Shown here: positions 1 to 64,000 of the stretch, in pieces
How the letters are laid out: every line of letters starts with the position of its first letter
Numbering within the stretch: position 1 is the stretch's first letter
From: Methanoregulaceae archaeon
GTDB taxonomy: Bacteria > Armatimonadota > Fimbriimonadia > Fimbriimonadales > Fimbriimonadaceae
DNA: 64,000 bases
Assembly (NCBI GenBank): GCA_020850325.1
Contig: JADZEW010000008.1
Location: 310,001 to 374,000 of the forward strand
Reading direction: 5' to 3'
Translations under genes and position numbers: made by a program
The notes under the pieces: model-generated
What the model was told of the DNA's origin: nothing
The model's database searches: none
The model's input: only the letters and a program-made list of their open reading frames with translations

Positions 1-774
1 TGGATGGATGGCGACGCTCTCCGCGTTGAGCCCAGTCCAGCTATCGCTCAGGCCTGTCCAGGAACTCCCGCCATTCGTTGACTTCCACACTCCGCCGCCC
101 GCGGAGGTGGTGTAGATGATCGAAGCGTTCGAGGGAGCGTAGGCGATGGCTGACTTGCGCCCGCTGAGGGGCCTCTTGCCGTAATAGGTCGAGTACGGGA
201 TGTCGAGATTCTTCGGGCCGACGTATTGGAAGCTGCCCGACGGCGCGAGGCTTCCCCCGACTCGGGGCCATTCCGCGGGCGGCATCTGATCGCGGTGTTG
301 GGTGGCTTCGTACATCCAGCGGGGATCCCAGTTGCCGTTCTGGTCGCTGCGCGTTTGAAGAAACCACTCGAGGGCCCGGTAAAACCCGTTGCCAAGCTTG
401 TCGCCGCGTTCTCTGGCCATGCTGGCGGGGAAGCCGGTCATCACATCATAGCGGGCATTGACGAACTTCAGATACTGGCGAACAGAGGTGAGGCTGCTCG
501 TGTCGGGAGCAAGCGCCGTTGCGGGCATCACGTACTTCACTTTCGGGGCCAGCTGTGCCTGCGCGACCTCGAAAGCAACGCCTGGTTTCAAGGCGATGAC
601 GAAGAATCCGGAAGGATCTTGGCGCGTAATCTCGCCCACAGGTACGGCAATCTCTTTGGCTCTCTCAAGTGTGAGCTTGTGCTCGCCAATAATCAGGTCG
701 TCGGCCGCGAGGGCGGTTACCGCGGCCAGCAGACAGGCGAGCAGCGTGACAGGCTTCAACATCGATCCAGACAT
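1..774 (-). CDS. Secreted BNR/sortilin-type repeat protein, 5' part (runs off the window)
   Basis: The frame is open from the ATG at 774 to the window edge, giving 258 codons of an incomplete protein. An AGGAG five bases upstream supports this start; a second in-frame ATG lies at 762. The first 24 residues (LKPVTLLACLLAAVTALA core) are a Sec signal peptide. About 140 residues of unrecognised sequence follow. Near the window edge the protein enters a motif of the type IIYTTSAGGGVWKSTNGGSSW, a typical BNR/Asp-box blade of sialidase- or sortilin-like beta-propellers. Such proteins are exported and large, and their function is usually unknown. The gene is divergent from the GGDEF gene at 951. The propeller assignment rests on one repeat only. 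Confidence 0.8.
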   Translation of the reverse strand, partial: MSGSMLKPVTLLACLLAAVTALAADDLIIGEHKLTLERAKEIAVPVGEITRQDPSGFFVIALKPGVAFEVAQAQLAPKVKYVMPATALAPDTSSLTSVRQYLKFVNARYDVMTGFPASMARERGDKLGNGFYRALEWFLQTRSDQNGNWDPRWMYEATQHRDQMPPAEWPRVGGSLAPSGSFQYVGPKNLDIPYSTYYGKRPLSGRKSAIAYAPSNASIIYTTSAGGGVWKSTNGGSSWTGLSDSWTGLNAESVAIHP

Positions 775-950
775 GATTCTCCTAAAACACCGCTTCGCCA
801 CGCCCTTGCCGCTTACGAGCAGTACTCAACTAGGATAACGGACGGTTCGAGATTTGGTGGTCGTTCGACCGTTGTTCAGACGAAACCTGGCAATACTCTG
901 GGCGTTCGAGACCTGCTTAGCCTCCGATGATTCAATCGGGAGGGAAACCG

Positions 951-2408
951 ATGGGTGGCCAGGCGAAGCGTAAATCGAGTCCATGGAAGCGAATTCTGAT
1001 CGTCGAAGACGATTCGGTTTCCGCATTGCTGCTTCGAAAGGTCCTCGAACAGAAGGGCTATGACGTCACCCACGCCGTCAACGGCGTTGAAGCGCTCGAG
1101 AAGTTTAAAGAGTCCGACTTCCGGGTCGTCATCTCCGACTGGATGATGCCGGAGATGGACGGTATCGAACTTTGCGAACGACTCAGGAAGTCCGCCGCCG
1201 GCTACGTTTATGTAATCCTGCTTAGCGCAAAGAGCCAGCGTGAAGACTCGTTGGGAGCGTATGAAGCAGGCGTCGATGACTTCCTTACCAAGCCGCTCGA
1301 CCGTGAAGAACTGCTAGCCCGATTGAAGGTAGCTCATCGCGTTCTCGCCGCTGAGGACTCACTTCGCCGCCAGCAGGAAGAACTCAAACTGGCAGGCGAG
1401 CGCCTGACGAACATGAACGATCGGCTCACCCTGGCCTCCCGCCGCTTTGAGGAATTGTTCAGCGACCTCCCGGTCGCGTGTTTCACTTTCAACCGCGAAG
1501 GACTGATTCACGAGTGGAACTGTGCGGCTGCCGATCTCTTTGGCGAGCATCCTGAATCGGCGCTCATGAAACCGGTTTGGGAGGCTTTCAAGGGCCGCGA
1601 CGCGGGATTCTGGAATCAAGAACTCGTCAGGGACATCTTTGAAGGGAAAGCTCAGCAAGGGGTCGATTGGGTGCACATGTCGCCGGGACACGGGGAGCGC
1701 CATCTCATTTGCAATGTGATTCCGATGCACGGTGTCAATGGCGAGGTCCTAGGGGGAATTGCAACTAATCAGGACATTACCGAGCGTCGCCAGGCCGAGC
1801 AGTGCATCAAGACGTTTGCCCGCGACCTCGAACTGCAGAAGCGCGCCCTGGAAGAAGCCAACGAGAGGCTTTCAGCTCTGGCTGTAACCGATGGTCTGAC
1901 GGGGGTTTGGAACCACCGCCGTTTCCGCGAGGAACTCGAGAACGACTTCGGCGATGTGAAGCGCCGCAAGAACTTCTCCGTCGTGCTTATCGACGTCGAT
2001 CACTTCAAGGCGTTCAACGACACGTTCGGCCATCCCGCGGGCGATGAGGTTTTGAAGAAGGTGGCCGAAATCTTGCAGCGCTGTTCTCGCGACAACGAAA
2101 TGGTAGCGCGGTACGGCGGTGAAGAGTTCTCGATCGTTCTGTCGGATACCGACATGACCTCCGCAGTGGCCGTCGCAGAACGCATGCGGCAAGCGATCGA
2201 ATGTGAAGCATGGCCTCTGCGAGAAATCACGGTGAGCCTTGGTGTTGCCACCTCGCGCTTCGATGACGACTCGCCGGAGGATGCGCTTCTCCGAGCGGAC
2301 GCTGCCTTGTACTACAGCAAGGAAAACGGTCGAAATCGGGTGAGTCACTTCGACACGATGTCTCACCAGGACGACAGCCAGCATCTGGCTCTGAAGCGTC
2401 CAGCCTGA
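951..2408 (+). CDS. Response regulator with PAS and GGDEF domains (diguanylate cyclase)
   Basis: A 485-residue cytoplasmic signalling protein. Residues 5-130 form a receiver domain with the acidic pair in VEDD, phospho-acceptor Asp63 in SDWMMPE and the conserved Lys114 in LTKP. A coiled linker leads to a PAS domain (about 170-285), a second coil and a GGDEF domain with an intact GGEEF at 389-393, so c-di-GMP synthesis is expected. The residues where an RxxD inhibitory site would sit read RDNE, so product inhibition may be weak. An in-frame ATG at 927 exists, but a GGGAGGG at 938-944, six bases from the ATG at 951, favours the later start. It stands alone, so its sensor kinase is elsewhere. 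Confidence 0.93.
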   Translation: MGGQAKRKSSPWKRILIVEDDSVSALLLRKVLEQKGYDVTHAVNGVEALEKFKESDFRVVISDWMMPEMDGIELCERLRKSAAGYVYVILLSAKSQREDSLGAYEAGVDDFLTKPLDREELLARLKVAHRVLAAEDSLRRQQEELKLAGERLTNMNDRLTLASRRFEELFSDLPVACFTFNREGLIHEWNCAAADLFGEHPESALMKPVWEAFKGRDAGFWNQELVRDIFEGKAQQGVDWVHMSPGHGERHLICNVIPMHGVNGEVLGGIATNQDITERRQAEQCIKTFARDLELQKRALEEANERLSALAVTDGLTGVWNHRRFREELENDFGDVKRRKNFSVVLIDVDHFKAFNDTFGHPAGDEVLKKVAEILQRCSRDNEMVARYGGEEFSIVLSDTDMTSAVAVAERMRQAIECEAWPLREITVSLGVATSRFDDDSPEDALLRADAALYYSKENGRNRVSHFDTMSHQDDSQHLALKRPA

Positions 2409-2414
2409 CGGATT

Positions 2415-2478
2415 GCTTAAGATGGCTCGGGTTGACTCAGGCTGGTTCCGGTTCGCACGGATTGGCTCGGTTCGCCCA
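2415..2478. repeat. Low-complexity G/T-rich intergenic tract
   Basis: Imperfect, roughly 18-base units rich in GGTT, GGCTCGG and GGTTCG words lie between the GGDEF gene and the sugar isomerase gene. They are similar in style, but not identical, to tracts at 4509-4552, 4644-4690, 24619-24672 and 39784-39832. No open frame or terminator fits it. Confidence 0.4.
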
Positions 2479-2532
2479 GACTCCGTGTAAGTCCGTGCCA
2501 ATCAAGCAGAACTTTAGCTGGCTTGCGTCAAA

Positions 2533-3405
2533 ATGCCGTGCATGTTGTTGAAGTCGCTCAACTATTGGTCGGTGCCCGGGGGGCTTGAAGGCACGCTCGA
2601 CCCCATCGAGTTCATCCGAATCGCGGCGGCGCACCGCTTCCCGGCAGTCGAGATCGCCATCGGCGAGCCAGGATCCGCGTTCGGCACCGATGCAACGGAA
2701 TCTCGATGCCGTGAGATTCTGGCGGCAGCGGCATCGCACGGCGTGGCAGTCGCGAGTACCGCAAGCGGACTCTATTGGGGTCGCAGCTTGGCCGACGGCG
2801 ATCCAGACGTCCGAGCCCAAGCTCGCACCGATCTCGAGACGATGCTCCAGATCGCGAACTGGCTTGGCGTCAAGACGCACCTGACCATTCCCGGCACCGT
2901 CGACGTTTTCTTCATGCCCGACCGGCCGGTGCTGAGCTACGCTCACGTGTGGCAGCACGCGACCGAAGGCATCCGATCGTTGCTGCAGGCGGCTGAGCAG
3001 AACGGCGTTCGCATGGGCATCGAGAACGTCTGGAATCGGTTCTTGCTGAGTCCCGCCGAGATGGCGTCGTTTATCGACCAGTTCGGCAGTCCGTGGGTTG
3101 GAGCTTACGTCGATGTCGGCAATCTCCAGCCCTTCGGATACGCCGAGGACTGGTTGCGTCATCTTGGTTCGCGTGTGGTCGGGATTCATTTCAAGGACTT
3201 CCGCCGCAGCGTCGGGAACATCGACGGATTCGTTGACCTGCTGGAGGGCGACGTGAACTGGCCAGAGGTGATGGAGGCCATCCGCGAGATCGGCTACGAA
3301 GGCCCGCTTGTTGCGGAGATGATCCCGTACTACCGGCACTATCCCCTCGTGCGTGTCGCCAACACGTCGAACGCAATGGATGCCATCCTTGGACTCACCT
3401 CATGA
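2533..3405 (+). CDS. Sugar phosphate isomerase/epimerase (xylose isomerase-like TIM barrel)
   Basis: A 290-residue protein with the features of the AP-endonuclease-2/xylose-isomerase-like TIM barrel: GVRMGIENVWNRF near residue 160, YVDVGNLQPFG with the metal-binding Asp, VVGIHFKDFRR with His and Asp, and a C-terminal YEGPLVAEMIPY. In this superfamily these residues bind a divalent metal. Members interconvert ketoses or inositol derivatives, but the substrate cannot be read from sequence. No signal peptide is present, so it is cytoplasmic. Its stop overlaps the start of the oxidoreductase at 3402 in an ATGA, so the two are translationally coupled and probably act on the same sugar or polyol. 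Confidence 0.88.
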   Translation: MPCMLLKSLNYWSVPGGLEGTLDPIEFIRIAAAHRFPAVEIAIGEPGSAFGTDATESRCREILAAAASHGVAVASTASGLYWGRSLADGDPDVRAQARTDLETMLQIANWLGVKTHLTIPGTVDVFFMPDRPVLSYAHVWQHATEGIRSLLQAAEQNGVRMGIENVWNRFLLSPAEMASFIDQFGSPWVGAYVDVGNLQPFGYAEDWLRHLGSRVVGIHFKDFRRSVGNIDGFVDLLEGDVNWPEVMEAIREIGYEGPLVAEMIPYYRHYPLVRVANTSNAMDAILGLTS

Positions 3406-4508
3406 ACTTTGGTGTTGTCGGCTGGGGGCTTCGCAAGCAACTTCCTAAGCTTGCACATCAACCCGAGCGGGGCTGGCATCTGACGGCGCTCGCCGATCCC
3501 AATGGGGAAGCGCGAGACGATTTTGCTGCCTTCACGGGCGGGACGACGGTTGCCGATTATCGGGGACTGCTGGAACATAAGCTTGACGGTGCCTTTATCC
3601 TGTCGCCGGATTGGCTGCACGTGGAGCACGCGGTGGCCTTTCTCGAGGCGGGCATCCCGGTCTATCTCGAAAAGCCCATGGCGATCACCGTCGCCGACTG
3701 CGACACGATCCTGGCTGCTGCGGAGCGAACCGGTACCAAGCTGTACCTTGGCCATAACATGCGCCATTTTCCAGTGGTGCAAACCCTTCGCGATTTCATC
3801 CAGTCTGGCGCGATAGGCAAGGTCCAGACCGCGTGGTGTCGCCACTTCGTCAGCTACGGTGGGGAAGCGTACTACCGAGATTGGCACGCTGACCGATCTC
3901 GCTCGACCGGGTTGCTGCTACAGAAGGGCTCGCACGATCTCGACGTCTTGCACTGGCTATGCGGCGGATATTCGAAGCGGGTGACCGCGATGGGTCGCTT
4001 GGCGGTGTATGGGGATCAGACCGAGAGGCTGCCCGAAGGCGAAAACTACCCGGTGGCCTTTGAGCGGACGTGGCCGCCGCGCTCGCTGAAGCCCGTCTAT
4101 CATACGGTCGACGTCGAGGATGTCAACGTCATGCTCATGGAGATGGACAACGGCGTCTTGGCCACCTATCAGCAGTGCCACTTCACGCCTGACGCGTGGC
4201 GCAACTACACGATCATCGGCGACGAGGGTCGGATCGAGAACTTCGGGGATGGCCCCGGCGCGGTGGTGCGACTGTGGAACCAGAACCACCACGCGTACCG
4301 CGAGAATGGTGATATGGAACTGGTTATTCCCGAAGCCGAAGGCCCGCACGCAGGTGCCGATCACCGGATCATCGAGGAGTTTGTCGGCTACCTTGAGGAT
4401 CGCGTCGTGCCGATCACGTCGCCCTGGGCGGCCCGCATGGCGGTGGCAACCGGAGTCGCGGCTACGGAATCGTTGCGGCACGGGTCGGTGCCGGTGGACG
4501 TGTCTTAG
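3402..4508 (+). CDS. Gfo/Idh/MocA family oxidoreductase
   Basis: A 368-residue NAD(P)-dependent dehydrogenase-like protein. The N-terminal Rossmann fold starts at GVVGWGLRKQ (a variant of GxGxxG). The family EKP motif (PVYLEKPMAITV) lies near residue 90 and carries the conserved catalytic-region lysine. GHNMRHFPVV and KGSHDLDVLHWL, containing the usual catalytic-region His, follow in the C-terminal alpha/beta domain. Members oxidise or reduce sugars, inositols and related compounds. It overlaps the preceding isomerase by four bases, so the pair is most simply a sugar or polyol catabolic unit. The exact substrate is unknown. There is no signal peptide. Confidence 0.9.
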   Translation: MNFGVVGWGLRKQLPKLAHQPERGWHLTALADPNGEARDDFAAFTGGTTVADYRGLLEHKLDGAFILSPDWLHVEHAVAFLEAGIPVYLEKPMAITVADCDTILAAAERTGTKLYLGHNMRHFPVVQTLRDFIQSGAIGKVQTAWCRHFVSYGGEAYYRDWHADRSRSTGLLLQKGSHDLDVLHWLCGGYSKRVTAMGRLAVYGDQTERLPEGENYPVAFERTWPPRSLKPVYHTVDVEDVNVMLMEMDNGVLATYQQCHFTPDAWRNYTIIGDEGRIENFGDGPGAVVRLWNQNHHAYRENGDMELVIPEAEGPHAGADHRIIEEFVGYLEDRVVPITSPWAARMAVATGVAATESLRHGSVPVDVS

Positions 4509-4713
4509 CGCGTTGGCGTGTTGGTCTGGTTAGATTGTTAGATTGTTGGATGCTTCGACGTCTGGACTTTTGCCATCCGAGCCAAGAGCGTCCGAGGGCT
4601 CAACCGATGCGCGCAGGAAACATCCAGATGGGGCGGAGCAACAGCATCCCAACACTCCAACGTACCAACACGCCAACAAGCCAAGACACGTCATCTTGTA
4701 CACTAGGTTCAAT
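4509..4713. repeat. Intergenic region with inverted G/T-rich and C/A-rich arms
   Basis: The left arm (about 4509-4552) is G/T-rich and the right arm (about 4644-4690) is C/A-rich. The arms are partly complementary and share GTTGGCGTGTTGGT in opposite orientations, with further matches (GTTGGATGC, TCTGGA). The strand could fold into a long imperfect hairpin. The frame of the next gene stays open across most of this region, but it lacks coding character, and the conserved GlpX sequence begins only at 4714. Confidence 0.5.
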
Positions 4714-5658
4714 ATGGATCGAATCCACCTAGACTTTCTCCGCGTCACCGAAGCCGCGGCGCTTTCCAGCGCACGGTGGGTCGGTAAGGGCGATCGCAAC
4801 TCCGCCGATCAGGCCGCCTGCGAAGCGATGCGCAGCGTTCTCAACGAACTCGATATGCGAGGCGTCATCGTCATCGGCGAGGGCGAGCGCGACGAAGCGC
4901 CGATGCTCTTCATCGGCGAGGAGCTCGGCTCGGGCAATGGACCGGTAGTGCATATCGCCGTCGACCCGCTCGAAGGTACGAACCTCTGCGCGAACGGCAC
5001 GCCAAACGCGATCGCCGTCCTGGCCGCCGCGGTCGAGGGCGAGGGCTTTCTGATGCACGCGCCCGACTGCTATATGGAGAAGCTCGTCGTGGGCGAGGAA
5101 TGCGTGGGCGTGATCGATATCACGCTGCCCCCGCGCGTGAATCTCCGGCTCATGGCCAAGGCTCTGGGTAAGACGATGGACGAACTGATCATCGGGGTCC
5201 TCGAGCGGCCTCGTCACGACGAACTCATCGCCGAGATCCGCGGGGCCGGCGCCCGGGTCCATCTGATCCCTGATGGCGACCTCAGCGTCGCGATTGCGGC
5301 GCTCGATCCCGACTCGGGAATCGACGGCTTGATGGGCATCGGTGGCGCTCCAGAGGGCGTCATTTCAGCCGCCGCGGTCCAGTGTCGCGGAGGCGAGATG
5401 CAGGCGCGGCTGCGTTTCAGCAGCGAAGAGCAACGCGAGCGGACGCTGAAGATGGGCGTCAAGGACCTCGACGCGGTTTTCCGCACCGAGGATCTGGCCC
5501 GCGGCAACGTCATGTTCGCCGCGACCGGCATCACGTCGGGAGACTTGCTCAAGGGTGTGCGGTATCGCCGCGACTACGCCACCACGGAGTCGATTCTGAT
5601 GAACTCCAAGACGCGCACCATTCGGCGCATCGAGACGATGCACCTGGAAGCTGGGTAG
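4714..5658 (+). CDS. glpX: Class II fructose-1,6-bisphosphatase
   Basis: A 314-residue cytoplasmic enzyme hydrolysing fructose 1,6-bisphosphate to fructose 6-phosphate in gluconeogenesis. GlpX-family motifs are clear: RWVGKGDRNSADQAA, IGEGERDEAPML and VDPLEGTNLCANG (metal and phosphate binding), then GIGGAPEGVISAAA with the GG(A)PEG loop. Length agrees with the family (about 310-335). The frame extends upstream to 4543, but that part is low-complexity intergenic repeat. The ATG at 4714 matches family N-termini and has TACACT at 4699-4704, nine bases upstream, as a possible -10 of a nearly leaderless mRNA. No Shine-Dalgarno sequence is visible. Confidence 0.95.
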   Translation: MDRIHLDFLRVTEAAALSSARWVGKGDRNSADQAACEAMRSVLNELDMRGVIVIGEGERDEAPMLFIGEELGSGNGPVVHIAVDPLEGTNLCANGTPNAIAVLAAAVEGEGFLMHAPDCYMEKLVVGEECVGVIDITLPPRVNLRLMAKALGKTMDELIIGVLERPRHDELIAEIRGAGARVHLIPDGDLSVAIAALDPDSGIDGLMGIGGAPEGVISAAAVQCRGGEMQARLRFSSEEQRERTLKMGVKDLDAVFRTEDLARGNVMFAATGITSGDLLKGVRYRRDYATTESILMNSKTRTIRRIETMHLEAG

Positions 5659-5662
5659 CCCC

Positions 5663-6418
5663 CTAAACCTGATTGAACAGGTGGTGCAGGTACTGACCAG
5701 GCGCCTGCAGGAACGAACGTGTAATCTGGTAGTGCTCGGTGTCCTCGTACGACACTCGCTCGATACCATCAGGCGTGAACTCGTAGATCCATGCGTCCGG
5801 ATACGCCATCAAGATCGGCGAGTGGGTTGCCATGATGAACTGCGATCCTCCCTGAATCAGATCGTTCGTCCGCATGAGGAAGGCGAGCTGGCGGGCGGGC
5901 GAAAGCGCCGACTCGGGTTCGTCCAGCAGATACAGACCGTTTGCTCGCATGGACTTGAACAGGTCCAGGAACCCCTCGCCATGCGACCGAGAATGAACGT
6001 AGCCGATACGTGGCGTCCCTCCGCTTTCTTTGGCGGCCTGATCCAGGTAGCTGGCCACGTTGTAAAACGACTCCGCACGCAGGAAGAAGTCGTCGGTGGG
6101 CCGCTCCGCTCCGCGAACTAGACGCAGCGACTCGTGCAGGTCGGTGTGTGAGTCGAACGTACGGAAGCGGTGGACGCTCGCCCCACCCTCGGGGCTGAAT
6201 CCGCACAAGATGGCGAGAGCTTCGAGGAACGTGGACTTGCCCGAGCCATTCTCGCCAATGAAGATCGTGCAGCGGGGATGAAACTCGAGTCGCTCGAACG
6301 TGCGCAACGCGGGGAGGGAGAATGGAAACTCGTCCCGGTCGATCACCGAGCGGCGATCGACCTCAACCCGGCGAACGAACCCCTCTTCAAGGGGGCCGGT
6401 CGGGTCCCGCTTCTTCAC
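5663..6418 (-). CDS. AAA family ATPase (RecF/SMC-like, ABC-type fold)
   Basis: A 251-residue stand-alone ATPase. Walker A is GENGSGKS near residues 55-62. A Walker B-type LYLLDEPESALSP and a His-switch-like FIMATHSPILM follow. The layout matches small predicted ATPases of the AAA_15/AAA_21 group. The start is GTG at 6418 and shares GTGA with the stop of the upstream ABC exporter, so it is the last gene of the pdxH-exporter-ATPase unit. Its partner or substrate is unknown. It has no transmembrane segment and is unlikely to energise the exporter, which has its own nucleotide-binding domain. Confidence 0.85.
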   Translation of the reverse strand: MKKRDPTGPLEEGFVRRVEVDRRSVIDRDEFPFSLPALRTFERLEFHPRCTIFIGENGSGKSTFLEALAILCGFSPEGGASVHRFRTFDSHTDLHESLRLVRGAERPTDDFFLRAESFYNVASYLDQAAKESGGTPRIGYVHSRSHGEGFLDLFKSMRANGLYLLDEPESALSPARQLAFLMRTNDLIQGGSQFIMATHSPILMAYPDAWIYEFTPDGIERVSYEDTEHYQITRSFLQAPGQYLHHLFNQV

Positions 6419-8217
6419 GCCTCTGAGGGCTCCTCCTCTTGCGTGAACTGCTCACGCACCAGGCGCGCGTAAAGTCCACCGAGTTCGATCAACTCCTTGT
6501 GGGTGCCGCGCTCGACGACCTGTCCTTTCTGAAGAACCAAGATCTGATCGGCGGCGAGGATGGTGCTGAGCCGGTGCGCGATCGCAAAGGTCGTCCGGCC
6601 CGCCATCAGGCCCGCGAGCGACGCCTGGATCAGTCGCTCCGACTGGGTGTCGAGCGCCGACGTGGCCTCGTCGAGGATCAGCACCTTCGGGTTCTTGAGC
6701 AACACACGGGCAATCGCCAGCCGTTGCTTCTCGCCGCCGGAGAGCTTGTAGCCACGCTCGCCGACCACGGTGTCGTACCCCTCGGGCAGTCCCGCGATGT
6801 GGTCGTGGATCGCGGCGAGGCGGCACGCTTGCTCTAACTCCGCGTCGCTTGCATCCGGCTTGGCGATCCGCAGGTTCTCGCGGATCGTAGTGTGCATCAG
6901 ATAGGTCTCCTGCGTCACCGCGCCGACCGTTTCGGAAAGCGACCGGAGCGAGAGGTCGCGTAGATCAGTGCCGTCCAGCAGGACTTCGCCCCCGTCGGGA
7001 TCGTAGAGCCGGGGAATGAAGTAGGTCAGCGTCGTCTTGCCGGCCCCGCTCGGGCCAACCAGCGCCACGAGCTGCCCCGGTTCCGCCACGAACGACACCC
7101 CTTGAACGGTGGGAGTCTCGGCGTCGGCGTCGTAGGCAAAGGTCACATTCCTGAACTCCACGCGGCCGGAGATCTCGGACTGAACTAGGGCTCGCGCACC
7201 CGGCTTATCGATGATGTCGTGGGGTAAGTCGAGGTACTGGAAGATGCGCTCGAAGAGCGCGAACGAGCTCATGATCTCGACCTGCGCACTCAGCAGGCCG
7301 GTCATCGGGAAGAACATGCGGATCTGCAGGCCCGTGAAGGCGACGAGCTTGCCGACGGTGATCGACGTGTCGCCCTGGGAGATCAACAGCCACCCCGCCA
7401 GCCAGTACACAACCGCAGGGCTGACCTGGGTGATGAGCCGGATCATTCCGAAGAACAGGTACATCACCACCTGTCCGCGAATCTGCCACTTGGCAAGTTC
7501 GAGGTTCTCCTTGTCGAATCGCTGAAGGAGCACGTCGCCGTTGCCCGCGGTCTTGGTGAGCAAGATGCCGCTGACCGAGAGCGTCTCTTGCATCATCGAG
7601 TTCAGTTCGCCAGTCTGCTCTTGGATGCCGGTCCGCACTTTACGGGCGTATTCGCCGACGCCTTTGCCGATGACGAGGAAGAGCGGAACCATGCCCACGC
7701 TCAGCAGCGTGAGGCGCCAATCCATGATGGTCATCGCGATCAGCGTTGAAACGACGATGGCCAAGTTCGACAGCTGTTCGGTGATCGTGCTGCTGACGAC
7801 GTTCTGGATCCCCGCGACATCGCTGATCAGCCGGGTTTGAATCTCACCGGTCCGGGTGGCGGTGAAGAACCGCAACGACATCTGCTGCAGGTGGGCGTAT
7901 AGGCTGCCGCGGATGTCGCACATGATCTTCTGCCCGATGACCACCGACCAGTAGCCGTAGAGCAAGGTCAGCGCCGCGGCGAGAAGAACGACGATCAGCG
8001 TGGCGATCGAATACTGGATCACGACGCCGAGGTCGCGGCCCTGGATTCCCTGGTCGATGATCGTCTGGATCAGGTACGCGGGCACGATGCCCAGCACGAC
8101 CGCCACGACCACGACGAGCAACGTGAGGATCACTTGCCGTCGGTGGGGGGCGAACAGGGAGATGATGCGCCTAAACAAGGCGCGGTCGAGCGATGACTTT
8201 GAGGGTGCTTCAGACAT
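6415..8217 (-). CDS. ABC exporter, fused permease and ATPase
   Basis: A 600-residue half-transporter. Six transmembrane segments (about residues 20-310) precede a nucleotide-binding domain with Walker A GPSGAGKTT, the signature LSGGEKQR, Walker B VLILDEATSALD and the H-loop AIAHRL. The order and length match MsbA/multidrug-type homodimeric exporters that move lipids, peptides or drugs outward. The frame extends back to 8349 but would then overlap pdxH. The ATG at 8217, five bases after the pdxH stop, gives the usual N-terminus. The substrate cannot be inferred. Confidence 0.92.
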   Translation of the reverse strand: MSEAPSKSSLDRALFRRIISLFAPHRRQVILTLLVVVVAVVLGIVPAYLIQTIIDQGIQGRDLGVVIQYSIATLIVVLLAAALTLLYGYWSVVIGQKIMCDIRGSLYAHLQQMSLRFFTATRTGEIQTRLISDVAGIQNVVSSTITEQLSNLAIVVSTLIAMTIMDWRLTLLSVGMVPLFLVIGKGVGEYARKVRTGIQEQTGELNSMMQETLSVSGILLTKTAGNGDVLLQRFDKENLELAKWQIRGQVVMYLFFGMIRLITQVSPAVVYWLAGWLLISQGDTSITVGKLVAFTGLQIRMFFPMTGLLSAQVEIMSSFALFERIFQYLDLPHDIIDKPGARALVQSEISGRVEFRNVTFAYDADAETPTVQGVSFVAEPGQLVALVGPSGAGKTTLTYFIPRLYDPDGGEVLLDGTDLRDLSLRSLSETVGAVTQETYLMHTTIRENLRIAKPDASDAELEQACRLAAIHDHIAGLPEGYDTVVGERGYKLSGGEKQRLAIARVLLKNPKVLILDEATSALDTQSERLIQASLAGLMAGRTTFAIAHRLSTILAADQILVLQKGQVVERGTHKELIELGGLYARLVREQFTQEEEPSEA

Positions 8218-8222
8218 GAGGA

Positions 8223-8864
8223 TCAGGGGGCGATGCGGAAGACATCCCACGCCGCGCCCGTGCGAGCATAGACGAATCGGTCGTGGTTTCGCGCGGGCCG
8301 CCCCTGCCAGAACTCGAATCGATTCGGGATCAGGCGATAGCCACCCCAATGAGCAGGGCGTGGAAGCGCTTCGGGGTGCGCGGCGCGCAGAGCCGCCATC
8401 GTTGCCTCCAGTTCGCCTTCCGCGACGGGGCGGCTCTGCGGGCTGGCCGCGCTCGCGAGCTGAGACTCATAGGGCCGGCTGGCGAAGTAGGCCTCACTCG
8501 CCTCGGACGAGATGGGCTCGACGACGCCTTCAACCCTCACCTGGCGCTCGGTCGTGGGCCACCAATAGCAGACGCTGGCGTTGGGATTCGTTTCGAGTTG
8601 CCGCCCTTTGTCGCTCTCGTAGTTCGTGAAGAAGATGAGATTGCCGCCCTCGAGGTAGCGAAGCAACACCATGCGCACGTGCGGTTGGCCTTCGGCGTCG
8701 GCCGTAGCGAGGGCCATCGCGCTGGGTTCGATCGCGCCGTGGGTCTCGGCGTCCTGCAGCCACTGCTGCAGTTGGCGGATAGGGTCGGGATCGAGCGCCT
8801 CGCGGGTCAGCGCTGCGAACTCGTAGGTCAGTCGGTGGCCGAGAAACGCGTCGCCGCTCATCAT
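8223..8864 (-). CDS. pdxH: Pyridoxamine/pyridoxine 5'-phosphate oxidase
   Basis: A 213-residue FMN-dependent enzyme that oxidises PNP/PMP to pyridoxal 5'-phosphate, the last step of vitamin B6 cofactor synthesis. Diagnostic segments are present in order: PHVRMVLLRYLE, FFTNYESDKGRQLE, WWPTTERQVRVEG, SRPYESQLASAASPQSRPV and the C-terminal WGGYRLIPNRFEFWQGRPARNHDR, which carries the PNPOx C-terminal Arg and FMN contacts. The length is normal. It is the first gene of a minus-strand unit, five bases from the ABC exporter. Two ATGs occur in tandem at the start (8864 and 8861). Confidence 0.97.
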   Translation of the reverse strand: MMSGDAFLGHRLTYEFAALTREALDPDPIRQLQQWLQDAETHGAIEPSAMALATADAEGQPHVRMVLLRYLEGGNLIFFTNYESDKGRQLETNPNASVCYWWPTTERQVRVEGVVEPISSEASEAYFASRPYESQLASAASPQSRPVAEGELEATMAALRAAHPEALPRPAHWGGYRLIPNRFEFWQGRPARNHDRFVYARTGAAWDVFRIAP

Positions 8865-8897
8865 CTCATCGTACTTCTACGCACCCGGACAAAGAAC

Positions 8898-8926
8898 GTC
8901 GGAGCCGGCCAAAGGCCGGCTCCGAC
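8898..8926 (-). terminator. Perfect 13-bp hairpin, likely terminator of the pseudopilin-lipoprotein unit
   Basis: GTCGGAGCCGGCC and its exact complement flank an AAA loop. Read on the minus strand, the hairpin lies 20 bases after the lipoprotein stop and is followed by GTTCTTTGT, a modest U-rich tail. The perfect palindrome could also be one copy of a dispersed repeat; no second copy is in the window. Confidence 0.7.
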
Positions 8927-8945
8927 GAAGGTTTGACGAGCGGAA

Positions 8946-9134
8946 CTACCGCGGGCGGCTCTCGCGGGCCTCACGTTGCTCGGGCGTCAGCGTGTTCTCA
9001 CGAAGCTTCTGCTCCTCGGCGGAGTTCATCTTCGGATCGTTGGGGCCGACATCCGATGAGCAACCCGCCAACGAGACCAGCGAGATCGCGAGGAGGACTA
9101 GTCTCCCGACCAAGGTCGCCCCCAGAACTGCCAA
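8946..9134 (-). CDS. Small predicted lipoprotein
   Basis: A 62-residue protein with a hydrophobic stretch ending in the lipobox SLAGC (Cys25), followed by a highly charged tail of about 35 residues rich in Glu, Arg and Lys. It should be lipidated and held in the envelope. The start appears to be TTG at 9134, which overlaps the end of the pseudopilin gene by 37 bases in another frame, so the two are likely co-expressed. A later TTG nearer the hydrophobic core is possible. No family is recognised, and its function may relate to the pseudopilin. Confidence 0.65.
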   Translation of the reverse strand: MAVLGATLVGRLVLLAISLVSLAGCSSDVGPNDPKMNSAEEQKLRENTLTPEQREARESRPR

Positions 9135-9907
9135 AGCTTCTTGTCATCCATCTTCTGGCAGTATTGAGCGTACGTCGTCGCCTCGGACTGGGAGGGGTTA
9201 TCCGCGTAGTAAGCGATGAACTTCTCCTTGCCGAACTTCGCCGCATGGCCGTCCGCGTAGGCGCCCGGGAATCGGGGCCCCGGATACTGCCGGCGGGCAT
9301 CCCAGATCAGCTGGTACCAGCTCCAGTCGGTCGCATAGCGGTCCATCGTCGGCCACGAAGCATCGATGCCGTAGAACCGCATCCAGCTCCAGCTGAGCCC
9401 GGCATAGCGCGTGGGCGCGACGGCAAGCCGCTGAGCCGGGTCCTCGAAGCTCGTATTGCTACGCTGTTGGCTGGGGACGTTCCAGTCGATGTTCATGCAA
9501 CCATTGCCTCCCCAGTGGCGGCTGTAGCCATCCACGTTCAGGCTGAGGTTGGTGACCCACTGCCACTTGTACACGAAGCCGGGGAAGAACGGGTCGGGAA
9601 TGTCGTCACCCTTGATGTCGGGCAAGGTCTTATCGAAAAAGATCTCCCGGTTCTTCACGTACGGGTAGATGTCACCGACCCAGGTGTCCCCGGAGATGTA
9701 GCTGGTGCCGTAGTCGTGCACGACCACGTCGTCGTAGTCGGTGGAGTACATCTGCAAACCGAGGGCGATCTGCTTGACGCCGGAGATCGTCGCCGTCACC
9801 TTGGCGGCGGTCTTGGCTTGGGCGAAAACGGGGAAGAGGATAGCGGCGAGAATCGCGATGATCGCGATCACGACGAGAAGTTCAATGAGTGTAAATGCTT
9901 TGCGCAT
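9098..9907 (-). CDS. Type II secretion/type IV pilus-like pseudopilin
   Basis: A 269-residue protein with the class III prepilin leader MRKA followed by FTLIELLVVIAIIAI, continuing into a PVFAQAK helix. The residue before the cleavage point is Ala rather than the common Gly. The Glu at mature position 5 is present. The C-terminal domain contains QIALGLQMYSTDYDD and a late YADGHAAKF, resembling the DUF1559-like/H-x-DG pseudopilins abundant in Armatimonadota and Planctomycetota. It would be processed by a prepilin peptidase and assembled at or held in the inner membrane. An AGGAGG-type site precedes the ATG. Its specific role is unknown. Confidence 0.9.
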   Translation of the reverse strand: MRKAFTLIELLVVIAIIAILAAILFPVFAQAKTAAKVTATISGVKQIALGLQMYSTDYDDVVVHDYGTSYISGDTWVGDIYPYVKNREIFFDKTLPDIKGDDIPDPFFPGFVYKWQWVTNLSLNVDGYSRHWGGNGCMNIDWNVPSQQRSNTSFEDPAQRLAVAPTRYAGLSWSWMRFYGIDASWPTMDRYATDWSWYQLIWDARRQYPGPRFPGAYADGHAAKFGKEKFIAYYADNPSQSEATTYAQYCQKMDDKKLWQFWGRPWSGD

Positions 9908-9983
9908 GGATTCCTCCTGCGCCTAGCATTCCCGGACAACGTTAACGTCTCATTCAGGGAGTGTTAGCTCCCGGTTAGGATGC

Positions 9984-10193
9984 TCAACTGGCGACCGCGA
10001 AGTCGCTCACCCGGTCTTCGAGCTTCTTGGCGGCGCGGTCGGCCGCATCCATCAGATCCCCAACACTCGGCAACGGTTTGCCATGCAAGCGGCGGTAAGT
10101 AATCCACGCAGTCGTGGCAGCGATGCCCAACAGGGCGGCGCTCGTTATCCAAGGAGTCGTGCTCCGTCGCACGGGTTCTGGGTTCTGGCTCAT
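9984..10193 (-). CDS. Small single-pass membrane protein
   Basis: A 69-residue protein with a short polar N-terminus, one transmembrane helix (about 17-35, SAALLGIAATTAWITY) and a charged amphipathic C-terminal tail (DLMDAADRAAKKLEDRV) that could form a coiled coil. AGAGGTAG precedes the ATG by about seven bases. The arrangement resembles YtxH-like small envelope or stress proteins, but no family can be assigned with certainty. It stands between the pseudopilin and the 10270 gene on the same strand. Confidence 0.65.
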   Translation of the reverse strand: MSQNPEPVRRSTTPWITSAALLGIAATTAWITYRRLHGKPLPSVGDLMDAADRAAKKLEDRVSDFAVAS

Positions 10194-10269
10194 GTCGTCT
10201 ACCTCTTACTTCGACGTAAAAAGAATTGTCGGAGTTTCCGAGGAGGGTCCTCAGTGCCTGGTTACCAGG

Positions 10270-10761
10270 TTAGTTCTCGTACTCGATCGACCGGCCGGAG
10301 CGGGCGGCAAGTTCGTCGATAAGGAGTTCGTAGGGAACTTCGAGGCCGTTGCGCCGCCAGCCAACGGGCACCTTGGTTCGGCCCGCGACCACGTAGGCAT
10401 GAGGACGGATCACCATGCTGCCTTGCTCGAAGACCAAGCTGGTCTTGTCGCCTTTCACCCGAATACCGAGGATGGCCTCGTAGCGGACGGTTCGGACCTT
10501 GCCACCTTCCACGGATTCGAACTCCTTGTCGTGAAGCACATACTCGGCGGCGGTCGCTTGGCGGTGGGCGACTTCGGCGAGGGCGGAGCGCCCAAGTTCG
10601 GTCAGCGCACCCGCGATTTGCTTGATGTCCTTGCCAATCGAGCGTTCACCCTCGCGACGCCAAACGCTGCCGCCTTGGCGCTGAGCTTGGCGGCGGCGAT
10701 CTTCGGCCCCAACTTGGAGCCAGCGAACGGCCTCACCCGGCTGATAACGAACATCATCCAT
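10270..10761 (-). CDS. Conserved hypothetical protein with PH-like C-terminal half
   Basis: A 163-residue soluble protein. The N-terminal 80 residues are rich in Arg, Gln and Ala and predicted helical (SIGKDIKQIAGALTELGRSALAEVA). The C-terminal half is a beta-rich segment with alternating hydrophobics (VRYEAILGIRVKGDKTSLVF, then VVAGRTKVPVGWRRNG), ending in a helix (ELLIDELAARS), a pattern that recalls PH-like domains. That similarity is a pattern judgement only. No Shine-Dalgarno sequence is evident before the ATG at 10761. It is downstream of, and on the same strand as, the EEP-family gene, 52 bases away. Confidence 0.65.
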   Translation of the reverse strand: MDDVRYQPGEAVRWLQVGAEDRRRQAQRQGGSVWRREGERSIGKDIKQIAGALTELGRSALAEVAHRQATAAEYVLHDKEFESVEGGKVRTVRYEAILGIRVKGDKTSLVFEQGSMVIRPHAYVVAGRTKVPVGWRRNGLEVPYELLIDELAARSGRSIEYEN

Positions 10762-10813
10762 GAACCTATGGACGTGGATTCGCCGAACGGGGTTGCGGGG
10801 CGTGGGACTTCTG

Positions 10814-11671
10814 CTACTTCACGACGAACTCGACTACGACGGCGCGGTGATCGCTGGGCCACGGATCGACCGCAATGTCGGTCCGTGGGCTGGTCTCACC
10901 GACGACCTCAGCCGACTTCGGTTCGATGCCCATTTCGCGGAAGAACACGAGGTCGATCCGATCCATCACGTCGTTCTGCTCCACCTTGCCCACCGGGTAG
11001 CCGGGACTCCATGTGAATCCAGGCTTGTTGAGCGGGTCGGGATGTACGACTCGGTAAGCGTCACAAAAGCCAATCGACTCCACCGACCACGTTACGGGCC
11101 ACGCGACGCTCATGCCGAAGGTCCGGTGGCTCGTGCGTGGCGTCCAATCGTGATGCGAGGGTGTGTTGAAGTCGCCGACAAACACCACCCGTTCGTCGGT
11201 CTTCACGCGCTTGCCCATGTCCTTAAGGATCGCGTGAACCTCGGCGAGCCGACCCGACGTGGCTTCGACTTGAGCGGCGTCCCCGGGAGTCTTCGCGTTG
11301 CCGTCGCGAACCTCATAGGGTCCGTAGGGATAGGCGGTCAGGTGAGTGTTGTACACAACAAGCATCGATCCATTGGCGAGCTTGATCCTCGCACCGCCCC
11401 AGCGCGAGCCCTCGACCGCCCAATCCTCGGTGATCTCGAATCGGGTCAGGATCGAGGTCTTGTCGCTGCGGTTCCACTTCAGCATCTCCGCGACCTTAGG
11501 GAGACTCTCGCCCGGCTCTTGGATGCCGACGATGTCGGCACGGCTGGTCTCGATCACCTTCGCAGTCTGGGGGAGCGGCTGGTGCTGGGTGCCGCCGACC
11601 CAGATGTTGAAGGTCATGATTCGAACGCTGGTCGGGGCGACGATCGCCGCGGCGAGGAGGGCAGAAAGCAT
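10814..11671 (-). CDS. Secreted endonuclease/exonuclease/phosphatase (EEP) family protein
   Basis: A 285-residue protein with a short N-terminal hydrophobic signal (MLSALLAAAIVAPTS). The metal-dependent EEP catalytic motifs occur in order: MTFNIW (Asn), GIQEP (metal-binding Glu), VVYNTHLTAY (His), VGDFNTPSHHD (Asp and Asn) and the C-terminal PWPSDHRAVV (Asp-His pair). Family members cleave phosphodiesters in nucleic acids, sphingomyelin or phosphoinositides; the substrate cannot be chosen here. The signal suggests a periplasmic or extracellular role. The start is divergent from the YciI-like gene at 11731, only 59 bases away. Confidence 0.88.
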   Translation of the reverse strand: MLSALLAAAIVAPTSVRIMTFNIWVGGTQHQPLPQTAKVIETSRADIVGIQEPGESLPKVAEMLKWNRSDKTSILTRFEITEDWAVEGSRWGGARIKLANGSMLVVYNTHLTAYPYGPYEVRDGNAKTPGDAAQVEATSGRLAEVHAILKDMGKRVKTDERVVFVGDFNTPSHHDWTPRTSHRTFGMSVAWPVTWSVESIGFCDAYRVVHPDPLNKPGFTWSPGYPVGKVEQNDVMDRIDLVFFREMGIEPKSAEVVGETSPRTDIAVDPWPSDHRAVVVEFVVK

Positions 11672-11718
11672 GACGGTGAGTATGGCGAGGCTTCGTTAAG
11701 TCAGCGTGAAGTATGGGC

Positions 11719-11724
11719 TATGAT
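11719..11724 (+). promoter_or_regulatory. Candidate -10 (TATGAT) six bases before the YciI-like start
   Basis: TATGAT matches TATAAT at five of six positions and ends exactly six bases before the ATG at 11731, which would give a leaderless mRNA. No clear -35 is seen. Confidence 0.55.
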
Positions 11725-11730
11725 CGGAGC

Positions 11731-12411
11731 ATGAAGCTCTTGCTTATGATCGTGGCGCTGTCGATCGCGGCCGCATTCGCTGGCTCGGTGGCAGACAAGA
11801 AGGTGTACTTCATGTACTTCATGCGCGGCGAGGGCACTCGCCCGACCGACCAGAAGCTGCTGGACGCGATGCAGAAGGGCCACATCGAGAACATGGTCAA
11901 CCAAGCGAACCTTGGAAAGCTCCTGGCGGCGGGACCCCTCAACGATCCGGGCCAAGCTCGGCGGGGCATCACGGTGCTGCATGTGGATGATGAGAAGCAG
12001 ATTCCTGCTCTGTTCGAGAACGACCCCTACGTGAAGCACGACATCATGCGGGTCAAGGCGGCGAAGTGGGACGTCGATCCCAAGATGTTCAAGCCGGCGG
12101 TCGATCCGAGTTCGATCGTCGAGTATCGCTTGGTGCTGATGAAGCGTGGATTGGGGATGCAGCCGGAGAACGACGATATGGTTCGCGAGCACCGCAAGTT
12201 CATGGACGGTCTAAAGAAGACCCACCAACTCGCCGTGTGGGGCACGGTAACCGGACTCGACGGCGTTCGCGAGGTCATGATCTTCAACGGGACGGATACC
12301 GATGGCATCATGAACAAGCTCAAGGAAGACGCCTACGTGCAGAAAGCGCTGATGAGCCCGGAAATCTTGCCGCTTTGGATGTCGAAGGGCGTCGTTGGTG
12401 CAACAAAGTAG
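11731..12411 (+). CDS. Exported YciI-like protein (two dimeric alpha-beta barrel units)
   Basis: A 226-residue protein with a cleavable-looking signal peptide (MKLLLMIVALSIAAAFAGS). Two YciI-like units follow. The first (about 25-105) has LLAAGPLNDPGQARRGITVL and ENDPYVKHDIMRV; the second (about 120-220) has HQLAVWGTVTGLDGVREVMIF and EDAYVQKALM. YciI/DGPF proteins are small dimeric barrels, mostly of unknown activity, so a tandem copy would form an internal pseudo-dimer. An in-frame ATG at 11713 is possible, but the signal peptide and the -10-like TATGAT favour 11731. It is followed after 25 bases by the small UGA-containing frame and hemW. Confidence 0.82.
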   Translation: MKLLLMIVALSIAAAFAGSVADKKVYFMYFMRGEGTRPTDQKLLDAMQKGHIENMVNQANLGKLLAAGPLNDPGQARRGITVLHVDDEKQIPALFENDPYVKHDIMRVKAAKWDVDPKMFKPAVDPSSIVEYRLVLMKRGLGMQPENDDMVREHRKFMDGLKKTHQLAVWGTVTGLDGVREVMIFNGTDTDGIMNKLKEDAYVQKALMSPEILPLWMSKGVVGATK

Positions 12412-12436
12412 CGGGTTTCGGCGCTAGAAAGAGACG

Positions 12437-12607
12437 ATGATGGGCAAGTTGCTTCTCTCGGTAGCGATCGGCGGCGGGCTTGGGTTCGGATACCACCTGC
12501 TCATGAAGGCCATCGGCTCCCAATGAATCAACTGCCATCAGCCGGCGGTGCCGGTGATAGCGGGGATGGTCTTGGGTTTGATCGCCGTGCTGGGCAGCCG
12601 CCAGTAG
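12437..12607 (+). CDS. Candidate small selenoprotein: two-helix membrane protein with in-frame TGA (UxxC)
   Basis: From ATG 12437 the frame encodes 29 residues, meets TGA at 12524-12526, and then continues without another stop to TAG at 12605-12607. The first part is a glycine-rich transmembrane helix (SVAIGGGLGFGYHLLMKAIG). After the TGA come Ile-Asn-Cys-His-Gln-Pro and a second clear transmembrane helix (VPVIAGMVLGLIAVLG). Reading TGA as selenocysteine gives a 56-residue protein with U30-x-x-C33 in the loop between helices. G or C in third codon positions is 24 of 29 before the TGA and 23 of 26 after it; the hemW frame over the same bases has 12 of 27. A SECIS-like hairpin follows. If TGA is a true stop, the gene is 12437-12526 (29 residues) coupled to hemW. 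The shape recalls DUF6132-like small proteins with a Cys-containing loop; that is inference. Confidence 0.6.
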
Positions 12608-13689
12608 CGGTCTACGTTCACACGCCCTTTTGCCCGACCAAGTGCGGGTATTGCGATTTCAACAGCTACGCCATGGAGGGCGAGATCATGGCGCGGACGA
12701 CCGCCGCGATGATCGAAGAGATCCGGCGCAGCCCTTGGCGGGGACAACCGGCGAAGACGATCTTCTTCGGCGGCGGGACGCCGACGTACCTGCCGACCGA
12801 TCAGCTCCTCGCCATCCTTGCGGCGGTGGTCGAAGTCCATCCGCCCATCGATGACGCGGAGATCACAAGCGAAGCCAATCCTGGGACGGTGGATGCGGAC
12901 AAGTTCGGGGCGATGCGCGAGGCAGGATTTAATCGGGTGAGCCTGGGCGCGCAGAGCTTCTTGGATGACGATCTTCTGCGGCTCGGGCGAATCCACGTGG
13001 CGGGGCAGATCGAGGCCGCGGTCGCTAAGGCCAGGGATGCAGGGTTTGACAATCTCAACCTCGACCTCATGTTCGCCTTGCCTGGTCAGTCGTTGCGAGC
13101 GTGGGATCAGAACCTCCGCCGGGCGATAGGGCTCGAACCGGAACACCTGTCGCTATACTGCCTAACGCTGGAGCCCAACACCCCGTTCTATCGGCAGCAC
13201 CTGCGAGGGCTGCTGATTCAACCCGACGAAGACGATCAGGTCGAGATGTACGAGCTTGCGCGGGACCGAGCGGCCGATGCTGGCTATGCGCATTACGAGA
13301 TCAGCAACTTCGCTAAACCCGATCGCGAGAGCCGGCACAATCTCGCCTACTGGCGCGCCGAGTCTTACGCCGGTTACGGGCCCGGAGCGGTTGGGTTCAT
13401 GGACGGGGTGCGCACGACGAACTGGAAACACCCCGAGCGGTACATCGAGGCCGTCCAGTCCGGTGCGCCCACGGCCTTCGAACACGAGTCCATCGGCGAG
13501 AGTACGCATCGACTCGAGCAGATCATGTTGGGCTTGCGCCTGAGCGAGGGAATCCCCGTCGCGCTTGCCGAAGAAGAGGGGCTGCGCGCAATGACATCGC
13601 GGGGATGGGTTGATCTGTCAAGCGGCCGCGTCGTGCTGACGCCTGACGGGCAGCACTTCTGTAGCGAAGTTGCTCTCGCCCTTGCCTAG
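12523..13689 (+). CDS. hemW: HemW-like radical SAM heme chaperone
   Basis: A 388-residue protein. The radical SAM cluster motif C-x3-C-x2-C is at Cys37, Cys41 and Cys44 (FCPTKCGYCDF). The residue after the motif is Phe, not the fourth Cys of HemN, so HemW is the better call than coproporphyrinogen dehydrogenase. FFGGGTPTYL (SAM binding), NRVSLGAQSF, and the HNLAYW segment associated with heme binding in HemW follow. The only in-frame canonical start is ATG 12523, which overlaps the TGA of the small frame. The first 26 residues are Gly/Asp-rich and look like a shadow translation of that frame, with low GC at third positions. Confidence 0.92.
   Translation: MNQLPSAGGAGDSGDGLGFDRRAGQPPVAVYVHTPFCPTKCGYCDFNSYAMEGEIMARTTAAMIEEIRRSPWRGQPAKTIFFGGGTPTYLPTDQLLAILAAVVEVHPPIDDAEITSEANPGTVDADKFGAMREAGFNRVSLGAQSFLDDDLLRLGRIHVAGQIEAAVAKARDAGFDNLNLDLMFALPGQSLRAWDQNLRRAIGLEPEHLSLYCLTLEPNTPFYRQHLRGLLIQPDEDDQVEMYELARDRAADAGYAHYEISNFAKPDRESRHNLAYWRAESYAGYGPGAVGFMDGVRTTNWKHPERYIEAVQSGAPTAFEHESIGESTHRLEQIMLGLRLSEGIPVALAEEEGLRAMTSRGWVDLSSGRVVLTPDGQHFCSEVALALA
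12537..12558 (+). promoter_or_regulatory. SECIS-like hairpin just downstream of the in-frame TGA
   Basis: ATCA (12537-12540) pairs with TGAT (12555-12558), a single G at 12541 is bulged, and CCGGC pairs with GCCGG around a GGT loop (12547-12549). The bulge is at +15 from the TGA and the loop at +21 to +23. In Escherichia coli fdhF the corresponding bulge is at +15 and the GGUC loop at +19 to +22. A G in the first two loop positions and a UGA-to-loop distance of this size agree with the known bacterial SECIS pattern. A GC-rich hairpin can also arise by chance. Confidence 0.5.
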
Positions 13690-13730
13690 ATTTGTTTCCT
13701 ATTGCCCATGAGATCGGTCCATGCGCACCC

Positions 13731-13754
13731 TTGCGAGAGTAGGCGCAATTTTTT
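13731..13754 (+). terminator. Possible Rho-independent terminator after hemW
   Basis: TTGCG and CGCAA pair around an eight-base loop and are followed by TTTTTT (13749-13754), 42 bases after the hemW stop. The stem is only five pairs, so it is weak. Confidence 0.45.
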
Positions 13755-13826
13755 GCGAAGGGCGAACAAACCGCATCCGAAGGCGCGACCATTGGGCATG
13801 AACGGTGGGGGAATGAAAGGCGGGGG

Positions 13827-14261
13827 ATGCTGACGCTGACGCGTGCCCGGGTCTTGCTCGTCGAGGATGATCCTCGCGAGCAGAACATGGTCTTGAGTGT
13901 TGCCGAACAGCTCAAGCCCGCTCCCGAGGTCGAGCTTGTTCACAACGGCAAGGAGGCGCTTGTCTATTTGGACGAGCTGACTCACGATCGACTGCCCCAA
14001 CTGGTTTTGTTAGATCTCGACCTTCCCTTGGTCCCTGGGTTGGAGGTTTTGCGGCGTATAAGAAAGCGGTACATGACACGCGGTGTACCGGTCACGGTGT
14101 TTACGGGATCGCTGTCCGCCGAAGACCTTGCCGTCGCAGAGCGATATAATGCTAGCTTCGTGAGAAAACCAACCCTCAATGATGAGTATGTGGACACGCT
14201 CCACAAGATTCTTCACTACTGGACCGTGCTGAACTGTACGGTTACGCTCCCCCGCGATTAG
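13827..14261 (+). CDS. Stand-alone response regulator (Rcp/CheY-like)
   Basis: A 144-residue single-domain receiver. The acidic pocket is in LLVEDD, the phospho-acceptor Asp63 is in LVLLDLDLP, the Thr is in VFTGS and the Lys in VRKP. The phrase VLLDLDLP-x3-GLEVLRRIR is typical of the cyanobacterial-phytochrome-type Rcp regulators. No output domain is present. A GGCGGGGG directly precedes the ATG. Its stop is one base from the start of the AraC-type regulator, so the pair is co-transcribed and may work together. No histidine kinase is in the window. Confidence 0.9.
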   Translation: MLTLTRARVLLVEDDPREQNMVLSVAEQLKPAPEVELVHNGKEALVYLDELTHDRLPQLVLLDLDLPLVPGLEVLRRIRKRYMTRGVPVTVFTGSLSAEDLAVAERYNASFVRKPTLNDEYVDTLHKILHYWTVLNCTVTLPRD

Positions 14262-14262
14262 C

Positions 14263-15066
14263 ATGAGCGAAGTGTTCTCGCTCGCTCAGGTGCGCGGGGT
14301 CGCGGACTGGGCGGTGGAATGGATGTTCACGGGCGAGATCATCGCCTTGCAGCGGATTTCGGCAGAGTTTGAGGATGTCCACCAGGCACAGTTGAAGGTC
14401 GCCGGACGTGGCTTGGTCTCCGTTCGCAAGGGTACGGCCGTCATCGGCGGAACCGTGTTTCCGAGTGGACATCTAGGTCTACTCAAGGGAGGCACCCACC
14501 GCCTTCTGGTTTCGGCGTCCGAGTTCGCGGTCGACTTGGTGACCTGGAATCCTTCGATCTTGGGTTGGCTCGATATCTTGATCGGGCGTTCGCTCAGAGA
14601 GTCGGAGATTCGGGTAGCCCCTGGCCAGATGGATGATTTCGACGCTAATGCGAGTCCCACGACCGAGTTGGGACTCGCTGGGCACTTGCTCACGCGAATC
14701 GCTGGACTCCTCCAAAATCCGTCCCGAATCTCCATCCGCCCTACCCCTGCGGCGGAGGGTGGGCCCTTTGCCGAACTCCTGGAGGCGGTGGAAACCGACC
14801 CCGCGCACGGCTGGAACCTGACCGAAGCCGCCGATCAGGCGGGCTACAGTTCGTTCCACTTCTCACGAACCTTCAAGCAGCAGGTGGGTTGCGGATTCCA
14901 CGAGTATCTGGATCGCCGTCGGACCGAGGTCGCGGTGATGAGGCTTGCTCAGGGGGGCTCGGTGGCAGAAGCGACTGAACTCGCCGGATTTTCTTCCGCC
15001 CGCTCGCTACGCGAGTCGTTGCGAGACTATCTCGGATTGCGCCCAACCGATTTCCGCACGGACTAG
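14263..15066 (+). CDS. AraC-type transcriptional regulator
   Basis: A 267-residue protein. The C-terminal 100 residues contain the two helix-turn-helix units of the AraC/XylS family: WNLTEAADQAGYSSFHFSRTF, then SVAEATELAGFSSARSLRESL, ending in LGLRPTDFR. The N-terminal 165 residues form an uncharacterised, partly cupin-like sensing region. It begins one base after the response regulator gene. Its TAG stop shares the palindrome CTAG with the convergent murJ stop. The target genes are unknown, and the arabinose locus 30 kb away has no obvious link to it. Confidence 0.85.
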   Translation: MSEVFSLAQVRGVADWAVEWMFTGEIIALQRISAEFEDVHQAQLKVAGRGLVSVRKGTAVIGGTVFPSGHLGLLKGGTHRLLVSASEFAVDLVTWNPSILGWLDILIGRSLRESEIRVAPGQMDDFDANASPTTELGLAGHLLTRIAGLLQNPSRISIRPTPAAEGGPFAELLEAVETDPAHGWNLTEAADQAGYSSFHFSRTFKQQVGCGFHEYLDRRRTEVAVMRLAQGGSVAEATELAGFSSARSLRESLRDYLGLRPTDFRTD

Positions 15067-16637
15067 CTCTTCCGGGCGAGTCGCTTGAAGGCCCGGTCAA
15101 AGTAGCTCGCCTCACTCATTCCGAGGAATCGGGTCACCCCGTAGAAGACCCAAATGCCGAGGAGGCCGATGACCGCGAGGGCGGCGATCTCCGAGAGCTT
15201 ACGCTGGGGATTCCAGATATGCATGGCTCCATTGGAGACTGCTCCCGTGATCACCCCGGCGAGTGCAGTTCCTGCGATCGTAAGCAATATCCCCTTCCGA
15301 TCGAGGGCACCGACCTCGCGCTCAAGTGCGACGAAAAGCGTGATCGCTAACCCGAAGGCCGCAACATTGGATGCCCAAGGCAGCATGCGGAAGTCAGGCG
15401 ACACCTTGACCGCCCAAACGCAAAGCGAAATGAACACCGCGGTCATCACCGTGCCCACGGCAACGGGCAAGAAGGTCTTTTGTAGCGAGAAGAAGCCGCG
15501 CATGAGCACGGGTTGGGCGCACCAGGCGAAGATGCCGACCGCGTAGATGCGCAGACAATCCGCCACGGCGACGAGCTGGTCGGGAGTCTCCATCGCCGCT
15601 CCGTAACCGTACAGGACATTGACAATCTGCGGCGCGAGGGAGAACATCAGCGCTCCCGAAGCCATGCCCAGATAAAGCACGGTGCGGAGTGTTTTGCCCA
15701 CCTGATCGCGGTAGAGATCCATCCGCTGGGTGGAGACGAACTCGGCGAGGACCGGGAAAGCGGCGAGCGCGAGCGACTGCCCGAAGATGCCCAGCGGGGC
15801 TTGCATCAGGTTGTTGGCCGCCGCGAGCACGGTATTCACGCCGTCCGTGCCATAGCTCGACGCGAACTTCTGAGTGATGATGCCGGCCACGCTAGGTAGC
15901 GAAAACCCGAGTAGCACCGGCAGCAGCAGCATGAAGAACTTGCGCACGCCGGGCAGGGAAGTATCGACCGACGGGCGGAACGAACTCCCCTCGCGGAGCA
16001 TCATCAGCGCGGGAAGCATGAGGTTGCCGATTAGCGCACCTACGAGCGCACCCCAAGCCATGCTTTCGACGCCAAATCCCATGGCCCACGGCAAGATCGC
16101 CGCACCCAGGATGATGCCGAAGTTGTAGACGTTGGGGGCGAGGGCCGGTCCCCAGAAGTTGCGCCTCGCGTACAGCGTCGCCAGCAACACCGAGCCCACG
16201 AGAAATGCGAACTGCGCGGGCAGGAGCACGCGGCTCATGAAGATCGCGTCGGGCACGACCGCATCCGGCTTGACATCTTGGAAGTAGCGGATGATCTGAG
16301 GTGTGAAGATCCAGGCGATCGCGATCAAGACCACGGCCACGATCGAGGTCAGCGTCACGACTACGCTGAACACGCGCCAAGCTTCTTCGCGCTTGTCGTT
16401 GTGCCAGTACTCGCTGAACACCGGGATGAAGGCGCTCGACAAGCCGCCGCCGGCGACGAGCATGAAGATCATGTCGGGGATCAGGATCGCGAGCCGGTAA
16501 GCGTCGGTGTCGAGCCCTACGCCGAACTGGCCGAACATGACCGTATCGCGGACCAAGCCCAAGAGTCGGCTGAGCAGCATTGCCGCCACCATGATGCCGC
16601 CCGCTTTGGATACGGAAATTCGATCGGATTCGGACAT
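15063..16637 (-). CDS. murJ: Lipid II flippase MurJ (MviN family)
   Basis: A 524-residue integral membrane protein with about 14 predicted helices, as expected for MurJ. It moves the peptidoglycan precursor lipid II across the inner membrane. The N-terminal signature LLSRLLGLVRDTVMFGQFG, with functionally important Arg residues, is followed by DAYRLAILIPD and AGGGLSSAFIPVFSEY. The length matches the family. It is convergent with the AraC-type gene; the two stop codons overlap on opposite strands in CTAG. The gene is monocistronic as far as seen, and no strong Shine-Dalgarno sequence precedes the ATG. Confidence 0.95.
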   Translation of the reverse strand: MSESDRISVSKAGGIMVAAMLLSRLLGLVRDTVMFGQFGVGLDTDAYRLAILIPDMIFMLVAGGGLSSAFIPVFSEYWHNDKREEAWRVFSVVVTLTSIVAVVLIAIAWIFTPQIIRYFQDVKPDAVVPDAIFMSRVLLPAQFAFLVGSVLLATLYARRNFWGPALAPNVYNFGIILGAAILPWAMGFGVESMAWGALVGALIGNLMLPALMMLREGSSFRPSVDTSLPGVRKFFMLLLPVLLGFSLPSVAGIITQKFASSYGTDGVNTVLAAANNLMQAPLGIFGQSLALAAFPVLAEFVSTQRMDLYRDQVGKTLRTVLYLGMASGALMFSLAPQIVNVLYGYGAAMETPDQLVAVADCLRIYAVGIFAWCAQPVLMRGFFSLQKTFLPVAVGTVMTAVFISLCVWAVKVSPDFRMLPWASNVAAFGLAITLFVALEREVGALDRKGILLTIAGTALAGVITGAVSNGAMHIWNPQRKLSEIAALAVIGLLGIWVFYGVTRFLGMSEASYFDRAFKRLARKS

Positions 16638-16696
16638 GGTGGACTCGCGACGCGTTAGGCTACCTTAACCCGAGAATGGAGTAACCTTCGAACGTT

Positions 16697-17101
16697 ATGA
16701 AAGCTATTGCCGACATCGAAGGAATCGGTCCTGCATACGCCGAAAAGCTCGCGGAGGCGGGCGTGAAGCACGTTGAGACGCTGTTGGAGAAGGGCGCGAC
16801 TCGTAAGGGCCGCGAGGAGCTCGAAGCGGCGACCGGCATCAGTGGCACGCTGATCTTGAAGTGGGTCAACCGCGCCGACCTCGACCGCGTGGACGGCATC
16901 GGATCGGAATACGCCGACCTGCTCGAAGCCGCGGGCGTCGACAGTGTTCCCGAGCTTGCTCAGCGCAACGCCGCCAACCTGCACGCCAAGCTCGTGGAAG
17001 TAAACGGTGAGAAGAACTTGGTTCGGCAGATGCCGAGCGAGTCTCAAGTCGCCAAGTGGGTCGAGCACGCCGGCACGCTGCCGAAGGTCGTCACGCACTA
17101 A
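16697..17101 (+). CDS. DUF4332 helix-hairpin-helix protein
   Basis: A 134-residue soluble protein built from two related helix-hairpin-helix units: IADIEGIGPAYAEKLAEAGV near the N-terminus and LDRVDGIGSEYADLLEAAGV near residues 61-80. Both have the GIG hairpin that contacts nucleic-acid backbone in related proteins. This matches DUF4332, a domain common in bacteria and organelles with suspected but unproven DNA binding. It starts 60 bases from the divergent murJ start. Confidence 0.85.
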   Translation: MKAIADIEGIGPAYAEKLAEAGVKHVETLLEKGATRKGREELEAATGISGTLILKWVNRADLDRVDGIGSEYADLLEAAGVDSVPELAQRNAANLHAKLVEVNGEKNLVRQMPSESQVAKWVEHAGTLPKVVTH

Positions 17102-17157
17102 AAAGTTTGTTGCGGCCACGAGGGCATCTTCGAGTTCCTCGTGGCTACTTCGAGACG

Positions 17158-17517
17158 ATGCTGAATACTCCCGAAGCGCAGGTCGCCGTGTTTGTCGCTA
17201 TCAAGGCCTTTGGGGTTGGAATGATGGGGGTGCTCTTCTTCGCAATGGTGAAGAAAAGCCCATGGTGGATCGCCGCTATCCCAGCGTTCATGGGGCTCGT
17301 GTCTTTGGGGTCGCTCGTGGCGGGGTTGATCATGGTCGCGGCTTCGCCTTTGGCTGTGCCTTATATCGCAGGGCTTGGTGGATTGACATTGGGCGCGGGG
17401 TCGAGTCTGCTGGCAACCAGCGTTGCGAGGGCACGACACATCCCTCGCCCACAAAGAACCAACGGTCAAGCTGACGAAAGCGATCCGGACGCGCGCAACA
17501 GTAACGAAGTGTTATGA
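17158..17517 (+). CDS. Small multi-pass membrane protein
   Basis: A 119-residue hypothetical protein with three hydrophobic segments (about 8-31, 35-60 and 63-90) and a polar, charged C-terminal tail. No family is recognised. An open frame extends upstream to 17056, but that part is Arg-rich and antisense-like; the ATG at 17158 starts the hydrophobic protein. Its TGA shares ATGA with the start of the di-heme peroxidase, so the two are translationally coupled. Confidence 0.7.
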   Translation: MLNTPEAQVAVFVAIKAFGVGMMGVLFFAMVKKSPWWIAAIPAFMGLVSLGSLVAGLIMVAASPLAVPYIAGLGGLTLGAGSSLLATSVARARHIPRPQRTNGQADESDPDARNSNEVL

Positions 17518-18644
17518 AACTGCATTGGACCTCTCTTATCGGCGCCGTCGGATTTCTGCTGATCACCGCAGCAACCGTTCCCGGTCCCACGCCCTACACC
17601 TGGCGGCTTCCCAAGGGCTTCCCCGAGCCGTACGTTCCTGCTGACAATCCGATGACGGTCGAGAAGGTCGAACTCGGCCGCCACCTGTTCTATGACACCC
17701 GGTTGTCCGGGAACGGCATGATGGCCTGCTCGACCTGCCACCGTCAGAATCGCGCCTTCGGCGATGACACGCCAACCACTCCCGGCACCTTTGGCGATCG
17801 AGGCATCCGCAAGTCGATGGCCATTGTCAACATCGTCTACACGGGCACATTGACGTGGTCGAATCCGAAAGAGACGCGACTCGAAAACCAGGCACTGGTC
17901 CCGCTGTTCGGCACCCACCCGGTGGAAATGGGTCTCGACAAGGACAACAGCTTCCTGGAAGACCTCTCTGCCGACCCGGTGTACAAGAAGCTGTTTCGAG
18001 CTGCATTTCCCTCCGAGAAGAAACCGGTGACCGTCGCGAACGTGACTAAGGCGCTCGCGTCGTTCCAGCGGACTCTCATCTCCGGCAGCTCGCCTTACGA
18101 TAGATATCGCTATCACGGCGATGAGAGCGCAATCTCGGACCTCGCTAAGCACGGCGAGAGGCTCTTCTTCAGCAACAAGTTCGGTTGCGGGAGGTGCCAC
18201 GGCGGATTCAACTTCTCCGATTCTACGATCACAGCGAAGAATCGCGAGCGGGCCGTTTTTCATAACACCGGGCTGTATAACGTCAAAGGCCCGACCCACT
18301 ACCCAGCGCCGAATGTCGGGATCTACGAGCACACCAAGAGCAAGTACGACATCGGGCTTTTCAAGGCACCCACGTTGCGCAACATCGCCCTCCACCCGCC
18401 CTACATGCACGATGGGAGCGTGCCGACCCTCGACGCGGTCCTGGATCACTACGCCGCGGGAGGCCGGACGATCAAGTCGGGTCCGCATGCGGGCATAGGC
18501 CGGGACAACCCCAACAAGGACCATCTGCTGACCGGATTTGAGCTCTCCAAAGAGGATCGCGCCGCCCTGCTCGCATTCCTGCACAGCTTGACGGATCGTG
18601 AGTTCATGACCAACCCCAAGTTCAGCGACCCTTGGCCAGAATAG
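17514..18644 (+). CDS. Di-heme cytochrome c peroxidase (MauG/CcpA family)
   Basis: A 376-residue exported protein with an N-terminal signal (SLIGAVGFLLITAATVPG). Two c-type heme sites are visible: CSTCH at Cys72-His76 and CGRCH at Cys225-His229. The family fold is supported by ELGRHLFYDTRLSGNGMMACSTC, FKAPTLRNIALHPPYMHDGS and TLDAVLDHYAAGG. Members reduce hydrogen peroxide or carry out MauG-like protein or peptide oxidation in the periplasm; the substrate is not evident. ATGA coupling to the small membrane protein upstream suggests that protein may be a partner. Cytochrome c maturation genes are not in the window. Confidence 0.93.
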   Translation: MKLHWTSLIGAVGFLLITAATVPGPTPYTWRLPKGFPEPYVPADNPMTVEKVELGRHLFYDTRLSGNGMMACSTCHRQNRAFGDDTPTTPGTFGDRGIRKSMAIVNIVYTGTLTWSNPKETRLENQALVPLFGTHPVEMGLDKDNSFLEDLSADPVYKKLFRAAFPSEKKPVTVANVTKALASFQRTLISGSSPYDRYRYHGDESAISDLAKHGERLFFSNKFGCGRCHGGFNFSDSTITAKNRERAVFHNTGLYNVKGPTHYPAPNVGIYEHTKSKYDIGLFKAPTLRNIALHPPYMHDGSVPTLDAVLDHYAAGGRTIKSGPHAGIGRDNPNKDHLLTGFELSKEDRAALLAFLHSLTDREFMTNPKFSDPWPE

Positions 18645-18696
18645 GTCTCCAAGAAAGTGTTCATCCTCGCATCATTGCGGGTAGCCTACGCCCATC

Positions 18697-20622
18697 ATGA
18701 TGCTCGGACTCCTTGGCTTCATCGCGCCGGTGTCGATCGCCTCGATCCTCGCCGAAATGGGCGATCTCGAACGGTTGGCCACGGTCGGCGATTACCGCTC
18801 CATGCAGCAAAGCAGCTACGATCGCGCATCGAAGTCGCCGGCAGAGAACTGGTTTGCGAATGCCGACGCCGGGCAATTCATCCGAGTCGAGGAGCGCGAG
18901 GGCCGCAAAGAGCACGTGCTGGCCGAGATGGAGGGCCCCGGAGCGATTGTCCGCATCTGGTCCGCGAATCCGGCAGGCGTCCTGCGAGTCTACGTCAACG
19001 GCGAGTCAAAGCCTCGGCTGGAGGCACCGATGGGCGATTTGCTGCGGGGCCGGGTCGCGCCCTTTACCAGTCCCTTCGCTTACGAGGTCGCACGCGGCTG
19101 CAACCTCTACTTCCCAATACCATACGCGAAGTCCTGCAAAGTAACGGTCGACGACACTGGGCAAATCAAAGGTCTGTACTACCATGTGGGTTACCGGCAG
19201 TATCCCGTGGGGACAGCGGTCGAGCCGTTCCACATGAACGACATCCCCGACTTGAAAGCCACGTCTTCGTCAATGCGGAATGCCCCGTCTCCGGGTACGC
19301 AGCTGACTCGTATTCAACAGACGATCACGAAGGCGCAGGGCCTCCGAGTCGGCGTGAACGGCCCTGGCATGATCCGCGAGTTTCGGTTGAAGATCCCGCC
19401 GCTCGGCGATGAACGCCGATGGTCGTGGGACGACTCCCGGCGCATCCACAACGTGCTGCGCGGGCTCAAACTCCGGGTAACCGTCGATGGCCACACGACC
19501 ATCTTGACTCCAGTGGGTGACTTCTTCGCAACGGCCGGGGGTGTTCATCCGGCCGAGAGCCTGCCCTTGAGCGTGGGTTCCGATGGCACGCTCCTCTGCC
19601 GCTTTGTCATGCCGTTCGAGCGCCGGATCGACTTCGACATCACAAACTCGCTGGACACGTCGGTACCGGTCAACATCCAGTTATCGGGCACGCGGAACGG
19701 GTCGGTACCGCCGCTGCGCTTGTATGCCAGTTGGGGCGTGGACCATGGCTCAACGCGGCCGATGCGCGATCTCGAGTTCTTGAAGACGACCGGCCAAGGA
19801 CGGATGGTCGGGTCCTTCCTCCACGTTGAGAACCCAACCCCGGGCTGGTGGGGCGAAGGCGACGAGAAGATCTACGTCGATGGCGAGGCGTTCCCCAGCT
19901 TCTTTGGGACGGGGACAGAAGACTATTACGGTTATGCGTGGTGCAGTCCCGAGTTGTTCCGGCATCCCTACCATGGCCAGCCGAACTGCACAGGCCCGTC
20001 GAACTTTGGGCACACCAACGTGTTTCGCTGGCACATCGTCGACGATATCCCGTTCAACTCCTCGATCCGCTTCGATATGGAGATGTGGCACTGGGAGACC
20101 GTCGTCGGTACCTGGGCGAGGACGACCTACTGGTACGCCCGGCCCGGTGATCCCGGCCCCGCAGAGTTCACCCTGCGACTGCCGGGTGAACTGCTGCCCC
20201 CCAAGCCGATCGAAGGTGCCATCGAAGGCGAGACCATGACCGTCGAGCGGACCTCCGGAGGCACGCACACGGTTCAGGATGGGTTCTGGGCGCTGTCCGG
20301 CGGTAAGCAGCGCTGGTGGCAGGATGCCAAACCGGGCGACGAACTGATTCTGCGGTTTGAGGCCCCGAAGTCGGGTACGTTCCGGATCGTCGCCAACCTG
20401 TGCCACGCTCGCGACTATGGCAAGCATGAGATTTGGCTGGATGGCCAACGTCTGGGCGAGTGGGACTTCTATTCGCCCGACCTCGGTTGGAAGAAAGTCG
20501 ACCTCGGCAGGGCCACGTTGACCGCGGGACCGCATCGCTTGCGGGTCGTCTGCCGCGAACCGAATGCGAAAGCCGAGCCGCGTCGGATGTTCGGGTTGGA
20601 CTATCTGTTGCTGGAGCCATGA
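18697..20622 (+). CDS. Large GH172 (DUF2961) glycosidase-like protein
   Basis: A 641-residue protein with an N-terminal hydrophobic signal. The DUF2961 domain, now GH172, spans about residues 35-510, with GPGAIVRIWSANPAG, CNLYFPIPYAKSCKVTV and the hallmark FGTGTEDYYGYAW, which carries the conserved acidic residues of the catalytic region. The last 120 residues form a beta-sandwich-like accessory domain (FRIVANLCHARDYGKHEIWL). Characterised GH172 enzymes act on fructofuranosides and arabinofuranosides, so a role in furanoside degradation is a reasonable inference. It overlaps the nitroreductase by ATGA. A shorter paralogue is at 28023. Confidence 0.9.
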   Translation: MMLGLLGFIAPVSIASILAEMGDLERLATVGDYRSMQQSSYDRASKSPAENWFANADAGQFIRVEEREGRKEHVLAEMEGPGAIVRIWSANPAGVLRVYVNGESKPRLEAPMGDLLRGRVAPFTSPFAYEVARGCNLYFPIPYAKSCKVTVDDTGQIKGLYYHVGYRQYPVGTAVEPFHMNDIPDLKATSSSMRNAPSPGTQLTRIQQTITKAQGLRVGVNGPGMIREFRLKIPPLGDERRWSWDDSRRIHNVLRGLKLRVTVDGHTTILTPVGDFFATAGGVHPAESLPLSVGSDGTLLCRFVMPFERRIDFDITNSLDTSVPVNIQLSGTRNGSVPPLRLYASWGVDHGSTRPMRDLEFLKTTGQGRMVGSFLHVENPTPGWWGEGDEKIYVDGEAFPSFFGTGTEDYYGYAWCSPELFRHPYHGQPNCTGPSNFGHTNVFRWHIVDDIPFNSSIRFDMEMWHWETVVGTWARTTYWYARPGDPGPAEFTLRLPGELLPPKPIEGAIEGETMTVERTSGGTHTVQDGFWALSGGKQRWWQDAKPGDELILRFEAPKSGTFRIVANLCHARDYGKHEIWLDGQRLGEWDFYSPDLGWKKVDLGRATLTAGPHRLRVVCREPNAKAEPRRMFGLDYLLLEP

Positions 20623-21281
20623 GGCCAGGGTTTCTCCCTTACCGTCCGGTTCGAGTCGCTCCTGCGGACGTGGTCGCCTCGCTGCGCGACCAGGCAGAGG
20701 TCGCGCAGCAGCGCAGAACAGTGAGGCAGTTTTCGAGGGACGACGTGCCGATCGAGGCGATCGAATACGCGATCGAGATCGCGGGCACCGCTCCAAGCGG
20801 CGCGCATCGGCAGCCGTGGTACTTCGTAGCCATCCGTGATGCAGAGATGAAGCATCGTGTTCGCGAGGCGGCTGAGACCGAGGAGCAGGATTTCTATGAG
20901 AACCGGGCTCCGGCGGAGTGGTTGGAGGCGTTGGCTCCCTTCGGCACCGACTTCGTAAAGGAGCACTTGACCGATGCCCCCTGGTTGATCGTCGCGTTTC
21001 GACGCGATAGTGAACCCGGGCCTGACGGAACGCGGTTGAAGAACTACTACATGACGGAGTCGGTCGGGATCGCGGTCGGGTTCCTGATTCAAGCGTTGCA
21101 CCGGGCGGGTTTGGCCTCGTTGACCCACACGCCGGCCCCGATGACGTTCCTCAGAGAACTCTGCGGACGACCCGCGACCGAGAAGCCGTTCTTGATTCTG
21201 GCCGTCGGTTACCCCGCCGAAGATTGCGAGGTGCCCGACCTAGGTCGGAAGCCGCTCGGTGAGATCGCGGAGTTCCGCTAG
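20619..21281 (+). CDS. Nitroreductase family protein (iodotyrosine dehalogenase-like subgroup)
   Basis: A 220-residue FMN-binding protein. RRTVRQFSRDDVP near residue 30 and GTAPSGAHRQPWYFV are the phosphate/FMN-binding segments of the family. The C-terminal THTPAPMTFLRELCGRP followed by EKPFLILAVGYPAED resembles the iodotyrosine-deiodinase/BluB-like subgroup. Reductive chemistry on an aromatic or halogenated substrate is likely, but the substrate is unknown. The frame is open upstream to 20433, yet that part overlaps the GH172 protein. The ATG at 20619 overlaps the GH172 stop as ATGA and gives the expected N-terminus. Confidence 0.88.
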   Translation: MRPGFLPYRPVRVAPADVVASLRDQAEVAQQRRTVRQFSRDDVPIEAIEYAIEIAGTAPSGAHRQPWYFVAIRDAEMKHRVREAAETEEQDFYENRAPAEWLEALAPFGTDFVKEHLTDAPWLIVAFRRDSEPGPDGTRLKNYYMTESVGIAVGFLIQALHRAGLASLTHTPAPMTFLRELCGRPATEKPFLILAVGYPAEDCEVPDLGRKPLGEIAEFR

Positions 21282-21284
21282 GGG

Positions 21285-21917
21285 CTACCTGCGGTGGCGA
21301 CGTAAGATGAGGAGTCCAGCGGCGGTGACCAAAAGGGTGGCAGGTTCGGGCACCGCGGTGAGTTGGGCGCCGAAGTTGGCGTAGGGCTCACCACCCCAAC
21401 TGTACGCCGTCCACTCGTTTCCGCCCCGTTGCCAGAGCCAATCCTCACTGGAGCCGATGGTCGGCGGGTTGAAGTAGGCCATCCCGAGTTCTCCTTCGCT
21501 CCCTTGGCGGTCAAAGGCCTGGAGGGTCCAGATGAAGTGATCCGGGACCATCACGTTGGGAATGGCGAACGTGAGTTCATGCAGACCGGCAGTCGTTTGA
21601 ACCTGAGTGAGGGGACTCTCGTAGAAGGCGGCGCCGGGGCCCTGAAAGCTCTCATCGTATTCACGGAATCGGATGAGGGCGTTAAAAGTCCCGGGAACGG
21701 TGCCGCGGTAGTTGAAGATGAGCTTCAGCTCGGTGACTTCGCGATCGGTGCCGCCGAGCCAGATCTCGTCTCCGGCTTCGGCGCTGTTGACCTCCCACTC
21801 CGGCAGGAGAGGGAAATTGTTGTTCAGAGAGGTCGTCGTGTTGTCGTAGACAATCGACTGAGCCGGCAAGGCGGCTGTGAAACCGAACGCGAGCAATGAG
21901 GTTAGCGATACTCTCAC
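21285..21917 (-). CDS. PEP-CTERM sorting-domain protein
   Basis: A 210-residue exported protein. It has an N-terminal signal (VSLTSLLAFGFTAALPAQS), a beta-rich middle without a recognised catalytic motif, and a C-terminal tripartite signal: VPEPAT, a hydrophobic helix (LLVTAAGLLIL) and RRHRR. Such C-termini are cut by an exosortase (EpsH/XrtA-type) and the protein is moved to the cell surface or extracellular matrix. No exosortase gene is in the window. The GTG at 21917 with a GAGG eight bases upstream is preferred to the TTG at 21935, which abuts the upstream terminator. Confidence 0.88.
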   Translation of the reverse strand: MRVSLTSLLAFGFTAALPAQSIVYDNTTTSLNNNFPLLPEWEVNSAEAGDEIWLGGTDREVTELKLIFNYRGTVPGTFNALIRFREYDESFQGPGAAFYESPLTQVQTTAGLHELTFAIPNVMVPDHFIWTLQAFDRQGSEGELGMAYFNPPTIGSSEDWLWQRGGNEWTAYSWGGEPYANFGAQLTAVPEPATLLVTAAGLLILRRHRR

Positions 21918-21935
21918 AGATGTAGCCTCAAGCAA

Positions 21936-21964
21936 GATTCGGGCCTCTTAGGGAGGCCCGAATC
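21936..21964 (-). terminator. Strong terminator hairpin after the 737-residue secreted protein
   Basis: GATTCGGGCCTC and GAGGCCCGAATC form a perfect 12-bp stem with a five-base loop, six bases past the stop at 21971 on the minus strand. The tail TTGCTT is moderately U-rich. It separates this gene from the PEP-CTERM gene. Confidence 0.85.
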
Positions 21965-21970
21965 TGGTTC

Positions 21971-24184
21971 TTAGTTGAAGTGGACACCGACCTGATCCAA
22001 CGCCATGGTCCACCGGTTGCCCGTGTTTCCGAGGTTCGAGCCATGTAGGACGCGAGCTCTCACTTCGCGGGTCGCCGGATCGACGAACCGTGAGGCGTTC
22101 GTCGTGATCGTCACTTGGGTGCTCGAGTAGGTAAGGGTCGCCGGGCGGGTATCGAGGGTCTCATAGGCCTGAGTGCTCCAGTTCCAGAGTTCGATCGTCT
22201 GGGTGGCTCCGCCGCCCGTCGTCAGGGTGTTGCTCGACCTGACCCCGACAATGATCTGACTGATCGCACCGACGGGTGCGTAGTTCGAGGCTCCGATGCC
22301 GGTTCCGGAGCGAGCGCCGCTATCCAACGGGCCGAGGACCAGGCTATCGCCATCGGCGTCGGCAAGGCTGCTGAGATTGCCGCTTCGAATGGAGCCATTG
22401 ATGGCGCTGAAGCTCACGGGCGGATCCAGAACCAGCGGACCCCGGGTCGCGGCGGCGAGAGACTGGAGCGTTCCCGGCTTGTGAAGGCCGAGCGTTGTGC
22501 TCGTGCTCGCCGGAGCGACGTTGGTGTCGAACCGGAAGTTGAAGACTGAGGAGTACTTGAGCGGATTGGCTCCGGCCTGGCCAAACTCAGGGCTCGACCA
22601 GGTGATGGAGTCGTCGTTCTGGACGGCGGTCCAACCGTTGTTCGCATCGCGGTCGATATCCCGGAATCCAATGTTCTGCACGGTGGAACCGTAAGGGAGC
22701 GGCACCGAGAACGTGCGGACCTGACGGTCGAGGTTGTGATTGTAGAGCGCGTAGTCGTAGCGCCACATTCCATTGCCCAGATTGGTGGTCTGAAGAGCCA
22801 CGATCACATCGCCTTCTGTTTGAGGCTGAGCGGTGCTGCGGATCTCGCCCCATCGATTGATGGCCGGCCCCTCCACCAACGCGGTGGTGGTGTTGATGCT
22901 CCAGGACGATCCCGTCCAGCTGATCGTCGCTTCGCGCGATCCAAGGTTGTTGTAGGTGTTCACGTCGTTGGGCGTGATGTAATACGCCTCATAGAAGTAG
23001 CGAGCGCCAGCGTTGCCGAGGTCCGAGTCGAGGCAGTCCAGGCGATGGTCCACGGCATCCAGCGTGACGGAACCAGGATTTCGTCGAACACAGTCGTTCA
23101 CGTAGTTTGAGAACCAAGAGCCCTGACACGTCCATACACCCGTGAACGGATTGACTTCGTCACGGCCGCCCAGATAGGCGCGGTCTCCGTTGTTGCCGGG
23201 GCCGTAGGTATCCGAGCAGTTGATGCCCAGAAGCGACCCGGTTCCAGGGTTCTGGCAGGTGCCGCATGCACTTGCGTTGATGGAGAGGAAGCCATGCTTG
23301 AGCCACGACCAACCGACCTGCTCGAACTTGCCGTCACGCAGACGGTAGAGGTTAAGCGCAATGACCGGATGGGTGGTCTGCATCGGTGCATTCCACGGGA
23401 TGTTGACGGTGCCGACATTGCACGAGGTCGTCGACATGGTCAAGCCAGTGCGTCCATTGGGGTAGGTGCCGACCTTGGCGACTGGATTCGAGGCCACGCC
23501 AAGGCCGCTCATGGCAGACAGCGACACATCGATCCCTGCGGATTCGGGGGAGTATTCGGGGACATCAAGATCGCCTTCGCCATCCTCCGGGGTCGCTTCA
23601 GCGTAGAGGGTAATGGAGCCGATGGAGGAGCCACGAAGCGTGGGATCGCCCATCTCGTAGGCGAGATCGTCGCTGATCAACACTTCCATATCCTGGAACA
23701 CGAGCTCTTTCCGCTCCGAACGGCTGAGGTTGCGCGGAGTGCCGAGTTCAAAGGCCACGATCTCACCCTTCGGAGTGTCAACGGTCAGGTTCAAGCCGCC
23801 CTCGGCTCCACCCTGGGCGGAGATGGAGATTTGATCCGCCGTGAAGGTCTTCTTTGCGGCGGTGAGGGTGAACTTGCCCTTGTGGGAAGCCTTGCCGCGG
23901 TCGAAGCCGGCCAACTTTCCATCGATGACGCGGAAGCTCAGATCGGAGTTCTCGATTCGGAATCCGGGCAAAGAACAGGCGCCGCAGTCGTCATCTCCGG
24001 GCGCGTGGGTGAAATCGACGGTCAACTTCGAGTGCGCGAGGTTATCTCGGACGAAGCTGATTGCGGTTCGCCCTCCCTTGATTCGCGCTTCGCGACCGGG
24101 TAGGTCGGGACCTCCGATCGAGTAAACATAGGTTCCAAATCCAACGGCGAGCGCAGTCGCGCTCAAAAAAACAAGGCCTTTCAT
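21971..24184 (-). CDS. Large secreted protein of unknown function, Cys-containing
   Basis: A 737-residue protein with an N-terminal signal or anchor (GLVFLSATALAVGFGTYVYS). It contains clustered cysteines: DDDCGACSLPG near residue 67, SACGTCQNPG near 300, then DCVRRNPG and RLDCLDSDLG. Many Asn, Gly and Thr residues and aromatic beta-strand patterns suggest an extracellular beta-rich structure. No known catalytic motif or repeat family was recognised. GGAGGGG lies six bases before the ATG at 24184. It is terminated by the hairpin at 21936. Similar large secreted proteins occur in Planctomycetota and Armatimonadota, but no function can be given. Confidence 0.82.
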   Translation of the reverse strand: MKGLVFLSATALAVGFGTYVYSIGGPDLPGREARIKGGRTAISFVRDNLAHSKLTVDFTHAPGDDDCGACSLPGFRIENSDLSFRVIDGKLAGFDRGKASHKGKFTLTAAKKTFTADQISISAQGGAEGGLNLTVDTPKGEIVAFELGTPRNLSRSERKELVFQDMEVLISDDLAYEMGDPTLRGSSIGSITLYAEATPEDGEGDLDVPEYSPESAGIDVSLSAMSGLGVASNPVAKVGTYPNGRTGLTMSTTSCNVGTVNIPWNAPMQTTHPVIALNLYRLRDGKFEQVGWSWLKHGFLSINASACGTCQNPGTGSLLGINCSDTYGPGNNGDRAYLGGRDEVNPFTGVWTCQGSWFSNYVNDCVRRNPGSVTLDAVDHRLDCLDSDLGNAGARYFYEAYYITPNDVNTYNNLGSREATISWTGSSWSINTTTALVEGPAINRWGEIRSTAQPQTEGDVIVALQTTNLGNGMWRYDYALYNHNLDRQVRTFSVPLPYGSTVQNIGFRDIDRDANNGWTAVQNDDSITWSSPEFGQAGANPLKYSSVFNFRFDTNVAPASTSTTLGLHKPGTLQSLAAATRGPLVLDPPVSFSAINGSIRSGNLSSLADADGDSLVLGPLDSGARSGTGIGASNYAPVGAISQIIVGVRSSNTLTTGGGATQTIELWNWSTQAYETLDTRPATLTYSSTQVTITTNASRFVDPATREVRARVLHGSNLGNTGNRWTMALDQVGVHFN

Positions 24185-24316
24185 GACACCCCTCCGATAC
24201 GAGGCTACATTTTAGCAACGTCGGTTGCCAAAACCTAGGATTGACCTTCGACTTGGGAGTCGGTAGCTGCTAACCAAGCACAATTGCCAGGTAGGTTCTG
24301 CGGTTGTAGAGCCTCT

Positions 24317-24616
24317 CTAGGGCGACGCACCAGGCACACTTAGGGCTCCGGATTCGCTCAGGTGGATCAGCGCGAAGTACGACAACGTGATGATCATGCT
24401 CGCAAGGAGCAGGTTGATCGTGAACACGAGAAGCGGCAATCCGAACTTGCGGGCGAAGGCGTTTTGTCGCCGCATCGAGTCCCGGGCGCGCGCGCGTCTC
24501 TTCTCCCCCAACAACCGCAGAGAAGCGCGCTGCAGGCGCTTCATCCATGGCCGTCGCATGAGCCAGAGCATGGCCCACCACAGTTCTCGGGCAAGGAGCT
24601 TGGCGATCAGTGACAC
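24317..24616 (-). CDS. Small Arg-rich membrane protein
   Basis: A 99-residue hypothetical protein. The N-terminal 55 residues are strongly basic and amphipathic (RRPWMKRLQRASLRLLGEKRR), followed by one transmembrane helix (about 59-84, LPLLVFTINLLLASMIITLS) and a short tail. The start is GTG at 24616 with AGGA eight bases upstream. An overlapping frame at 24270-24581 has no membrane or coding character. The function is unknown; the basic segment could bind phospholipid headgroups or nucleic acid. Confidence 0.6.
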   Translation of the reverse strand: MSLIAKLLARELWWAMLWLMRRPWMKRLQRASLRLLGEKRRARARDSMRRQNAFARKFGLPLLVFTINLLLASMIITLSYFALIHLSESGALSVPGASP

Positions 24617-24618
24617 GG

Positions 24619-24672
24619 TGTGGTCCTAGTTCGGGTTCGTTCGGGTTAGTTCGGAGTGGTTCGGACTTCCTG
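24619..24672. repeat. Low-complexity GTTCGG-rich tract
   Basis: About 54 bases made of variants of GTTCGG and GGTTAGTTCGG, upstream of the small membrane gene. The style matches the other intergenic G/T tracts of the window (2415, 4509 and 39784 on the opposite strand). Confidence 0.45.
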
Positions 24673-24717
24673 TTCCTACGTATCGGTTGCCGAGAGTGGC
24701 AGACCCGCCCAGCAAGA

Positions 24718-24750
24718 ACGCCGCCCGTCCACTTGATGAACGAGCGGCGT
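24718..24750 (-). terminator. Terminator-like hairpin after the 799-residue repeat protein
   Basis: ACGCCGC pairs with GCGGCGT. After one mismatch CGT pairs with ACG, closing an 11-base loop. On the minus strand it starts 15 bases after the stop at 24765 and is followed by TCTTGCT. Confidence 0.6.
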
Positions 24751-24764
24751 CGAGTGTGAGCCAG

Positions 24765-27164
24765 CTACGGAACGACGACGACGTCTTTGCGCTTCGTCGA
24801 GCCGTTGTAGGAGGCGAAGACGCCAACAAGCAGCGGGTTGGCCACGTTGCCGGTGGTGATGGTGAAGTTCCTGCTCGTGCCTCCCGCGGGAATGAACACC
24901 GAGGATGGGACCCCCACCAGGGCTGGGGCTCCGGTGAAGAGTGAGATCGTGACTCCACCCGAGGGGGCGGGATGGCTGAGCATAACCATTCCAGACGACG
25001 TCGAGTTACGAACGATGACGTCGGGCGAGATAAGGATCGTGTGGATCGGCAGCGACAGCGTGAACGTCGTCGTCTTGGTGATCCCGTTCAGAACCGCGCT
25101 GATCGTGACCGTTTGATTGGACGTGACGGCTGACGTGGCTGCAGTATAGGTCGCGGTCTTGTATCCCGCCGTGATCGTCACCGACGAAGGCATGGTCACG
25201 AATGAGCTGTCGTCGGAGAGACTGACCACCGCTCCAGCGCCCGCCGCCTTGCCATCGAGATAAACGGTTCCCTGGATCGGAGCGCCTCCCACCATCGACG
25301 AACCCACCGTGTTCACGGCGACCAATTTGGCCCGCAGGATCGTCACCGCCGCCGTCTTCACGACATTGTTCAGACTCGCGGAGACGGTGACGGGGGTGTC
25401 TACCGTCACACCGCCGGTCGAGAACAGGACAGTCCCCGTCGTCTGACTCGCGGGGAAATACATTGCGGCGGGCACGTTGGCAATGGGGTTGCTCCTCCCG
25501 AGGGCAACGACGATGCCGCCGCTGGGTGCGGGCCCGGACAGCGTGACGTTCACGTTGCCGTTGCTGCCTCCAATGATCGACGACGGGGTTACGGTGACGG
25601 TCGCGGGCGTCGGTGCCGCCACGCTCAGTCGCGTCGTAAACGTCGTGTTGCCGAAGGTCAACGTGATATTGCCCGCGGTATGGCTGGGTACGGGCGTGGT
25701 CTGAACCTCGATCGAGCCTGTCGAAGCACCCCCGGCAACCATCAGCGTGGCTGGCGTGGTCAGAACCGTTGAATCGTCGGTTACGGCAAGGCTATAGCCC
25801 TCGACGCGGGCCGGGTCTGGCAGAGTTAGCGTCGCAGTCGCGCTGGTACCGCCGATGACCGTCGGGGGACCGACCGAGAACACCGCTTGCTGGTACTTCT
25901 GAAGCAGGATCGTCGATGAGTCGATGGATTGGACCCGCCCGGCAACGTAGAACGAGCCGTTGGAGCCCCACGCAAAACCGTCGACGGAGTCGTTCTCGCT
26001 CGACACGCTGTCGTACCAAGTGAACCACTGGCCGACGCCGGTCGGCGAGATCTTGTAGAACCCCGTGTCGAGCCGATTGCCTCCGCGGAGGATCTCGGAC
26101 ACGAGAATGGTGTTGCTCGTGCCATCACTGATGGCCCGCGGGTCACTCTGGTCACCATCTAGAGACGGACTGGAGACCCGGCCGCCGATGTAGGACCACA
26201 TGCGATCTCCGGTGGTCGCGTTGACTCTCATGGCAGCGGCTCGGTAGATCCCTCCGTCGTAAACCGAGCCGCCGAGAACGAGGTTGCCATCAGCGTCTAA
26301 GGCGATCGAGCTGGCGTAGTCATCTCCATCGCTCGGACCATTAAAGAGCTTCATCCACTGGGTCGAGCCTGAAGGGCTTACCCGCATGGCGAGAAAGTCG
26401 TAGTCGGGGTACGTGGTTTGTGCCGTGGCAAGGGCATACACGGTTCCGTCCGCTGAGGAGGTCACCCCACGGACGCGGGCTCCGTTCGTTCCGAAGCTGG
26501 TGTTCCACACGCCCAGCATGGTCGTGGGGTCGTACTTGGCGACCTTGATCGAGTCGGACGAGTCGCAGGCCAGTGCGACCTTCCCATCACCGGTGAGCGC
26601 CATGTACGGAGCATAGGTCGAGGGCAGGGTCGCAAATCCTGTTTGAGCGGTGACCGCACCGGTCGTGTTATCGACGCGGACGATCTGGGTGATCCCACCC
26701 ACCTCGGTGGTAATCATGATCCAGTTGTTTGCGGGGTAGTAGAGCAATCGCGCGGAGGTGAGATTTGCGCCGGAGCCAAAGGCGACCTCAGTCAAGTAGG
26801 CGACGGATCCGTTGGTGGTGATTCTGCCTACCATCAGGTTGTTGTTGCTACGCTCGCCAACGAAGATGGTGTTGCTGCTTCCATCGGTGATCAGGTCGAG
26901 GCCTCTGAGATCCGAAATCGAGTTGTTGAGCAGTTGCGTTCCGTCGGCGCCGTACTTGCGAACGTTGAGCGTGCTGTCACCGACCGACTGGCGACCCACG
27001 ATGACTGAGCCGTCGGGGGTGCCCAAAACGCCGATGCAGGTGCTGTTGGTCCCACCCGTTCCGAGGGTACGCGTCCACGCTTGTAGCTGCGCGGCGCCAA
27101 TCGTCGCGAGCATCGAGGCCGCAAAGACCGCGGCGAGTCGTTTACGAATCAAAGATCCCGTCAC
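24765..27164 (-). CDS. Large exported propeller protein with four C-terminal Ig-like repeats
   Basis: A 799-residue protein. The signal peptide ends near residue 26 (AVFAASMLATIGAAQ). Residues 27-430 contain repeated short units with GTPDGSVIVGRQ, LDADGNLVLGGS and GSNGSFYVAGRV, as in beta-propeller SBBP/WD40-like proteins. Four units of about 90 residues follow (about 433-799), each opening with an IGG-type turn and containing APSGG, VP-x4-PAG and a closing VTISA-x-NG. The same unit occurs four times in the protein at 42180. An extracellular adhesion or sensing role is plausible but unproven. The start is GTG at 27164; TTG at 27152 is an alternative. Confidence 0.82.
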   Translation of the reverse strand: MTGSLIRKRLAAVFAASMLATIGAAQLQAWTRTLGTGGTNSTCIGVLGTPDGSVIVGRQSVGDSTLNVRKYGADGTQLLNNSISDLRGLDLITDGSSNTIFVGERSNNNLMVGRITTNGSVAYLTEVAFGSGANLTSARLLYYPANNWIMITTEVGGITQIVRVDNTTGAVTAQTGFATLPSTYAPYMALTGDGKVALACDSSDSIKVAKYDPTTMLGVWNTSFGTNGARVRGVTSSADGTVYALATAQTTYPDYDFLAMRVSPSGSTQWMKLFNGPSDGDDYASSIALDADGNLVLGGSVYDGGIYRAAAMRVNATTGDRMWSYIGGRVSSPSLDGDQSDPRAISDGTSNTILVSEILRGGNRLDTGFYKISPTGVGQWFTWYDSVSSENDSVDGFAWGSNGSFYVAGRVQSIDSSTILLQKYQQAVFSVGPPTVIGGTSATATLTLPDPARVEGYSLAVTDDSTVLTTPATLMVAGGASTGSIEVQTTPVPSHTAGNITLTFGNTTFTTRLSVAAPTPATVTVTPSSIIGGSNGNVNVTLSGPAPSGGIVVALGRSNPIANVPAAMYFPASQTTGTVLFSTGGVTVDTPVTVSASLNNVVKTAAVTILRAKLVAVNTVGSSMVGGAPIQGTVYLDGKAAGAGAVVSLSDDSSFVTMPSSVTITAGYKTATYTAATSAVTSNQTVTISAVLNGITKTTTFTLSLPIHTILISPDVIVRNSTSSGMVMLSHPAPSGGVTISLFTGAPALVGVPSSVFIPAGGTSRNFTITTGNVANPLLVGVFASYNGSTKRKDVVVVP

Positions 27165-27219
27165 TCCGCCATTTTAGCGGCTATGGGTGTTCAAAGCAAG
27201 GGTGACCGCCGAAAGAGGG

Positions 27220-28026
27220 TCACATCCCTACGCCGGTGTAGTGGCGCAGCCCTTTGCGCCAGAGCACCTTCGCCCCCACATAGCCGAGGACAATCCACGC
27301 AAGCTGGATCAGCAGAACCTCGTGAATCCGCGGACCCGAAACGCGGCCGATCAGGATCTCCGTGGGAGCGCCGGTCGTGAAGTAGAACGGGAACAGCAAC
27401 GCCAGCCGCTGAGCCCACTCGGGCAACACCGACACCGGGAACAGCTGCCCGGAAAGAAACAGCATCGGCACGTAGTAGAGTTCGAAGATCGAGTACACCT
27501 CTTGGACGAACAGCGCGAGCATCGCCATCATCGTCACGAAGGTGAAACTCACCAGGTGCCCAAGGATCACGGAGGCCCAGAACTCCCAGCCCATGAACAG
27601 GGTTACATCGCCGAGATACCCCCGGTACGCCCACAGCAGCAGCACGAAAAACGGCGCGAACAGCATCGGCCGGATGATTCGCCAAGAGAGATTGCGGCAG
27701 AACAAGAACTGATAGAAGCTGATCGGCCGCATCAGCATTGCCGAGAAGTTGCCCTCTTTGATCTCGGTGGCGACTTCCCACATGATGTGGCTGGTGATGA
27801 AGCTTCCCAGCATGAGCATCGTGAGATAGTAGAGCACGAAGTCGCCGCTGGTGAATCCGGCGATCGGACCCTGGGCGACGGCACTGGCCTTCGCCCACAC
27901 GAGCGGCATCGTGACCGCGGTCACGAGGTCGGTCATGATCCAGATGAGGCCGCTCGCGCGGTAGGCAATGCCGTCTTGGAAGTAGATCGAGAAGATCGCC
28001 CACCACTTGGAGAGGCTTCGTGTCAT
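27220..28026 (-). CDS. ABC-2 family transporter permease
   Basis: A 268-residue integral membrane protein with six predicted helices. EIKEGNFSAMLMRPISFYQFLFCRNLSWR is the typical segment of the ABC2_membrane_6 group (PF06182-type permeases), and LFLSGQLFPVSVLPEWAQRL is typical near the fourth to fifth helices. These permeases normally work with a cytoplasmic ATPase and often a second permease, exporting drugs, lipids or polysaccharide. Neither partner is adjacent here. The frame is open back to 28551, but that part is antisense-like and overlaps the GH172 gene. The ATG at 28026 overlaps the GH172 stop as ATGA. Confidence 0.88.
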   Translation of the reverse strand: MTRSLSKWWAIFSIYFQDGIAYRASGLIWIMTDLVTAVTMPLVWAKASAVAQGPIAGFTSGDFVLYYLTMLMLGSFITSHIMWEVATEIKEGNFSAMLMRPISFYQFLFCRNLSWRIIRPMLFAPFFVLLLWAYRGYLGDVTLFMGWEFWASVILGHLVSFTFVTMMAMLALFVQEVYSIFELYYVPMLFLSGQLFPVSVLPEWAQRLALLFPFYFTTGAPTEILIGRVSGPRIHEVLLIQLAWIVLGYVGAKVLWRKGLRHYTGVGM

Positions 28027-29075
28027 GGCCTGGGCAATCGCTCCGCGATAGGTAGCAAAGCTGGGAAGGGCGCGTGCGGCTCGATCTGATACCAATACGC
28101 GGTCGACGAGTAGTCGTTCGATAGCTTGTTCGCGTGGCCGTGCTCGATCGTCACGCGGATCGACTTTGTGAACCGCACCGGGTCCTCGATGTGGAAACGA
28201 TACATCGAGTTCTTGCCGCTCCAGGGCCACTCCGGCGTGCCCGAATACAACGTGATGCCGTGATAGGGGGCTGAGAACTCGGTGCGCGGACCGAAGGCGG
28301 TGCAGATGTAGTCCTCGGTGCCGGTGCCGTGCAGCGAAGGCGGCCACGGGTCGCCGTCGATGAAGATCATGTCGTCGCCTTCGCCGTACCAGTCGTTTGC
28401 CTGCGGCTCGAATACGTCGATGTTCAGGTTGCAACCCACATAGATGCCGTTGCCCTCGGCTTCGAGGATGACGTAGTTGTCGTCGCCGGTGGTGTTGGGC
28501 TTGCGGTTCCAGATATCGAAGAGGTTGTCGTTGTTCAGCTTTTCCGAGCACCAGCCCTCAGTGTTCGCTTCGCGGCGCCATTGGGCGTGGAAGCGGGCGA
28601 CCTCGGCGCCATGGGACTGGTCGTACTCCTCATAATCGATGTAGAAGTAGACGTTGACCGCCTTGTCGGTCTCGCTGGTGATCTCGATCCGAGCGGCGTC
28701 GAAGGGCATCGGGAACCAGCAGTTCATGCCGCGGCCGTCATCGGGGCTCATCTGCAGGGGCAGCGAGGTGAAGTTCTTGAAGATGCCGTGGCCGATGCCG
28801 AAGAAATCTCCGAGCGGTACTTCGACGCTGGGGGTGTCTTCGCCATCCCAAAACATGCGCAGGACCAGCTTGCGAGGGAAGGTGTCGTCGTTGCCGACGG
28901 TCATCCAAATGTGCTTGATGCAACCCGGCTTATCGGTCTCCAGCAATTTGGCGGTTTGACCGGGTTCGACCGTCCACCAGTCGGAGTTGTTGCCTGCTGG
29001 ATCGTAGCTCGAGGCGCGCTTCGAGCGGTAGTTGCGCAAGTAGGGAAGCGAGCCGAGTGTCGTCCGACCGATCAT
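28023..29075 (-). CDS. GH172 (DUF2961) family protein, short form
   Basis: A 350-residue protein consisting almost only of the DUF2961/GH172 domain: GSLPYLRNYRSKRASSYD at the start, GPGCIKHIWMT-like KPGCIKHIWMTVGN, LGDFFGIGHG, MNCWFPMPFDA, and HGTGTEDYICTAFGP with the conserved acidic residues. No signal peptide is visible from this start, so it may be cytoplasmic. Upstream in-frame ATGs at 29108 and 29141 exist. The ATG at 29075 is chosen because family sequence begins there and TAATCT lies seven bases upstream. It is coupled to the ABC-2 permease by ATGA. Confidence 0.85.
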   Translation of the reverse strand: MIGRTTLGSLPYLRNYRSKRASSYDPAGNNSDWWTVEPGQTAKLLETDKPGCIKHIWMTVGNDDTFPRKLVLRMFWDGEDTPSVEVPLGDFFGIGHGIFKNFTSLPLQMSPDDGRGMNCWFPMPFDAARIEITSETDKAVNVYFYIDYEEYDQSHGAEVARFHAQWRREANTEGWCSEKLNNDNLFDIWNRKPNTTGDDNYVILEAEGNGIYVGCNLNIDVFEPQANDWYGEGDDMIFIDGDPWPPSLHGTGTEDYICTAFGPRTEFSAPYHGITLYSGTPEWPWSGKNSMYRFHIEDPVRFTKSIRVTIEHGHANKLSNDYSSTAYWYQIEPHAPFPALLPIAERLPRP

Positions 29076-29082
29076 CGGGTTG

Positions 29083-29088
29083 AGATTA
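29083..29088 (-). promoter_or_regulatory. Candidate -10 (TAATCT) seven bases before the GH172 start
   Basis: On the minus strand TAATCT ends seven bases before the ATG at 29075. The same hexamer stands six bases before the start at 59063. This would make the mRNA leaderless. Confidence 0.4.
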
Positions 29089-29237
29089 GCGCGGAATGGG
29101 GACCGCATGCTCGGTGGCCCACTCCATCGAGCAGGGCTCATGACGACATAGAGGAGATCAACGTCGCAAACTTTCCGGGTGACGACTACGATTTCTGCAA
29201 GGTACCCTGCACGCAATATCACCAAGCCTTACGTGGA

Positions 29238-30053
29238 TCAAGCGCTATCGTCCCGAAGAGCCGCAAATCCCATTTGTACAAGTTCTCGAGACAGGTTATC
29301 AAGATCAGGGAAGAGAGTACCTCTGCTGATTCCGAACAGTTCAAGGATCTGGCGAAAGCCAGCTTTTGACTTTGCGGGTATGCGAATACGTATCAAGAAC
29401 TGGTCAGCAGTAGAGATATCTTCAAGCGGCTGATTTCGACCATGCAAGGTAAAAGCAGATTGCTGAACCATGTGCCGCAAATCTGATTCTTCTGTGAGGA
29501 CCGCAACTATACGGCGATCAACTACATCATTGTCCCGCGTGAATGCCTGGTGTGCCAACCGCCCAATCGTGCGACTGCCAGGCATACACAGCGAGTGGGT
29601 CTTGGACTCTACTAGGTTCAGTTGACTTGGCCATAGCGCCCAAACACACGCATCCGTAGAACCTGTCGACATGACGGCAAAGAACAGAGCAACAAGGGGT
29701 GAGTGAGACCAATCAAGAAGCCTTGTTGGTAAGCCGTAGTGCTGCATTAGGAAGAGCCACCCAAGCGGGTCACTGGAGCTTGGACAATCCCCTCGTCTGG
29801 GTCTCGCCATCAAACGAAAACGAGCGTTCATGTTGTGCTCGTTAGACTCAATCTCACTTCGGTACAAACTTGGCTGCAGAGCCCACGAGACGTCCTCATG
29901 TCCTCTCCACCAGGGTCTCGTATCTTCGAATCGTCGAGCGGCAGTTGCCACGGCAGCAGTAAAGGTCCTCATGTCTATTGCGACAAGCTCACTTACTTTC
30001 ACACAGACAGGGGACACTTCAGGACCTCGCGACTCGTCACGACCTTGTTCCAT
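29238..30053 (-). CDS. FRG domain-containing protein
   Basis: A 271-residue soluble protein. The FRG domain is recognised from RPWWRGHEDVSWALQPSLYR (residues 46-65), PLGWLFLMQHYGLPTRLLDWSHSPLVALFFAV and a late ADQFLIRIRIP. FRG domains are named for the Phe/Trp-Arg-Gly motif and occur in phage, plasmid and defence-island proteins; the biochemical role is unclear. The gene is clearly less GC-rich than its neighbours and uses codons unlike them, which suggests recent transfer. It starts three bases after the stop of the aspartyl protease gene. ATG 29972 or a GTG near 29996 could be the true start. Confidence 0.82.
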   Translation of the reverse strand: MEQGRDESRGPEVSPVCVKVSELVAIDMRTFTAAVATAARRFEDTRPWWRGHEDVSWALQPSLYRSEIESNEHNMNARFRLMARPRRGDCPSSSDPLGWLFLMQHYGLPTRLLDWSHSPLVALFFAVMSTGSTDACVWALWPSQLNLVESKTHSLCMPGSRTIGRLAHQAFTRDNDVVDRRIVAVLTEESDLRHMVQQSAFTLHGRNQPLEDISTADQFLIRIRIPAKSKAGFRQILELFGISRGTLFPDLDNLSRELVQMGFAALRDDSA

Positions 30054-30056
30054 CCC

Positions 30057-31211
30057 TTACTCGTTGACCATCGCTTCCCGATCCAACTCCATCCGCATGA
30101 GCTGGCCGTTGCGCGAGAAGTTGATCGTCACTTTGGTTCCCACCGGACCATCGAGAAGGGCTCCGACCTCGCGGTAACCGATTCGGCCGCCCAGTTCTTG
30201 GCCATTCACCGACAGCACCGAGTCGCCCATCTGAATTCCGGCGCGGGCGGCGGGGGAGTTCGGAATCACTCGGAACACGCGAACGCGATTCTGGCGCTCG
30301 TCGAACGCGGCGGTCACTCCGGTCGAACCTTCGGGATCGTTACCAACCTTGCCCGTGAAGTTCTCGAGCCATACGCGGCGGCGATCATAGTCGATGATGA
30401 TGTTGAAGTTCTTCAGGAAGCCGAACCCGACGGTTCCATCGCTCTCGGCGGAGCCGGACGGCAGGTCGATGATGTCCCAGTAGCTGAGCGGCACATCGAC
30501 TCCGTAGATCTTCGCCCCCTCGACCTTCTTGGTCCAGCTATCGACCGCGCCGCTCGCCACGAAGCTCTGCTTCACGAACTTCGGTTTCGAGTCTTTGGTC
30601 CATAAGCCCACGCGCTCCAGAACGTCGCGGTGGGTGGTGGTGTAGAAGGCGTTGCCGGTGTCGAGCGAGAGGAGCAGCTGCTTGCCGTTCGGGGCTCGAA
30701 CGTCGAGCTTGATCGCGTTGTGTCCAATCGGCAGCATCTTCAGGAGGAAGGTGCGCTTGTTATCGGGGGTTCGGGAGTTGATGTCGAGGGTCTTCGGATG
30801 AAAAATGAACTTGCTCTTCTCGAAGTTGATCTCGGTGACGTTCTTCTTGATCACCTCGAAGCCCATGATCCCGTCGCAGTGAGTGTCATAGCTGAAGGAG
30901 TAGTCGGCCGGCTGCATGACCGCTTCCATCTCGGCCGGATCGATGACCTTGCTGCCGAGCTTGACCGAGGTGAGCTTCACCGTCTTGGCGTCGAACTCGC
31001 CGACGAAGTCGCGGAGCCGCATGGTGCCCGTCTCTTTGCCCAGGCTGATGTTGTGGTCCACCACAAACGCACCGCTAAAGCCGGTGTCGAACATAAACGA
31101 CAGGCTTCGCCCGTTCACGGCGGCATCGACGATGATCGCATTCTCGGCCAGCTTGAAAGGGACTTCGACAGTCCCCGACTGGGCGACGGCAAGGGCAATC
31201 AACGAAAGCAT
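30057..31211 (-). CDS. Retropepsin-like aspartyl protease with PDZ domain
   Basis: A 384-residue exported protein with a short signal (MLSLIALAVAQS). Two aspartyl-protease half-domains are visible, with the active-site motif FMFDTGFSG (Asp42) in the first and LSLDTGNAF (Asp184) in the second. A pepsin-like two-lobe arrangement in one chain is therefore likely. Residues about 300-380 form a PDZ domain (VFRVIPNSPAARAGIQMGDSVLSVNG). Proteins of this layout are periplasmic or extracytoplasmic proteases of unknown substrate. TATAAC lies seven bases before the start. Confidence 0.88.
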   Translation of the reverse strand: MLSLIALAVAQSGTVEVPFKLAENAIIVDAAVNGRSLSFMFDTGFSGAFVVDHNISLGKETGTMRLRDFVGEFDAKTVKLTSVKLGSKVIDPAEMEAVMQPADYSFSYDTHCDGIMGFEVIKKNVTEINFEKSKFIFHPKTLDINSRTPDNKRTFLLKMLPIGHNAIKLDVRAPNGKQLLLSLDTGNAFYTTTHRDVLERVGLWTKDSKPKFVKQSFVASGAVDSWTKKVEGAKIYGVDVPLSYWDIIDLPSGSAESDGTVGFGFLKNFNIIIDYDRRRVWLENFTGKVGNDPEGSTGVTAAFDERQNRVRVFRVIPNSPAARAGIQMGDSVLSVNGQELGGRIGYREVGALLDGPVGTKVTINFSRNGQLMRMELDREAMVNE

Positions 31212-31218
31212 GATATGA

Positions 31219-31224
31219 GTTATA
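31219..31224 (-). promoter_or_regulatory. Candidate -10 (TATAAC) seven bases before the aspartyl protease start
   Basis: TATAAC on the minus strand matches TATAAT at five positions and ends seven bases before the ATG at 31211, as expected for a leaderless transcript. Confidence 0.5.
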
Positions 31225-31254
31225 CGCCGAACCGGGTCCTAAGGATCGCCGAAT

Positions 31255-32127
31255 CTACTGCTTGCGGCCGAGAGCCATGTACAGCACCTGCACTGGAGCG
31301 CAGCAGCAACACAGCACGTAGAACACTAGCCAAACCCAGTTGGAGCGGCGATCGACGATGTCGACAATCATCCACGTCAGCGCGCCGAGGGAGAGAATCC
31401 ACGACAGTACGGTCTGAACAGGGTTGCCCATCGTGGGTCCGGGTCGGGCGTTCCCGGTCATCCCTTCATTGAATGCGCGAGCGATTTCCGGTCCGGCGGT
31501 GACGATTCCTATGATGAACAAGATGAACCAGGCGGCGACGAATCCCCACCCGATACCGGTCCAGGTCTTGGTGCCGATCTGCTCGACGAGCGCAACGTTG
31601 TGGCCGGTGTGCTGCGGGCGAACATAGGGCTGGTTGGGGCCGCCATACGGACTGCCGTAGGGGTTCTGCTGATGAGGATTCGCTCCATAAGGCTGCTCGA
31701 CGCCTGGGGCACCTTGCACGGGCGGAGCCGCCCCCTCAGGGGGGCGAGTCGGGCCGCCGATACCCATATCCCCTTCTAGTTGACCCAACAACTGACGCGC
31801 GCCGGCATGGCTCGGGTCGAGGCGCAACGCCTCATTGGCTTGGGCCATCGCTTCGGACTTCTGATTCTGATGAACGAGGTGGACGGCAAAGTTGAAGCGG
31901 GTCTTCGCGTTGTCGGGCTGAATACGCAGGGCATCTTCAAACGCGCGGGTGGCTTCGGTGGACTGGTGCATCTGCGCCAGCGCGACCGCCTTGATGACGT
32001 AGGCGTCGGCCGCTTCCGGGCTGAGCAGGATCGCCTGATTGGCGAAGTCCAGTGCCTGATTCAGCTGGCCGCTCTGCAGCGATTGCGTGGCCTGTTCAAT
32101 AAAACTCTGAGTTTGATCATCCGACAT
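31255..32127 (-). CDS. TPR-repeat membrane protein
   Basis: A 290-residue protein. Residues 1-120 contain about three tetratricopeptide repeats (GQLNQALDFANQAILLSPEAADAYVIKA, ATRAFEDALRIQPDNAKTRFNFA, AMAQANEALRLDPSHAGARQLLG). A Pro/Gly/Gln/Tyr-rich linker follows (about 120-180), then three transmembrane helices, the last containing four consecutive cysteines (VLCCCCAPVQ). The TPR part would face the cytoplasm and bind protein partners. GGGGAG seven bases before ATG 32127 fixes the start and excludes an extension to 32142. The function is unknown. Confidence 0.82.
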   Translation of the reverse strand: MSDDQTQSFIEQATQSLQSGQLNQALDFANQAILLSPEAADAYVIKAVALAQMHQSTEATRAFEDALRIQPDNAKTRFNFAVHLVHQNQKSEAMAQANEALRLDPSHAGARQLLGQLEGDMGIGGPTRPPEGAAPPVQGAPGVEQPYGANPHQQNPYGSPYGGPNQPYVRPQHTGHNVALVEQIGTKTWTGIGWGFVAAWFILFIIGIVTAGPEIARAFNEGMTGNARPGPTMGNPVQTVLSWILSLGALTWMIVDIVDRRSNWVWLVFYVLCCCCAPVQVLYMALGRKQ

Positions 32128-32222
32128 CGTTGAACTCCCCAACCGAGGCTCATTGAGTGTACGTTTTTGAGGTTAGGAAAGATGCGGGTGGCGCGGGGAA
32201 CGCATTGCGCGCTTCGATTCTG

Positions 32223-32228
32223 TATACT
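32223..32228 (+). promoter_or_regulatory. Candidate -10 (TATACT) for the livJHMG operon
   Basis: TATACT matches five of six consensus bases and lies 53 bases before the GTG of the binding-protein gene, leaving room for the leader and its AAGGTGA site. A -35 is not convincing. Confidence 0.4.
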
Positions 32229-32281
32229 CAGCAAGCTTTTGCGAAGCGTTAACGCGCTCAACTTGGGGAAGGTGAAATCCA

Positions 32282-33535
32282 GTGAACGTTAAACTCCGAT
32301 CAGCGGCCTTTTCGGCGGTCGCCTGCTTCGTTCTCGGTGGTCTCTTAGCCGGCTGTGGCAGCGGCGGCGGCTCATCGACCGGCGACACCGGCGGTACGTC
32401 CGGCACGTCATCGACTTCGGGCGGATCGCTCCAACCGGGCGATCAGACTCCCGATCCGAACAAGATCAAGATTGGCCTGGTGGCCAGCATCAACGGCGAC
32501 CTGAAGCCGTGGGGCATGGACAGCCAGAATGGCGCACTGCTCGCGGTCGATGAAATCAACAAGGCCGGCGGCATCGGCGGCAAAGAAGTCCAGCTCCTCA
32601 TCGAGGACTCGAACTCGACGCCCGAGCAGGGCAAGACCGCAGCCGAGCGATTGATCTCGAAGGGTTGCGTCGCCGTCGTCGGCGAAGTCGCGTCGGGCAT
32701 TACTGCTCAAATCGCGCTCGCTGCACAAGAGAAGAAGATTCCCGTCGTCGCCGTTGGCGCGACGAAGACCGAACTGCCCGGCATCGGCGAGCACGTGTTC
32801 CGCGTGTGCTACACCGACGACCTGCAAGGACCGGTTATGGCGACTTTCGCCTACGAGGAGCTTGGTCTGCGCAACGTCGCCATCGTGACGGACAACAAGC
32901 AGCCGTACTCCACGTACCTCAGCAAGACGTTCCGCGACTCGTTCGAGAAGCAGGGCGGCAAGATCGTGGACGAGCAGTTCTACGAGTCGAAGCAGACCCA
33001 GTTTGGGCCGCTCTTGACGAACCTCAAAGCGAAGAACCCGGATGGTCTCTTCCTTTCCGGCTACTTCACGGAAGTTGGCCCGATCGTGCGCCAGGCCGCG
33101 GAAGCGGGTCTGAACGCGAAGTTCCTCGGTGGTGACGGTTGGGATTCGGCGGAGATTCTCACCTCGGGTGGCGACGCCATCCTCGGCGGTTTCTTCTGCA
33201 ACCACTACAACAACCAGGAAGATCGCCCTGAAGTCAAGACCTTCCTCGAGAAGTGGCAGGCGGCGTTCGGTGGCGTTCCCGGAACGACCATGGGTGCGCT
33301 CGGCTACGACGCGGTTGGCGTGGCGCTCGATGCTCTGAAGCGGGCCAGCGATGTCAACAGCGCGGAGAGCGTTCTGGCGGCCATCAGCGAGACCGAAGGG
33401 TTCGCCGGAGTTAGCGGCGTCATCACCCTCAAGGGGTCGGGTGGCAATCCGGACAAGCGGGCGCTCGTCGTCAAGCTTGCAAAGGAAGGTCAGGTCTACG
33501 AGAAGGCCTACGAAGTCTCGGAAGTCAAGCGATAA
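32282..33535 (+). CDS. livJ: Branched-chain amino acid-type ABC transporter substrate-binding lipoprotein
   Basis: A 417-residue periplasmic binding protein of the Leu/Ile/Val-binding (type I fold) family. The lipobox LLAGC gives lipidated Cys25, followed by a Gly/Ser/Thr-rich linker to about residue 58. The mature domain begins KIKIGLVASINGDLKPWG, with GALLAVDEINKAGGIGGKEVQLLIEDSNS and VAVVGEVASGITAQIALAAQ. The ligand may be a branched-chain amino acid, another amino acid, an amide or urea; sequence alone does not decide. The start is GTG with AAGGTGA seven bases upstream. It is first in a four-gene operon with livH, livM and livG. Confidence 0.93.
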   Translation: MNVKLRSAAFSAVACFVLGGLLAGCGSGGGSSTGDTGGTSGTSSTSGGSLQPGDQTPDPNKIKIGLVASINGDLKPWGMDSQNGALLAVDEINKAGGIGGKEVQLLIEDSNSTPEQGKTAAERLISKGCVAVVGEVASGITAQIALAAQEKKIPVVAVGATKTELPGIGEHVFRVCYTDDLQGPVMATFAYEELGLRNVAIVTDNKQPYSTYLSKTFRDSFEKQGGKIVDEQFYESKQTQFGPLLTNLKAKNPDGLFLSGYFTEVGPIVRQAAEAGLNAKFLGGDGWDSAEILTSGGDAILGGFFCNHYNNQEDRPEVKTFLEKWQAAFGGVPGTTMGALGYDAVGVALDALKRASDVNSAESVLAAISETEGFAGVSGVITLKGSGGNPDKRALVVKLAKEGQVYEKAYEVSEVKR

Positions 33536-33538
33536 CGC

Positions 33539-34696
33539 ATGGATCTTGGCCTCAATGTGTGGGCAGCGTTTGAGTTATCGACGCTGCCCCAACAAGTTAT
33601 AAACGGCCTCCTTCTGGGGGCCATTTATGCGCTCATTGCGCTTGGGTACACCATGGTGTACGGCGTGCTGAGGTTGATCAACTTCGCCCACGGCGAAGTG
33701 TTCATGCTGGGCGCGTATACCGCCCTCTTTGCTTCGTGGTTCCTTGGCTACGGCAAGGGAAGCACGCTCGAGACATCTGGGCCAGCGAACCTGATGATTC
33801 TGCTCATTGCGAGCATGTGCGTTTGCGGGATTGTCGGCGTTGCTATCGAGCGATTCGCCTATCGCCCGATGCGCAGCCAGCCCCGCATTGCGGCCTTGAT
33901 TACCGCCATCGGCGTGTCGTTGCTGATCCAGTACGGCGGCGCGCTGGTGCTGCCGATCGCCCCTCCACCCAGCATTAACGAGAAGGTCAATCCCTACCGC
34001 GGTGTCGTGACCATGAACTTGGTGGGTGGCGATCCACAGCTTCTGGAAGGCTACGAGAAGGCGAAGATCGAGTTTGAGACCGCGGAGAAGGAGTGGCAAG
34101 CCGCTCGCGATGCGAAAGCACCGGATGAAGCGATTCGCACCCTCCGCGACAAGAAGAATGACGCCGACCGCACGATGGGCGATCTCCAGCGCCGCATGGA
34201 TAACTCGGGCGTCAAGATAAGAATTCCGCAGGGTCAGCTCATCATGTTCGGCACCACGATCGTGCTCATGATCATGCTGACGTACCTCGTCATGTTCACC
34301 GCGGTCGGCCGCGCCATGCGAGCGGTTTCGCACGACTTCGACTCCGCGTCGCTGATGGGCATCAACGTCGGCAAGATCGTGACGATCACGTTCTTGATCG
34401 GTTCGATGCTCGCCAGTGCAGGCGCCATGATGAACGCGACGTTCCTCGGCACGCCGCTGACTACGTTCTTCGGCGTGATGCCGGGCGTCAAGGCGTTCGT
34501 CGCCGCCGTCTTGGGCGGCATCGGCAACATCCCGGGCGCGGTGCTGGGCGGCTTCCTGATGGGCATCGCCGAGACTGCGGTCATTTGGGCTGGCTATGGC
34601 CAGTACAAGGACGCCATCGCGTTCATCATTTTGATTGTCGTTCTCCTGTTCCGCCCGGGTGGTCTACTTGGCTCGGCGAAGGTGGAGAAGGTATGA
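33539..34696 (+). CDS. livH: LivH-type ABC permease with a coiled-coil insertion
   Basis: A 385-residue inner-membrane permease. Core LivH features are present: GAIYALIALGYTMVYGVLRLINFAHGEVFM, AYRPMRSQPRIAALITAIG and, late, GVMPGVKAFVAAVLGGIGNIPGAVLGG. Most LivH proteins have about 290-310 residues. Here about 65 extra residues (162-225) interrupt the membrane domain. They are strongly charged with a heptad-like pattern (EKAKIEFETAEKEWQAARD, then RTLRDKKNDADRTMGDLQRRM) and probably form a coiled-coil hairpin outside the membrane. The rest is intact, so function is expected. It shares ATGA with livM. Confidence 0.93.
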   Translation: MDLGLNVWAAFELSTLPQQVINGLLLGAIYALIALGYTMVYGVLRLINFAHGEVFMLGAYTALFASWFLGYGKGSTLETSGPANLMILLIASMCVCGIVGVAIERFAYRPMRSQPRIAALITAIGVSLLIQYGGALVLPIAPPPSINEKVNPYRGVVTMNLVGGDPQLLEGYEKAKIEFETAEKEWQAARDAKAPDEAIRTLRDKKNDADRTMGDLQRRMDNSGVKIRIPQGQLIMFGTTIVLMIMLTYLVMFTAVGRAMRAVSHDFDSASLMGINVGKIVTITFLIGSMLASAGAMMNATFLGTPLTTFFGVMPGVKAFVAAVLGGIGNIPGAVLGGFLMGIAETAVIWAGYGQYKDAIAFIILIVVLLFRPGGLLGSAKVEKV

Positions 34697-35889
34697 AGTT
34701 CTTCGCCGTGCGCGCCGGTTCGATCGCCCTGGCGGTGGCGGCTTGTTTCGCCCTGCAGAGCTTTGCGGTCGGCAAGGGCGATCTCTTCTTTCGGCTTGTG
34801 TTCCTCGCCGGCCTCTATGTTACGCTGGCGGTCAGCCTCAATCTCATCAACGGCATCACTGGACAGTTCTCGATCGGCCATGCAGCCTTCTACATGGTCG
34901 GCGCGTATGGCGCAGGCTACATGGCGAACAACTACGCCGGAAGCTGGGGCCTCAAGGGTCCCTTGCTGATGCTCGTACTGTTGCTCATCGGCGCTGTCGT
35001 CGCGGCTGTTGCTGGCTTGGTGGTCGGGCTACCCTCCCTGCGTCTGCGCGGGGACTACTTGGCGGTCGTCACGCTGGGATTCGGCGAGATCATCCGCATT
35101 TTTGTGCAGAATAGCCCGCCCTTGGGTGGCGCTTACGGCCTGACCGTCGATGCCCAGTTCAAGTTCAAGTATGTTTGGATGGTGTGGCTTCTCGCGATCT
35201 TATGCATCGCCGTGTGCCGCAACCTCCTGAAGAGTGCACACGGCTTGCCGTTCCTTGCGGTTCGCGAGGACGAGATCGCGAGCTCAGCAATGGGCGTGAA
35301 CGTCACTCGCGTCAAGGTCACGGCGTTCGTCATCGGTTCGGCTTTTGCCGGAGCCGCGGGGGCGATGCTTGCCAACTTCGACGGCTTCATCTCGCCGACG
35401 AGCTTCCCGATGGAGCTTTCCTTCACGATCCTCACCATGGTCGTTCTCGGCGGCACCGGGTCGATCACTGGTTCGGCGCTCGCGGGCGGGGTGCTCTTCT
35501 ACATTCCTGAGTATCTGCGCGACCTGAAGCCGGTGTCCGGCTCGTCGTTGGTGGCCGCGGTCATCGCGGTGATTGCCGCGGTGTATGTGGTCAAGCGGAT
35601 CGCCGATCACTATCACGGCGACAAAGGCAAGCGCGCCGCCCTATACCTCGGCACGATCATCGCGGGCGTGGCTCTGCAGATGATCCTCGCCGCCGTCTTT
35701 AAGAACGTGCCTTCGCTCGCCAACGCGAACTTCGAGGCATCGAAGCTCCGCATGGTGATCTTCAGCAGCACGCTCATCATCCTCATGTTGCTGCGTCCGC
35801 AAGGTGTCTTCGCCCACCACGAGTTCAGCTGGTCGTGGGTGCAGCGGCTGTTTGGCAAGAAGGTGCCCACCACGGCGGTGTCGGTATGA
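34693..35889 (+). CDS. livM: LivM-type ABC permease
   Basis: A 398-residue inner-membrane permease, partner of LivH. Family segments: VTLAVSLNLINGITGQFSIGHAAFYMVGAY, GLPSLRLRGDYLAVVTLGFGEIIRI, and LPFLAVREDEIASSAMGVNVTRVKVTAFVIGSAFAG, followed by TMVVLGGTGSITGSALAG. The frame is open upstream to 34585, but that part is inside livH; ATG 34693 overlaps the livH stop. The C-terminal region has two further hydrophobic stretches and is somewhat longer than usual. Its TGA overlaps the livG start. Confidence 0.94.
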   Translation: MKFFAVRAGSIALAVAACFALQSFAVGKGDLFFRLVFLAGLYVTLAVSLNLINGITGQFSIGHAAFYMVGAYGAGYMANNYAGSWGLKGPLLMLVLLLIGAVVAAVAGLVVGLPSLRLRGDYLAVVTLGFGEIIRIFVQNSPPLGGAYGLTVDAQFKFKYVWMVWLLAILCIAVCRNLLKSAHGLPFLAVREDEIASSAMGVNVTRVKVTAFVIGSAFAGAAGAMLANFDGFISPTSFPMELSFTILTMVVLGGTGSITGSALAGGVLFYIPEYLRDLKPVSGSSLVAAVIAVIAAVYVVKRIADHYHGDKGKRAALYLGTIIAGVALQMILAAVFKNVPSLANANFEASKLRMVIFSSTLIILMLLRPQGVFAHHEFSWSWVQRLFGKKVPTTAVSV

Positions 35890-36650
35890 GCTTGCTTCAC
35901 CTGGACAAGGCGACGATCAAGTTCGGCGGACTGATCGCGGTAAATGAGGTCTCGTTCGAGATCAAGACCGGGCAGCTGTTCGGGCTGATCGGCCCGAACG
36001 GGGCAGGAAAGACCACCTGCTTCAACCTGATCACCGGCGTTTATAAGCCGACCAGCGGTTCGATCAAGTTCGAGGGGCGCGAAATCTCGGGAACGCCACC
36101 CAACAAGATTGCGCATCTCGGGATCGCTCGCACCTTCCAGAACATCCGGCTGTTTGGCGCGCTTTCCGTGCTGGAGAATGTCGTCGTGGGTGGCTTTTTG
36201 CGGCACCGCACCGGACTTGGAAGCGCCATCGCCTACTTGCCGCCCGCGATCAAGGAAACCGAGGAACTGAAGCAGGACGCCATGCGGTTGCTTGAGGTCG
36301 TCGATCTTGCCCACGTGGCGAACGTTCGCTCGCGGGATCTTTCCTACGGTATGCAGCGGCGCCTGGAGATCGCGCGGGCGATGGCCACCCAGCCGAAACT
36401 GCTGCTTCTCGACGAACCCGCCGCGGGCATGAATCCTCAAGAGAAGATGGATCTCACGGGCACCGTGCGTCGCATCCGCGACGAGCACGACAAGACGGTT
36501 CTGCTGATCGAACACGACATGCGGTTCGTAATGGAACTATGCGAGAACATCGTGGTGCTCGACCACGGCGAGGAGATCGCGCAAGGCCCGCCGAGCGAGA
36601 TCCGCAACGATCCGAAGGTGATCGAGGCGTATCTCGGCGAAGCAGTATAG
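35886..36650 (+). CDS. livG: LivG-type ABC transporter ATPase
   Basis: A 254-residue cytoplasmic ATPase. Walker [10 protein letters not shown] is near residues 37-45. The Q-loop region [12 protein letters not shown] is typical of LivG. The signature is [14 protein letters not shown] (LSYGxQ rather than LSGGQ, usual for the family), followed by Walker [14 protein letters not shown] and H-loop LIEHDM. It powers the LivHM permease. A LivF partner is normally encoded next, but here the following gene is a convergent cyclophilin, so LivF is elsewhere or LivG acts as a homodimer. Confidence 0.95.
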
Positions 36651-36696
36651 TTGCGCTCGGGTTAGTCTGGAACTGGTCCCAGGGCGAGAAGGGTTT

Positions 36697-36719
36697 TCGG
36701 GCGGCGATGCGCCGCCCGA
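36697..36719. terminator. Perfect 10-bp hairpin between convergent livG and cyclophilin genes
   Basis: TCGGGCGGCG and CGCCGCCCGA flank an ATG loop. It lies between two convergent genes and could stop transcription in both directions, although neither side has a proper U-tract. Confidence 0.55.
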
Positions 36720-36749
36720 CTTACGACAAGCTGATCGCGCGCAGAAGCG

Positions 36750-37370
36750 CTACTTGATCGGACCTTTGACGAGCGTAGCCTTCTTGATCACGACAGGTTT
36801 CTCGGGGCGCGGGTTTTCGCGGCCGTCCTTTACGGTCTTCGCGGAAACGATCTTCTTCACGATGTCCATCCCCTTGATGACCATTCCAAATGCGGTGTAT
36901 TGGCGATCGAGGAAGGGAGCGTCGCCGTCCATGATGAAGAACTGCGATCCAGCCGAGTTCGGGTCGCTCGAACGCGCCATGCTAAGAATGCCCGGCACAT
37001 GTTTTACATCGTTGAACTCGGCCTTGACCTGATAGCCGGGACCGCCCATGCCGTCATTGCCCGCGTCCTTGTCCTTCGTGTTGGGGTCTCCACCTTGAAT
37101 CATGAATCCGGGGATCACGCGGTGGAAGTAAGTGCCGTTATAGAACCCCTTCTTGACCAAGTCTTTGAAGTTCTTGACGTGGCCGGGGGCCTTGTCGTTA
37201 TAGAATCGAACAACGATTGTTCCCGCGGTGGTCTCGAGGACGGCAACTTCCTCACCCTTGAGGGCGGGCTTGTTGCCAAGCGAGGACTTCTCACCGACCT
37301 TGGCTTGGGCAAAGACCATGGCCGCCGCCGTTACCGACAGGCCGATCATCACAACGTGCAGTGCTTTCAT
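36750..37370 (-). CDS. Exported cyclophilin-type peptidyl-prolyl isomerase
   Basis: A 206-residue protein with a signal peptide (ALHVVMIGLSVTAAAMVFAQA). The cyclophilin core includes GTYFHRVIPGFMIQGGDP, with the catalytic-site Arg in FHR and the Phe and Gln of FMIQGGD, then GILSMARSSDPNSAGSQFFIM and a TAFGMVIKGMDIV end. It catalyses cis-trans isomerisation of prolyl bonds and assists folding outside the cytoplasm. A GTG directly precedes the ATG (37373) and could be the start. No Shine-Dalgarno sequence is present; CAAAAT seven bases upstream may be a -10. Confidence 0.93.
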   Translation of the reverse strand: MKALHVVMIGLSVTAAAMVFAQAKVGEKSSLGNKPALKGEEVAVLETTAGTIVVRFYNDKAPGHVKNFKDLVKKGFYNGTYFHRVIPGFMIQGGDPNTKDKDAGNDGMGGPGYQVKAEFNDVKHVPGILSMARSSDPNSAGSQFFIMDGDAPFLDRQYTAFGMVIKGMDIVKKIVSAKTVKDGRENPRPEKPVVIKKATLVKGPIK

Positions 37371-37403
37371 CACGCTGATTTTGACGCGTAATGGAGCGGC
37401 TTG

Positions 37404-38624
37404 TTACGCGGCGAGGGCCATGCGAGTCTGGCCCGCCCATGCTACAGCTTGCCGATAAGCCATGTTGGCATCGGCAAGTGCCACACCTTCGCGACCCGCG
37501 GTTTCGAAGTCGCCCTCCTCGTAGGCTCGGACGGCTCTCAACACTTTGGCCAGGACATTCTCGCAATCAGGCTGGAGGAGAGCTTCATTGATTTCTTCCG
37601 AAAGCGGCAGCTGGGTTAGCAGATCGGCCATCGGCATATCCATGAGAGCATCGAGCGTCGAGAGCATGCCAACGGTGAAGTGGCGGTCGGTGTCTTGCTC
37701 GCCGAGGCTACCCGCTAGCAACTCGCTCATCTTGGCGCGTACCATCGCAATGAAGACGAGTTCATCCGGCTTGTTCGCGAACTGCGACATCATGAGGAGG
37801 GTCGCGATCGCGGCCAGAGTCTTGACTCCCACGAACATCAACGCCTTGCGGATCGAGTCCACCTTGCTGGGTAGGCCCATGTAGGCGCTTTTGATGAACT
37901 TGAGCAGCCGCACATTGAGCTGCACCTCGCTAGCGATGATGCCTTCGAGTTCCTCCAGCGTGAGGTCGTCCGAGTGTAGGCGCGACAGGAGACGCACCAG
38001 GGCAAGATGGTTGACGGTTAAGGCCCGCCCCTCGACAATCTGGGGCTTTGCGAAGAAGTACCCTTGGTAGTAGTCAAAGTCAAGGTCTTGGCATCGCTCG
38101 AACTCCTCGTAAGTTTCGACGCGCTCCGCAAGAAGCTTGACTGGGTACTCCCTCAGCGTCGTAACGAGTACAGGAAGCTCTTGAGGCGCGATTTGACTGA
38201 TATCGATCTTGATGAGATCGGCGTAAGGGATTAGCGGCTCGGTCAGGTCGTTCCAAATGAAGTCATCGAGCGCGATGGTGTAGCCCAACTTCCGCAGGCG
38301 GCTGAGTTCAACTTGAACTTCAAGCGTCGGGCGTACATGTTCGAGTACTTCAAGTACCACTCGCGCTCTTGGGAAGGCATCGAGAGCGTTCGAGAGGATT
38401 AGGTCCTCCGAGACATTGATAAACGCGCGGTGCTTGCCTACGAGTTCATTCAGCCCAATCTCTACCAACGCGTTGGCAAGCGAGCGCGCTTCCTCGGCCA
38501 GACTCATCTCGCCTGCGGACGGAGCGAATGCACGCCGGTAGAGGAGCTCATAGCCAATGACTTCTTGTCGCCCATCTACGATAGGCTGGCGAGCGAGATA
38601 GACGGGGCATGAGACATCCGACAC
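37404..38624 (-). CDS. EAL-HDOD signalling protein (YuxH type)
   Basis: A 406-residue cytoplasmic protein. Residues 5-200 resemble an EAL domain but are degenerate: the site normally reading ExLxR is GYELLYR, and DDF, KIDI and AERVET remain only in part. Residues 205-400 form an HDOD domain (LTLEELEGIIASEVQLNVRLLKFIKSA, then SIRKALMFVGVKTLAAIATLL). This EAL-HDOD pairing defines the YuxH family; members usually lack c-di-GMP phosphodiesterase activity and act through protein contacts. The start is GTG at 38624. It stands 40 bases from the aldolase gene on the same strand. Confidence 0.9.
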   Translation of the reverse strand: MSDVSCPVYLARQPIVDGRQEVIGYELLYRRAFAPSAGEMSLAEEARSLANALVEIGLNELVGKHRAFINVSEDLILSNALDAFPRARVVLEVLEHVRPTLEVQVELSRLRKLGYTIALDDFIWNDLTEPLIPYADLIKIDISQIAPQELPVLVTTLREYPVKLLAERVETYEEFERCQDLDFDYYQGYFFAKPQIVEGRALTVNHLALVRLLSRLHSDDLTLEELEGIIASEVQLNVRLLKFIKSAYMGLPSKVDSIRKALMFVGVKTLAAIATLLMMSQFANKPDELVFIAMVRAKMSELLAGSLGEQDTDRHFTVGMLSTLDALMDMPMADLLTQLPLSEEINEALLQPDCENVLAKVLRAVRAYEEGDFETAGREGVALADANMAYRQAVAWAGQTRMALAA

Positions 38625-38664
38625 CGAGTCAAATGATCGGCAGTTCGCAGAGACTCGCTTAGGG

Positions 38665-39327
38665 TCAACTGAGCGGGTTCAAGTGGGGTCGACGCAACTC
38701 TTCACGTAGGACGCGCAGGGGCTCCATCGCTGAATCTGGCAAAGGTACCGGTTCGCCCAGCGCAAGAGCGTCTCGGTAGATCGTCGCAACTCGCTCGAGA
38801 GTCTCCATCCGGTGGTAGGCATCTTCGATGCTCAAGCCAAACGTAACTGCGCCATGGTTGGCGAGCAGGAAAGTGTCGTGATCGGCGATGAAGGGGTCGA
38901 GAGTTGCAGGCAATGCGTCCGTGCCGGGCATTCCAAACGCGCACAGCGCGATCGGTCCGAGGACGACCTCACCTTCGGGAAGCAGACCGCTTGGAACTGT
39001 TCGATGGGCTAGAGCAAATGCGGTCGCGGTAAGCGGGTGGGCGTGCACTACCGCCGCGATGTCGGGTCGGTTCGCGTAGGCATGAAGATGGAGGCGAATC
39101 TCTGAGGAAGGAGCTTGGCCCCGCCGCAACGGTTGACCCGCAGCATCGATCACCACGAGATCCTCAGGCTTAAGATGCCCCTTGCTCAGGCCGCTTGGCG
39201 TGCAGAGAAAGCCCAGATTTCCGAGTCGGCAGCTGAGATTTCCTTCGGTAGCGCCTACGAGGTTCCGCTGCCAAAGGCGACGGCCCATCTCGACCAGTTG
39301 GTTTCGGAGTTCGATCTCGCCGCTCAC
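38665..39327 (-). CDS. Class II aldolase/adducin family protein
   Basis: A 220-residue cytoplasmic metal-dependent aldolase or epimerase-type enzyme of the FucA/AraD superfamily. Motifs: GATEGNLSCR, CTPSGLSKG, PSSEIRLHLHAYA, VVHAHPLTATAFA (two metal-binding His) and LLANHGAVTFG (third His). The FucA-like features suggest cleavage of a sugar 1-phosphate such as fuculose 1-phosphate, but the substrate is uncertain. The start is GTG at 39327 with TAGCAT six bases upstream. It is divergent from the thioredoxin gene. Confidence 0.88.
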   Translation of the reverse strand: MSGEIELRNQLVEMGRRLWQRNLVGATEGNLSCRLGNLGFLCTPSGLSKGHLKPEDLVVIDAAGQPLRRGQAPSSEIRLHLHAYANRPDIAAVVHAHPLTATAFALAHRTVPSGLLPEGEVVLGPIALCAFGMPGTDALPATLDPFIADHDTFLLANHGAVTFGLSIEDAYHRMETLERVATIYRDALALGEPVPLPDSAMEPLRVLREELRRPHLNPLS

Positions 39328-39333
39328 CCCAAG

Positions 39334-39339
39334 ATGCTA
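39334..39339 (-). promoter_or_regulatory. Candidate -10 (TAGCAT) six bases before the aldolase start
   Basis: TAGCAT on the minus strand ends six bases before the GTG at 39327. The same hexamer with the same spacing precedes the cysteine-synthase-like gene at 59097. Confidence 0.45.
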
Positions 39340-39399
39340 CCGCGAGAGAACGGATGGCGTAAGGTATACACGGGAATAGGAGATTCCCACAAACACCCT

Positions 39400-39723
39400 A
39401 TGGCAGACAATCTAGCGGTGACCTCGACCGACTTCGAGGCGAAAGTGCTGAGCGCGGAGCATCCGGTGCTCGTCGATTTTTGGGCGCCTTGGTGCGGCCC
39501 GTGCAAGATGATCGGTCCGTCGGTCGCGGAGTTGGCCGATGAGTATGCTGGTCGGGCCGGTGTCTACAAGTTGGACGTCGATCAAGCCGGTGATATCGCG
39601 ATGAAGTACGGCATCATGAGCATCCCGGCGTTGCTCGTGTTCAAGGGTGGCGAGGTTGTCGATCGGATGGTCGGCGCAGCCCCCAAGGCGCAGATCGCCC
39701 AGATGATCGAGCGCGCACTGTAA
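39400..39723 (+). CDS. trxA: Thioredoxin
   Basis: A 107-residue cytoplasmic disulfide oxidoreductase. The active site WCGPC lies in VLVDFWAPWCGPCKMIGPSV. YKLDVDQ, the cis-Pro segment GIMSIPALLVFKGGE and VGAAPK complete the thioredoxin fold at the usual length. The frame is open upstream to 39115, but that part is antisense to the aldolase. The ATG at 39400 gives the classical N-terminus. A strong terminator follows. Confidence 0.96.
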   Translation: MADNLAVTSTDFEAKVLSAEHPVLVDFWAPWCGPCKMIGPSVAELADEYAGRAGVYKLDVDQAGDIAMKYGIMSIPALLVFKGGEVVDRMVGAAPKAQIAQMIERAL

Positions 39724-39742
39724 GGTTCGCGAACTCATAGGG

Positions 39743-39780
39743 CAGGCCCTCTCAGATTTCTGAGGGGGCCTGTTTCTTCC
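39743..39780 (+). terminator. Strong Rho-independent terminator after thioredoxin
   Basis: A 13-bp stem (CAGGCCCTCTCAG with CTGAGGGGGCCTG, one G-T pair) with ATTT loop at 39743-39772 is followed by TTTCTTCC. It starts 20 bases after the stop. Confidence 0.9.
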
Positions 39781-39783
39781 TGC

Positions 39784-39832
39784 GATCGCCAACATACGAA
39801 CACACCAACCCGCTAACACGCCACAATTGCCC
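39784..39832. repeat. C/A-rich intergenic tract upstream of the GH127 gene
   Basis: Words CCAACA, CACACCAACC and GCTAACACGCC repeat imperfectly. The reverse complement contains GGCGTGTTAGCGGGTTGG, close to the arms at 4509-4690. It reaches up to the GH127 start, where no Shine-Dalgarno sequence is present. Confidence 0.45.
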
Positions 39833-42112
39833 ATGCTTGCCGCGTGCTTGCTCGCTGTCGTGGTCTCAGTTGCTCCGCTGAAGGCGGAGCCGTTCCCGTT
39901 GGGTCGAGTAGAGCTCCTCGACGGACCTTTCGCCCGCGCCAATCAGGCGACCGCGAAGTACCTCCTCACCGTCAACCCGGACCGCCTGCTCCACAGCTTC
40001 CGCAAGCACAGCGGCCTGGAGCCCAAGGCCCCCATGTATGGCGGCTGGGAGAACATGGGCCTCGCCGGCCATTCTCTGGGCCACTACCTGTCGGCGTGCG
40101 CGATGGAGTTCGCGGTTAGTGGCGACAAGCGCTTTAAGGAGAAGGTCGACTACATCATCGCCGAGTTCGTGGCGTGCCAGAAGAGCCGCCCGGACGGTTA
40201 CCTGGGTGCGATGCCCGACGGCGACCGCGTTTGGGCAGAAGTCAAGAAGGGCGAAATCCGTAGCGGTGGCTTCGACTTGAACGGGCTCTGGGCGCCGTGG
40301 TACACGCACCACAAGGTCTTTGCCGGACTGCTTGACGCCCACGCCTTGACGGGCAACAAAGTCGCCCTCGAGGTCGCCCGTAAGTTCGGCGACTGGGCCA
40401 TCGACACCACCAAGGACCTCACCTCCGAGCTCTGGGAGAAGATGCTCGCCTGCGAATACGGCGGCATGAACGAGGCGATGGCCGAGCTCTACGCCCGAAC
40501 CGGGGAGAAGAAGTATCTTGACCTGTCGCGCAAGTTCTACGACAAGCGCGTGCTCGACCCGCTCAGCAAAGGCGAGAACAGCCTCCCCGGCAAGCACTCG
40601 AACACGCAGATTCCCAAGATCGTCGGCCTCGCCCGCCTCTACGAACTCACCGGCAACGAGACCGACCTGAAGACCGCGCGCTTCTTCTGGGACACGGTGG
40701 TGAACCACCATACCTACGTGATCGGGGGCAACAGCAACCACGAGTATCTCGGCCTGCCCGACAAGCTCAGCGAAGCCCTGAGCAGCAACACCGCCGAGAC
40801 CTGCAACACCTACAACATGCTGCGCCTCACGCGGCACCTGTTCATGCAGGACCCCAAGACCGAATTCTTCGACTATTACGAGCGCGCCCACCTGAACCAC
40901 ATTCTCGCCAGTCAGAACCCGGAGGACGGCATGGTCACCTACTTCATGCCCCTTGCTAGCGGATCATCGCGGGGTTACAGCAACCCTGAGAACAACTGGA
41001 CGTGCTGCCATGGTAGCGGCATGGAGAACCACGTCAAGCACGTCGACAGCATCTACTGGCGAGAGAAGGATGACCTCCTCGTGAACCTGTTCATTCCGAG
41101 CACGCTGGATTGGCGGGAAGCAGGGCTCACGCTTCAGATGGAGACGAAGTATCCGGAGGACGGCAACGTCAAGGTCACCGTCCATGGCAATGCGAAGCGC
41201 GACCTCATGATCCGATTCCGGCATCCCTCTTGGGCGAAAGAGCGGATCGAGGCCAACGTGAATGGCCGGAGTTCAGACTTCTCTTCCCGTCCCGGGGATT
41301 GGATTACCGTGGTCAGAAAGTGGAAGGACGGCGATGTGATCGAGTTCCAGATTCCCATGAAGCTCCGCACCGAAGCCATGCCCGACAACCCCAAGCGCAT
41401 CGCGCTGCTGTGGGGTCCCGTGGTGCTCGCCGCCGACCTCGGCACTCGACGTGGTGAAGCCCCCCGCACGCCCGTGCTCGTCACCAACGGCAAGCCGATT
41501 GACGAGTGGCTCGAGCCCAGCGGTAACCCTCTGGAGTGGAAGACCAAGGCCACCGGTCGCCCCGGCGACCTCACCTTCCGTCCGTTCTATGCCCACGTCC
41601 GCAACCGGTATGCCGTCTACTTCGACGACTACACCGAGGCCGAATGGCAGAAAGCGGAGGCCGACTTCAGAGCCGAGGAAGCCCGCGTGCGTGACCTCGA
41701 GGCCCGCACCGTCGACGCCATGCGCATCGGCGAGATGCAGCCCGAGCGAGACCATAATCTCAAGTCCGAGCGGAACGACGTCCGCGCCGCCAACGGCCGT
41801 AGCTTCCGAACCCCAATGGGCGGCGGATGGATGGAGTTCGAGATGAAGGTCGACGGCACCGCGGCGAATGAACTGGTCATCACCTACTGGGGCAACGACC
41901 GCATCCGCCCCGACTTCGAGATTCTCGTCGACGGAGTCAAAGTGGCGGATGAGAATCTCGACGGCCGCCCCAAGAATGCGTTCTACGACGTGGTGTACCC
42001 ACTTCCCCCGACGGCGACGGCAGGGAAGTCCAAGGTGACGGTCCGGGTGCAGGGCAAGGGCAACGCATGGTCGGGCTCATTCTCCGGCGCACGCGTAGTG
42101 AGAGCGAAGTAA
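39833..42112 (+). CDS. GH127-family beta-L-arabinofuranosidase-like enzyme
   Basis: A 759-residue exported enzyme (signal MLAACLLAVVVSVAPLKA). The DUF1680/GH127 domain has MYGGWENMGLAGHSLGHYLSACA, WAPWYTHHKVFAGLLDAH and the metal/active site: Glu322 and Cys324 in SNTAETCNTYNM with the cysteine pair Cys391-Cys392 in NWTCCHGSG. In characterised GH127 enzymes a zinc-bound Cys is the nucleophile. The last 100 residues are a beta-sandwich (GGWMEFEMKVDGTAANELVITYWG). It acts on beta-L-arabinofuranosides or a related substrate. It stands alone on the plus strand, with a paralogue inside the arabinose operon at 48076. Confidence 0.92.
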   Translation: MLAACLLAVVVSVAPLKAEPFPLGRVELLDGPFARANQATAKYLLTVNPDRLLHSFRKHSGLEPKAPMYGGWENMGLAGHSLGHYLSACAMEFAVSGDKRFKEKVDYIIAEFVACQKSRPDGYLGAMPDGDRVWAEVKKGEIRSGGFDLNGLWAPWYTHHKVFAGLLDAHALTGNKVALEVARKFGDWAIDTTKDLTSELWEKMLACEYGGMNEAMAELYARTGEKKYLDLSRKFYDKRVLDPLSKGENSLPGKHSNTQIPKIVGLARLYELTGNETDLKTARFFWDTVVNHHTYVIGGNSNHEYLGLPDKLSEALSSNTAETCNTYNMLRLTRHLFMQDPKTEFFDYYERAHLNHILASQNPEDGMVTYFMPLASGSSRGYSNPENNWTCCHGSGMENHVKHVDSIYWREKDDLLVNLFIPSTLDWREAGLTLQMETKYPEDGNVKVTVHGNAKRDLMIRFRHPSWAKERIEANVNGRSSDFSSRPGDWITVVRKWKDGDVIEFQIPMKLRTEAMPDNPKRIALLWGPVVLAADLGTRRGEAPRTPVLVTNGKPIDEWLEPSGNPLEWKTKATGRPGDLTFRPFYAHVRNRYAVYFDDYTEAEWQKAEADFRAEEARVRDLEARTVDAMRIGEMQPERDHNLKSERNDVRAANGRSFRTPMGGGWMEFEMKVDGTAANELVITYWGNDRIRPDFEILVDGVKVADENLDGRPKNAFYDVVYPLPPTATAGKSKVTVRVQGKGNAWSGSFSGARVVRAK

Positions 42113-42179
42113 TCGGCGGGGGGCTCAGGAATCGCGGAAAGGCCACGTTTCGTCCCGAAACACCCCAAATCGGAACATT

Positions 42180-44621
42180 GTGGCTTACACTGCACTTGTG
42201 GGAACCACCCGCGTCGGCCTTGTTCTTGCCTTGCTCTGCGGAATCGCCGGAGTTGCGGCTGGGCAATCCACGACACGGGTCTCTGTTGCCGGGGTCAATA
42301 ACCAGGTCAGCGGGGCGAGCGACTATCCAGCTTGCAGCGCGGACGGAAGGTTCGTCGCTTTCGAATCGACGGCTGCGAATCTCGTGGCGGGCGATACGAA
42401 CGGCAGGCTCGACGTTTTCGTGCGTGATCGTCAGGCACAGACGACAGAACGGGTGTCGGTGTCGACCGCTGGGGTGGAGGGCGACTGGAACAGCCAAGAG
42501 GCTTCGATCAGTGCGGATGGTAGGTACGTCGCATTCACCTCCTACGCGACAACCCTCGTCGCTGGCGACACCAATGCGTTTCGGGACATCTTTGTCCACG
42601 ACCGCCTGACTCACGTGACAACCCGCGTATCGCGGAGCACTGAGGGGGTCCAAGCCAACGGATTCAGCGAGTATCCGCAGATCAGCGGAGACGGTCGCTT
42701 CGTCGTCTTTCAATCGTCGGCGCTGAATCTGGATCCGCCCGACATTGGGTTTTCCGACATCTTCATCCACGACCGGCTGATGGGCACCACCCGCCATGTT
42801 TCGCTGAACTCGGCAGGAGGTCTGGCAAGCGGGGCCAGCATCGTTCCCGCGATCAACTCCGACGGGCGATTCGTCGCGTTCGAGTCGTACTCCACGAACT
42901 TCGAGGCGGGGGACACCAACGGATACCCCGACGTGTTCATCAGGGATCGTGAGACGGGATTGACCTCCTTGGTCTCCCGAACCTCAGACGGAGGATTCCC
43001 GAACTCTGCGAGCTACCGACCGGCAATCAGTGCAGATGGTCGCTACGTCGCTTTCGAGTCTGTTGCCACCAACCTGGTTCCCAACGATACGAATGCGGTG
43101 CGGGACATCTTTGTGCGTGACCGGGAACTGGGGACGACGACGCGGGTCTCCGTGTCGACGGGTGGCGACCAGGCAAACGCGCAATGCTACGGCGCCACGA
43201 TCAGCGCCAATGGCCAGTTCGTGGTGTTCTATTCGATAGCCAGCAACCTAATCGAAGGCGACACCAACGGCGGCACCGACGTCTACCTGCACGATCGGCT
43301 GAGTGGCGAGACGTCTCGGGTGTCCGTTTCCACATCGGGCGGTCAGAGCAATGGCGTGAGCTACCACGCCGCTATCACCGGTCAAGGAGCTGACGTCGTA
43401 TTCCAGTCTGGCGCCTCGAACTTGATTGCGGGGGATACGAACAATGCGCCAGACATCTTTGCGCGGTGGATTGGACTTGCTCAGTACTTCGTTGCAAGCG
43501 TGTCGGTTGCTCCTTCCTCACTGCCGGGTGGAGCGTCCTCCACCGGGACCGTGACGCTCACCCAAGCCGCTCCAACGGGTGGGGCCGCCGTGTTCCTGTT
43601 TTCCAGCAACTCATCCCTGGTCACGGTGCCCTACTACATCGTGATCTCAGCGGGAAGCTTGTCGGGGACATTTCCGATTGCCACCTATTCTGTGACCACA
43701 ACGACCGCAGTCACGATCTTCGCCAGTGGCAACTCGAACTCGGCGAGCACGACCTTAACCGTGCGCGCTCCCGCACCTCTCTCGGTGGTTCCCGCCAGTC
43801 CGTCAATCGTGGGAGGAAACCCCACGACGGGTACGGTTTACCTCGATAGTTTGGCGGGCGCGGGCGGCGTGAACGTGAGGATGACGGACAACTCACCGTT
43901 CATTCTGATGAGCACGTATTGCGTCGTGGGGTCGGGCCAGACCAGCGGCAACTTCAACATCTGGACCTACGGGGTCTCAACGAACTCTCCCGGCACGATC
44001 TCGGCCTATGCCAATGGTGTGACCAAGACCTGCGTCCTGACGATTCTGCCCGCCGGCTTCCAACTGTTTTGGGTCAGCCCGACCGCAGTTATCGGAGGAA
44101 ATCCATCGGGAGGCAATGCCCGACTTGACGGCAAAGCCCCAAGCGGAGGCGTCTTGGTGACCTTGTCGAGCAGTGATACGTCGGCCGCCGCGATGAGCCC
44201 GACAACCACCATCGCGTATGGATCGAACACCAAGAACTTTCCCATCAGCTCATTTGGCGTGGACCTGACGAAGAATGTGACGATCACCGCCGTGGCGCTC
44301 GGCATCACCAAGACCGCCACCCTTCAGGTTCGACCGGCCGCGCTGTTGGGCATCACGCTTCTCGAGAACACGATTCAAGGCGGATCGTCGACGATCGCCA
44401 CGGTCACGTTGACCGGCAAGACCGGCCCCCTCGGACGCACGATCTCACTGAACAGCAACAATCCCAAGGTCATCGTGCCTGCGACCCTGTACGTGCCGCC
44501 CCAGAAGGTTAGCTGGACCTTCACCGTGCAGACTCAAACCGTGGCCGCCAACGCCACCTATACGATCACCGCGACGCAGGGAGCCGTCGTGAAGACCGTG
44601 GACATCACGCTAACGCCTTAG
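42180..44621 (+). CDS. Large exported TolB/PD40-like protein with four C-terminal Ig-like repeats
   Basis: An 813-residue protein with signal VGLVLALLCGIAGVAAGQS. Seven units of about 58 residues (about 28-430) share SADGRFVAFES, GDTNG and DVFVRDR, a PD40/TolB-type beta-propeller. Four units of about 90 residues then follow (about 437-813), each with an IVGGNPTTGTVYLD-like opening and a VTITA-x-G-x-TKT close. The same repeat closes the protein at 24765. The start is GTG at 42180; an in-frame GTG at 42198 also fits. It is probably surface-exposed, with unknown function. Its stop is three bases from the convergent end of the transporter operon. Confidence 0.85.
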   Translation: MAYTALVGTTRVGLVLALLCGIAGVAAGQSTTRVSVAGVNNQVSGASDYPACSADGRFVAFESTAANLVAGDTNGRLDVFVRDRQAQTTERVSVSTAGVEGDWNSQEASISADGRYVAFTSYATTLVAGDTNAFRDIFVHDRLTHVTTRVSRSTEGVQANGFSEYPQISGDGRFVVFQSSALNLDPPDIGFSDIFIHDRLMGTTRHVSLNSAGGLASGASIVPAINSDGRFVAFESYSTNFEAGDTNGYPDVFIRDRETGLTSLVSRTSDGGFPNSASYRPAISADGRYVAFESVATNLVPNDTNAVRDIFVRDRELGTTTRVSVSTGGDQANAQCYGATISANGQFVVFYSIASNLIEGDTNGGTDVYLHDRLSGETSRVSVSTSGGQSNGVSYHAAITGQGADVVFQSGASNLIAGDTNNAPDIFARWIGLAQYFVASVSVAPSSLPGGASSTGTVTLTQAAPTGGAAVFLFSSNSSLVTVPYYIVISAGSLSGTFPIATYSVTTTTAVTIFASGNSNSASTTLTVRAPAPLSVVPASPSIVGGNPTTGTVYLDSLAGAGGVNVRMTDNSPFILMSTYCVVGSGQTSGNFNIWTYGVSTNSPGTISAYANGVTKTCVLTILPAGFQLFWVSPTAVIGGNPSGGNARLDGKAPSGGVLVTLSSSDTSAAAMSPTTTIAYGSNTKNFPISSFGVDLTKNVTITAVALGITKTATLQVRPAALLGITLLENTIQGGSSTIATVTLTGKTGPLGRTISLNSNNPKVIVPATLYVPPQKVSWTFTVQTQTVAANATYTITATQGAVVKTVDITLTP

Positions 44622-44624
44622 GCT

Positions 44625-45590
44625 CTAGGTGCGAGCTGAGCGTTCGATGCCCTTTTGGATGATCACAAATATCAAGAGCAGTCCGCCGATGACGATCTTC
44701 GACCACCAGCTGCTCAACGTGCCTTGGAACGTGATCGCGGTGGTGATGATGCCCAGCGTAATGACCCCGAAAAGCGTGCCGATGACCGAGCCGTAGCCAC
44801 CCGAGAGGAGCGTTCCGCCGATGACCACGGCGGCGATGGCATCGAGCTCCAACCCCGTTCCCGAGAGCGCATTCCCAGAAGCCGTGTAGGTCGCGAAGAT
44901 CACGCCGCCGAGCCCCGCGCAGAAGCCGCTGAAGGCGTACACCTTGACGAGCGTTGCCGTCACCGGGAGCCCCATCGTGCCCACCGACGTCGGATTCCCG
45001 CCAATCGCGTAAACCGTGCGCCCGAACCGCGTCTGCCGCGCTAGGAACACGCCGAGCACCACGAATAGCACGAACACGATCCCGTTCCAGGTGAGCGTCA
45101 CGCCCCTGCCAAACTTGAGGCCCTCACTGGCCAGCGTCGAGACCAGCGGGTGCTCGATTTGCACCGACTCGCGGCTGATCGCCAGGGCGACGCCTCGCGC
45201 GAAGAAGAGGCCACCGAGCGTCACCAAGAACGGCGCGAGCTTGAACCGCGCGATGAGGAGCCCCTGCCCGAGCCCGAGCACCAGCCCGAAGCCAATGCCC
45301 GTCAGCATCGCGGGCACAGGGTGCATGCCCGAGCGATGGATGAGCACCGCCGTCAGGATGCTCGACGCGCCCGCCACGCTACCCACCGACAGATCGATGC
45401 CGCCGGTGATGATGACGAACGTGAGGCCGACCGCGATGACGCCCAGAAACGCGTTGTCGTCGAGGAAGTTGACTCCCACCCGCAGTGAGAAGAATCCGGG
45501 AAAGGCCAGCCCCGCAGCGATGTAGAGCAGCAGGCACACGACCACCGTGGCGATGATCGGTAGCCGCTCCTTGGTCCACAGGGCCTTCAC
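44625..45590 (-). CDS. yjfF: Furanose ABC transporter permease (YjfF type)
   Basis: A 321-residue inner-membrane permease of the RbsC/AraH family. NFLDDNAFLGVIAVGLTFVIITGGIDLSVGSV is the family signature; APFLVTLGGLFFARGVALAIS and AIGGNPTSVGTMGLPV follow. The second of two permeases in this operon is YjfF-like, as in the galactofuranose system YtfQRT-YjfF. The start is GTG at 45590 sharing GTGA with the ytfT-type stop. It is the last gene of the arabinose locus and is convergent with the propeller protein. Confidence 0.9.
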   Translation of the reverse strand: MKALWTKERLPIIATVVVCLLLYIAAGLAFPGFFSLRVGVNFLDDNAFLGVIAVGLTFVIITGGIDLSVGSVAGASSILTAVLIHRSGMHPVPAMLTGIGFGLVLGLGQGLLIARFKLAPFLVTLGGLFFARGVALAISRESVQIEHPLVSTLASEGLKFGRGVTLTWNGIVFVLFVVLGVFLARQTRFGRTVYAIGGNPTSVGTMGLPVTATLVKVYAFSGFCAGLGGVIFATYTASGNALSGTGLELDAIAAVVIGGTLLSGGYGSVIGTLFGVITLGIITTAITFQGTLSSWWSKIVIGGLLLIFVIIQKGIERSART

Positions 45591-46591
45591 GCGGGTGCCC
45601 TCCGCCGCTTGAGCATCTCATGAAACGCGGGCGCTTGGAGTAGACACACCGCAACGACGACGAACGCCTTGAGCACGAGCGTGATCTCGGTGCCGATGCC
45701 GCGGGTGAGAATGGACGTCGTCACGGTCTGCATGAGCACCGCGCCGATGAGCGCGCCGAAGAGACTGAATCGGCCGCCCGTCATCGCGGTGCCGCCCACC
45801 GCCACGGCGAGGATCGCGTCGAGCTCCAAGTAGAGCCCGGCGTTGTTCGCGTCGGCGGCCTTGATGTTCGAGGCGGCGATCACTCCGGCGAGTCCGGCGC
45901 ACAGACCGGAGAGGCCGTAAACCGCGAGGCGCAGCGTGCGGCCATCGATGCCCACATACCGCGCTGCAGTCGGATTGTCGCCGGTGGCTTCGATCAACAG
46001 CCCCAGCGCAGTCAGGCGAGTCAGCCCGCCGAAGAAGAGAGCCATCGCCGCCGTCAGCCACACCGGATTGGGCAGGCCCAGGGTTGCACCAATCGCAACG
46101 GTCGCGAACGAATCGCTGGGCACCGTGATGATCTGGCCGTTGGTGAGCAGTTGGGCCAACCCCCGCCCAGCGACCATGAGCAGCAGCGTGGCGACAATCG
46201 GCTGGATCCGAAAGAGCCCGACAAGCAACCCATTGAACAGACCACAAAGCACGCCAGCGACGACGGCGATCACGTTGGCGGCACCGACCGATTGCGGCCC
46301 GAGCGCCTTCAGCACAAACCCATCCGGCTGAACGACCAGCCCCGCCGCGACCGCGCCAGAGATCGCCATCACCGCTCCCACCGAGAGATCGACACCGCCG
46401 GTAGCGATGACCAGCGCCATGCCGAGAGCGAGCAGAGCCGCTGGAGCCGCGCGGTTGAGGATGTCGATCAACGAGCCGAACAACCGGCCGTCCCGCAGTT
46501 CGATCGCGAAGAAGCCGGGTGTGAACACCATGTTCAGCACGAGCACCGCCACGAGCAACGCGAGTGCGACTGCCCAGGGCCGGCGGTTCAT
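45587..46591 (-). CDS. ytfT: Furanose ABC transporter permease (YtfT type)
   Basis: A 334-residue inner-membrane permease of the same family, with RAAPAALLALGMALVIATGGVDLSVGAV, PIVATLLLMVAGRGLAQLLTNGQ and TGDNPTAARYVGIDG. It pairs with the YjfF-type permease. The frame stays open upstream to 46849, but that part is inside the ATPase gene. ATG 46591 overlaps the ATPase stop as ATGA and gives the normal N-terminus. Confidence 0.9.
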   Translation of the reverse strand: MNRRPWAVALALLVAVLVLNMVFTPGFFAIELRDGRLFGSLIDILNRAAPAALLALGMALVIATGGVDLSVGAVMAISGAVAAGLVVQPDGFVLKALGPQSVGAANVIAVVAGVLCGLFNGLLVGLFRIQPIVATLLLMVAGRGLAQLLTNGQIITVPSDSFATVAIGATLGLPNPVWLTAAMALFFGGLTRLTALGLLIEATGDNPTAARYVGIDGRTLRLAVYGLSGLCAGLAGVIAASNIKAADANNAGLYLELDAILAVAVGGTAMTGGRFSLFGALIGAVLMQTVTTSILTRGIGTEITLVLKAFVVVAVCLLQAPAFHEMLKRRRAPA

Positions 46592-48072
46592 CGGTCGCCC
46601 TCGGCAATCTGGTCCAGAATCGCCTGTTCGCTGAGGTCTTCGGCCTCGCCAATCATCCTCCGATCGCGCAGGATGGCGACCTTGGTGCTGCTTTGAACAA
46701 CTTCGCTGAGCTCGGAACTGACCAGCACGAACGCCATTCCCTCGGACCGCAACCGTTCGACGAGCCCGGTGATCTCGAACTTTGCGCCCACGTCGATGCC
46801 GCGGGTCGGTTCGTCGAGGAGTAGGAGCCGAGGCTGCGCGATCAGCCACCGCGCGAGGAGCGCTTTCTGCTGGTTACCTCCGCTGAGGCTGGCGATGCTC
46901 CGGTCGAGGTCAGGCGTAGCAATGCGAAGCTCGTCCTTCTTGGTGTCGGCGCTAGCCCAGGCGGTTCGCGGCAATCGCCGGAGCCATCCGCGCTGGACTT
47001 GAGCGACGATCAGCATGTTCTCGCGCACGCTCAGGCTAGGGAAGATGCCTTCGGTCTTGCGCTCTTCGGGCGACATGCCGATGCCCGCGCGCATCGCGCG
47101 ACGCGGAGTGAGGCGGGCGGGGATGCCTCCAAGGGTGAGGGAGCCCGTGTCCGGGCGATCGATACCAAAGAGCAAGCGCAGCGTCTCGGTGCGTCCGGAC
47201 CCAAGCAGTCCGGCGAGCCCGAGCACCTCACCGGGGCGGATGTCGAAGTTGAGCTGACCGACCGCGAACCGCCGTCCGAGCTCCTTGGCCGAGACCAGCA
47301 CTTCGCCTCCCGCGGAAACTTCGCGTCGAGGAGCCGCCGCCTCGCTAGGAGCCTCCCGGCCGATCATCAGCGACACCAACGCGCGCTTGGGCATCGCGGC
47401 GGGCGTATCGCATCCCACCTTGGTGCCGTTGCGGAGAACGGTGATTTGATCGGCGATGGCGTACACCTCGTCGAGGAAGTGGGTCACGTAGATGATGCCA
47501 AGGCCCTGCGCCTTGAGCCGGTGGATGACGGCGAAGAGGTTCTTGACCTCGTCGCGGTCAAGGCTGGCGGTGGGCTCATCAAGCACCAAGAGCCGGGCAT
47601 CGACATCGAGTGCTCGGGCGATAGCGGTCAGGTGTTGAATCGCGGGCGAACATGAGCCGATCGGTCGGTTGACATCGAGTTCAAGGCCGAGTCGGGCAAG
47701 CGCCTGGGTTGCGCGGCGCTTCACCTCGCGCCAGCGGATTCCCATCGGCCCCATGGGTTCCCGACCGATGACGATGTTCTCGGCGATGGAGAGGTTGGGG
47801 GCCAGGTTCAGTTCTTGGTAGACGGCGCTGATCCCGAGGCGCGTCGCGTCTTGCGGCGAACGCGGTCGGATGGCAGAGCCGCGGAGAAGGATCTCCCCCG
47901 CTTCGGCGGGATATACGCCGGTCAGCACCTTGAGCAACGTGCTCTTGCCCGCGCCATTCTCGCCCATGAGGGCGTGAACTTGACCCTCAACGACCTCGAA
48001 ATCGACGCCTTGGAGAGCCTGCACGCCCGGGAAGGTTTTCACGATCCCGGACATGCGAAGCAAGGAACTCAT
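46588..48072 (-). CDS. ytfR: Sugar ABC transporter ATPase, double domain (YtfR type)
   Basis: A 494-residue cytoplasmic protein with two fused ATPase domains, as in RbsA, MglA and AraG. The first has Walker A GENGAGKST near residue 37, a degenerate signature in IGSCSPAIQHLTAIARAL, and Walker B LLVLDEPTASLD. The second has the weak Walker A LGSGRTE typical of these proteins, signature LSGGNQQKALLARWL and Walker B LLLLDEPTRGID. It powers the YtfT/YjfF permeases. It starts three bases after the GH127 stop. Confidence 0.93.
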   Translation of the reverse strand: MSSLLRMSGIVKTFPGVQALQGVDFEVVEGQVHALMGENGAGKSTLLKVLTGVYPAEAGEILLRGSAIRPRSPQDATRLGISAVYQELNLAPNLSIAENIVIGREPMGPMGIRWREVKRRATQALARLGLELDVNRPIGSCSPAIQHLTAIARALDVDARLLVLDEPTASLDRDEVKNLFAVIHRLKAQGLGIIYVTHFLDEVYAIADQITVLRNGTKVGCDTPAAMPKRALVSLMIGREAPSEAAAPRREVSAGGEVLVSAKELGRRFAVGQLNFDIRPGEVLGLAGLLGSGRTETLRLLFGIDRPDTGSLTLGGIPARLTPRRAMRAGIGMSPEERKTEGIFPSLSVRENMLIVAQVQRGWLRRLPRTAWASADTKKDELRIATPDLDRSIASLSGGNQQKALLARWLIAQPRLLLLDEPTRGIDVGAKFEITGLVERLRSEGMAFVLVSSELSEVVQSSTKVAILRDRRMIGEAEDLSEQAILDQIAEGDR

Positions 48073-48075
48073 TGG

Positions 48076-50433
48076 CTAGTCTTCGACCTCGGTGACCTGC
48101 CATTCGTGGATGCCGACCGACCAGTTGGGTTGGAGCTTCATCACGAGGCGCAGCGCGGTCGTCGTCACCGGTTCGAACTTGATTTCGTGGAACTTGTCCA
48201 ATCCGACCGCGTAAGTGTCGCTGGTCTTCACCGGCTTCCATGCGGTGCCGTCGAGATACTGCAACTCCCAACTGACCGGCGGGCGGCACTCGCCGAAACC
48301 GGTGTCGTCGAACCAGTAGACCTTGGACGAGTTGAAAGTCCGCGGCGTCTTCCACGTGTACTGCGCCCACTCGTTGGTGCCCTTATGGGCCCAGTAATGG
48401 AACAGTTGGCCTGGGTGCTTGTTGGATCCCTCGATGGCCTTGCCGTCGCGGATGGCGGTGAGCGAGGATGCGCCACCCTGATAGCTCGCTGTGACGGTCG
48501 CCGATCGCTCGGGGCCGCCGGGGACGGGTGCCTTGGGGGCGTAGGGAAGCCAAACCGTCATCGCGCCCGCCTTCCGGTTGTCCCACACGTTGTAGGGGAT
48601 CGCTCGGATCTTCGTGCGCCGGTCGACCTGGAGGGGCTGGTAGAGCGTGCGACGCCACTCGGGTTCGTCGAACATCACGGCCTCGCCTTCGAGGACGGTG
48701 ACGCCGTTCAGGAGATCGGCCTCGTGCTTCGGTGTCAGCTTGGCTTCGAGCGGCAGATAGACGCCGTCGACCGGCGCCTCGTTGTCGACTTGCTCAAGGC
48801 AGTAGATGATGGGTCCGCGCTGCACGACCGCGGTCTCAGCCACGTCACGGGCCTTGGGGTGAGCGGCGACGCGTCGCACATCCATCGGCAGCTCGAGTTT
48901 GACCTTGTCGCCCTTCGCCCAAGCCTTGCGAACCGAGACATAGCCGTTCTCGATCTTCGTCTCGACCGACTTGCCGTTGACCGACACTTTGGCCGATCCC
49001 GCCCAGCTGGGAACCCGCATCATCAGCGAGAAGGGACTCTTGGCCGCTTGGTTGGCGGTGAACTGGATGTTGCCATCCCACGGATAGTTCGTCGCGATGT
49101 TGAAGTCGGCGACCAGGTCCTTGGTGAGGTCGGTCTTGACCGAGCCCGCCGCGTAGATGTTCGCATAGAGCGCATCGACCGACTTCGCATAGAAGTATTG
49201 GCCGACGGCGGCAATGGTGCGCGTCACGTTGGGCGGGCAGCACGAGCAAGCGAACCACGGCACGCGGTGGTGCTGACCTCGGCTAGCGAGCGGATTGGTG
49301 TAGAAGAACGTGTCGCCCTTCAGCGAGACACCCGACAGGAAGCCATTGTAGAGGGCGCGTTCGGCAGAATCCCAATAGCGCGAATCGCCGTGGAGCAGGC
49401 CCATCCGATGGCCCCACATCGCCATCGCGACCGACGCACACGTCTCTTGATAGGCCGAGTGGGTGGGGAGGTCGTAGTCGACGGTGAAGCCCTCGTTCGA
49501 TCCCGAGGGACCGAGACCGCCGGTGACGAAGACGCGCTTTTCGACAGTGTTACGCCAAACCCGATCGAGCATTTCGATCAGAGGCTGATCGCCGGTGGTG
49601 TTGGCATAGTCGGTCGCTCCCGAGAACAGATAGGCGGCCCGGACGGCGTGGCCCTTGATCTCGCGATGCTCCCGAAGCGGCATATCGTCGAGCCAATACA
49701 CGCCGTCGAAGCGCTCCTTGGGTTGATTGCGCTCCTCAGCAAAGAACTTCTTACCTCGATTGTCGAGGAAGAACGCGGCGAGTCGGTAATACTCCTGATT
49801 GCCGGTTGCCCGCCACAGCTTGATCAGTGCGAGTTCTGCCTCGGGGTGGCCGGGATAGCCCATGCGCTGTCCGGGGCCGTTGCCGAACATCTTGGCCAGC
49901 AGATCGGCCTTCTTAATCGCAATATTCAGCAAGCTCCGCTTACCGGTGGCCTGAAAGTGTGCGACCGCGGCCTCGAAGAGGTGCCCCGCGCAGTAGATCT
50001 CATGGTTGTCGGCGAGGTTCGTGAACTTCTTGTCCGGGGCCATCAGCGTGTACCAGCTATTCAAGTAGCCGTCGGGCTGCTGGGCTTTGCCGATGATGGC
50101 GATCATCTCATCGACCTTCTTGTCGAGTTCAGGGTCCTTCGCATGCATGAGGGCGAACGAGGCAGACTCGATGACCTTGTACACGTCCGAGTCGTCGAAG
50201 ATGAGGCCCTTGAAGCCTCCCTTTTCACCCTTGCCCGCACGGATCAGGTTCTCCATGCGGGGCGTCTCGTAACACATCTTGATCGCGTGCGGAATCGAGA
50301 TCTTGCGGTTGGTCTCTTGTCGAGGCTTCCAGAAGCGGTCGGCAACGACGACCTCGGTGAACGGCACTTCTTGCAGCCTCGCGAGCGGCGTTTGAGCAGT
50401 AACGGAGAGGAAGAGCAAGGAAGATAGGATCAT
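48076..50433 (-). CDS. GH127-family beta-L-arabinofuranosidase with C-terminal accessory domain
   Basis: A 785-residue exported enzyme (short signal MILSSLLFLSVTAQ). The GH127 catalytic domain has RFWKPRQETNRK, NHEIYCAGHLFEAAVAH, HSAYQETCASVAMAMWGHRM with the conserved Glu and Cys, and ACSCCPPNVTRT with the cysteine pair of the zinc-thiolate active site. The final 150 residues form a discoidin-like accessory domain (SSKVYWFDDTGFGECRPPVSWELQY), probably carbohydrate-binding. It removes beta-linked L-arabinofuranose. It overlaps the GH51 stop as ATGA and precedes the transporter genes. Confidence 0.93.
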   Translation of the reverse strand: MILSSLLFLSVTAQTPLARLQEVPFTEVVVADRFWKPRQETNRKISIPHAIKMCYETPRMENLIRAGKGEKGGFKGLIFDDSDVYKVIESASFALMHAKDPELDKKVDEMIAIIGKAQQPDGYLNSWYTLMAPDKKFTNLADNHEIYCAGHLFEAAVAHFQATGKRSLLNIAIKKADLLAKMFGNGPGQRMGYPGHPEAELALIKLWRATGNQEYYRLAAFFLDNRGKKFFAEERNQPKERFDGVYWLDDMPLREHREIKGHAVRAAYLFSGATDYANTTGDQPLIEMLDRVWRNTVEKRVFVTGGLGPSGSNEGFTVDYDLPTHSAYQETCASVAMAMWGHRMGLLHGDSRYWDSAERALYNGFLSGVSLKGDTFFYTNPLASRGQHHRVPWFACSCCPPNVTRTIAAVGQYFYAKSVDALYANIYAAGSVKTDLTKDLVADFNIATNYPWDGNIQFTANQAAKSPFSLMMRVPSWAGSAKVSVNGKSVETKIENGYVSVRKAWAKGDKVKLELPMDVRRVAAHPKARDVAETAVVQRGPIIYCLEQVDNEAPVDGVYLPLEAKLTPKHEADLLNGVTVLEGEAVMFDEPEWRRTLYQPLQVDRRTKIRAIPYNVWDNRKAGAMTVWLPYAPKAPVPGGPERSATVTASYQGGASSLTAIRDGKAIEGSNKHPGQLFHYWAHKGTNEWAQYTWKTPRTFNSSKVYWFDDTGFGECRPPVSWELQYLDGTAWKPVKTSDTYAVGLDKFHEIKFEPVTTTALRLVMKLQPNWSVGIHEWQVTEVED

Positions 50434-52766
50434 CGGTTTAAGGCCCTCAGTTTGAGGATGGTCAGCGAGTGCGGTTTCAGCCGCAGCTTGTAGTTCGGCT
50501 CGATGGTCGAGCGCTGGATGGCTCTCGGAACGAGGCCGTTGAGTCGTTCGAAGGTGCTCGTCGCGGTGTCGTTGTCGGCTTGGAGTTCGGTGCCTTCGAG
50601 AGTGAATCGTCCAGTGCGTCCGCGGAGGTCGAGGGTGACTTCGTGCGGCTGCGAATCAACGTTGACCAGCTTGAGGATAGCCTCGTTGCCGCGCGTTCCA
50701 ACGTTGCCAAAGACCATTGGACGGGTGGGCACGCGCTCGTCGAAAAGCACTTCGTCGTCGAGGTAGCAGACGATGCGCTCCGGCGAGTAGTCAATGGCAA
50801 TCTCGTAAGTGCGTCCGCGCTCGATGCGGCCGGGTTTGGCGTTGCCGATCCGGCGCTTGCCGCCGTCGATGGACCACTCCAGCGCATGTTGGGTGTTGCC
50901 CCATCCACCGAGATTCAGCCAGATGAAGTTCCGCTCGTCTTTACGGCCGACGGTGACCAAGAAGCCCTCGGCTCCGTCCAGCTTTGTCGCCTTAACTTCC
51001 AGGCGATAACGTGACCAGTTCGGATCACCACCATAGGCGCGGGCTCCGTTCGTGTCGCCGAGTTGCCGCCAGTTGTCGCCTCCCGCGGTCCAGTTGCCCG
51101 ATTCGAACTTCAGCCGCTGCTCGGCCGAGGTGTAGATCCTCTTATTGTCCTGAACAACGCGAAGATCGGTGAACTCGGCGTTGGTGCTCCACGTTCCTAC
51201 TCCGACGGCTCCGGCGGGGAAGGGGGTTCGAGAGACCGGCGTATTGGCAAGCGACGCGGTGAGCATCGTGTCGGGACGATTCTGGGCGAACAGGGCCTGA
51301 ACATGGAACGACGGGGTCTCGACGACCCGCAAGCCATCGAAGTAGATGAGGTCCGGGTTCCATGCCTTGCCCGCCGGATGAGCGAGCAGAGGTGCGTAGG
51401 AAGACATCGTCACCACGTCCGCGTTTCGCTCCATGCCCATCATGAACGCGGCTTCGGCCAAAGCGCCGCGTAGGTTGCCTTGCTCGACGCCAAGCGTCAC
51501 CGCGTACTCGCCGACATAGATCTTGGGGCCCTTGCGGTCGTACCGATCGTAGCGGTCGGCTTGCTCGAGAAAGAAGCCGGGATCGTTGTAGTAGTGCTCA
51601 TCCAGCACTTCGATCGGGGACTTCTGGGGATACCCGCCCCACACGTTCGCGATGGTGACGATGTTCGGATACTTAGCCTTGATAGCGCGGTAGATGAGAC
51701 CGTAGCGTTCCTCGTAGGCGGGGCCGCCGTTCTCGTTGCCGATCTCGAGATACTTGAGACCGAAGGGCTTCGGACTGCCGTGCTGGGCGCGCAAGGCTCC
51801 CCACTTGCTCGTGACGGGGCCGTTGGCATACTCGATGGCGTCGAGGATGTCCTGGACATACTCGTCCATCTGATCCATCGGAACCACTTCGCGATGCGAC
51901 ATTCCGCAGTTGGCGACGAACATCGGCTCCGCGTTCAGGTCGCGGCAAAGTTGGAGATACTCGGTGTAGCCGAGCCCATTGGTCGACTGATAGCGCCACA
52001 GATTGTAGAGGGCGGCTCGGCTTCGCGGCGGACCGACAGTTTTTTTCCAGCGGTAGGCGGTCGCCATCGTCTCGCCCTCGACCCAGCACCCGCCCGGAAA
52101 GCGCACGAAGGCAGGCTTCAGCTTCTTGAGGGTGTCGAAGAGGTCTTTGCGGAAGATGCCGCTGACCGCGTCGCCGGGGATGAGGGATACCCACTCGAGT
52201 TCGATCTTTGCCCCCGCGGGAATGTCCAGGACGAGCCGCCCGTCAGCGGTTGTGGTCGATGCGGTGAGCGTAAGGCGATGCTCTTGCCAGTTCTCCGAGA
52301 GCCGTGCGGAAATCGTGTTTGAAACCGGACTGCCACCGTTAGCCAAATGGGCGGTAACGGCCGCAGCGCCGCTGCCGCGCATGCGCAGGTTCAGTCGGTA
52401 ATCCACGCCCTTGCGGAGGCCCATACCGGCGAAGCCTCGATTCTCAGTTCGTGTTCGCGCAGAGGTCGTTATGGTGGCACGCTTGTTCGCCACCTTGAGG
52501 ACGCCTTCAGGGGCAATCCAATGCTGGGCGTCTTCGGTGAAGCCCCGGTTTCGGACCAACTCCGCGTAGAGCCCGCCGTCCCCGGCCCAGTTGATCTCTT
52601 CGAAGAAGATGCCGTACAGGCTCTTGCTCACGTTGACCGTCGGTTTGTCGAGATGGACGGTGAACGTGGGCGTAGCTCCCCCTCGCCCCGGTGTTTGTCC
52701 GGGGAGAGGGGGCTGGGGCATGAGGGGCTCGGCAGATGCCGCCAAAAAGAGAAGGCCGGCCAGCAT
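50430..52766 (-). CDS. abfA: GH51 alpha-L-arabinofuranosidase
   Basis: A 778-residue exported enzyme (MLAGLLFLAASAEP signal). KSLYGIFFEEINWAGDGGLYAELVRNRGF is the family N-terminus. The acid/base Glu is in YLEIGNENGG and the probable nucleophile Glu in KIYVGEYAVT. A carbohydrate-binding-like module and a C-terminal beta-sandwich with PHEVTLDL are present. Residues about 13-32 (PLMPQPPLPGQ onwards) derive from a palindromic repeat inserted just after the signal peptide. The start is ATG 52766, sharing one base with the ytfQ-type stop (TGATG). Confidence 0.93.
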   Translation of the reverse strand: MLAGLLFLAASAEPLMPQPPLPGQTPGRGGATPTFTVHLDKPTVNVSKSLYGIFFEEINWAGDGGLYAELVRNRGFTEDAQHWIAPEGVLKVANKRATITTSARTRTENRGFAGMGLRKGVDYRLNLRMRGSGAAAVTAHLANGGSPVSNTISARLSENWQEHRLTLTASTTTADGRLVLDIPAGAKIELEWVSLIPGDAVSGIFRKDLFDTLKKLKPAFVRFPGGCWVEGETMATAYRWKKTVGPPRSRAALYNLWRYQSTNGLGYTEYLQLCRDLNAEPMFVANCGMSHREVVPMDQMDEYVQDILDAIEYANGPVTSKWGALRAQHGSPKPFGLKYLEIGNENGGPAYEERYGLIYRAIKAKYPNIVTIANVWGGYPQKSPIEVLDEHYYNDPGFFLEQADRYDRYDRKGPKIYVGEYAVTLGVEQGNLRGALAEAAFMMGMERNADVVTMSSYAPLLAHPAGKAWNPDLIYFDGLRVVETPSFHVQALFAQNRPDTMLTASLANTPVSRTPFPAGAVGVGTWSTNAEFTDLRVVQDNKRIYTSAEQRLKFESGNWTAGGDNWRQLGDTNGARAYGGDPNWSRYRLEVKATKLDGAEGFLVTVGRKDERNFIWLNLGGWGNTQHALEWSIDGGKRRIGNAKPGRIERGRTYEIAIDYSPERIVCYLDDEVLFDERVPTRPMVFGNVGTRGNEAILKLVNVDSQPHEVTLDLRGRTGRFTLEGTELQADNDTATSTFERLNGLVPRAIQRSTIEPNYKLRLKPHSLTILKLRALNR
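52674..52730 (-). repeat. Palindromic repeat copy A, inside the GH51 coding sequence
   Basis: Read on the plus strand: CTCCCCCTC, a short variable region, CCGGGGAGAGGGGGCT, then GGGGCATGAGGGGCTC. The two arms pair almost perfectly. It is translated in frame as P-L-M-P-Q-P-P-L-P followed by a GRGG segment. The same element occurs at 54256 and 57628 in the same orientation. Confidence 0.8.
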
Positions 52767-53752
52767 CAATACTTCCGGTTCGGGAGTTCCGCCGCCGCCT
52801 GAGTCTCGTCGTACATCTTGTCCTCCACGACGGTGCGCTTCGGCATCATCTCGCCCTTCATCATCTTCTCAATCGCATCAAAGAGGAAGGGGCCGAGCAG
52901 CGGGTTGCACTCGACGGTGCAGTTCAGCTTGCCGGCTACCATCGCTTCGAACGCCGCCTTGACGCCGTCGATCGACACGATGATGATGTCCTCACCCGGC
53001 TTCAAACCGGCCTCTTCCATCGCCTGGATCGCCCCTAGGGCCATGTCGTCGTTGTGGGCGTAGAGTGCCTTGATCTCCTTGCCGGCTGGGCTCTTCAGGA
53101 GCGCCTCCATGACTTCCTTGCCCTTCGCTCGGGTGAAGTCGCCAGTTTGGGTGAACACGATCTCCATGCCGGGGGTGGCGGCGATGGCGTTTCGGAAGCC
53201 CCTGGCGCGGTCGTTGGCAGGGGCGCTGCCGGTCGTTCCCGTCAACTCGGCAATCTTGGCGGTGCCGCCCATCTTCTTGACCAGCCACTCGCCGGCCATT
53301 TCGCCTTCCTTCACAAAGTCGGAGCCGATGAACGTGACGTATAGGTCCTCAGGAACGTCTGGGCGTCGGTCGGAAACGATCACCGGGATTCCGGCTTCCT
53401 TGGCTTCCTTGAGGACGGGTTCCCAGCCGGTCTCCACAACCGGCGCGAAAGCGATGACGTCTACGCCTTGGGCAATGAACGACTTGATCGCCTTGATCTG
53501 GTTCTCCTGCTTCTGCTGAGCGTCGGCGAACTTCAGGTCGATCCCGCGCTTCTCGGCTTCGCTGCGGATGCTCTCGGTGTTCGCGGTCCGCCAGTCGCTC
53601 TCGGCACCGATTTGAGAGAATCCGACGACGAGCTTCTTGCCGCTTTCTGGGGTGGGCGTCGTTCCGCCACCTTCGGCGGTCTTGCCCGCCTCGCCACCAC
53701 TACAACCGACGGCGATCAACGCCAACACACTGAGCCATACACAACGCTTCAT
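52766..53752 (-). CDS. ytfQ: Furanose-type sugar ABC transporter substrate-binding lipoprotein (YtfQ type)
   Basis: A 328-residue periplasmic binding protein. Lipobox IAVGC gives lipidated Cys17. The mature domain is very close in pattern to YtfQ: VGFSQIGAESDWRTANTESI, DLKFADAQQKQENQIKAIKS and FAPVVETGWEPVLKEAKEAG. YtfQ of E. coli binds galactofuranose; in this context L-arabinofuranose is the likely ligand, by inference. AGGAGG abuts the ATG at 53758, so the ATG at 53752, six bases from it, is the true start. Confidence 0.94.
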   Translation of the reverse strand: MKRCVWLSVLALIAVGCSGGEAGKTAEGGGTTPTPESGKKLVVGFSQIGAESDWRTANTESIRSEAEKRGIDLKFADAQQKQENQIKAIKSFIAQGVDVIAFAPVVETGWEPVLKEAKEAGIPVIVSDRRPDVPEDLYVTFIGSDFVKEGEMAGEWLVKKMGGTAKIAELTGTTGSAPANDRARGFRNAIAATPGMEIVFTQTGDFTRAKGKEVMEALLKSPAGKEIKALYAHNDDMALGAIQAMEEAGLKPGEDIIIVSIDGVKAAFEAMVAGKLNCTVECNPLLGPFLFDAIEKMMKGEMMPKRTVVEDKMYDETQAAAELPNRKY

Positions 53753-53793
53753 GACCATCCTCCTGACGCCGGTCCGCAGGGCCGGTTGAGCCT

Positions 53794-53799
53794 AGTATA
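53794..53799 (-). promoter_or_regulatory. Candidate internal -10 (TATACT) before ytfQ
   Basis: TATACT on the minus strand lies 41 bases before the ytfQ start. Between them a seven-pair hairpin (CCGGTCC/GGGCCGG, 53769-53785) precedes the AGGAGG. It could give extra transcription of the binding protein, which is usually needed in excess. Confidence 0.4.
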
Positions 53800-53819
53800 G
53801 CGTGAGAAGTGGGTGCGTG

Positions 53820-54524
53820 CTAGCCCTGCCCGTAGCGGTTGTGGTACCGGTCGTACCACTTCTCAGCTTCCTCGGGCGAAATCGGTTTCGGATCGCCGAT
53901 CTGCATCGCCAGCCACACCGTCTTCGCGACATCCTCGGTCATGACCGCCGCCTTGAGCGCGGCTTTCGGGGACGCTCCCCAGGCGAACACGCCATGATTG
54001 CCCATCAGGATTGAAGGCGCGCGGTTTCGATACTTCAGAATCGCCTCGCCGATGTGTTCGCCCTCGTTGTCGACATAGGGCGCGCAGGGAATCTCCGCCC
54101 CGAACTCGTCGGCGATGGCGGTGAGCACCAAAGGAACCGGACGACCCACCGCCGCGAACGCCGTTGCGTAGTTGCTGTGGGTGTGGATGACCCCCCGCAC
54201 GTCGGGCAAGTTCCGATATAGGAACAGGTGGTGGGGAAGATCGACGCTGGGACGAAGAACTCCCCCTCTCCTCGAAGGGCCATCGTCTTCGAGGGGAGGG
54301 GGCTGGGGGGTGGGGAGGATCTCACCCGTGGATACCCGCACCGCCACCAATTGTTCGGGCGTGATCATCTCGTAGTCCATCCCCGAGGGCTTAATGAACA
54401 GCACATCATGCTCGGGCGAGTATCCACTCGCGTTACCCGAGTGCATGGTCACCAGCCCCGCCTTGGGCAACGCCCAGTTCGCTTCGGCTACCGCTTGACG
54501 CAAAGCTAAGAGCTCAGACTCCAC
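53820..54524 (-). CDS. araD: L-ribulose-5-phosphate 4-epimerase
   Basis: A 234-residue metal-dependent enzyme converting L-ribulose 5-phosphate to D-xylulose 5-phosphate. ANWALPKAGLVTMHSGNASG, IKPSGMDYEMI, VIHTHSNYATAFAA (metal His pair) and AVMTEDVAKTVWLAMQIG match AraD. About 20 residues (71-90, PTPQPPPLEDDGP and following) interrupt a surface loop between STGEI and RPSVDLPHHLFLY and come from palindromic repeat copy B. An ATG at 54530 abuts GGGAGG, so the GTG at 54524, six bases away, is the better start. It overlaps the araB end by 11 bases. Confidence 0.93.
   Translation of the reverse strand: MESELLALRQAVAEANWALPKAGLVTMHSGNASGYSPEHDVLFIKPSGMDYEMITPEQLVAVRVSTGEILPTPQPPPLEDDGPSRRGGVLRPSVDLPHHLFLYRNLPDVRGVIHTHSNYATAFAAVGRPVPLVLTAIADEFGAEIPCAPYVDNEGEHIGEAILKYRNRAPSILMGNHGVFAWGASPKAALKAAVMTEDVAKTVWLAMQIGDPKPISPEEAEKWYDRYHNRYGQG
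54256..54323 (-). repeat. Palindromic repeat copy B, inside araD
   Basis: Plus-strand reading: AACTCCCCCTCTCCTCGAAG, an eight-to-ten-base loop, then CTTCGAGGGGAGGGGGCT and GGGGGGTGGGGAGG. The arms pair over about 18 bases. It is translated in frame as PTPQPPPLEDDGP and onwards, forming an insertion absent from normal AraD. Confidence 0.82.
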
Positions 54525-56148
54525 GGACATCCTCCCGAATCGCGATCAACTCCTTCATCACGTGCCCAAGCTCTGCCGAACCAGGCCGCCCGAAGGCATC
54601 GTGCAAAACCTTGTAGAGAGCGTATAGCCGCCGATAGGTGGCCTGGGCAACCGGATCGGGTTCGTACACCTTGTCCTTGACGCCGGTCATCGCATCTTGC
54701 GCCGCCTCGGCCGAAGGATATACGCCCGCCACCACCGCGCCAAAGATCGCCGAACCCAGCGCGCAGGTTTGCGACGAACGCGACACCCTCATCGGCCGCC
54801 CGATCACATCCGCGTAAATCTGCATTACCAGATCGCTCTTCTCGGCAATGCCGCCGCAGTTGACCACCGCCTCGACCTTCGGCCCATACGCCTCGATTTG
54901 CTCGATGATGGTCAGCGCGCCAAATGCAGTCGCTTCGATAGCCGCGCGATACATCTCGCCGGGCGTCGAATGGAGGGTTTGGCCTAGCATCAGGCCCGTG
55001 AGCAACGGATCGACGAGGATCGTGCGGTTTCCATTGTTCCAGTCGAGGGCAAGCAGACCACTCTCGCCCGCTCGCAGCTTCGATGCTTCACTCGTCAAAC
55101 CGTCGTGAGATCTTCCGGTAAGCCGAGAAACCCAGTTGAAGATGTCTCCCACTGCGCTTTGGCCCGCTTCGATGCCATAAGCTCCGGGCAGCACCGAACC
55201 CATAACGATCCCGCACACGCCCGGTATATCGGCCAGCGGCTGATCGGCGGGGTGGACCATGCAGTCGCAGGTGCTGGTGCCGATGATCTTCACGAGCACT
55301 CCCGGACGGGCCCCCGAAGCCACAGCGCCAAAGTGGGCGTCGAATGCACCCACCGCGACGGGGATGCCCTCGGGAAGACCGGTGAACGCGGCAATCTCGT
55401 CCGTGACGTAACCGGCAATCGTGTCCGACGGGTACGCCTCTGTATAGAGCCGATCCCGAAGGTCAGCCAGCTTCGGATCGAGTGAAGCCAGAAACTCCGC
55501 AGAGGGCAGTCCGCCCCAATCTGATGCGTACATCGCCTTGTGCCCGGCTGCGCATACCGACCGCTTCATGGTCAGCGGATCGCGATTGCCGGTCAGGAAG
55601 CCGACGACGAAGTCACAGCATTCAACCCAGGAGAACGCCGCATCAAACACGTCTGGCGACGTGCGAAGGCAGTGTAGGATCTTCGACCAGAACCACTCTG
55701 ACGAATACACACCTCCGCAGCGGGCGAGGTAGGGAAAGCCTTGAGCCTTCTCGGTGATCTCGGCGGCTTCGGCATAGCTCGTATGGTCCTTCCAAAGCCA
55801 ACATTGAGCCGCCAAGTTGTCTGCGAAGTCGTTGTGAACGGCGAGCGATTGACCTTGCCGATCGACGGGAAGCGGGCTGGAACCGGTCGTGTCGACTCCA
55901 ACGCCAATGATGTCACTGGGATCGACTCCGGTCGACAGAATGGACTTCGTGGTCTTCGAAAGCCCAACGAGGTAGTCGTCCGGATCCTGGCGCGCCAGAT
56001 TCGGATCTCGTGGGTCGAGCATGATGCCGTCCTCACCGCTAGGATAACTGAAGACACTGGTGGCGACTTCCGCGCCATTGCTGACATCGACGAGCAGCGC
56101 GCGGACCGAGTTGGTGCCGTAGTCGAACCCGATCGTGTACTTAGGCAC
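54514..56148 (-). CDS. araB: Ribulokinase
   Basis: A 544-residue FGGY-family kinase that phosphorylates L-ribulose. [18 protein letters not shown] is the N-terminal ATPase motif; [52 protein letters not shown] and [24 protein letters not shown] follow in the expected order. The length fits AraB (about 550-570). It overlaps araA by eight bases upstream and araD downstream, so the three enzymes are produced together. Confidence 0.97.
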
Positions 56149-57598
56149 GGAAGGCCACCTCGTTCCAGCGGAGCTCGTTCACGAGGTCGTCGTAGCGCGT
56201 GCCTTCGCCGATGACCACGCACTCGATGCCCGCAATCTCGGCAAAGTCGCGCAGATCGGCGGCGGTCACGCCATAGCTGAACACCGTATGGTGGGCGCCT
56301 CCCGCGCGAATCCAGCCCGCGATGCCGCTCTCGAAATCGGGTTTGACCTTCCACACCGCTCGGGCAACCGGCAGCTTGGGCATCGCAGGAACGTCGACAG
56401 CGTCCACCTCGCTGACGATCAGTCGGAACCGATGGCCGAGATCGATGAGCGACGCGTTGATCGCTGGGCCAGGCGGAGCATCGAACACGAGCCGCACGGG
56501 ATCGGCCTTGCCTCCGATGCCGAGCGGGTGGATCTCCATCCGCGGGCGATTGTTAGCGATCGACGGGCAGATCTCTAACATGTGCGCTCCCAAAACGAGG
56601 GGCCGGTCGGGATCGAGATGGTAGGTGTAGTCCTCCATGAACGAGGTGCCCTCGCCATTCGCGACCACCTTCATGAACCGCAGGAGCGCGGCGGTCTTCC
56701 AGTCGCCCTCGGCACCGAACCCGTAGCCATCCGCCATGAGCCGCTGGCAGGCGAGCCCGGGCAGTTGGTTCAATCCGTGGAGGTCTTCGAAGGTGGTGGT
56801 GAAGCCAGTGAAACCTCCCGCCTCGAGGAAGCGCCGGATCGCGATTTCCTGCCGTGCCGCGTCTTCGAGAGAACTGCGTCGGTCGTTTCGCAGCTCGTCC
56901 GCAATGTCGTACAACTCGTCGTACTCTTGAATGAGAGAGGAAACCTCGCTCTCGGACACGTCGTTCATGACGGCGACGAGGTCTCCCAAGCCAAAGCCAT
57001 TGACCGAGAAGCCGAACTTCATCTCAGCACTGACCTTGTCACCCTCGGTGACGCTGACCTGCCGCATGTTGTCGCCGAATCGGCAGATCTTGGTCGCCTG
57101 GAGAGCCTGCCAGCCGTAGGCGACTCGCGCCCATCGCTCGATCCGATCCCGGACCCGAGGGTTGCTCCAATGCCCAACCGCGATGGCGCGCGCCAACCCG
57201 AGCCGCACGTGCAGATGGCCAGCCTCGCGATCGCCATGAGCCGCCTGGTTCAGGTTCATGAAGTCCATGTCGATGCTGGACCAGGGCAAGTCGCGGTTGA
57301 ACTGGGTGTGGAGGTGAAGCACCGGCTTCTTGAGCTGAGTCAGCCCGCCAATCCACATTTTCGCCGGCGAGAAAGTGTGCATCCACAGAATCACGCCCGC
57401 GCAGTTCGGGTCGGCGTTGGCATCGAGGCAGATCGCGCGGATGGCGTCGGAGTCGGTGAGGACCGGCTTGAACGTGACGCCGAGGCTCGCCGCGATTTCC
57501 GTCGAGTTGGCGGCGACTTGACGCAGAGTCTCCGGGCCATACAAATGCTGACTACCGGTCAGGAACCAGATTTCGGGGGTGGGCATAGCGATGCTCAC
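56141..57598 (-). CDS. araA: L-arabinose isomerase
   Basis: A 485-residue Mn-dependent enzyme converting L-arabinose to L-ribulose. [20 protein letters not shown] is the family N-terminus. Metal and catalytic residues are visible: Glu in [14 protein letters not shown], Glu in [11 protein letters not shown], His in [11 protein letters not shown] and His in [11 protein letters not shown]. The first codon is GTG 57598; ATG 57586 is an alternative that also gives a normal N-terminus, and the ribosome site is not decisive. It heads the arabinose operon, with repeat copy C just upstream. Confidence 0.96.
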
Positions 57599-57627
57599 AT
57601 TTCACCCGATTTCGATTAAGGGTGATT

Positions 57628-57684
57628 CCGAACTCCCCCTCTCCTCGTTTACGGGGAGAGGGGGCCGGGGGGTGAGGGGCTCAC
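57628..57684 (-). repeat. Palindromic repeat copy C, between the FG-GAP gene and araA
   Basis: Plus-strand reading: AACTCCCCCTCTCCTCG, TTTAC, GGGGAGAGGGGGCC, GGGGGGTGAGGGGCTCAC. The element starts at the stop codon of the FG-GAP gene and ends about 30 bases before araA. It may act as a terminator, and its potential frame again reads P-L-T-P-R-P-P-L-P. Confidence 0.8.
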
Positions 57685-59063
57685 CGCAAGCGTGGCGAGA
57701 GTGAGATCGTGTGATGCTTATTCGTGACCAGACCCTTAACGGTCTGCCGCGCGCCGCCCGGCCACATGATCTCCGCGTCGTACGCCTTCGCCTTGTCGGC
57801 TCCCAATCCAAAGTGAAGCGTCAGATCGTTCTGGTTGCCCTCACCGGTGCCCGCCTCGACTTGCCTTGAGAGGATCTTGTCCCCCACCCGAATCCGCACT
57901 TGGGCACCGATCGCCAGCCGATTGACCTGCTTTCCGTCCCCACGCAGCGTCATCGTCATCCAACGGTGACCGGGAGTGCCTTGATTCTGGAACAGCTTGC
58001 CCGCGCTGACGAGGTCGAGATCGCCGTCGCGGTCGTAGTCGGCCCAGGCGGCCTGATAAGTCGGCGGAAGCTCGGCTACCCCCGCATCCTTCGTAACATC
58101 CTTGAAGTCAAAGGCGGCGGCGTTTCGGAACAGCACAGGGTGGTTCGGACGGCCGAACGAGGCGGGTAGGTAAACGGTGGTGAAGAAGAGGTCGAGCCGC
58201 CCATCGTTGTCGTAGTCGCCAGCGGCGGGCGTCGCATACGACTCTTGATAGAACACGCCGCAGATGCCTTTGTCGTCGAACCGATAGCTGCCTCGGCCGA
58301 GATTGCGCAGGAAGCGAGACTTGGGCTGGTCGCCGCGGCTATCGATATGCGCGAAGTTCCCGGCGAACAAGTCGAACTCGCCGTCGTTATCGAAGTCGCC
58401 CCACGCGGCTCCGATGCTATGGCCGCCGGCGAAGGCGTCGGACGTCGCGATCGCGTTTCGAGGTCCGGCTTGATCCTTGAATCCCGCCTTGCCATCGTTC
58501 ATGAGCAACCGATTGGGTTCGAGTCGGTAGTTGGAGATGTAGATGTCGAGATCGCCATCGCGATCGAAGTCGCAGGCAGTTACGCCACGCGCTTTGGATA
58601 CGGCGTCCTTGCTCTGGAGGCGAAATGACTTGCCGCCCTCGTTCATAAGCAGGAAGTCGGGGTAGGTGATCGATCGGCCGCCGCCTTCAAAGCCGCCGAC
58701 ATAAAGGTCGACAAATCCATCGTTGTTGAAGTCTCCCCAGCAGGCTCCGCGCGAAGTGGTCTCAGGCAGCGCCGGAAGGGGGACTTCGGTAAACGACAGG
58801 CCCTTCTCGTTGCGGTAGAGCTTCATTTGCGACCAGCTGAACAAGTCGGCGAATCCGTCGTTATCGAAGTCACCAGCCACCGCCTCCCCGCATGCGCCGA
58901 TCTTGGTGAACGCCTTGCCCTTCTCGTTCTTCCAAATGCCCCCGCCGCCCACCAGATCGGGCCAGCCGTCGTTGTTCAGATCGACCCAGCAGGCGGCACC
59001 GGTTCCGATTTGTAGACCGAGATCGACGGCGACGAACTGAGTGGCGATCAGCGCGAACAGCAT
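57681..59063 (-). CDS. Exported FG-GAP/VCBS repeat protein (CRTAC1-like, ASPIC/UnbV C-terminus)
   Basis: A 460-residue protein with a short N-terminal signal. At least six integrin-type repeats carry calcium-binding DxDxDG or DxNNDG loops: WVDLNNDGWPDLV, AGDFDNDGFADLF, WGDFNNDGFVDLY, ACDFDRDGDLDIY, WGDFDNDGEFDLF, AGDYDNDGRLDLF and WADYDRDGDLDLV. The C-terminal 100 residues (NRLAIGAQVRIRVGDKILSRQVEAGTGEG) match the ASPIC/UnbV domain. Such proteins fold as calcium-stabilised propellers on the surface. It precedes araA by only 82 bases on the same strand; a functional link is not established. Confidence 0.9.
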   Translation of the reverse strand: MLFALIATQFVAVDLGLQIGTGAACWVDLNNDGWPDLVGGGGIWKNEKGKAFTKIGACGEAVAGDFDNDGFADLFSWSQMKLYRNEKGLSFTEVPLPALPETTSRGACWGDFNNDGFVDLYVGGFEGGGRSITYPDFLLMNEGGKSFRLQSKDAVSKARGVTACDFDRDGDLDIYISNYRLEPNRLLMNDGKAGFKDQAGPRNAIATSDAFAGGHSIGAAWGDFDNDGEFDLFAGNFAHIDSRGDQPKSRFLRNLGRGSYRFDDKGICGVFYQESYATPAAGDYDNDGRLDLFFTTVYLPASFGRPNHPVLFRNAAAFDFKDVTKDAGVAELPPTYQAAWADYDRDGDLDLVSAGKLFQNQGTPGHRWMTMTLRGDGKQVNRLAIGAQVRIRVGDKILSRQVEAGTGEGNQNDLTLHFGLGADKAKAYDAEIMWPGGARQTVKGLVTNKHHTISLSPRLR

Positions 59064-59069
59064 GCCGCG

Positions 59070-59075
59070 AGATTA
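59070..59075 (-). promoter_or_regulatory. Candidate -10 (TAATCT) six bases before the FG-GAP start
   Basis: On the minus strand TAATCT ends six bases before the ATG at 59063. The divergent gene has TAGCAT with the same spacing, within a 33-base intergenic gap. Confidence 0.45.
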
Positions 59076-59084
59076 CCGGAGAGG

Positions 59085-59090
59085 TAGCAT
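59085..59090 (+). promoter_or_regulatory. Candidate -10 (TAGCAT) six bases before the cysteine-synthase-like start
   Basis: TAGCAT ends six bases before ATG 59097. With 33 bases between two divergent starts there is no room for a conventional leader and promoter on each side. Confidence 0.5.
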
Positions 59091-59096
59091 CGCCGC

Positions 59097-60011
59097 ATGA
59101 TTCCCGGCATCGGCAACACCCCGCTCGTCCAACTGGAACGACTCACGACCCCGGATATGGCCGAGGTTTGGGTGAAGGTCGAGTCCGCTAACCCGACCGG
59201 AAGCATGAAGGACCGGATGGGACTGGCCATTGTCGAAGGGGCGATCCAGCGAGGAGACCTGAAGCCCGGCGGCACGATGATGGACTACACCGGCGGTAGC
59301 ACGGGCAGCGCGATCGCAATGGTTTGCGCACGTCTCGGCTACCGCAGCCACTTCGTCTCGTCCAATGCCTTCGACGGCAGCAAGCTGAACACGATGCGGG
59401 CGTTCGGCGCGCGGCTCGACCTGCTGGAAGCGGAAGGGAAGATGATCACGCCTGACCTATTCCCGCGGATGTTCGCGCGGGTCGATGAACTGCGTCGCGA
59501 ACCCGGTTACGTCTGGGTGGACCAGTTCACCAACCGCGACAGCCTGCGCGCTTACGAGCGGATGGCGCGGGAGATCGAGTCGACGCTGGGCGCGGTGCCG
59601 GACGCGTTCGTGATGGCGGTGGGCACGGGAGGGTGCTTCGTGGGCAATGCCGAGTACTTCAAGTCGGTGAGCCCCGAGGTGTTTTGCGTGGCCGTGGAGC
59701 CAGCGACCAGCCAGCCGCTGGCGGGAAAGAAGCCGACGGGTGGACACCGGATGGAGGGAATGGGGGTGGGTTACGTGACGCCCCTGATGCGGCTCGACCT
59801 GGTGGACTCGACTTTTCCGGTGACCGATGACGAGGCGGCGGACATGGCGCGCCGATTGGCGCGTGAGGAAGGGCTGTTCGGTGGCTACTCGACCGGCGGA
59901 AATGTGGCCGCCGCGTTGCGGGTTGCGCAGGAACTCGGTCCGGGCAATCGCGTGGTGACGGTGCTGTGCGACTCGGGGCTGCGATACCTGTTGGGCGACT
60001 TGTTCGTGTGA
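59097..60011 (+). CDS. PLP-dependent cysteine synthase-like protein
   Basis: A 304-residue fold-type II PLP enzyme. GNTPLVQLERL opens the domain. The PLP lysine is in NPTGSMKDRMG, the substrate loop is DYTGGSTGSAIAMV (variant of TSGNTG), and the phosphate-binding loop is VGTGGCFVGNAEYF. The C-terminus (GNRVVTVLCDSGLRYL) is typical of CysK/CBS-like enzymes. It probably makes cysteine or a related beta-substituted amino acid. TSGNTG is replaced by TGGSTG, so substrate specificity may differ. Confidence 0.9.
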   Translation: MIPGIGNTPLVQLERLTTPDMAEVWVKVESANPTGSMKDRMGLAIVEGAIQRGDLKPGGTMMDYTGGSTGSAIAMVCARLGYRSHFVSSNAFDGSKLNTMRAFGARLDLLEAEGKMITPDLFPRMFARVDELRREPGYVWVDQFTNRDSLRAYERMAREIESTLGAVPDAFVMAVGTGGCFVGNAEYFKSVSPEVFCVAVEPATSQPLAGKKPTGGHRMEGMGVGYVTPLMRLDLVDSTFPVTDDEAADMARRLAREEGLFGGYSTGGNVAAALRVAQELGPGNRVVTVLCDSGLRYLLGDLFV

Positions 60012-60020
60012 GTTGATGGT

Positions 60021-60049
60021 CAGGATGTCGTGAGGAGGTCCTGTTCTTT
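60021..60049 (+). terminator. Weak terminator-like hairpin after the cysteine-synthase-like gene
   Basis: CAGGA and TCCTG pair around 13 bases and are followed by TTCTTT, starting nine bases after the stop. Confidence 0.35.
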
Positions 60050-60114
60050 CACCGCACTTGTCGCCTAGAAGTGAATTCGCAAGATCGGTCCCCTTTTCCC
60101 CCATGCGTATGCCC

Positions 60115-60120
60115 TACAAT
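60115..60120 (+). promoter_or_regulatory. Candidate -10 (TACAAT) six bases before the VOC gene
   Basis: TACAAT matches five of six consensus bases and ends six bases before ATG 60127, predicting a leaderless mRNA. Confidence 0.55.
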
Positions 60121-60126
60121 GGGCGC

Positions 60127-60492
60127 ATGGCAAAGCACACCGTGTGTCACATCGAGTTCTTCGTCTCCGACCTAAGCACCGCGCAGACCTTTTACGGCGG
60201 ACTCTTCGATTGGACGTTTCGCTCGTTCGGCGACGAGATGGTCGTGTTCGGCAGCGGCGACCAGCACATCGGCGGGCTTTCGCTGAGCAAGGACCACCGG
60301 CCAGGCAACACGCCCAGCGTTTGGTTCGAGGTGGAAGACATCGACGCAATGGTTGCCCGAGCCGCGCAGCTCGGAGGCCAAGTGATCTCGGCCAAACATG
60401 AAGTGCCGCACGTCGGGTGGGCGGCTCAGGTCTCCGACCTCGACGGCAACGCGGTCGGCATGGTGCAGTTCAGCAACTCGACGAGCGAGTAG
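60127..60492 (+). CDS. VOC (glyoxalase/bleomycin-resistance) family protein
   Basis: A 121-residue single-module pair of beta-alpha-beta-beta-beta units: CHIEFFVSDLSTAQTFYGGLFDWTF at the start, VWFEVEDIDAMVARAAQLGGQVI in the middle and AAQVSDLDGNAVGMVQF at the end. VOC proteins bind a metal and act as isomerases, dioxygenases or resistance binding proteins; this small form has no assigned function. The frame is open upstream to 60058, but the conserved N-terminus starts at ATG 60127. Confidence 0.88.
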   Translation: MAKHTVCHIEFFVSDLSTAQTFYGGLFDWTFRSFGDEMVVFGSGDQHIGGLSLSKDHRPGNTPSVWFEVEDIDAMVARAAQLGGQVISAKHEVPHVGWAAQVSDLDGNAVGMVQFSNSTSE

Positions 60493-60561
60493 TGCTAACA
60501 TCTTTGCGGCGTTCGGGATCGGCGGCGTTGCTCTGGGCCGCCCCCGTTCGCCAGTCGAGTT

Positions 60562-60588
60562 TCCGCCAAGCTTAAGAAGCTTGGCGGA
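60562..60588. terminator. Perfect 12-bp hairpin containing the clpX stop codon
   Basis: TCCGCCAAGCTT and AAGCTTGGCGGA flank an AAG loop. The clpX stop (60572-60574) lies within the hairpin. It sits between the convergent VOC and clpX genes. No U-tract follows on either strand. Confidence 0.6.
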
Positions 60589-61855
60589 TCATCTCTTCGG
60601 TCATCAGAATCGGGTGCTTGCCCTCGGTGACCGCTCCGGCGGGCAGGATCACCCGCTTCACTTCAAGATTGCTCGGCACCTCGTACATCACGTCCAGCAT
60701 CAGCTGCTCGATGATGGCGCGCAGGGCGCGGGCACCGGTTTTGCGCTTGATCGCCTCTCGGGCGATCTCGATCATGGCCCCGGGCTCGACGATCAGTTCG
60801 ACGCCGTCCATCTCGAAGAACTTCGCATACTGCTTGAGGATCGCGTTCTTCGGCTCGCAGAGGATCCGCACGAGAGCGTCCTCATCGAGCGGCTCGAGCG
60901 TGGCGATCACCGGCAGCCGGCCGATGAACTCGGGGATCAAGCCGAACTTCAGCAGATCCTCGGGAAGCATGTGCTGGAGGATGTTGACCGACTTCTCGGC
61001 CTTGGTCTCCGGATTCGCCCGGAAGCCCATCACGTTTTCCTTCATGCGGCGACGAATCGAATCTTCAATGCCCTCGAAAGCTCCGCCGCACACGAACAAG
61101 ATGTTGCGGGTGTCGATCTGCAGGTATTCCTGCTGCGGATGCTTGCGTCCACCTTGCGGCGGCACGTTGGCGATCGTGCCTTCAAGAATCTTAAGGAGTG
61201 CCTGCTGGACACCCTCGCCGCTCACGTCGCGCGTGATCGATGGGTTCTCCGACTTGCGGGCGATCTTGTCGATCTCGTCGACATAGATGATGCCGCGCTC
61301 GCACAACTCGCGCGGATTCCGCGGATCCATCTGCTCGGCCGATTGGAAGAGCTTGAGCAGGATGTTCTCGACGTCTTCGCCGACGTAACCCGCTTCGGTG
61401 AGCGTGGTTGCATCGGCGATGGCGAACGGAACGTTCAGCATCTTCGCGAGGGTCTGGGCGAGGAGCGTCTTTCCGGAGCCCGTCGGACCCACGAGCATGA
61501 TGTTGCTCTTTTGGAGTTCGACTTCGTCCTGCTTATCCGACGTGCGCTTGTAGTGGTTGTAAACCGCGACCGCCAGCGAGCGCTTTGCGCTCTCCTGGCC
61601 CACGACGTAGTTGTCGAGGTAGGCCACGATTTCGCGGGGCTTCGGAATGCGTCCACCCGTGACGACCGTCGATGGCTTGGCCACCGAAGCGGGCTCGCGC
61701 GCTGGGCGCTCACCGTCGTTGGCAAGGATATCGTTGCACAGGTCGATGCAGTCGGAACAGACCGCCCCATGCAATCCCACGATGAGCTTGCGCACTTGCT
61801 CTTTCGTCTTGCCGCAGAGGCAACACTGATCTCGACGCTCGATTGGCTTCGCCAT
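60572..61855 (-). CDS. clpX: ATP-dependent Clp protease ATP-binding subunit ClpX
   Basis: A 427-residue AAA+ unfoldase. The N-terminal zinc domain has Cys11-x2-Cys14 and Cys33-x2-Cys36. Walker A GPTGSGKT is at 123-130, the pore loop GYVGED near 156-161, Walker B IIYVDEID near 189-196, followed by sensor and C-terminal domains with [16 protein letters not shown], which includes the region of the ClpP-binding (IGF-type) loop and arginine finger. It feeds substrates to ClpP. GGAAG precedes the ATG. It lies 13 bases after clpP. Confidence 0.98.
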
Positions 61856-61868
61856 AGCTTCCTTTATA

Positions 61869-62486
61869 TTATCGCGCCCCAGGCTCGAGAACTTTATCTA
61901 CAATCTTGTAATCGAGCGCTTCCTGGGAAGAAAGCCAGTAATCCCGGTCGCAATCCTTGCGTACTTTCTCAACTTCGTGGCCGGTGTGCTCGCTGATGAT
62001 CCCAAAAATGGTCTCGTTGGCGCGGTTGAACTCGGCGATCGCGACGTTCATGTCGGCGATCGTGCCGCGCGTTCCGGCGCTGCCTTGGTGGATCATCACG
62101 CGGGCGTTCTTCAAGCAGTGGCGCTTGCCCTTGGCTCCGCCAGCGAGCAGCACGGCGCCCATCGAGGCGGCCATGCCCACGCAAATCGTCGCCACGTCGG
62201 GCTTGATGATCTGCATCGCATCGTAAATCGCGAGTCCAGCGTAGACCGAGCCGCCTGGCGAGTTGATGTAAAAGTCGATTTCCTTGTCGGGGTCTTCCTT
62301 CTCGAGAAACAGCAGCTGGGCGACGATCAGGTTTGCGACATAGTCGTCGATCTCCGTGCCGAGGAACACGATCCGATCCTTGAGTAGCCTCGACCAGATG
62401 TCGTAGCTACGCTCGCCGCGCGAGGTTTGCTCGATGACGTAGGGCACACCCATACCGACTGGCCGATCCATAGCTTCCATGTTCAT
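61869..62486 (-). CDS. clpP: ATP-dependent Clp protease proteolytic subunit
   Basis: A 205-residue serine peptidase forming the ClpP tetradecamer. The catalytic triad is Ser108 (GMAASMGA), His133 (RVMIHQ) and Asp182 ([12 protein letters not shown]), each offset by 11 from the E. coli numbering because of a longer N-terminus. [17 protein letters not shown] is intact. AAGGAGAT lies about seven bases before ATG 62486. It is the first gene of the clpP-clpX pair. Confidence 0.98.
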
Positions 62487-62535
62487 TAAGCGATCTCCTT
62501 CTCACGTCCTACGCCGGACGCAGGGTCACCGTACC

Positions 62536-63099
62536 CTAGCCCTCCGTGGATTCGCTGAGCGCATCCTCGGTTCCCCGCAGCATCGCTTCGAAGGCGACAA
62601 TCGCGCCTGCGACATGCACATTCAGGCTCCGGCCCTTACCATACATCGGAATCATGACGGCAGAATCACAGGCTCGAAGAAGCCCCGGCGTGATTCCCGC
62701 GCCTTCATTGCCAAGAACGAGGCAGGTCTTGGCCGGATACTCGAAGGCTCTATAGTGGACGGCATCGGGAGTGATCTCCACACCCACGATCGCGTAACCC
62801 TCGTCGCGCAGGACGGAGACCGCTTCATCCCATTTCTTGAACGAACGGAAGGGGACGCTCCGGTGCATACCCAGGGAAGTGACCGAGATCATCGGGTCAG
62901 GTGGCGCGGGCGTTCGCCCGACTAGGATCAACTCCTTCGCGCCGCATGCAGCCGCGACTCGAAACAGTCCGCCCACATTGTACGCATCCGACCAGTCTTG
63001 GCAGAGAAAGACCAGCTCGCGCCTCGGGCCGGCCTTCTCGATAAACGCCTTGCGCTGCTTGCGGAGCTCGGTCTTCTTGCGGATGGCAGGTCGGGGCAT
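62536..63099 (-). CDS. SpoU/TrmH family RNA 2'-O-methyltransferase
   Basis: A 187-residue SPOUT methyltransferase. Motif 1 is WSDAYNVGGLFRVAAACGA with the conserved Asn and Arg; motif 2 is TCLVLGNEGAGIT; motif 3 is VMIPMYGKGRSLNVHVAGAIV. These form the trefoil-knot SAM site. It methylates ribose 2'-OH in tRNA or rRNA, with the target not identifiable. It starts nine bases after carA and is probably co-transcribed with it. Confidence 0.93.
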   Translation of the reverse strand: MPRPAIRKKTELRKQRKAFIEKAGPRRELVFLCQDWSDAYNVGGLFRVAAACGAKELILVGRTPAPPDPMISVTSLGMHRSVPFRSFKKWDEAVSVLRDEGYAIVGVEITPDAVHYRAFEYPAKTCLVLGNEGAGITPGLLRACDSAVMIPMYGKGRSLNVHVAGAIVAFEAMLRGTEDALSESTEG

Positions 63100-63108
63100 G
63101 GTCGACGC

Positions 63109-64000
63109 CTAGCGACAGGCTTCCATCTGCTCGACGAAGCGGTGGAAGTAGGGTCGCGAGTCCCACGGGCCTGGAGCAGCTTCGGGGTGGTATTGGATCG
63201 AGCTTGCCATGAGATCGGGAAGGGCGATGCCCTCCACCGTGCCGTCGTTCAGGTTGATCTGCGTGACTTGGGCGCCGGTTCCCTCGAGGGAATCTGGATC
63301 GACCGCGTAGCCGTGATTCTGCGACGTAATGGTGACGGTCCCGGTGATCAGGTCCTTGACCGGGTGGTTCGATCCGCGATGCCCGAACTTGAGCTTATAG
63401 GTCCGGCCGCCGATCGCGTGGCACAGCATCTGGTTGCCGAGGCAGATACCGAAGATCGGTTTCTTGCCGAGAAGGCCGCGGACGGTCTCCACCACCGGAC
63501 CCAGCCGTGCCGGGTCGCCCGGGCCGGGGGACAGCAGGATGCCGTCCGGGTTCCAGGCGAGGACTTCTTCGGCGGGTGTGGTCGCGGGGAGGACGATGCA
63601 CCGGCAACCCGCCGCGGCGAACCGCCGAAGAATGTTGTACTTGAGGCCGCAGTCCAGCACAACGAGGCGGTAGCGGAAGCTATCCGACGGGCTTTCGACC
63701 GACTCGCGTCCCTGGAATCCCCAAGCGTAGGGTGCCTTGGTCGAAACCTTGTAGACAAAGTCGGTTTCGTCGTAGCTTTGGATGGCGTCGAGCCGTTCGC
63801 GGGCCTCGTCCAGGTTGGACGTGATCATGCCCATCGTGACGCCGGCGCTGCGGATGCGCTTGGTGATCTCTCGAGTGTCGACCCCTTGGATCGCAACCAT
63901 GTCGCGCTCCTTCAGCAGGGCATCGAGCGACTGGTGCGAACGCCAGTTCGAAGGAATCTCGCACGCTTCGCGGACGATGAGGCCCTGAGCCTGCAGCCGA
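63109..64000 (-). CDS. carA: Carbamoyl-phosphate synthase small subunit, 3' part (5' end off the window)
   Basis: The frame runs from the window edge to the TAG at 63109, giving about 297 residues; an internal ATG at 63900 is not the start. Upstream residues RLQAQGLIVREACEIPSNWR match the CarA N-domain. The class I glutamine amidotransferase domain has the oxyanion-region LLSPGPGDP, nucleophile Cys in FGICLGNQM, and QYHPEAAPGP with the catalytic His and Glu. Asn replaces the usual His after GICLG. CarA supplies ammonia from glutamine to CarB for arginine and pyrimidine synthesis. carB is not in view. Confidence 0.95.
   Translation of the reverse strand, partial: RLQAQGLIVREACEIPSNWRSHQSLDALLKERDMVAIQGVDTREITKRIRSAGVTMGMITSNLDEARERLDAIQSYDETDFVYKVSTKAPYAWGFQGRESVESPSDSFRYRLVVLDCGLKYNILRRFAAAGCRCIVLPATTPAEEVLAWNPDGILLSPGPGDPARLGPVVETVRGLLGKKPIFGICLGNQMLCHAIGGRTYKLKFGHRGSNHPVKDLITGTVTITSQNHGYAVDPDSLEGTGAQVTQINLNDGTVEGIALPDLMASSIQYHPEAAPGPWDSRPYFHRFVEQMEACR

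Follow-up and report, generated by a model that had tools for sequence, protein, structure and literature searches.

The membrane selenoproteins catalogued in prokaryotes include mercuric transport proteins (PF02411), YeeE/YedE (PF04143) and SO_0444 Cu/Zn efflux proteins (NF033936) (PMC13188914). In the model of the bacterial SECIS element (bSECIS), the apical loop is 3–9 nt long with an early G and lies 16–37 nt after the UGA, the upper stem has 4–16 bp and the minimum free energy is −7.5 kcal/mol or lower (PMC13188914). The 64,000-nucleotide stretch of DNA analysed here (referred to as the window) contains a 56-residue gene with a single in-frame TGA, which is predicted to encode selenocysteine (Sec). 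The predicted product resembles the catalogued membrane selenoproteins in being an integral membrane protein with Sec, which in some of those proteins is part of a CxxU or UxC pair (PMC13188914). Pfam and NCBIfam scans gave no match to PF02411, PF04143 or NF033936, and no model of either database reached its cut-off for the window protein. The features of the locus are summarized in Table 1.

Table 1 Features of the predicted selenoprotein locus (positions in the window).
Feature	Position	Strand	Evidence
Gene for predicted 56-residue two-helix membrane selenoprotein	12437..12607	+	Translation; 93 homologues all with TGA or Cys in the Sec column; dN/dS
UGA codon predicted to be read as Sec, residue 30	12524..12526	+	Column of TGA, TGC and TGT only, which tracks the Sec machinery
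Partner cysteine codon TGC (Cys33, UxxC)	12533..12535	+	One Cys no more than 7 residues from the Sec/Cys in 89 of 92 members
Putative bacterial SECIS hairpin, ATCAGCCGGCGGTGCCGGTGAT	12537..12558	+	Fold; loop position in relatives; compensatory changes; codon bias; z scores
Stop codon TAG of the selenoprotein gene	12605-12607	+	Translation
hemW-like radical SAM gene	12523..13689	+	Pfam Radical_SAM and HemN_C

The window protein has the same length and two-helix layout as DUF6132 (PF19628), a small membrane family of unknown function. It differs from that family in having no match above the cut-off and in that most Armatimonadota members carry Sec. Distant members pass the Pfam model (G254, 31.7 bits; G256, 24.8 bits; G230, 23.5 bits; cut-off 23.2 bits), and these three proteins can be aligned to the entire window protein, with the Sec column falling on the Cys of a GGGCPMTSNP-type motif. 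The family, with its predicted Sec, is a divergent relative of DUF6132. Neither DUF6132 nor XapX is among the 119 prokaryotic selenoprotein families and subfamilies of a 2026 review (PMC13188914), the deep-Sep paper, searched by word, contained neither "6132" nor "Armatimonad", and literature searches limited to open-licence papers found no study of Armatimonadota selenoproteins. It was therefore classed as a new family of bacterial selenoproteins.

Membership in XapX/DUF1427 (TIGR03510, PF07235) was also considered. This small domain has a PAPP-like turn resembling that of the window protein, and 8 of 26 members matched it weakly (best E-value 1.1e-4). All of these matches were under the cut-off, with the window protein at 11.8 bits against a required 27.8 bits, and the assignment is unsupported.

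The frame opened by ATG 12437 comprises 29 codons, the TGA and 26 further codons up to the TAG, and is translated as MMGKLLLSVAIGGGLGFGYHLLMKAIGSQ-U-INCHQPAVPVIAGMVLGLIAVLGSRQ. G or C occupies the third codon position in 24 of the 29 codons before the TGA and in 23 of the 26 after it, while the hemW frame has 12 of 27. These positions and counts had been reported in the initial annotation, together with a hairpin after the TGA, its bulge at +15 and its GGT loop at +21 to +23, and all were reproduced exactly. An open frame beyond a TGA is no evidence by itself, because 121 of the 236 TGA-terminated ATG open reading frames of at least 20 residues in the window have at least 26 more sense codons, and the case therefore rests on comparison. 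The comparative evidence lifts the frame after the TGA far above this chance level. The protein has two hydrophobic stretches separated by a short turn, and a structure model of moderate confidence (pLDDT 68.5, pTM 0.37) places helices at residues 2–26 and 37–54 with the Sec in the turn, in agreement with the two-helix membrane protein proposed initially. The distribution of charges among the members does not settle the membrane topology.

Homologues were collected by a protein search of 101 relatives and a profile search of 291 Armatimonadota genomes, and a profile search of contigs with a closer alignment matched six named loci. A low-scoring match with Asn at the column (L061 in G029, E-value 0.001) was excluded as probably unrelated, and two weak matches that could not be aligned (L068 and L069) were dropped. 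The resulting 93 alignable homologues are spread across Armatimonadota, and the nearest named relatives come from Fimbriimonadaceae and other Armatimonadota metagenome-assembled genomes. The search was confined to this phylum; Sec-containing relatives of the protein in other phyla are possible. At the column of the window TGA, the codon is TGA in 69 homologues, TGC in 20, TGT in 4 and nothing else, and the downstream frame is conserved.

The genome containing the window (G000; 3.5 Mb, 98% complete) encodes the complete set of Sec machinery that was sought. No component had been recognised within the window, and the genome-wide search identified selA (C25:29215, 469 bits), selB (C35:100412, 346 bits), tRNA-Sec (C1:393334, 67 bits) and selD (L149, C10:34730-35632 on the minus strand, 351 bits). 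The selD gene itself has one in-frame TGA, within LVSCAG-U-ASKLGPAQLS, at the established Sec site of SelD; the genome therefore has at least two predicted selenoproteins.

Across the homologues, the residue at the column follows the presence of the machinery: of the 69 genomes with TGA, 66 gave a selA match, and 22 of the 24 genomes with Cys gave none (Fisher p = 4.8e-16; no phylogenetic correction was applied, and the genomes do not count as independent events). In the remaining three TGA genomes (G036, G193 and G255), tRNA-Sec scores about 72–73 bits, so that selA or tRNA-Sec was found in all 69. In Cys genomes other than G096, the tRNA-Sec score was no higher than about 50 bits. Specifically, selA-positive genomes with the Sec form are accompanied by selA-negative genomes with the Cys form in genus g4 (G050; Cys in G004 and G033), g6 (G006; Cys in G035), g19 (G161; Cys in G043, G055, G019, G163, G168, G169, G171 and G177) and g21 (G179; Cys in G021, G044, G056 and G178). 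In genus g128, G232 has the Sec form and selA, and G231 and G233 have the Cys form and no selA match over the cut-off. The switch between Sec and Cys recurs inside at least five genera, and the within-genus switches provide separate contrasts. The exceptions are L049 (G049) and L138 (G096), Cys forms in genomes with selA, where the loss of Sec in the gene may precede the loss of the machinery.

The putative SECIS element has a core stem CCGGC/GCCGG in which 12542-12546 pair with 12550-12554, an apical GGT loop at 12547-12549, 20 nt separating the TGA from the loop, and, in the folded model, an unpaired base at +15. With this loop distance, a 6-bp stem and a free energy of −9.0 kcal/mol, it satisfies the bSECIS model, and it shares with the bacterial consensus a small apical loop that starts with G (mostly GG or GU), lies 20 nt from the UGA and falls in the coding region. 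An Rfam search found no known element at 12400-12700. Most Fimbriimonadales TGA members have CCGGC-GGU-GCCGG with the loop 20 nt past the TGA, encoded in the codons for PAVP. Among the 40 TGA members whose motif is PxxP, CCG encodes the two Pro residues in 39 and 38 members, respectively, and Ala is GCG in 36 of 36; by comparison, two long window genes use CCG in 17 of 46 and GCG in 50 of 112 of the corresponding codons.

Pairing is kept in the variant CCGGU-GGU-ACCGG of G005 and G030, which belong to two different genera, and further variants are GCCAGUG-GGUC-CACUGGU (G179), GGGCAC-GGUC-GUGCCC (G072), GGGCACC-GUG-GGUGCCC (G003) and AGGGACC-GGC-GGUUCCU (G183). The hairpin survives sequence change through compensatory changes. 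This covariation was taken from individual hairpins, as the MAFFT alignment was wrong for one hairpin of unrelated sequence. When the codons were recoded synonymously with the protein preserved, the mean z score was −2.83 for 41 TGA members versus −0.31 for 18 Cys members. The z scores use a null from the codons before the TGA and replaced a per-sequence p value with a family-pooled codon null, which was too conservative. TGA members of other classes differ from the consensus in having a longer hairpin, whose apical loop lies about 32–35 nt from the TGA (mean z −2.62 for 27 TGA members versus −0.95 for 6 Cys members). In L114, L122, L123, L125, L127, L130, L135 and others outside Fimbriimonadales, TGCAAyCC pairs with GGrTTGC and replaces the short hairpin. 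Both the short and the longer hairpins lie inside the published range of 16–37 nt (PMC13188914). These results suggest that the SECIS architecture shifted within one phylum in the same gene family, and the hairpin is conserved by structure beyond the demands of the protein sequence.

Could the TGA be an ordinary stop, with a 29-residue peptide before it and only the hemW start or a spacer behind it? Gene callers would end the open reading frame there, and the hemW frame opens at ATG 12523, overlapping the TGA. The substitutions speak against it: dN/dS, computed over 13 pairs of closely related TGA members, was 0.093 before the TGA and 0.159 after it, while pN/pS in the other two frames of the downstream stretch was 1.64 and 5.54. 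All four differences after the TGA between the window genome and G001 of the same genus are synonymous in the selenoprotein frame and nonsynonymous in the frame of the hemW extension, and Cys members read through the same frame without a stop. The 26 codons after the TGA are real coding sequence under purifying selection, and an ordinary stop is hardly credible. A conserved downstream frame would equally be expected if a code change or leaky read-through inserted an ordinary amino acid without selenium. In many members, however, the gene itself terminates at a genuine TGA stop, which argues against a general reassignment; moreover, the sole replacement is Cys, not Trp or Gly, and tracks the Sec machinery, and Cys members no longer have the hairpin, so we consider this reading extremely improbable. 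The hairpin itself might serve the expression of hemW as an RNA switch or coupling element, which would make its conservation uninformative on Sec, and about 34 loci do have hemW directly 3′ of the gene, the two often sharing a short overlap of the ATGA type. Yet Cys members that precede hemW lack the hairpin (e.g. G044, G056, G021, G040 and G055), and TGA members without an adjacent hemW possess it (e.g. G161, G048 and G027), which leaves a role confined to hemW very little room. The decoding of the TGA as Sec, as the initial annotation had inferred, is supported by the Sec machinery, the column restricted to TGA and Cys codons, the conserved frame and the structurally conserved hairpin. Neither of the two outcomes that the initial annotation named as refuting, a genome devoid of Sec machinery or homologues ending at the TGA with no conserved frame behind it, was observed. 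In the absence of protein-level evidence, we are nonetheless highly confident that UGA 12524 is decoded as Sec and that the protein family is real.

In the proposed mechanism, SelB and tRNA-Sec would decode UGA 12524 under the direction of the GGU-loop hairpin 20 nt downstream, a step for which the comparative support is strong, and genomes without Sec machinery would make the Cys version. The Sec would be located in the short turn between the helices (as modelled with moderate confidence), paired with a single cysteine, and the pair would probably cycle between the selenol/thiol and selenenylsulfide states, which is an inference. In 89 of the 92 members, one and only one Cys lies no more than 7 residues from the Sec/Cys. 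It occupies position +3 in 37 members and +4 in 28, and is upstream in the other 24 (mostly −4 or −5). The UxxC motif described initially is present in the window protein and does not hold as a general rule. The retention of the pair while the partner switches side would fit a selenenylsulfide/disulfide pair.

At the window locus, the gene is flanked by genes for a YCII-domain protein and the hemW-like protein, and the selenoprotein gene and hemW probably form one operon in Fimbriimonadales. The overlap with hemW stands as far as the open reading frames are concerned, and only an unconserved N-terminal HemW extension is involved. The first 27 hemW codons overlap the selenoprotein gene in another frame and are unconserved, and HemW homology in most relatives starts around residues 20–28, corresponding to the end of the selenoprotein gene. 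The hemW frames of the window genome and G001 have no ATG, GTG or TTG between ATG 12523 and the conserved HemW start, and ATG 12523 overlaps the Sec TGA as ATGA. Since no other start follows ATG 12523, hemW translation might couple to termination or Sec insertion at the UGA; a selenium-dependent link to hemW translation is possible and untested.

No thioredoxin gene is among the neighbours at the window locus. In family f8 and in G230, the gene follows a thioredoxin gene with a gap of 11–31 nt, and in seven f8 loci of genus g50 (L115, L118, L119, L124, L126, L067 and L121) it is the Sec form that has thioredoxin as its immediate upstream neighbour. Some f8 thioredoxin copies have the motif WCAPC instead of WCGPC. 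In G197, the gene precedes genes for thioredoxin and a thioredoxin-reductase-like protein. L137 (G216) and L141 (G215) are natural fusions of the two-helix unit with a thioredoxin domain, both in the Cys form with TGGGCPLxCSP, and the thioredoxin domain of the G216 fusion matches PF00085 with an E-value of 2e-25. OsmC-like genes lie directly 3′ of the Sec form in L122 (G225), L128 (G224) and L123 (G229), and these neighbours are a further thiol-redox association.

Because related lineages have the unit either as a thioredoxin fusion or in a gene next to thioredoxin, a thioredoxin-linked selenol/thiol redox role in the membrane is the most likely function, an inference that we hold with slightly less than even confidence. 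The main alternative is that the selenoprotein takes up or handles sulfur, selenium or a soft metal at the membrane, with the Sec/Cys as a ligand rather than a partner in thioredoxin exchange. The distant members belong to DUF6132, of which one neighbourhood (on a Riemerella plasmid) adjoins genes for a TonB receptor and for a protein with a heavy-metal-associated domain, and such a role would have company among the transport and efflux families of known membrane selenoproteins (PMC13188914). The fusion to thioredoxin in two genomes and the adjacency in three further lineages count against it, and two short helices are scant for a channel unless the protein is oligomeric; we consider the uptake or ligand role a real but rather doubtful possibility. 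A more specific form of the thioredoxin-linked role can be put forward only as speculation, and we think it unlikely as it stands: oligomers of the two-helix hairpin would form a membrane-embedded selenol relay, in which the Sec/Cys pair would undergo exchange with thioredoxin and hand on reducing equivalents, either to the membrane or across it. Such a relay would be far smaller than DsbD or CcdA and would have been kept across the phylum with repeated switching between Sec and Cys.

The present gene adds a predicted selenoprotein family with unusually complete comparative support. With only 56 residues and a TGA near the middle, such a gene is easily missed by gene callers. The switches between Sec and Cys within genera, together with a partner cysteine that changes sides, offer a natural experiment on the reasons for retaining Sec, and the link to thioredoxin provides a testable lead on DUF6132, the function of which is unknown.
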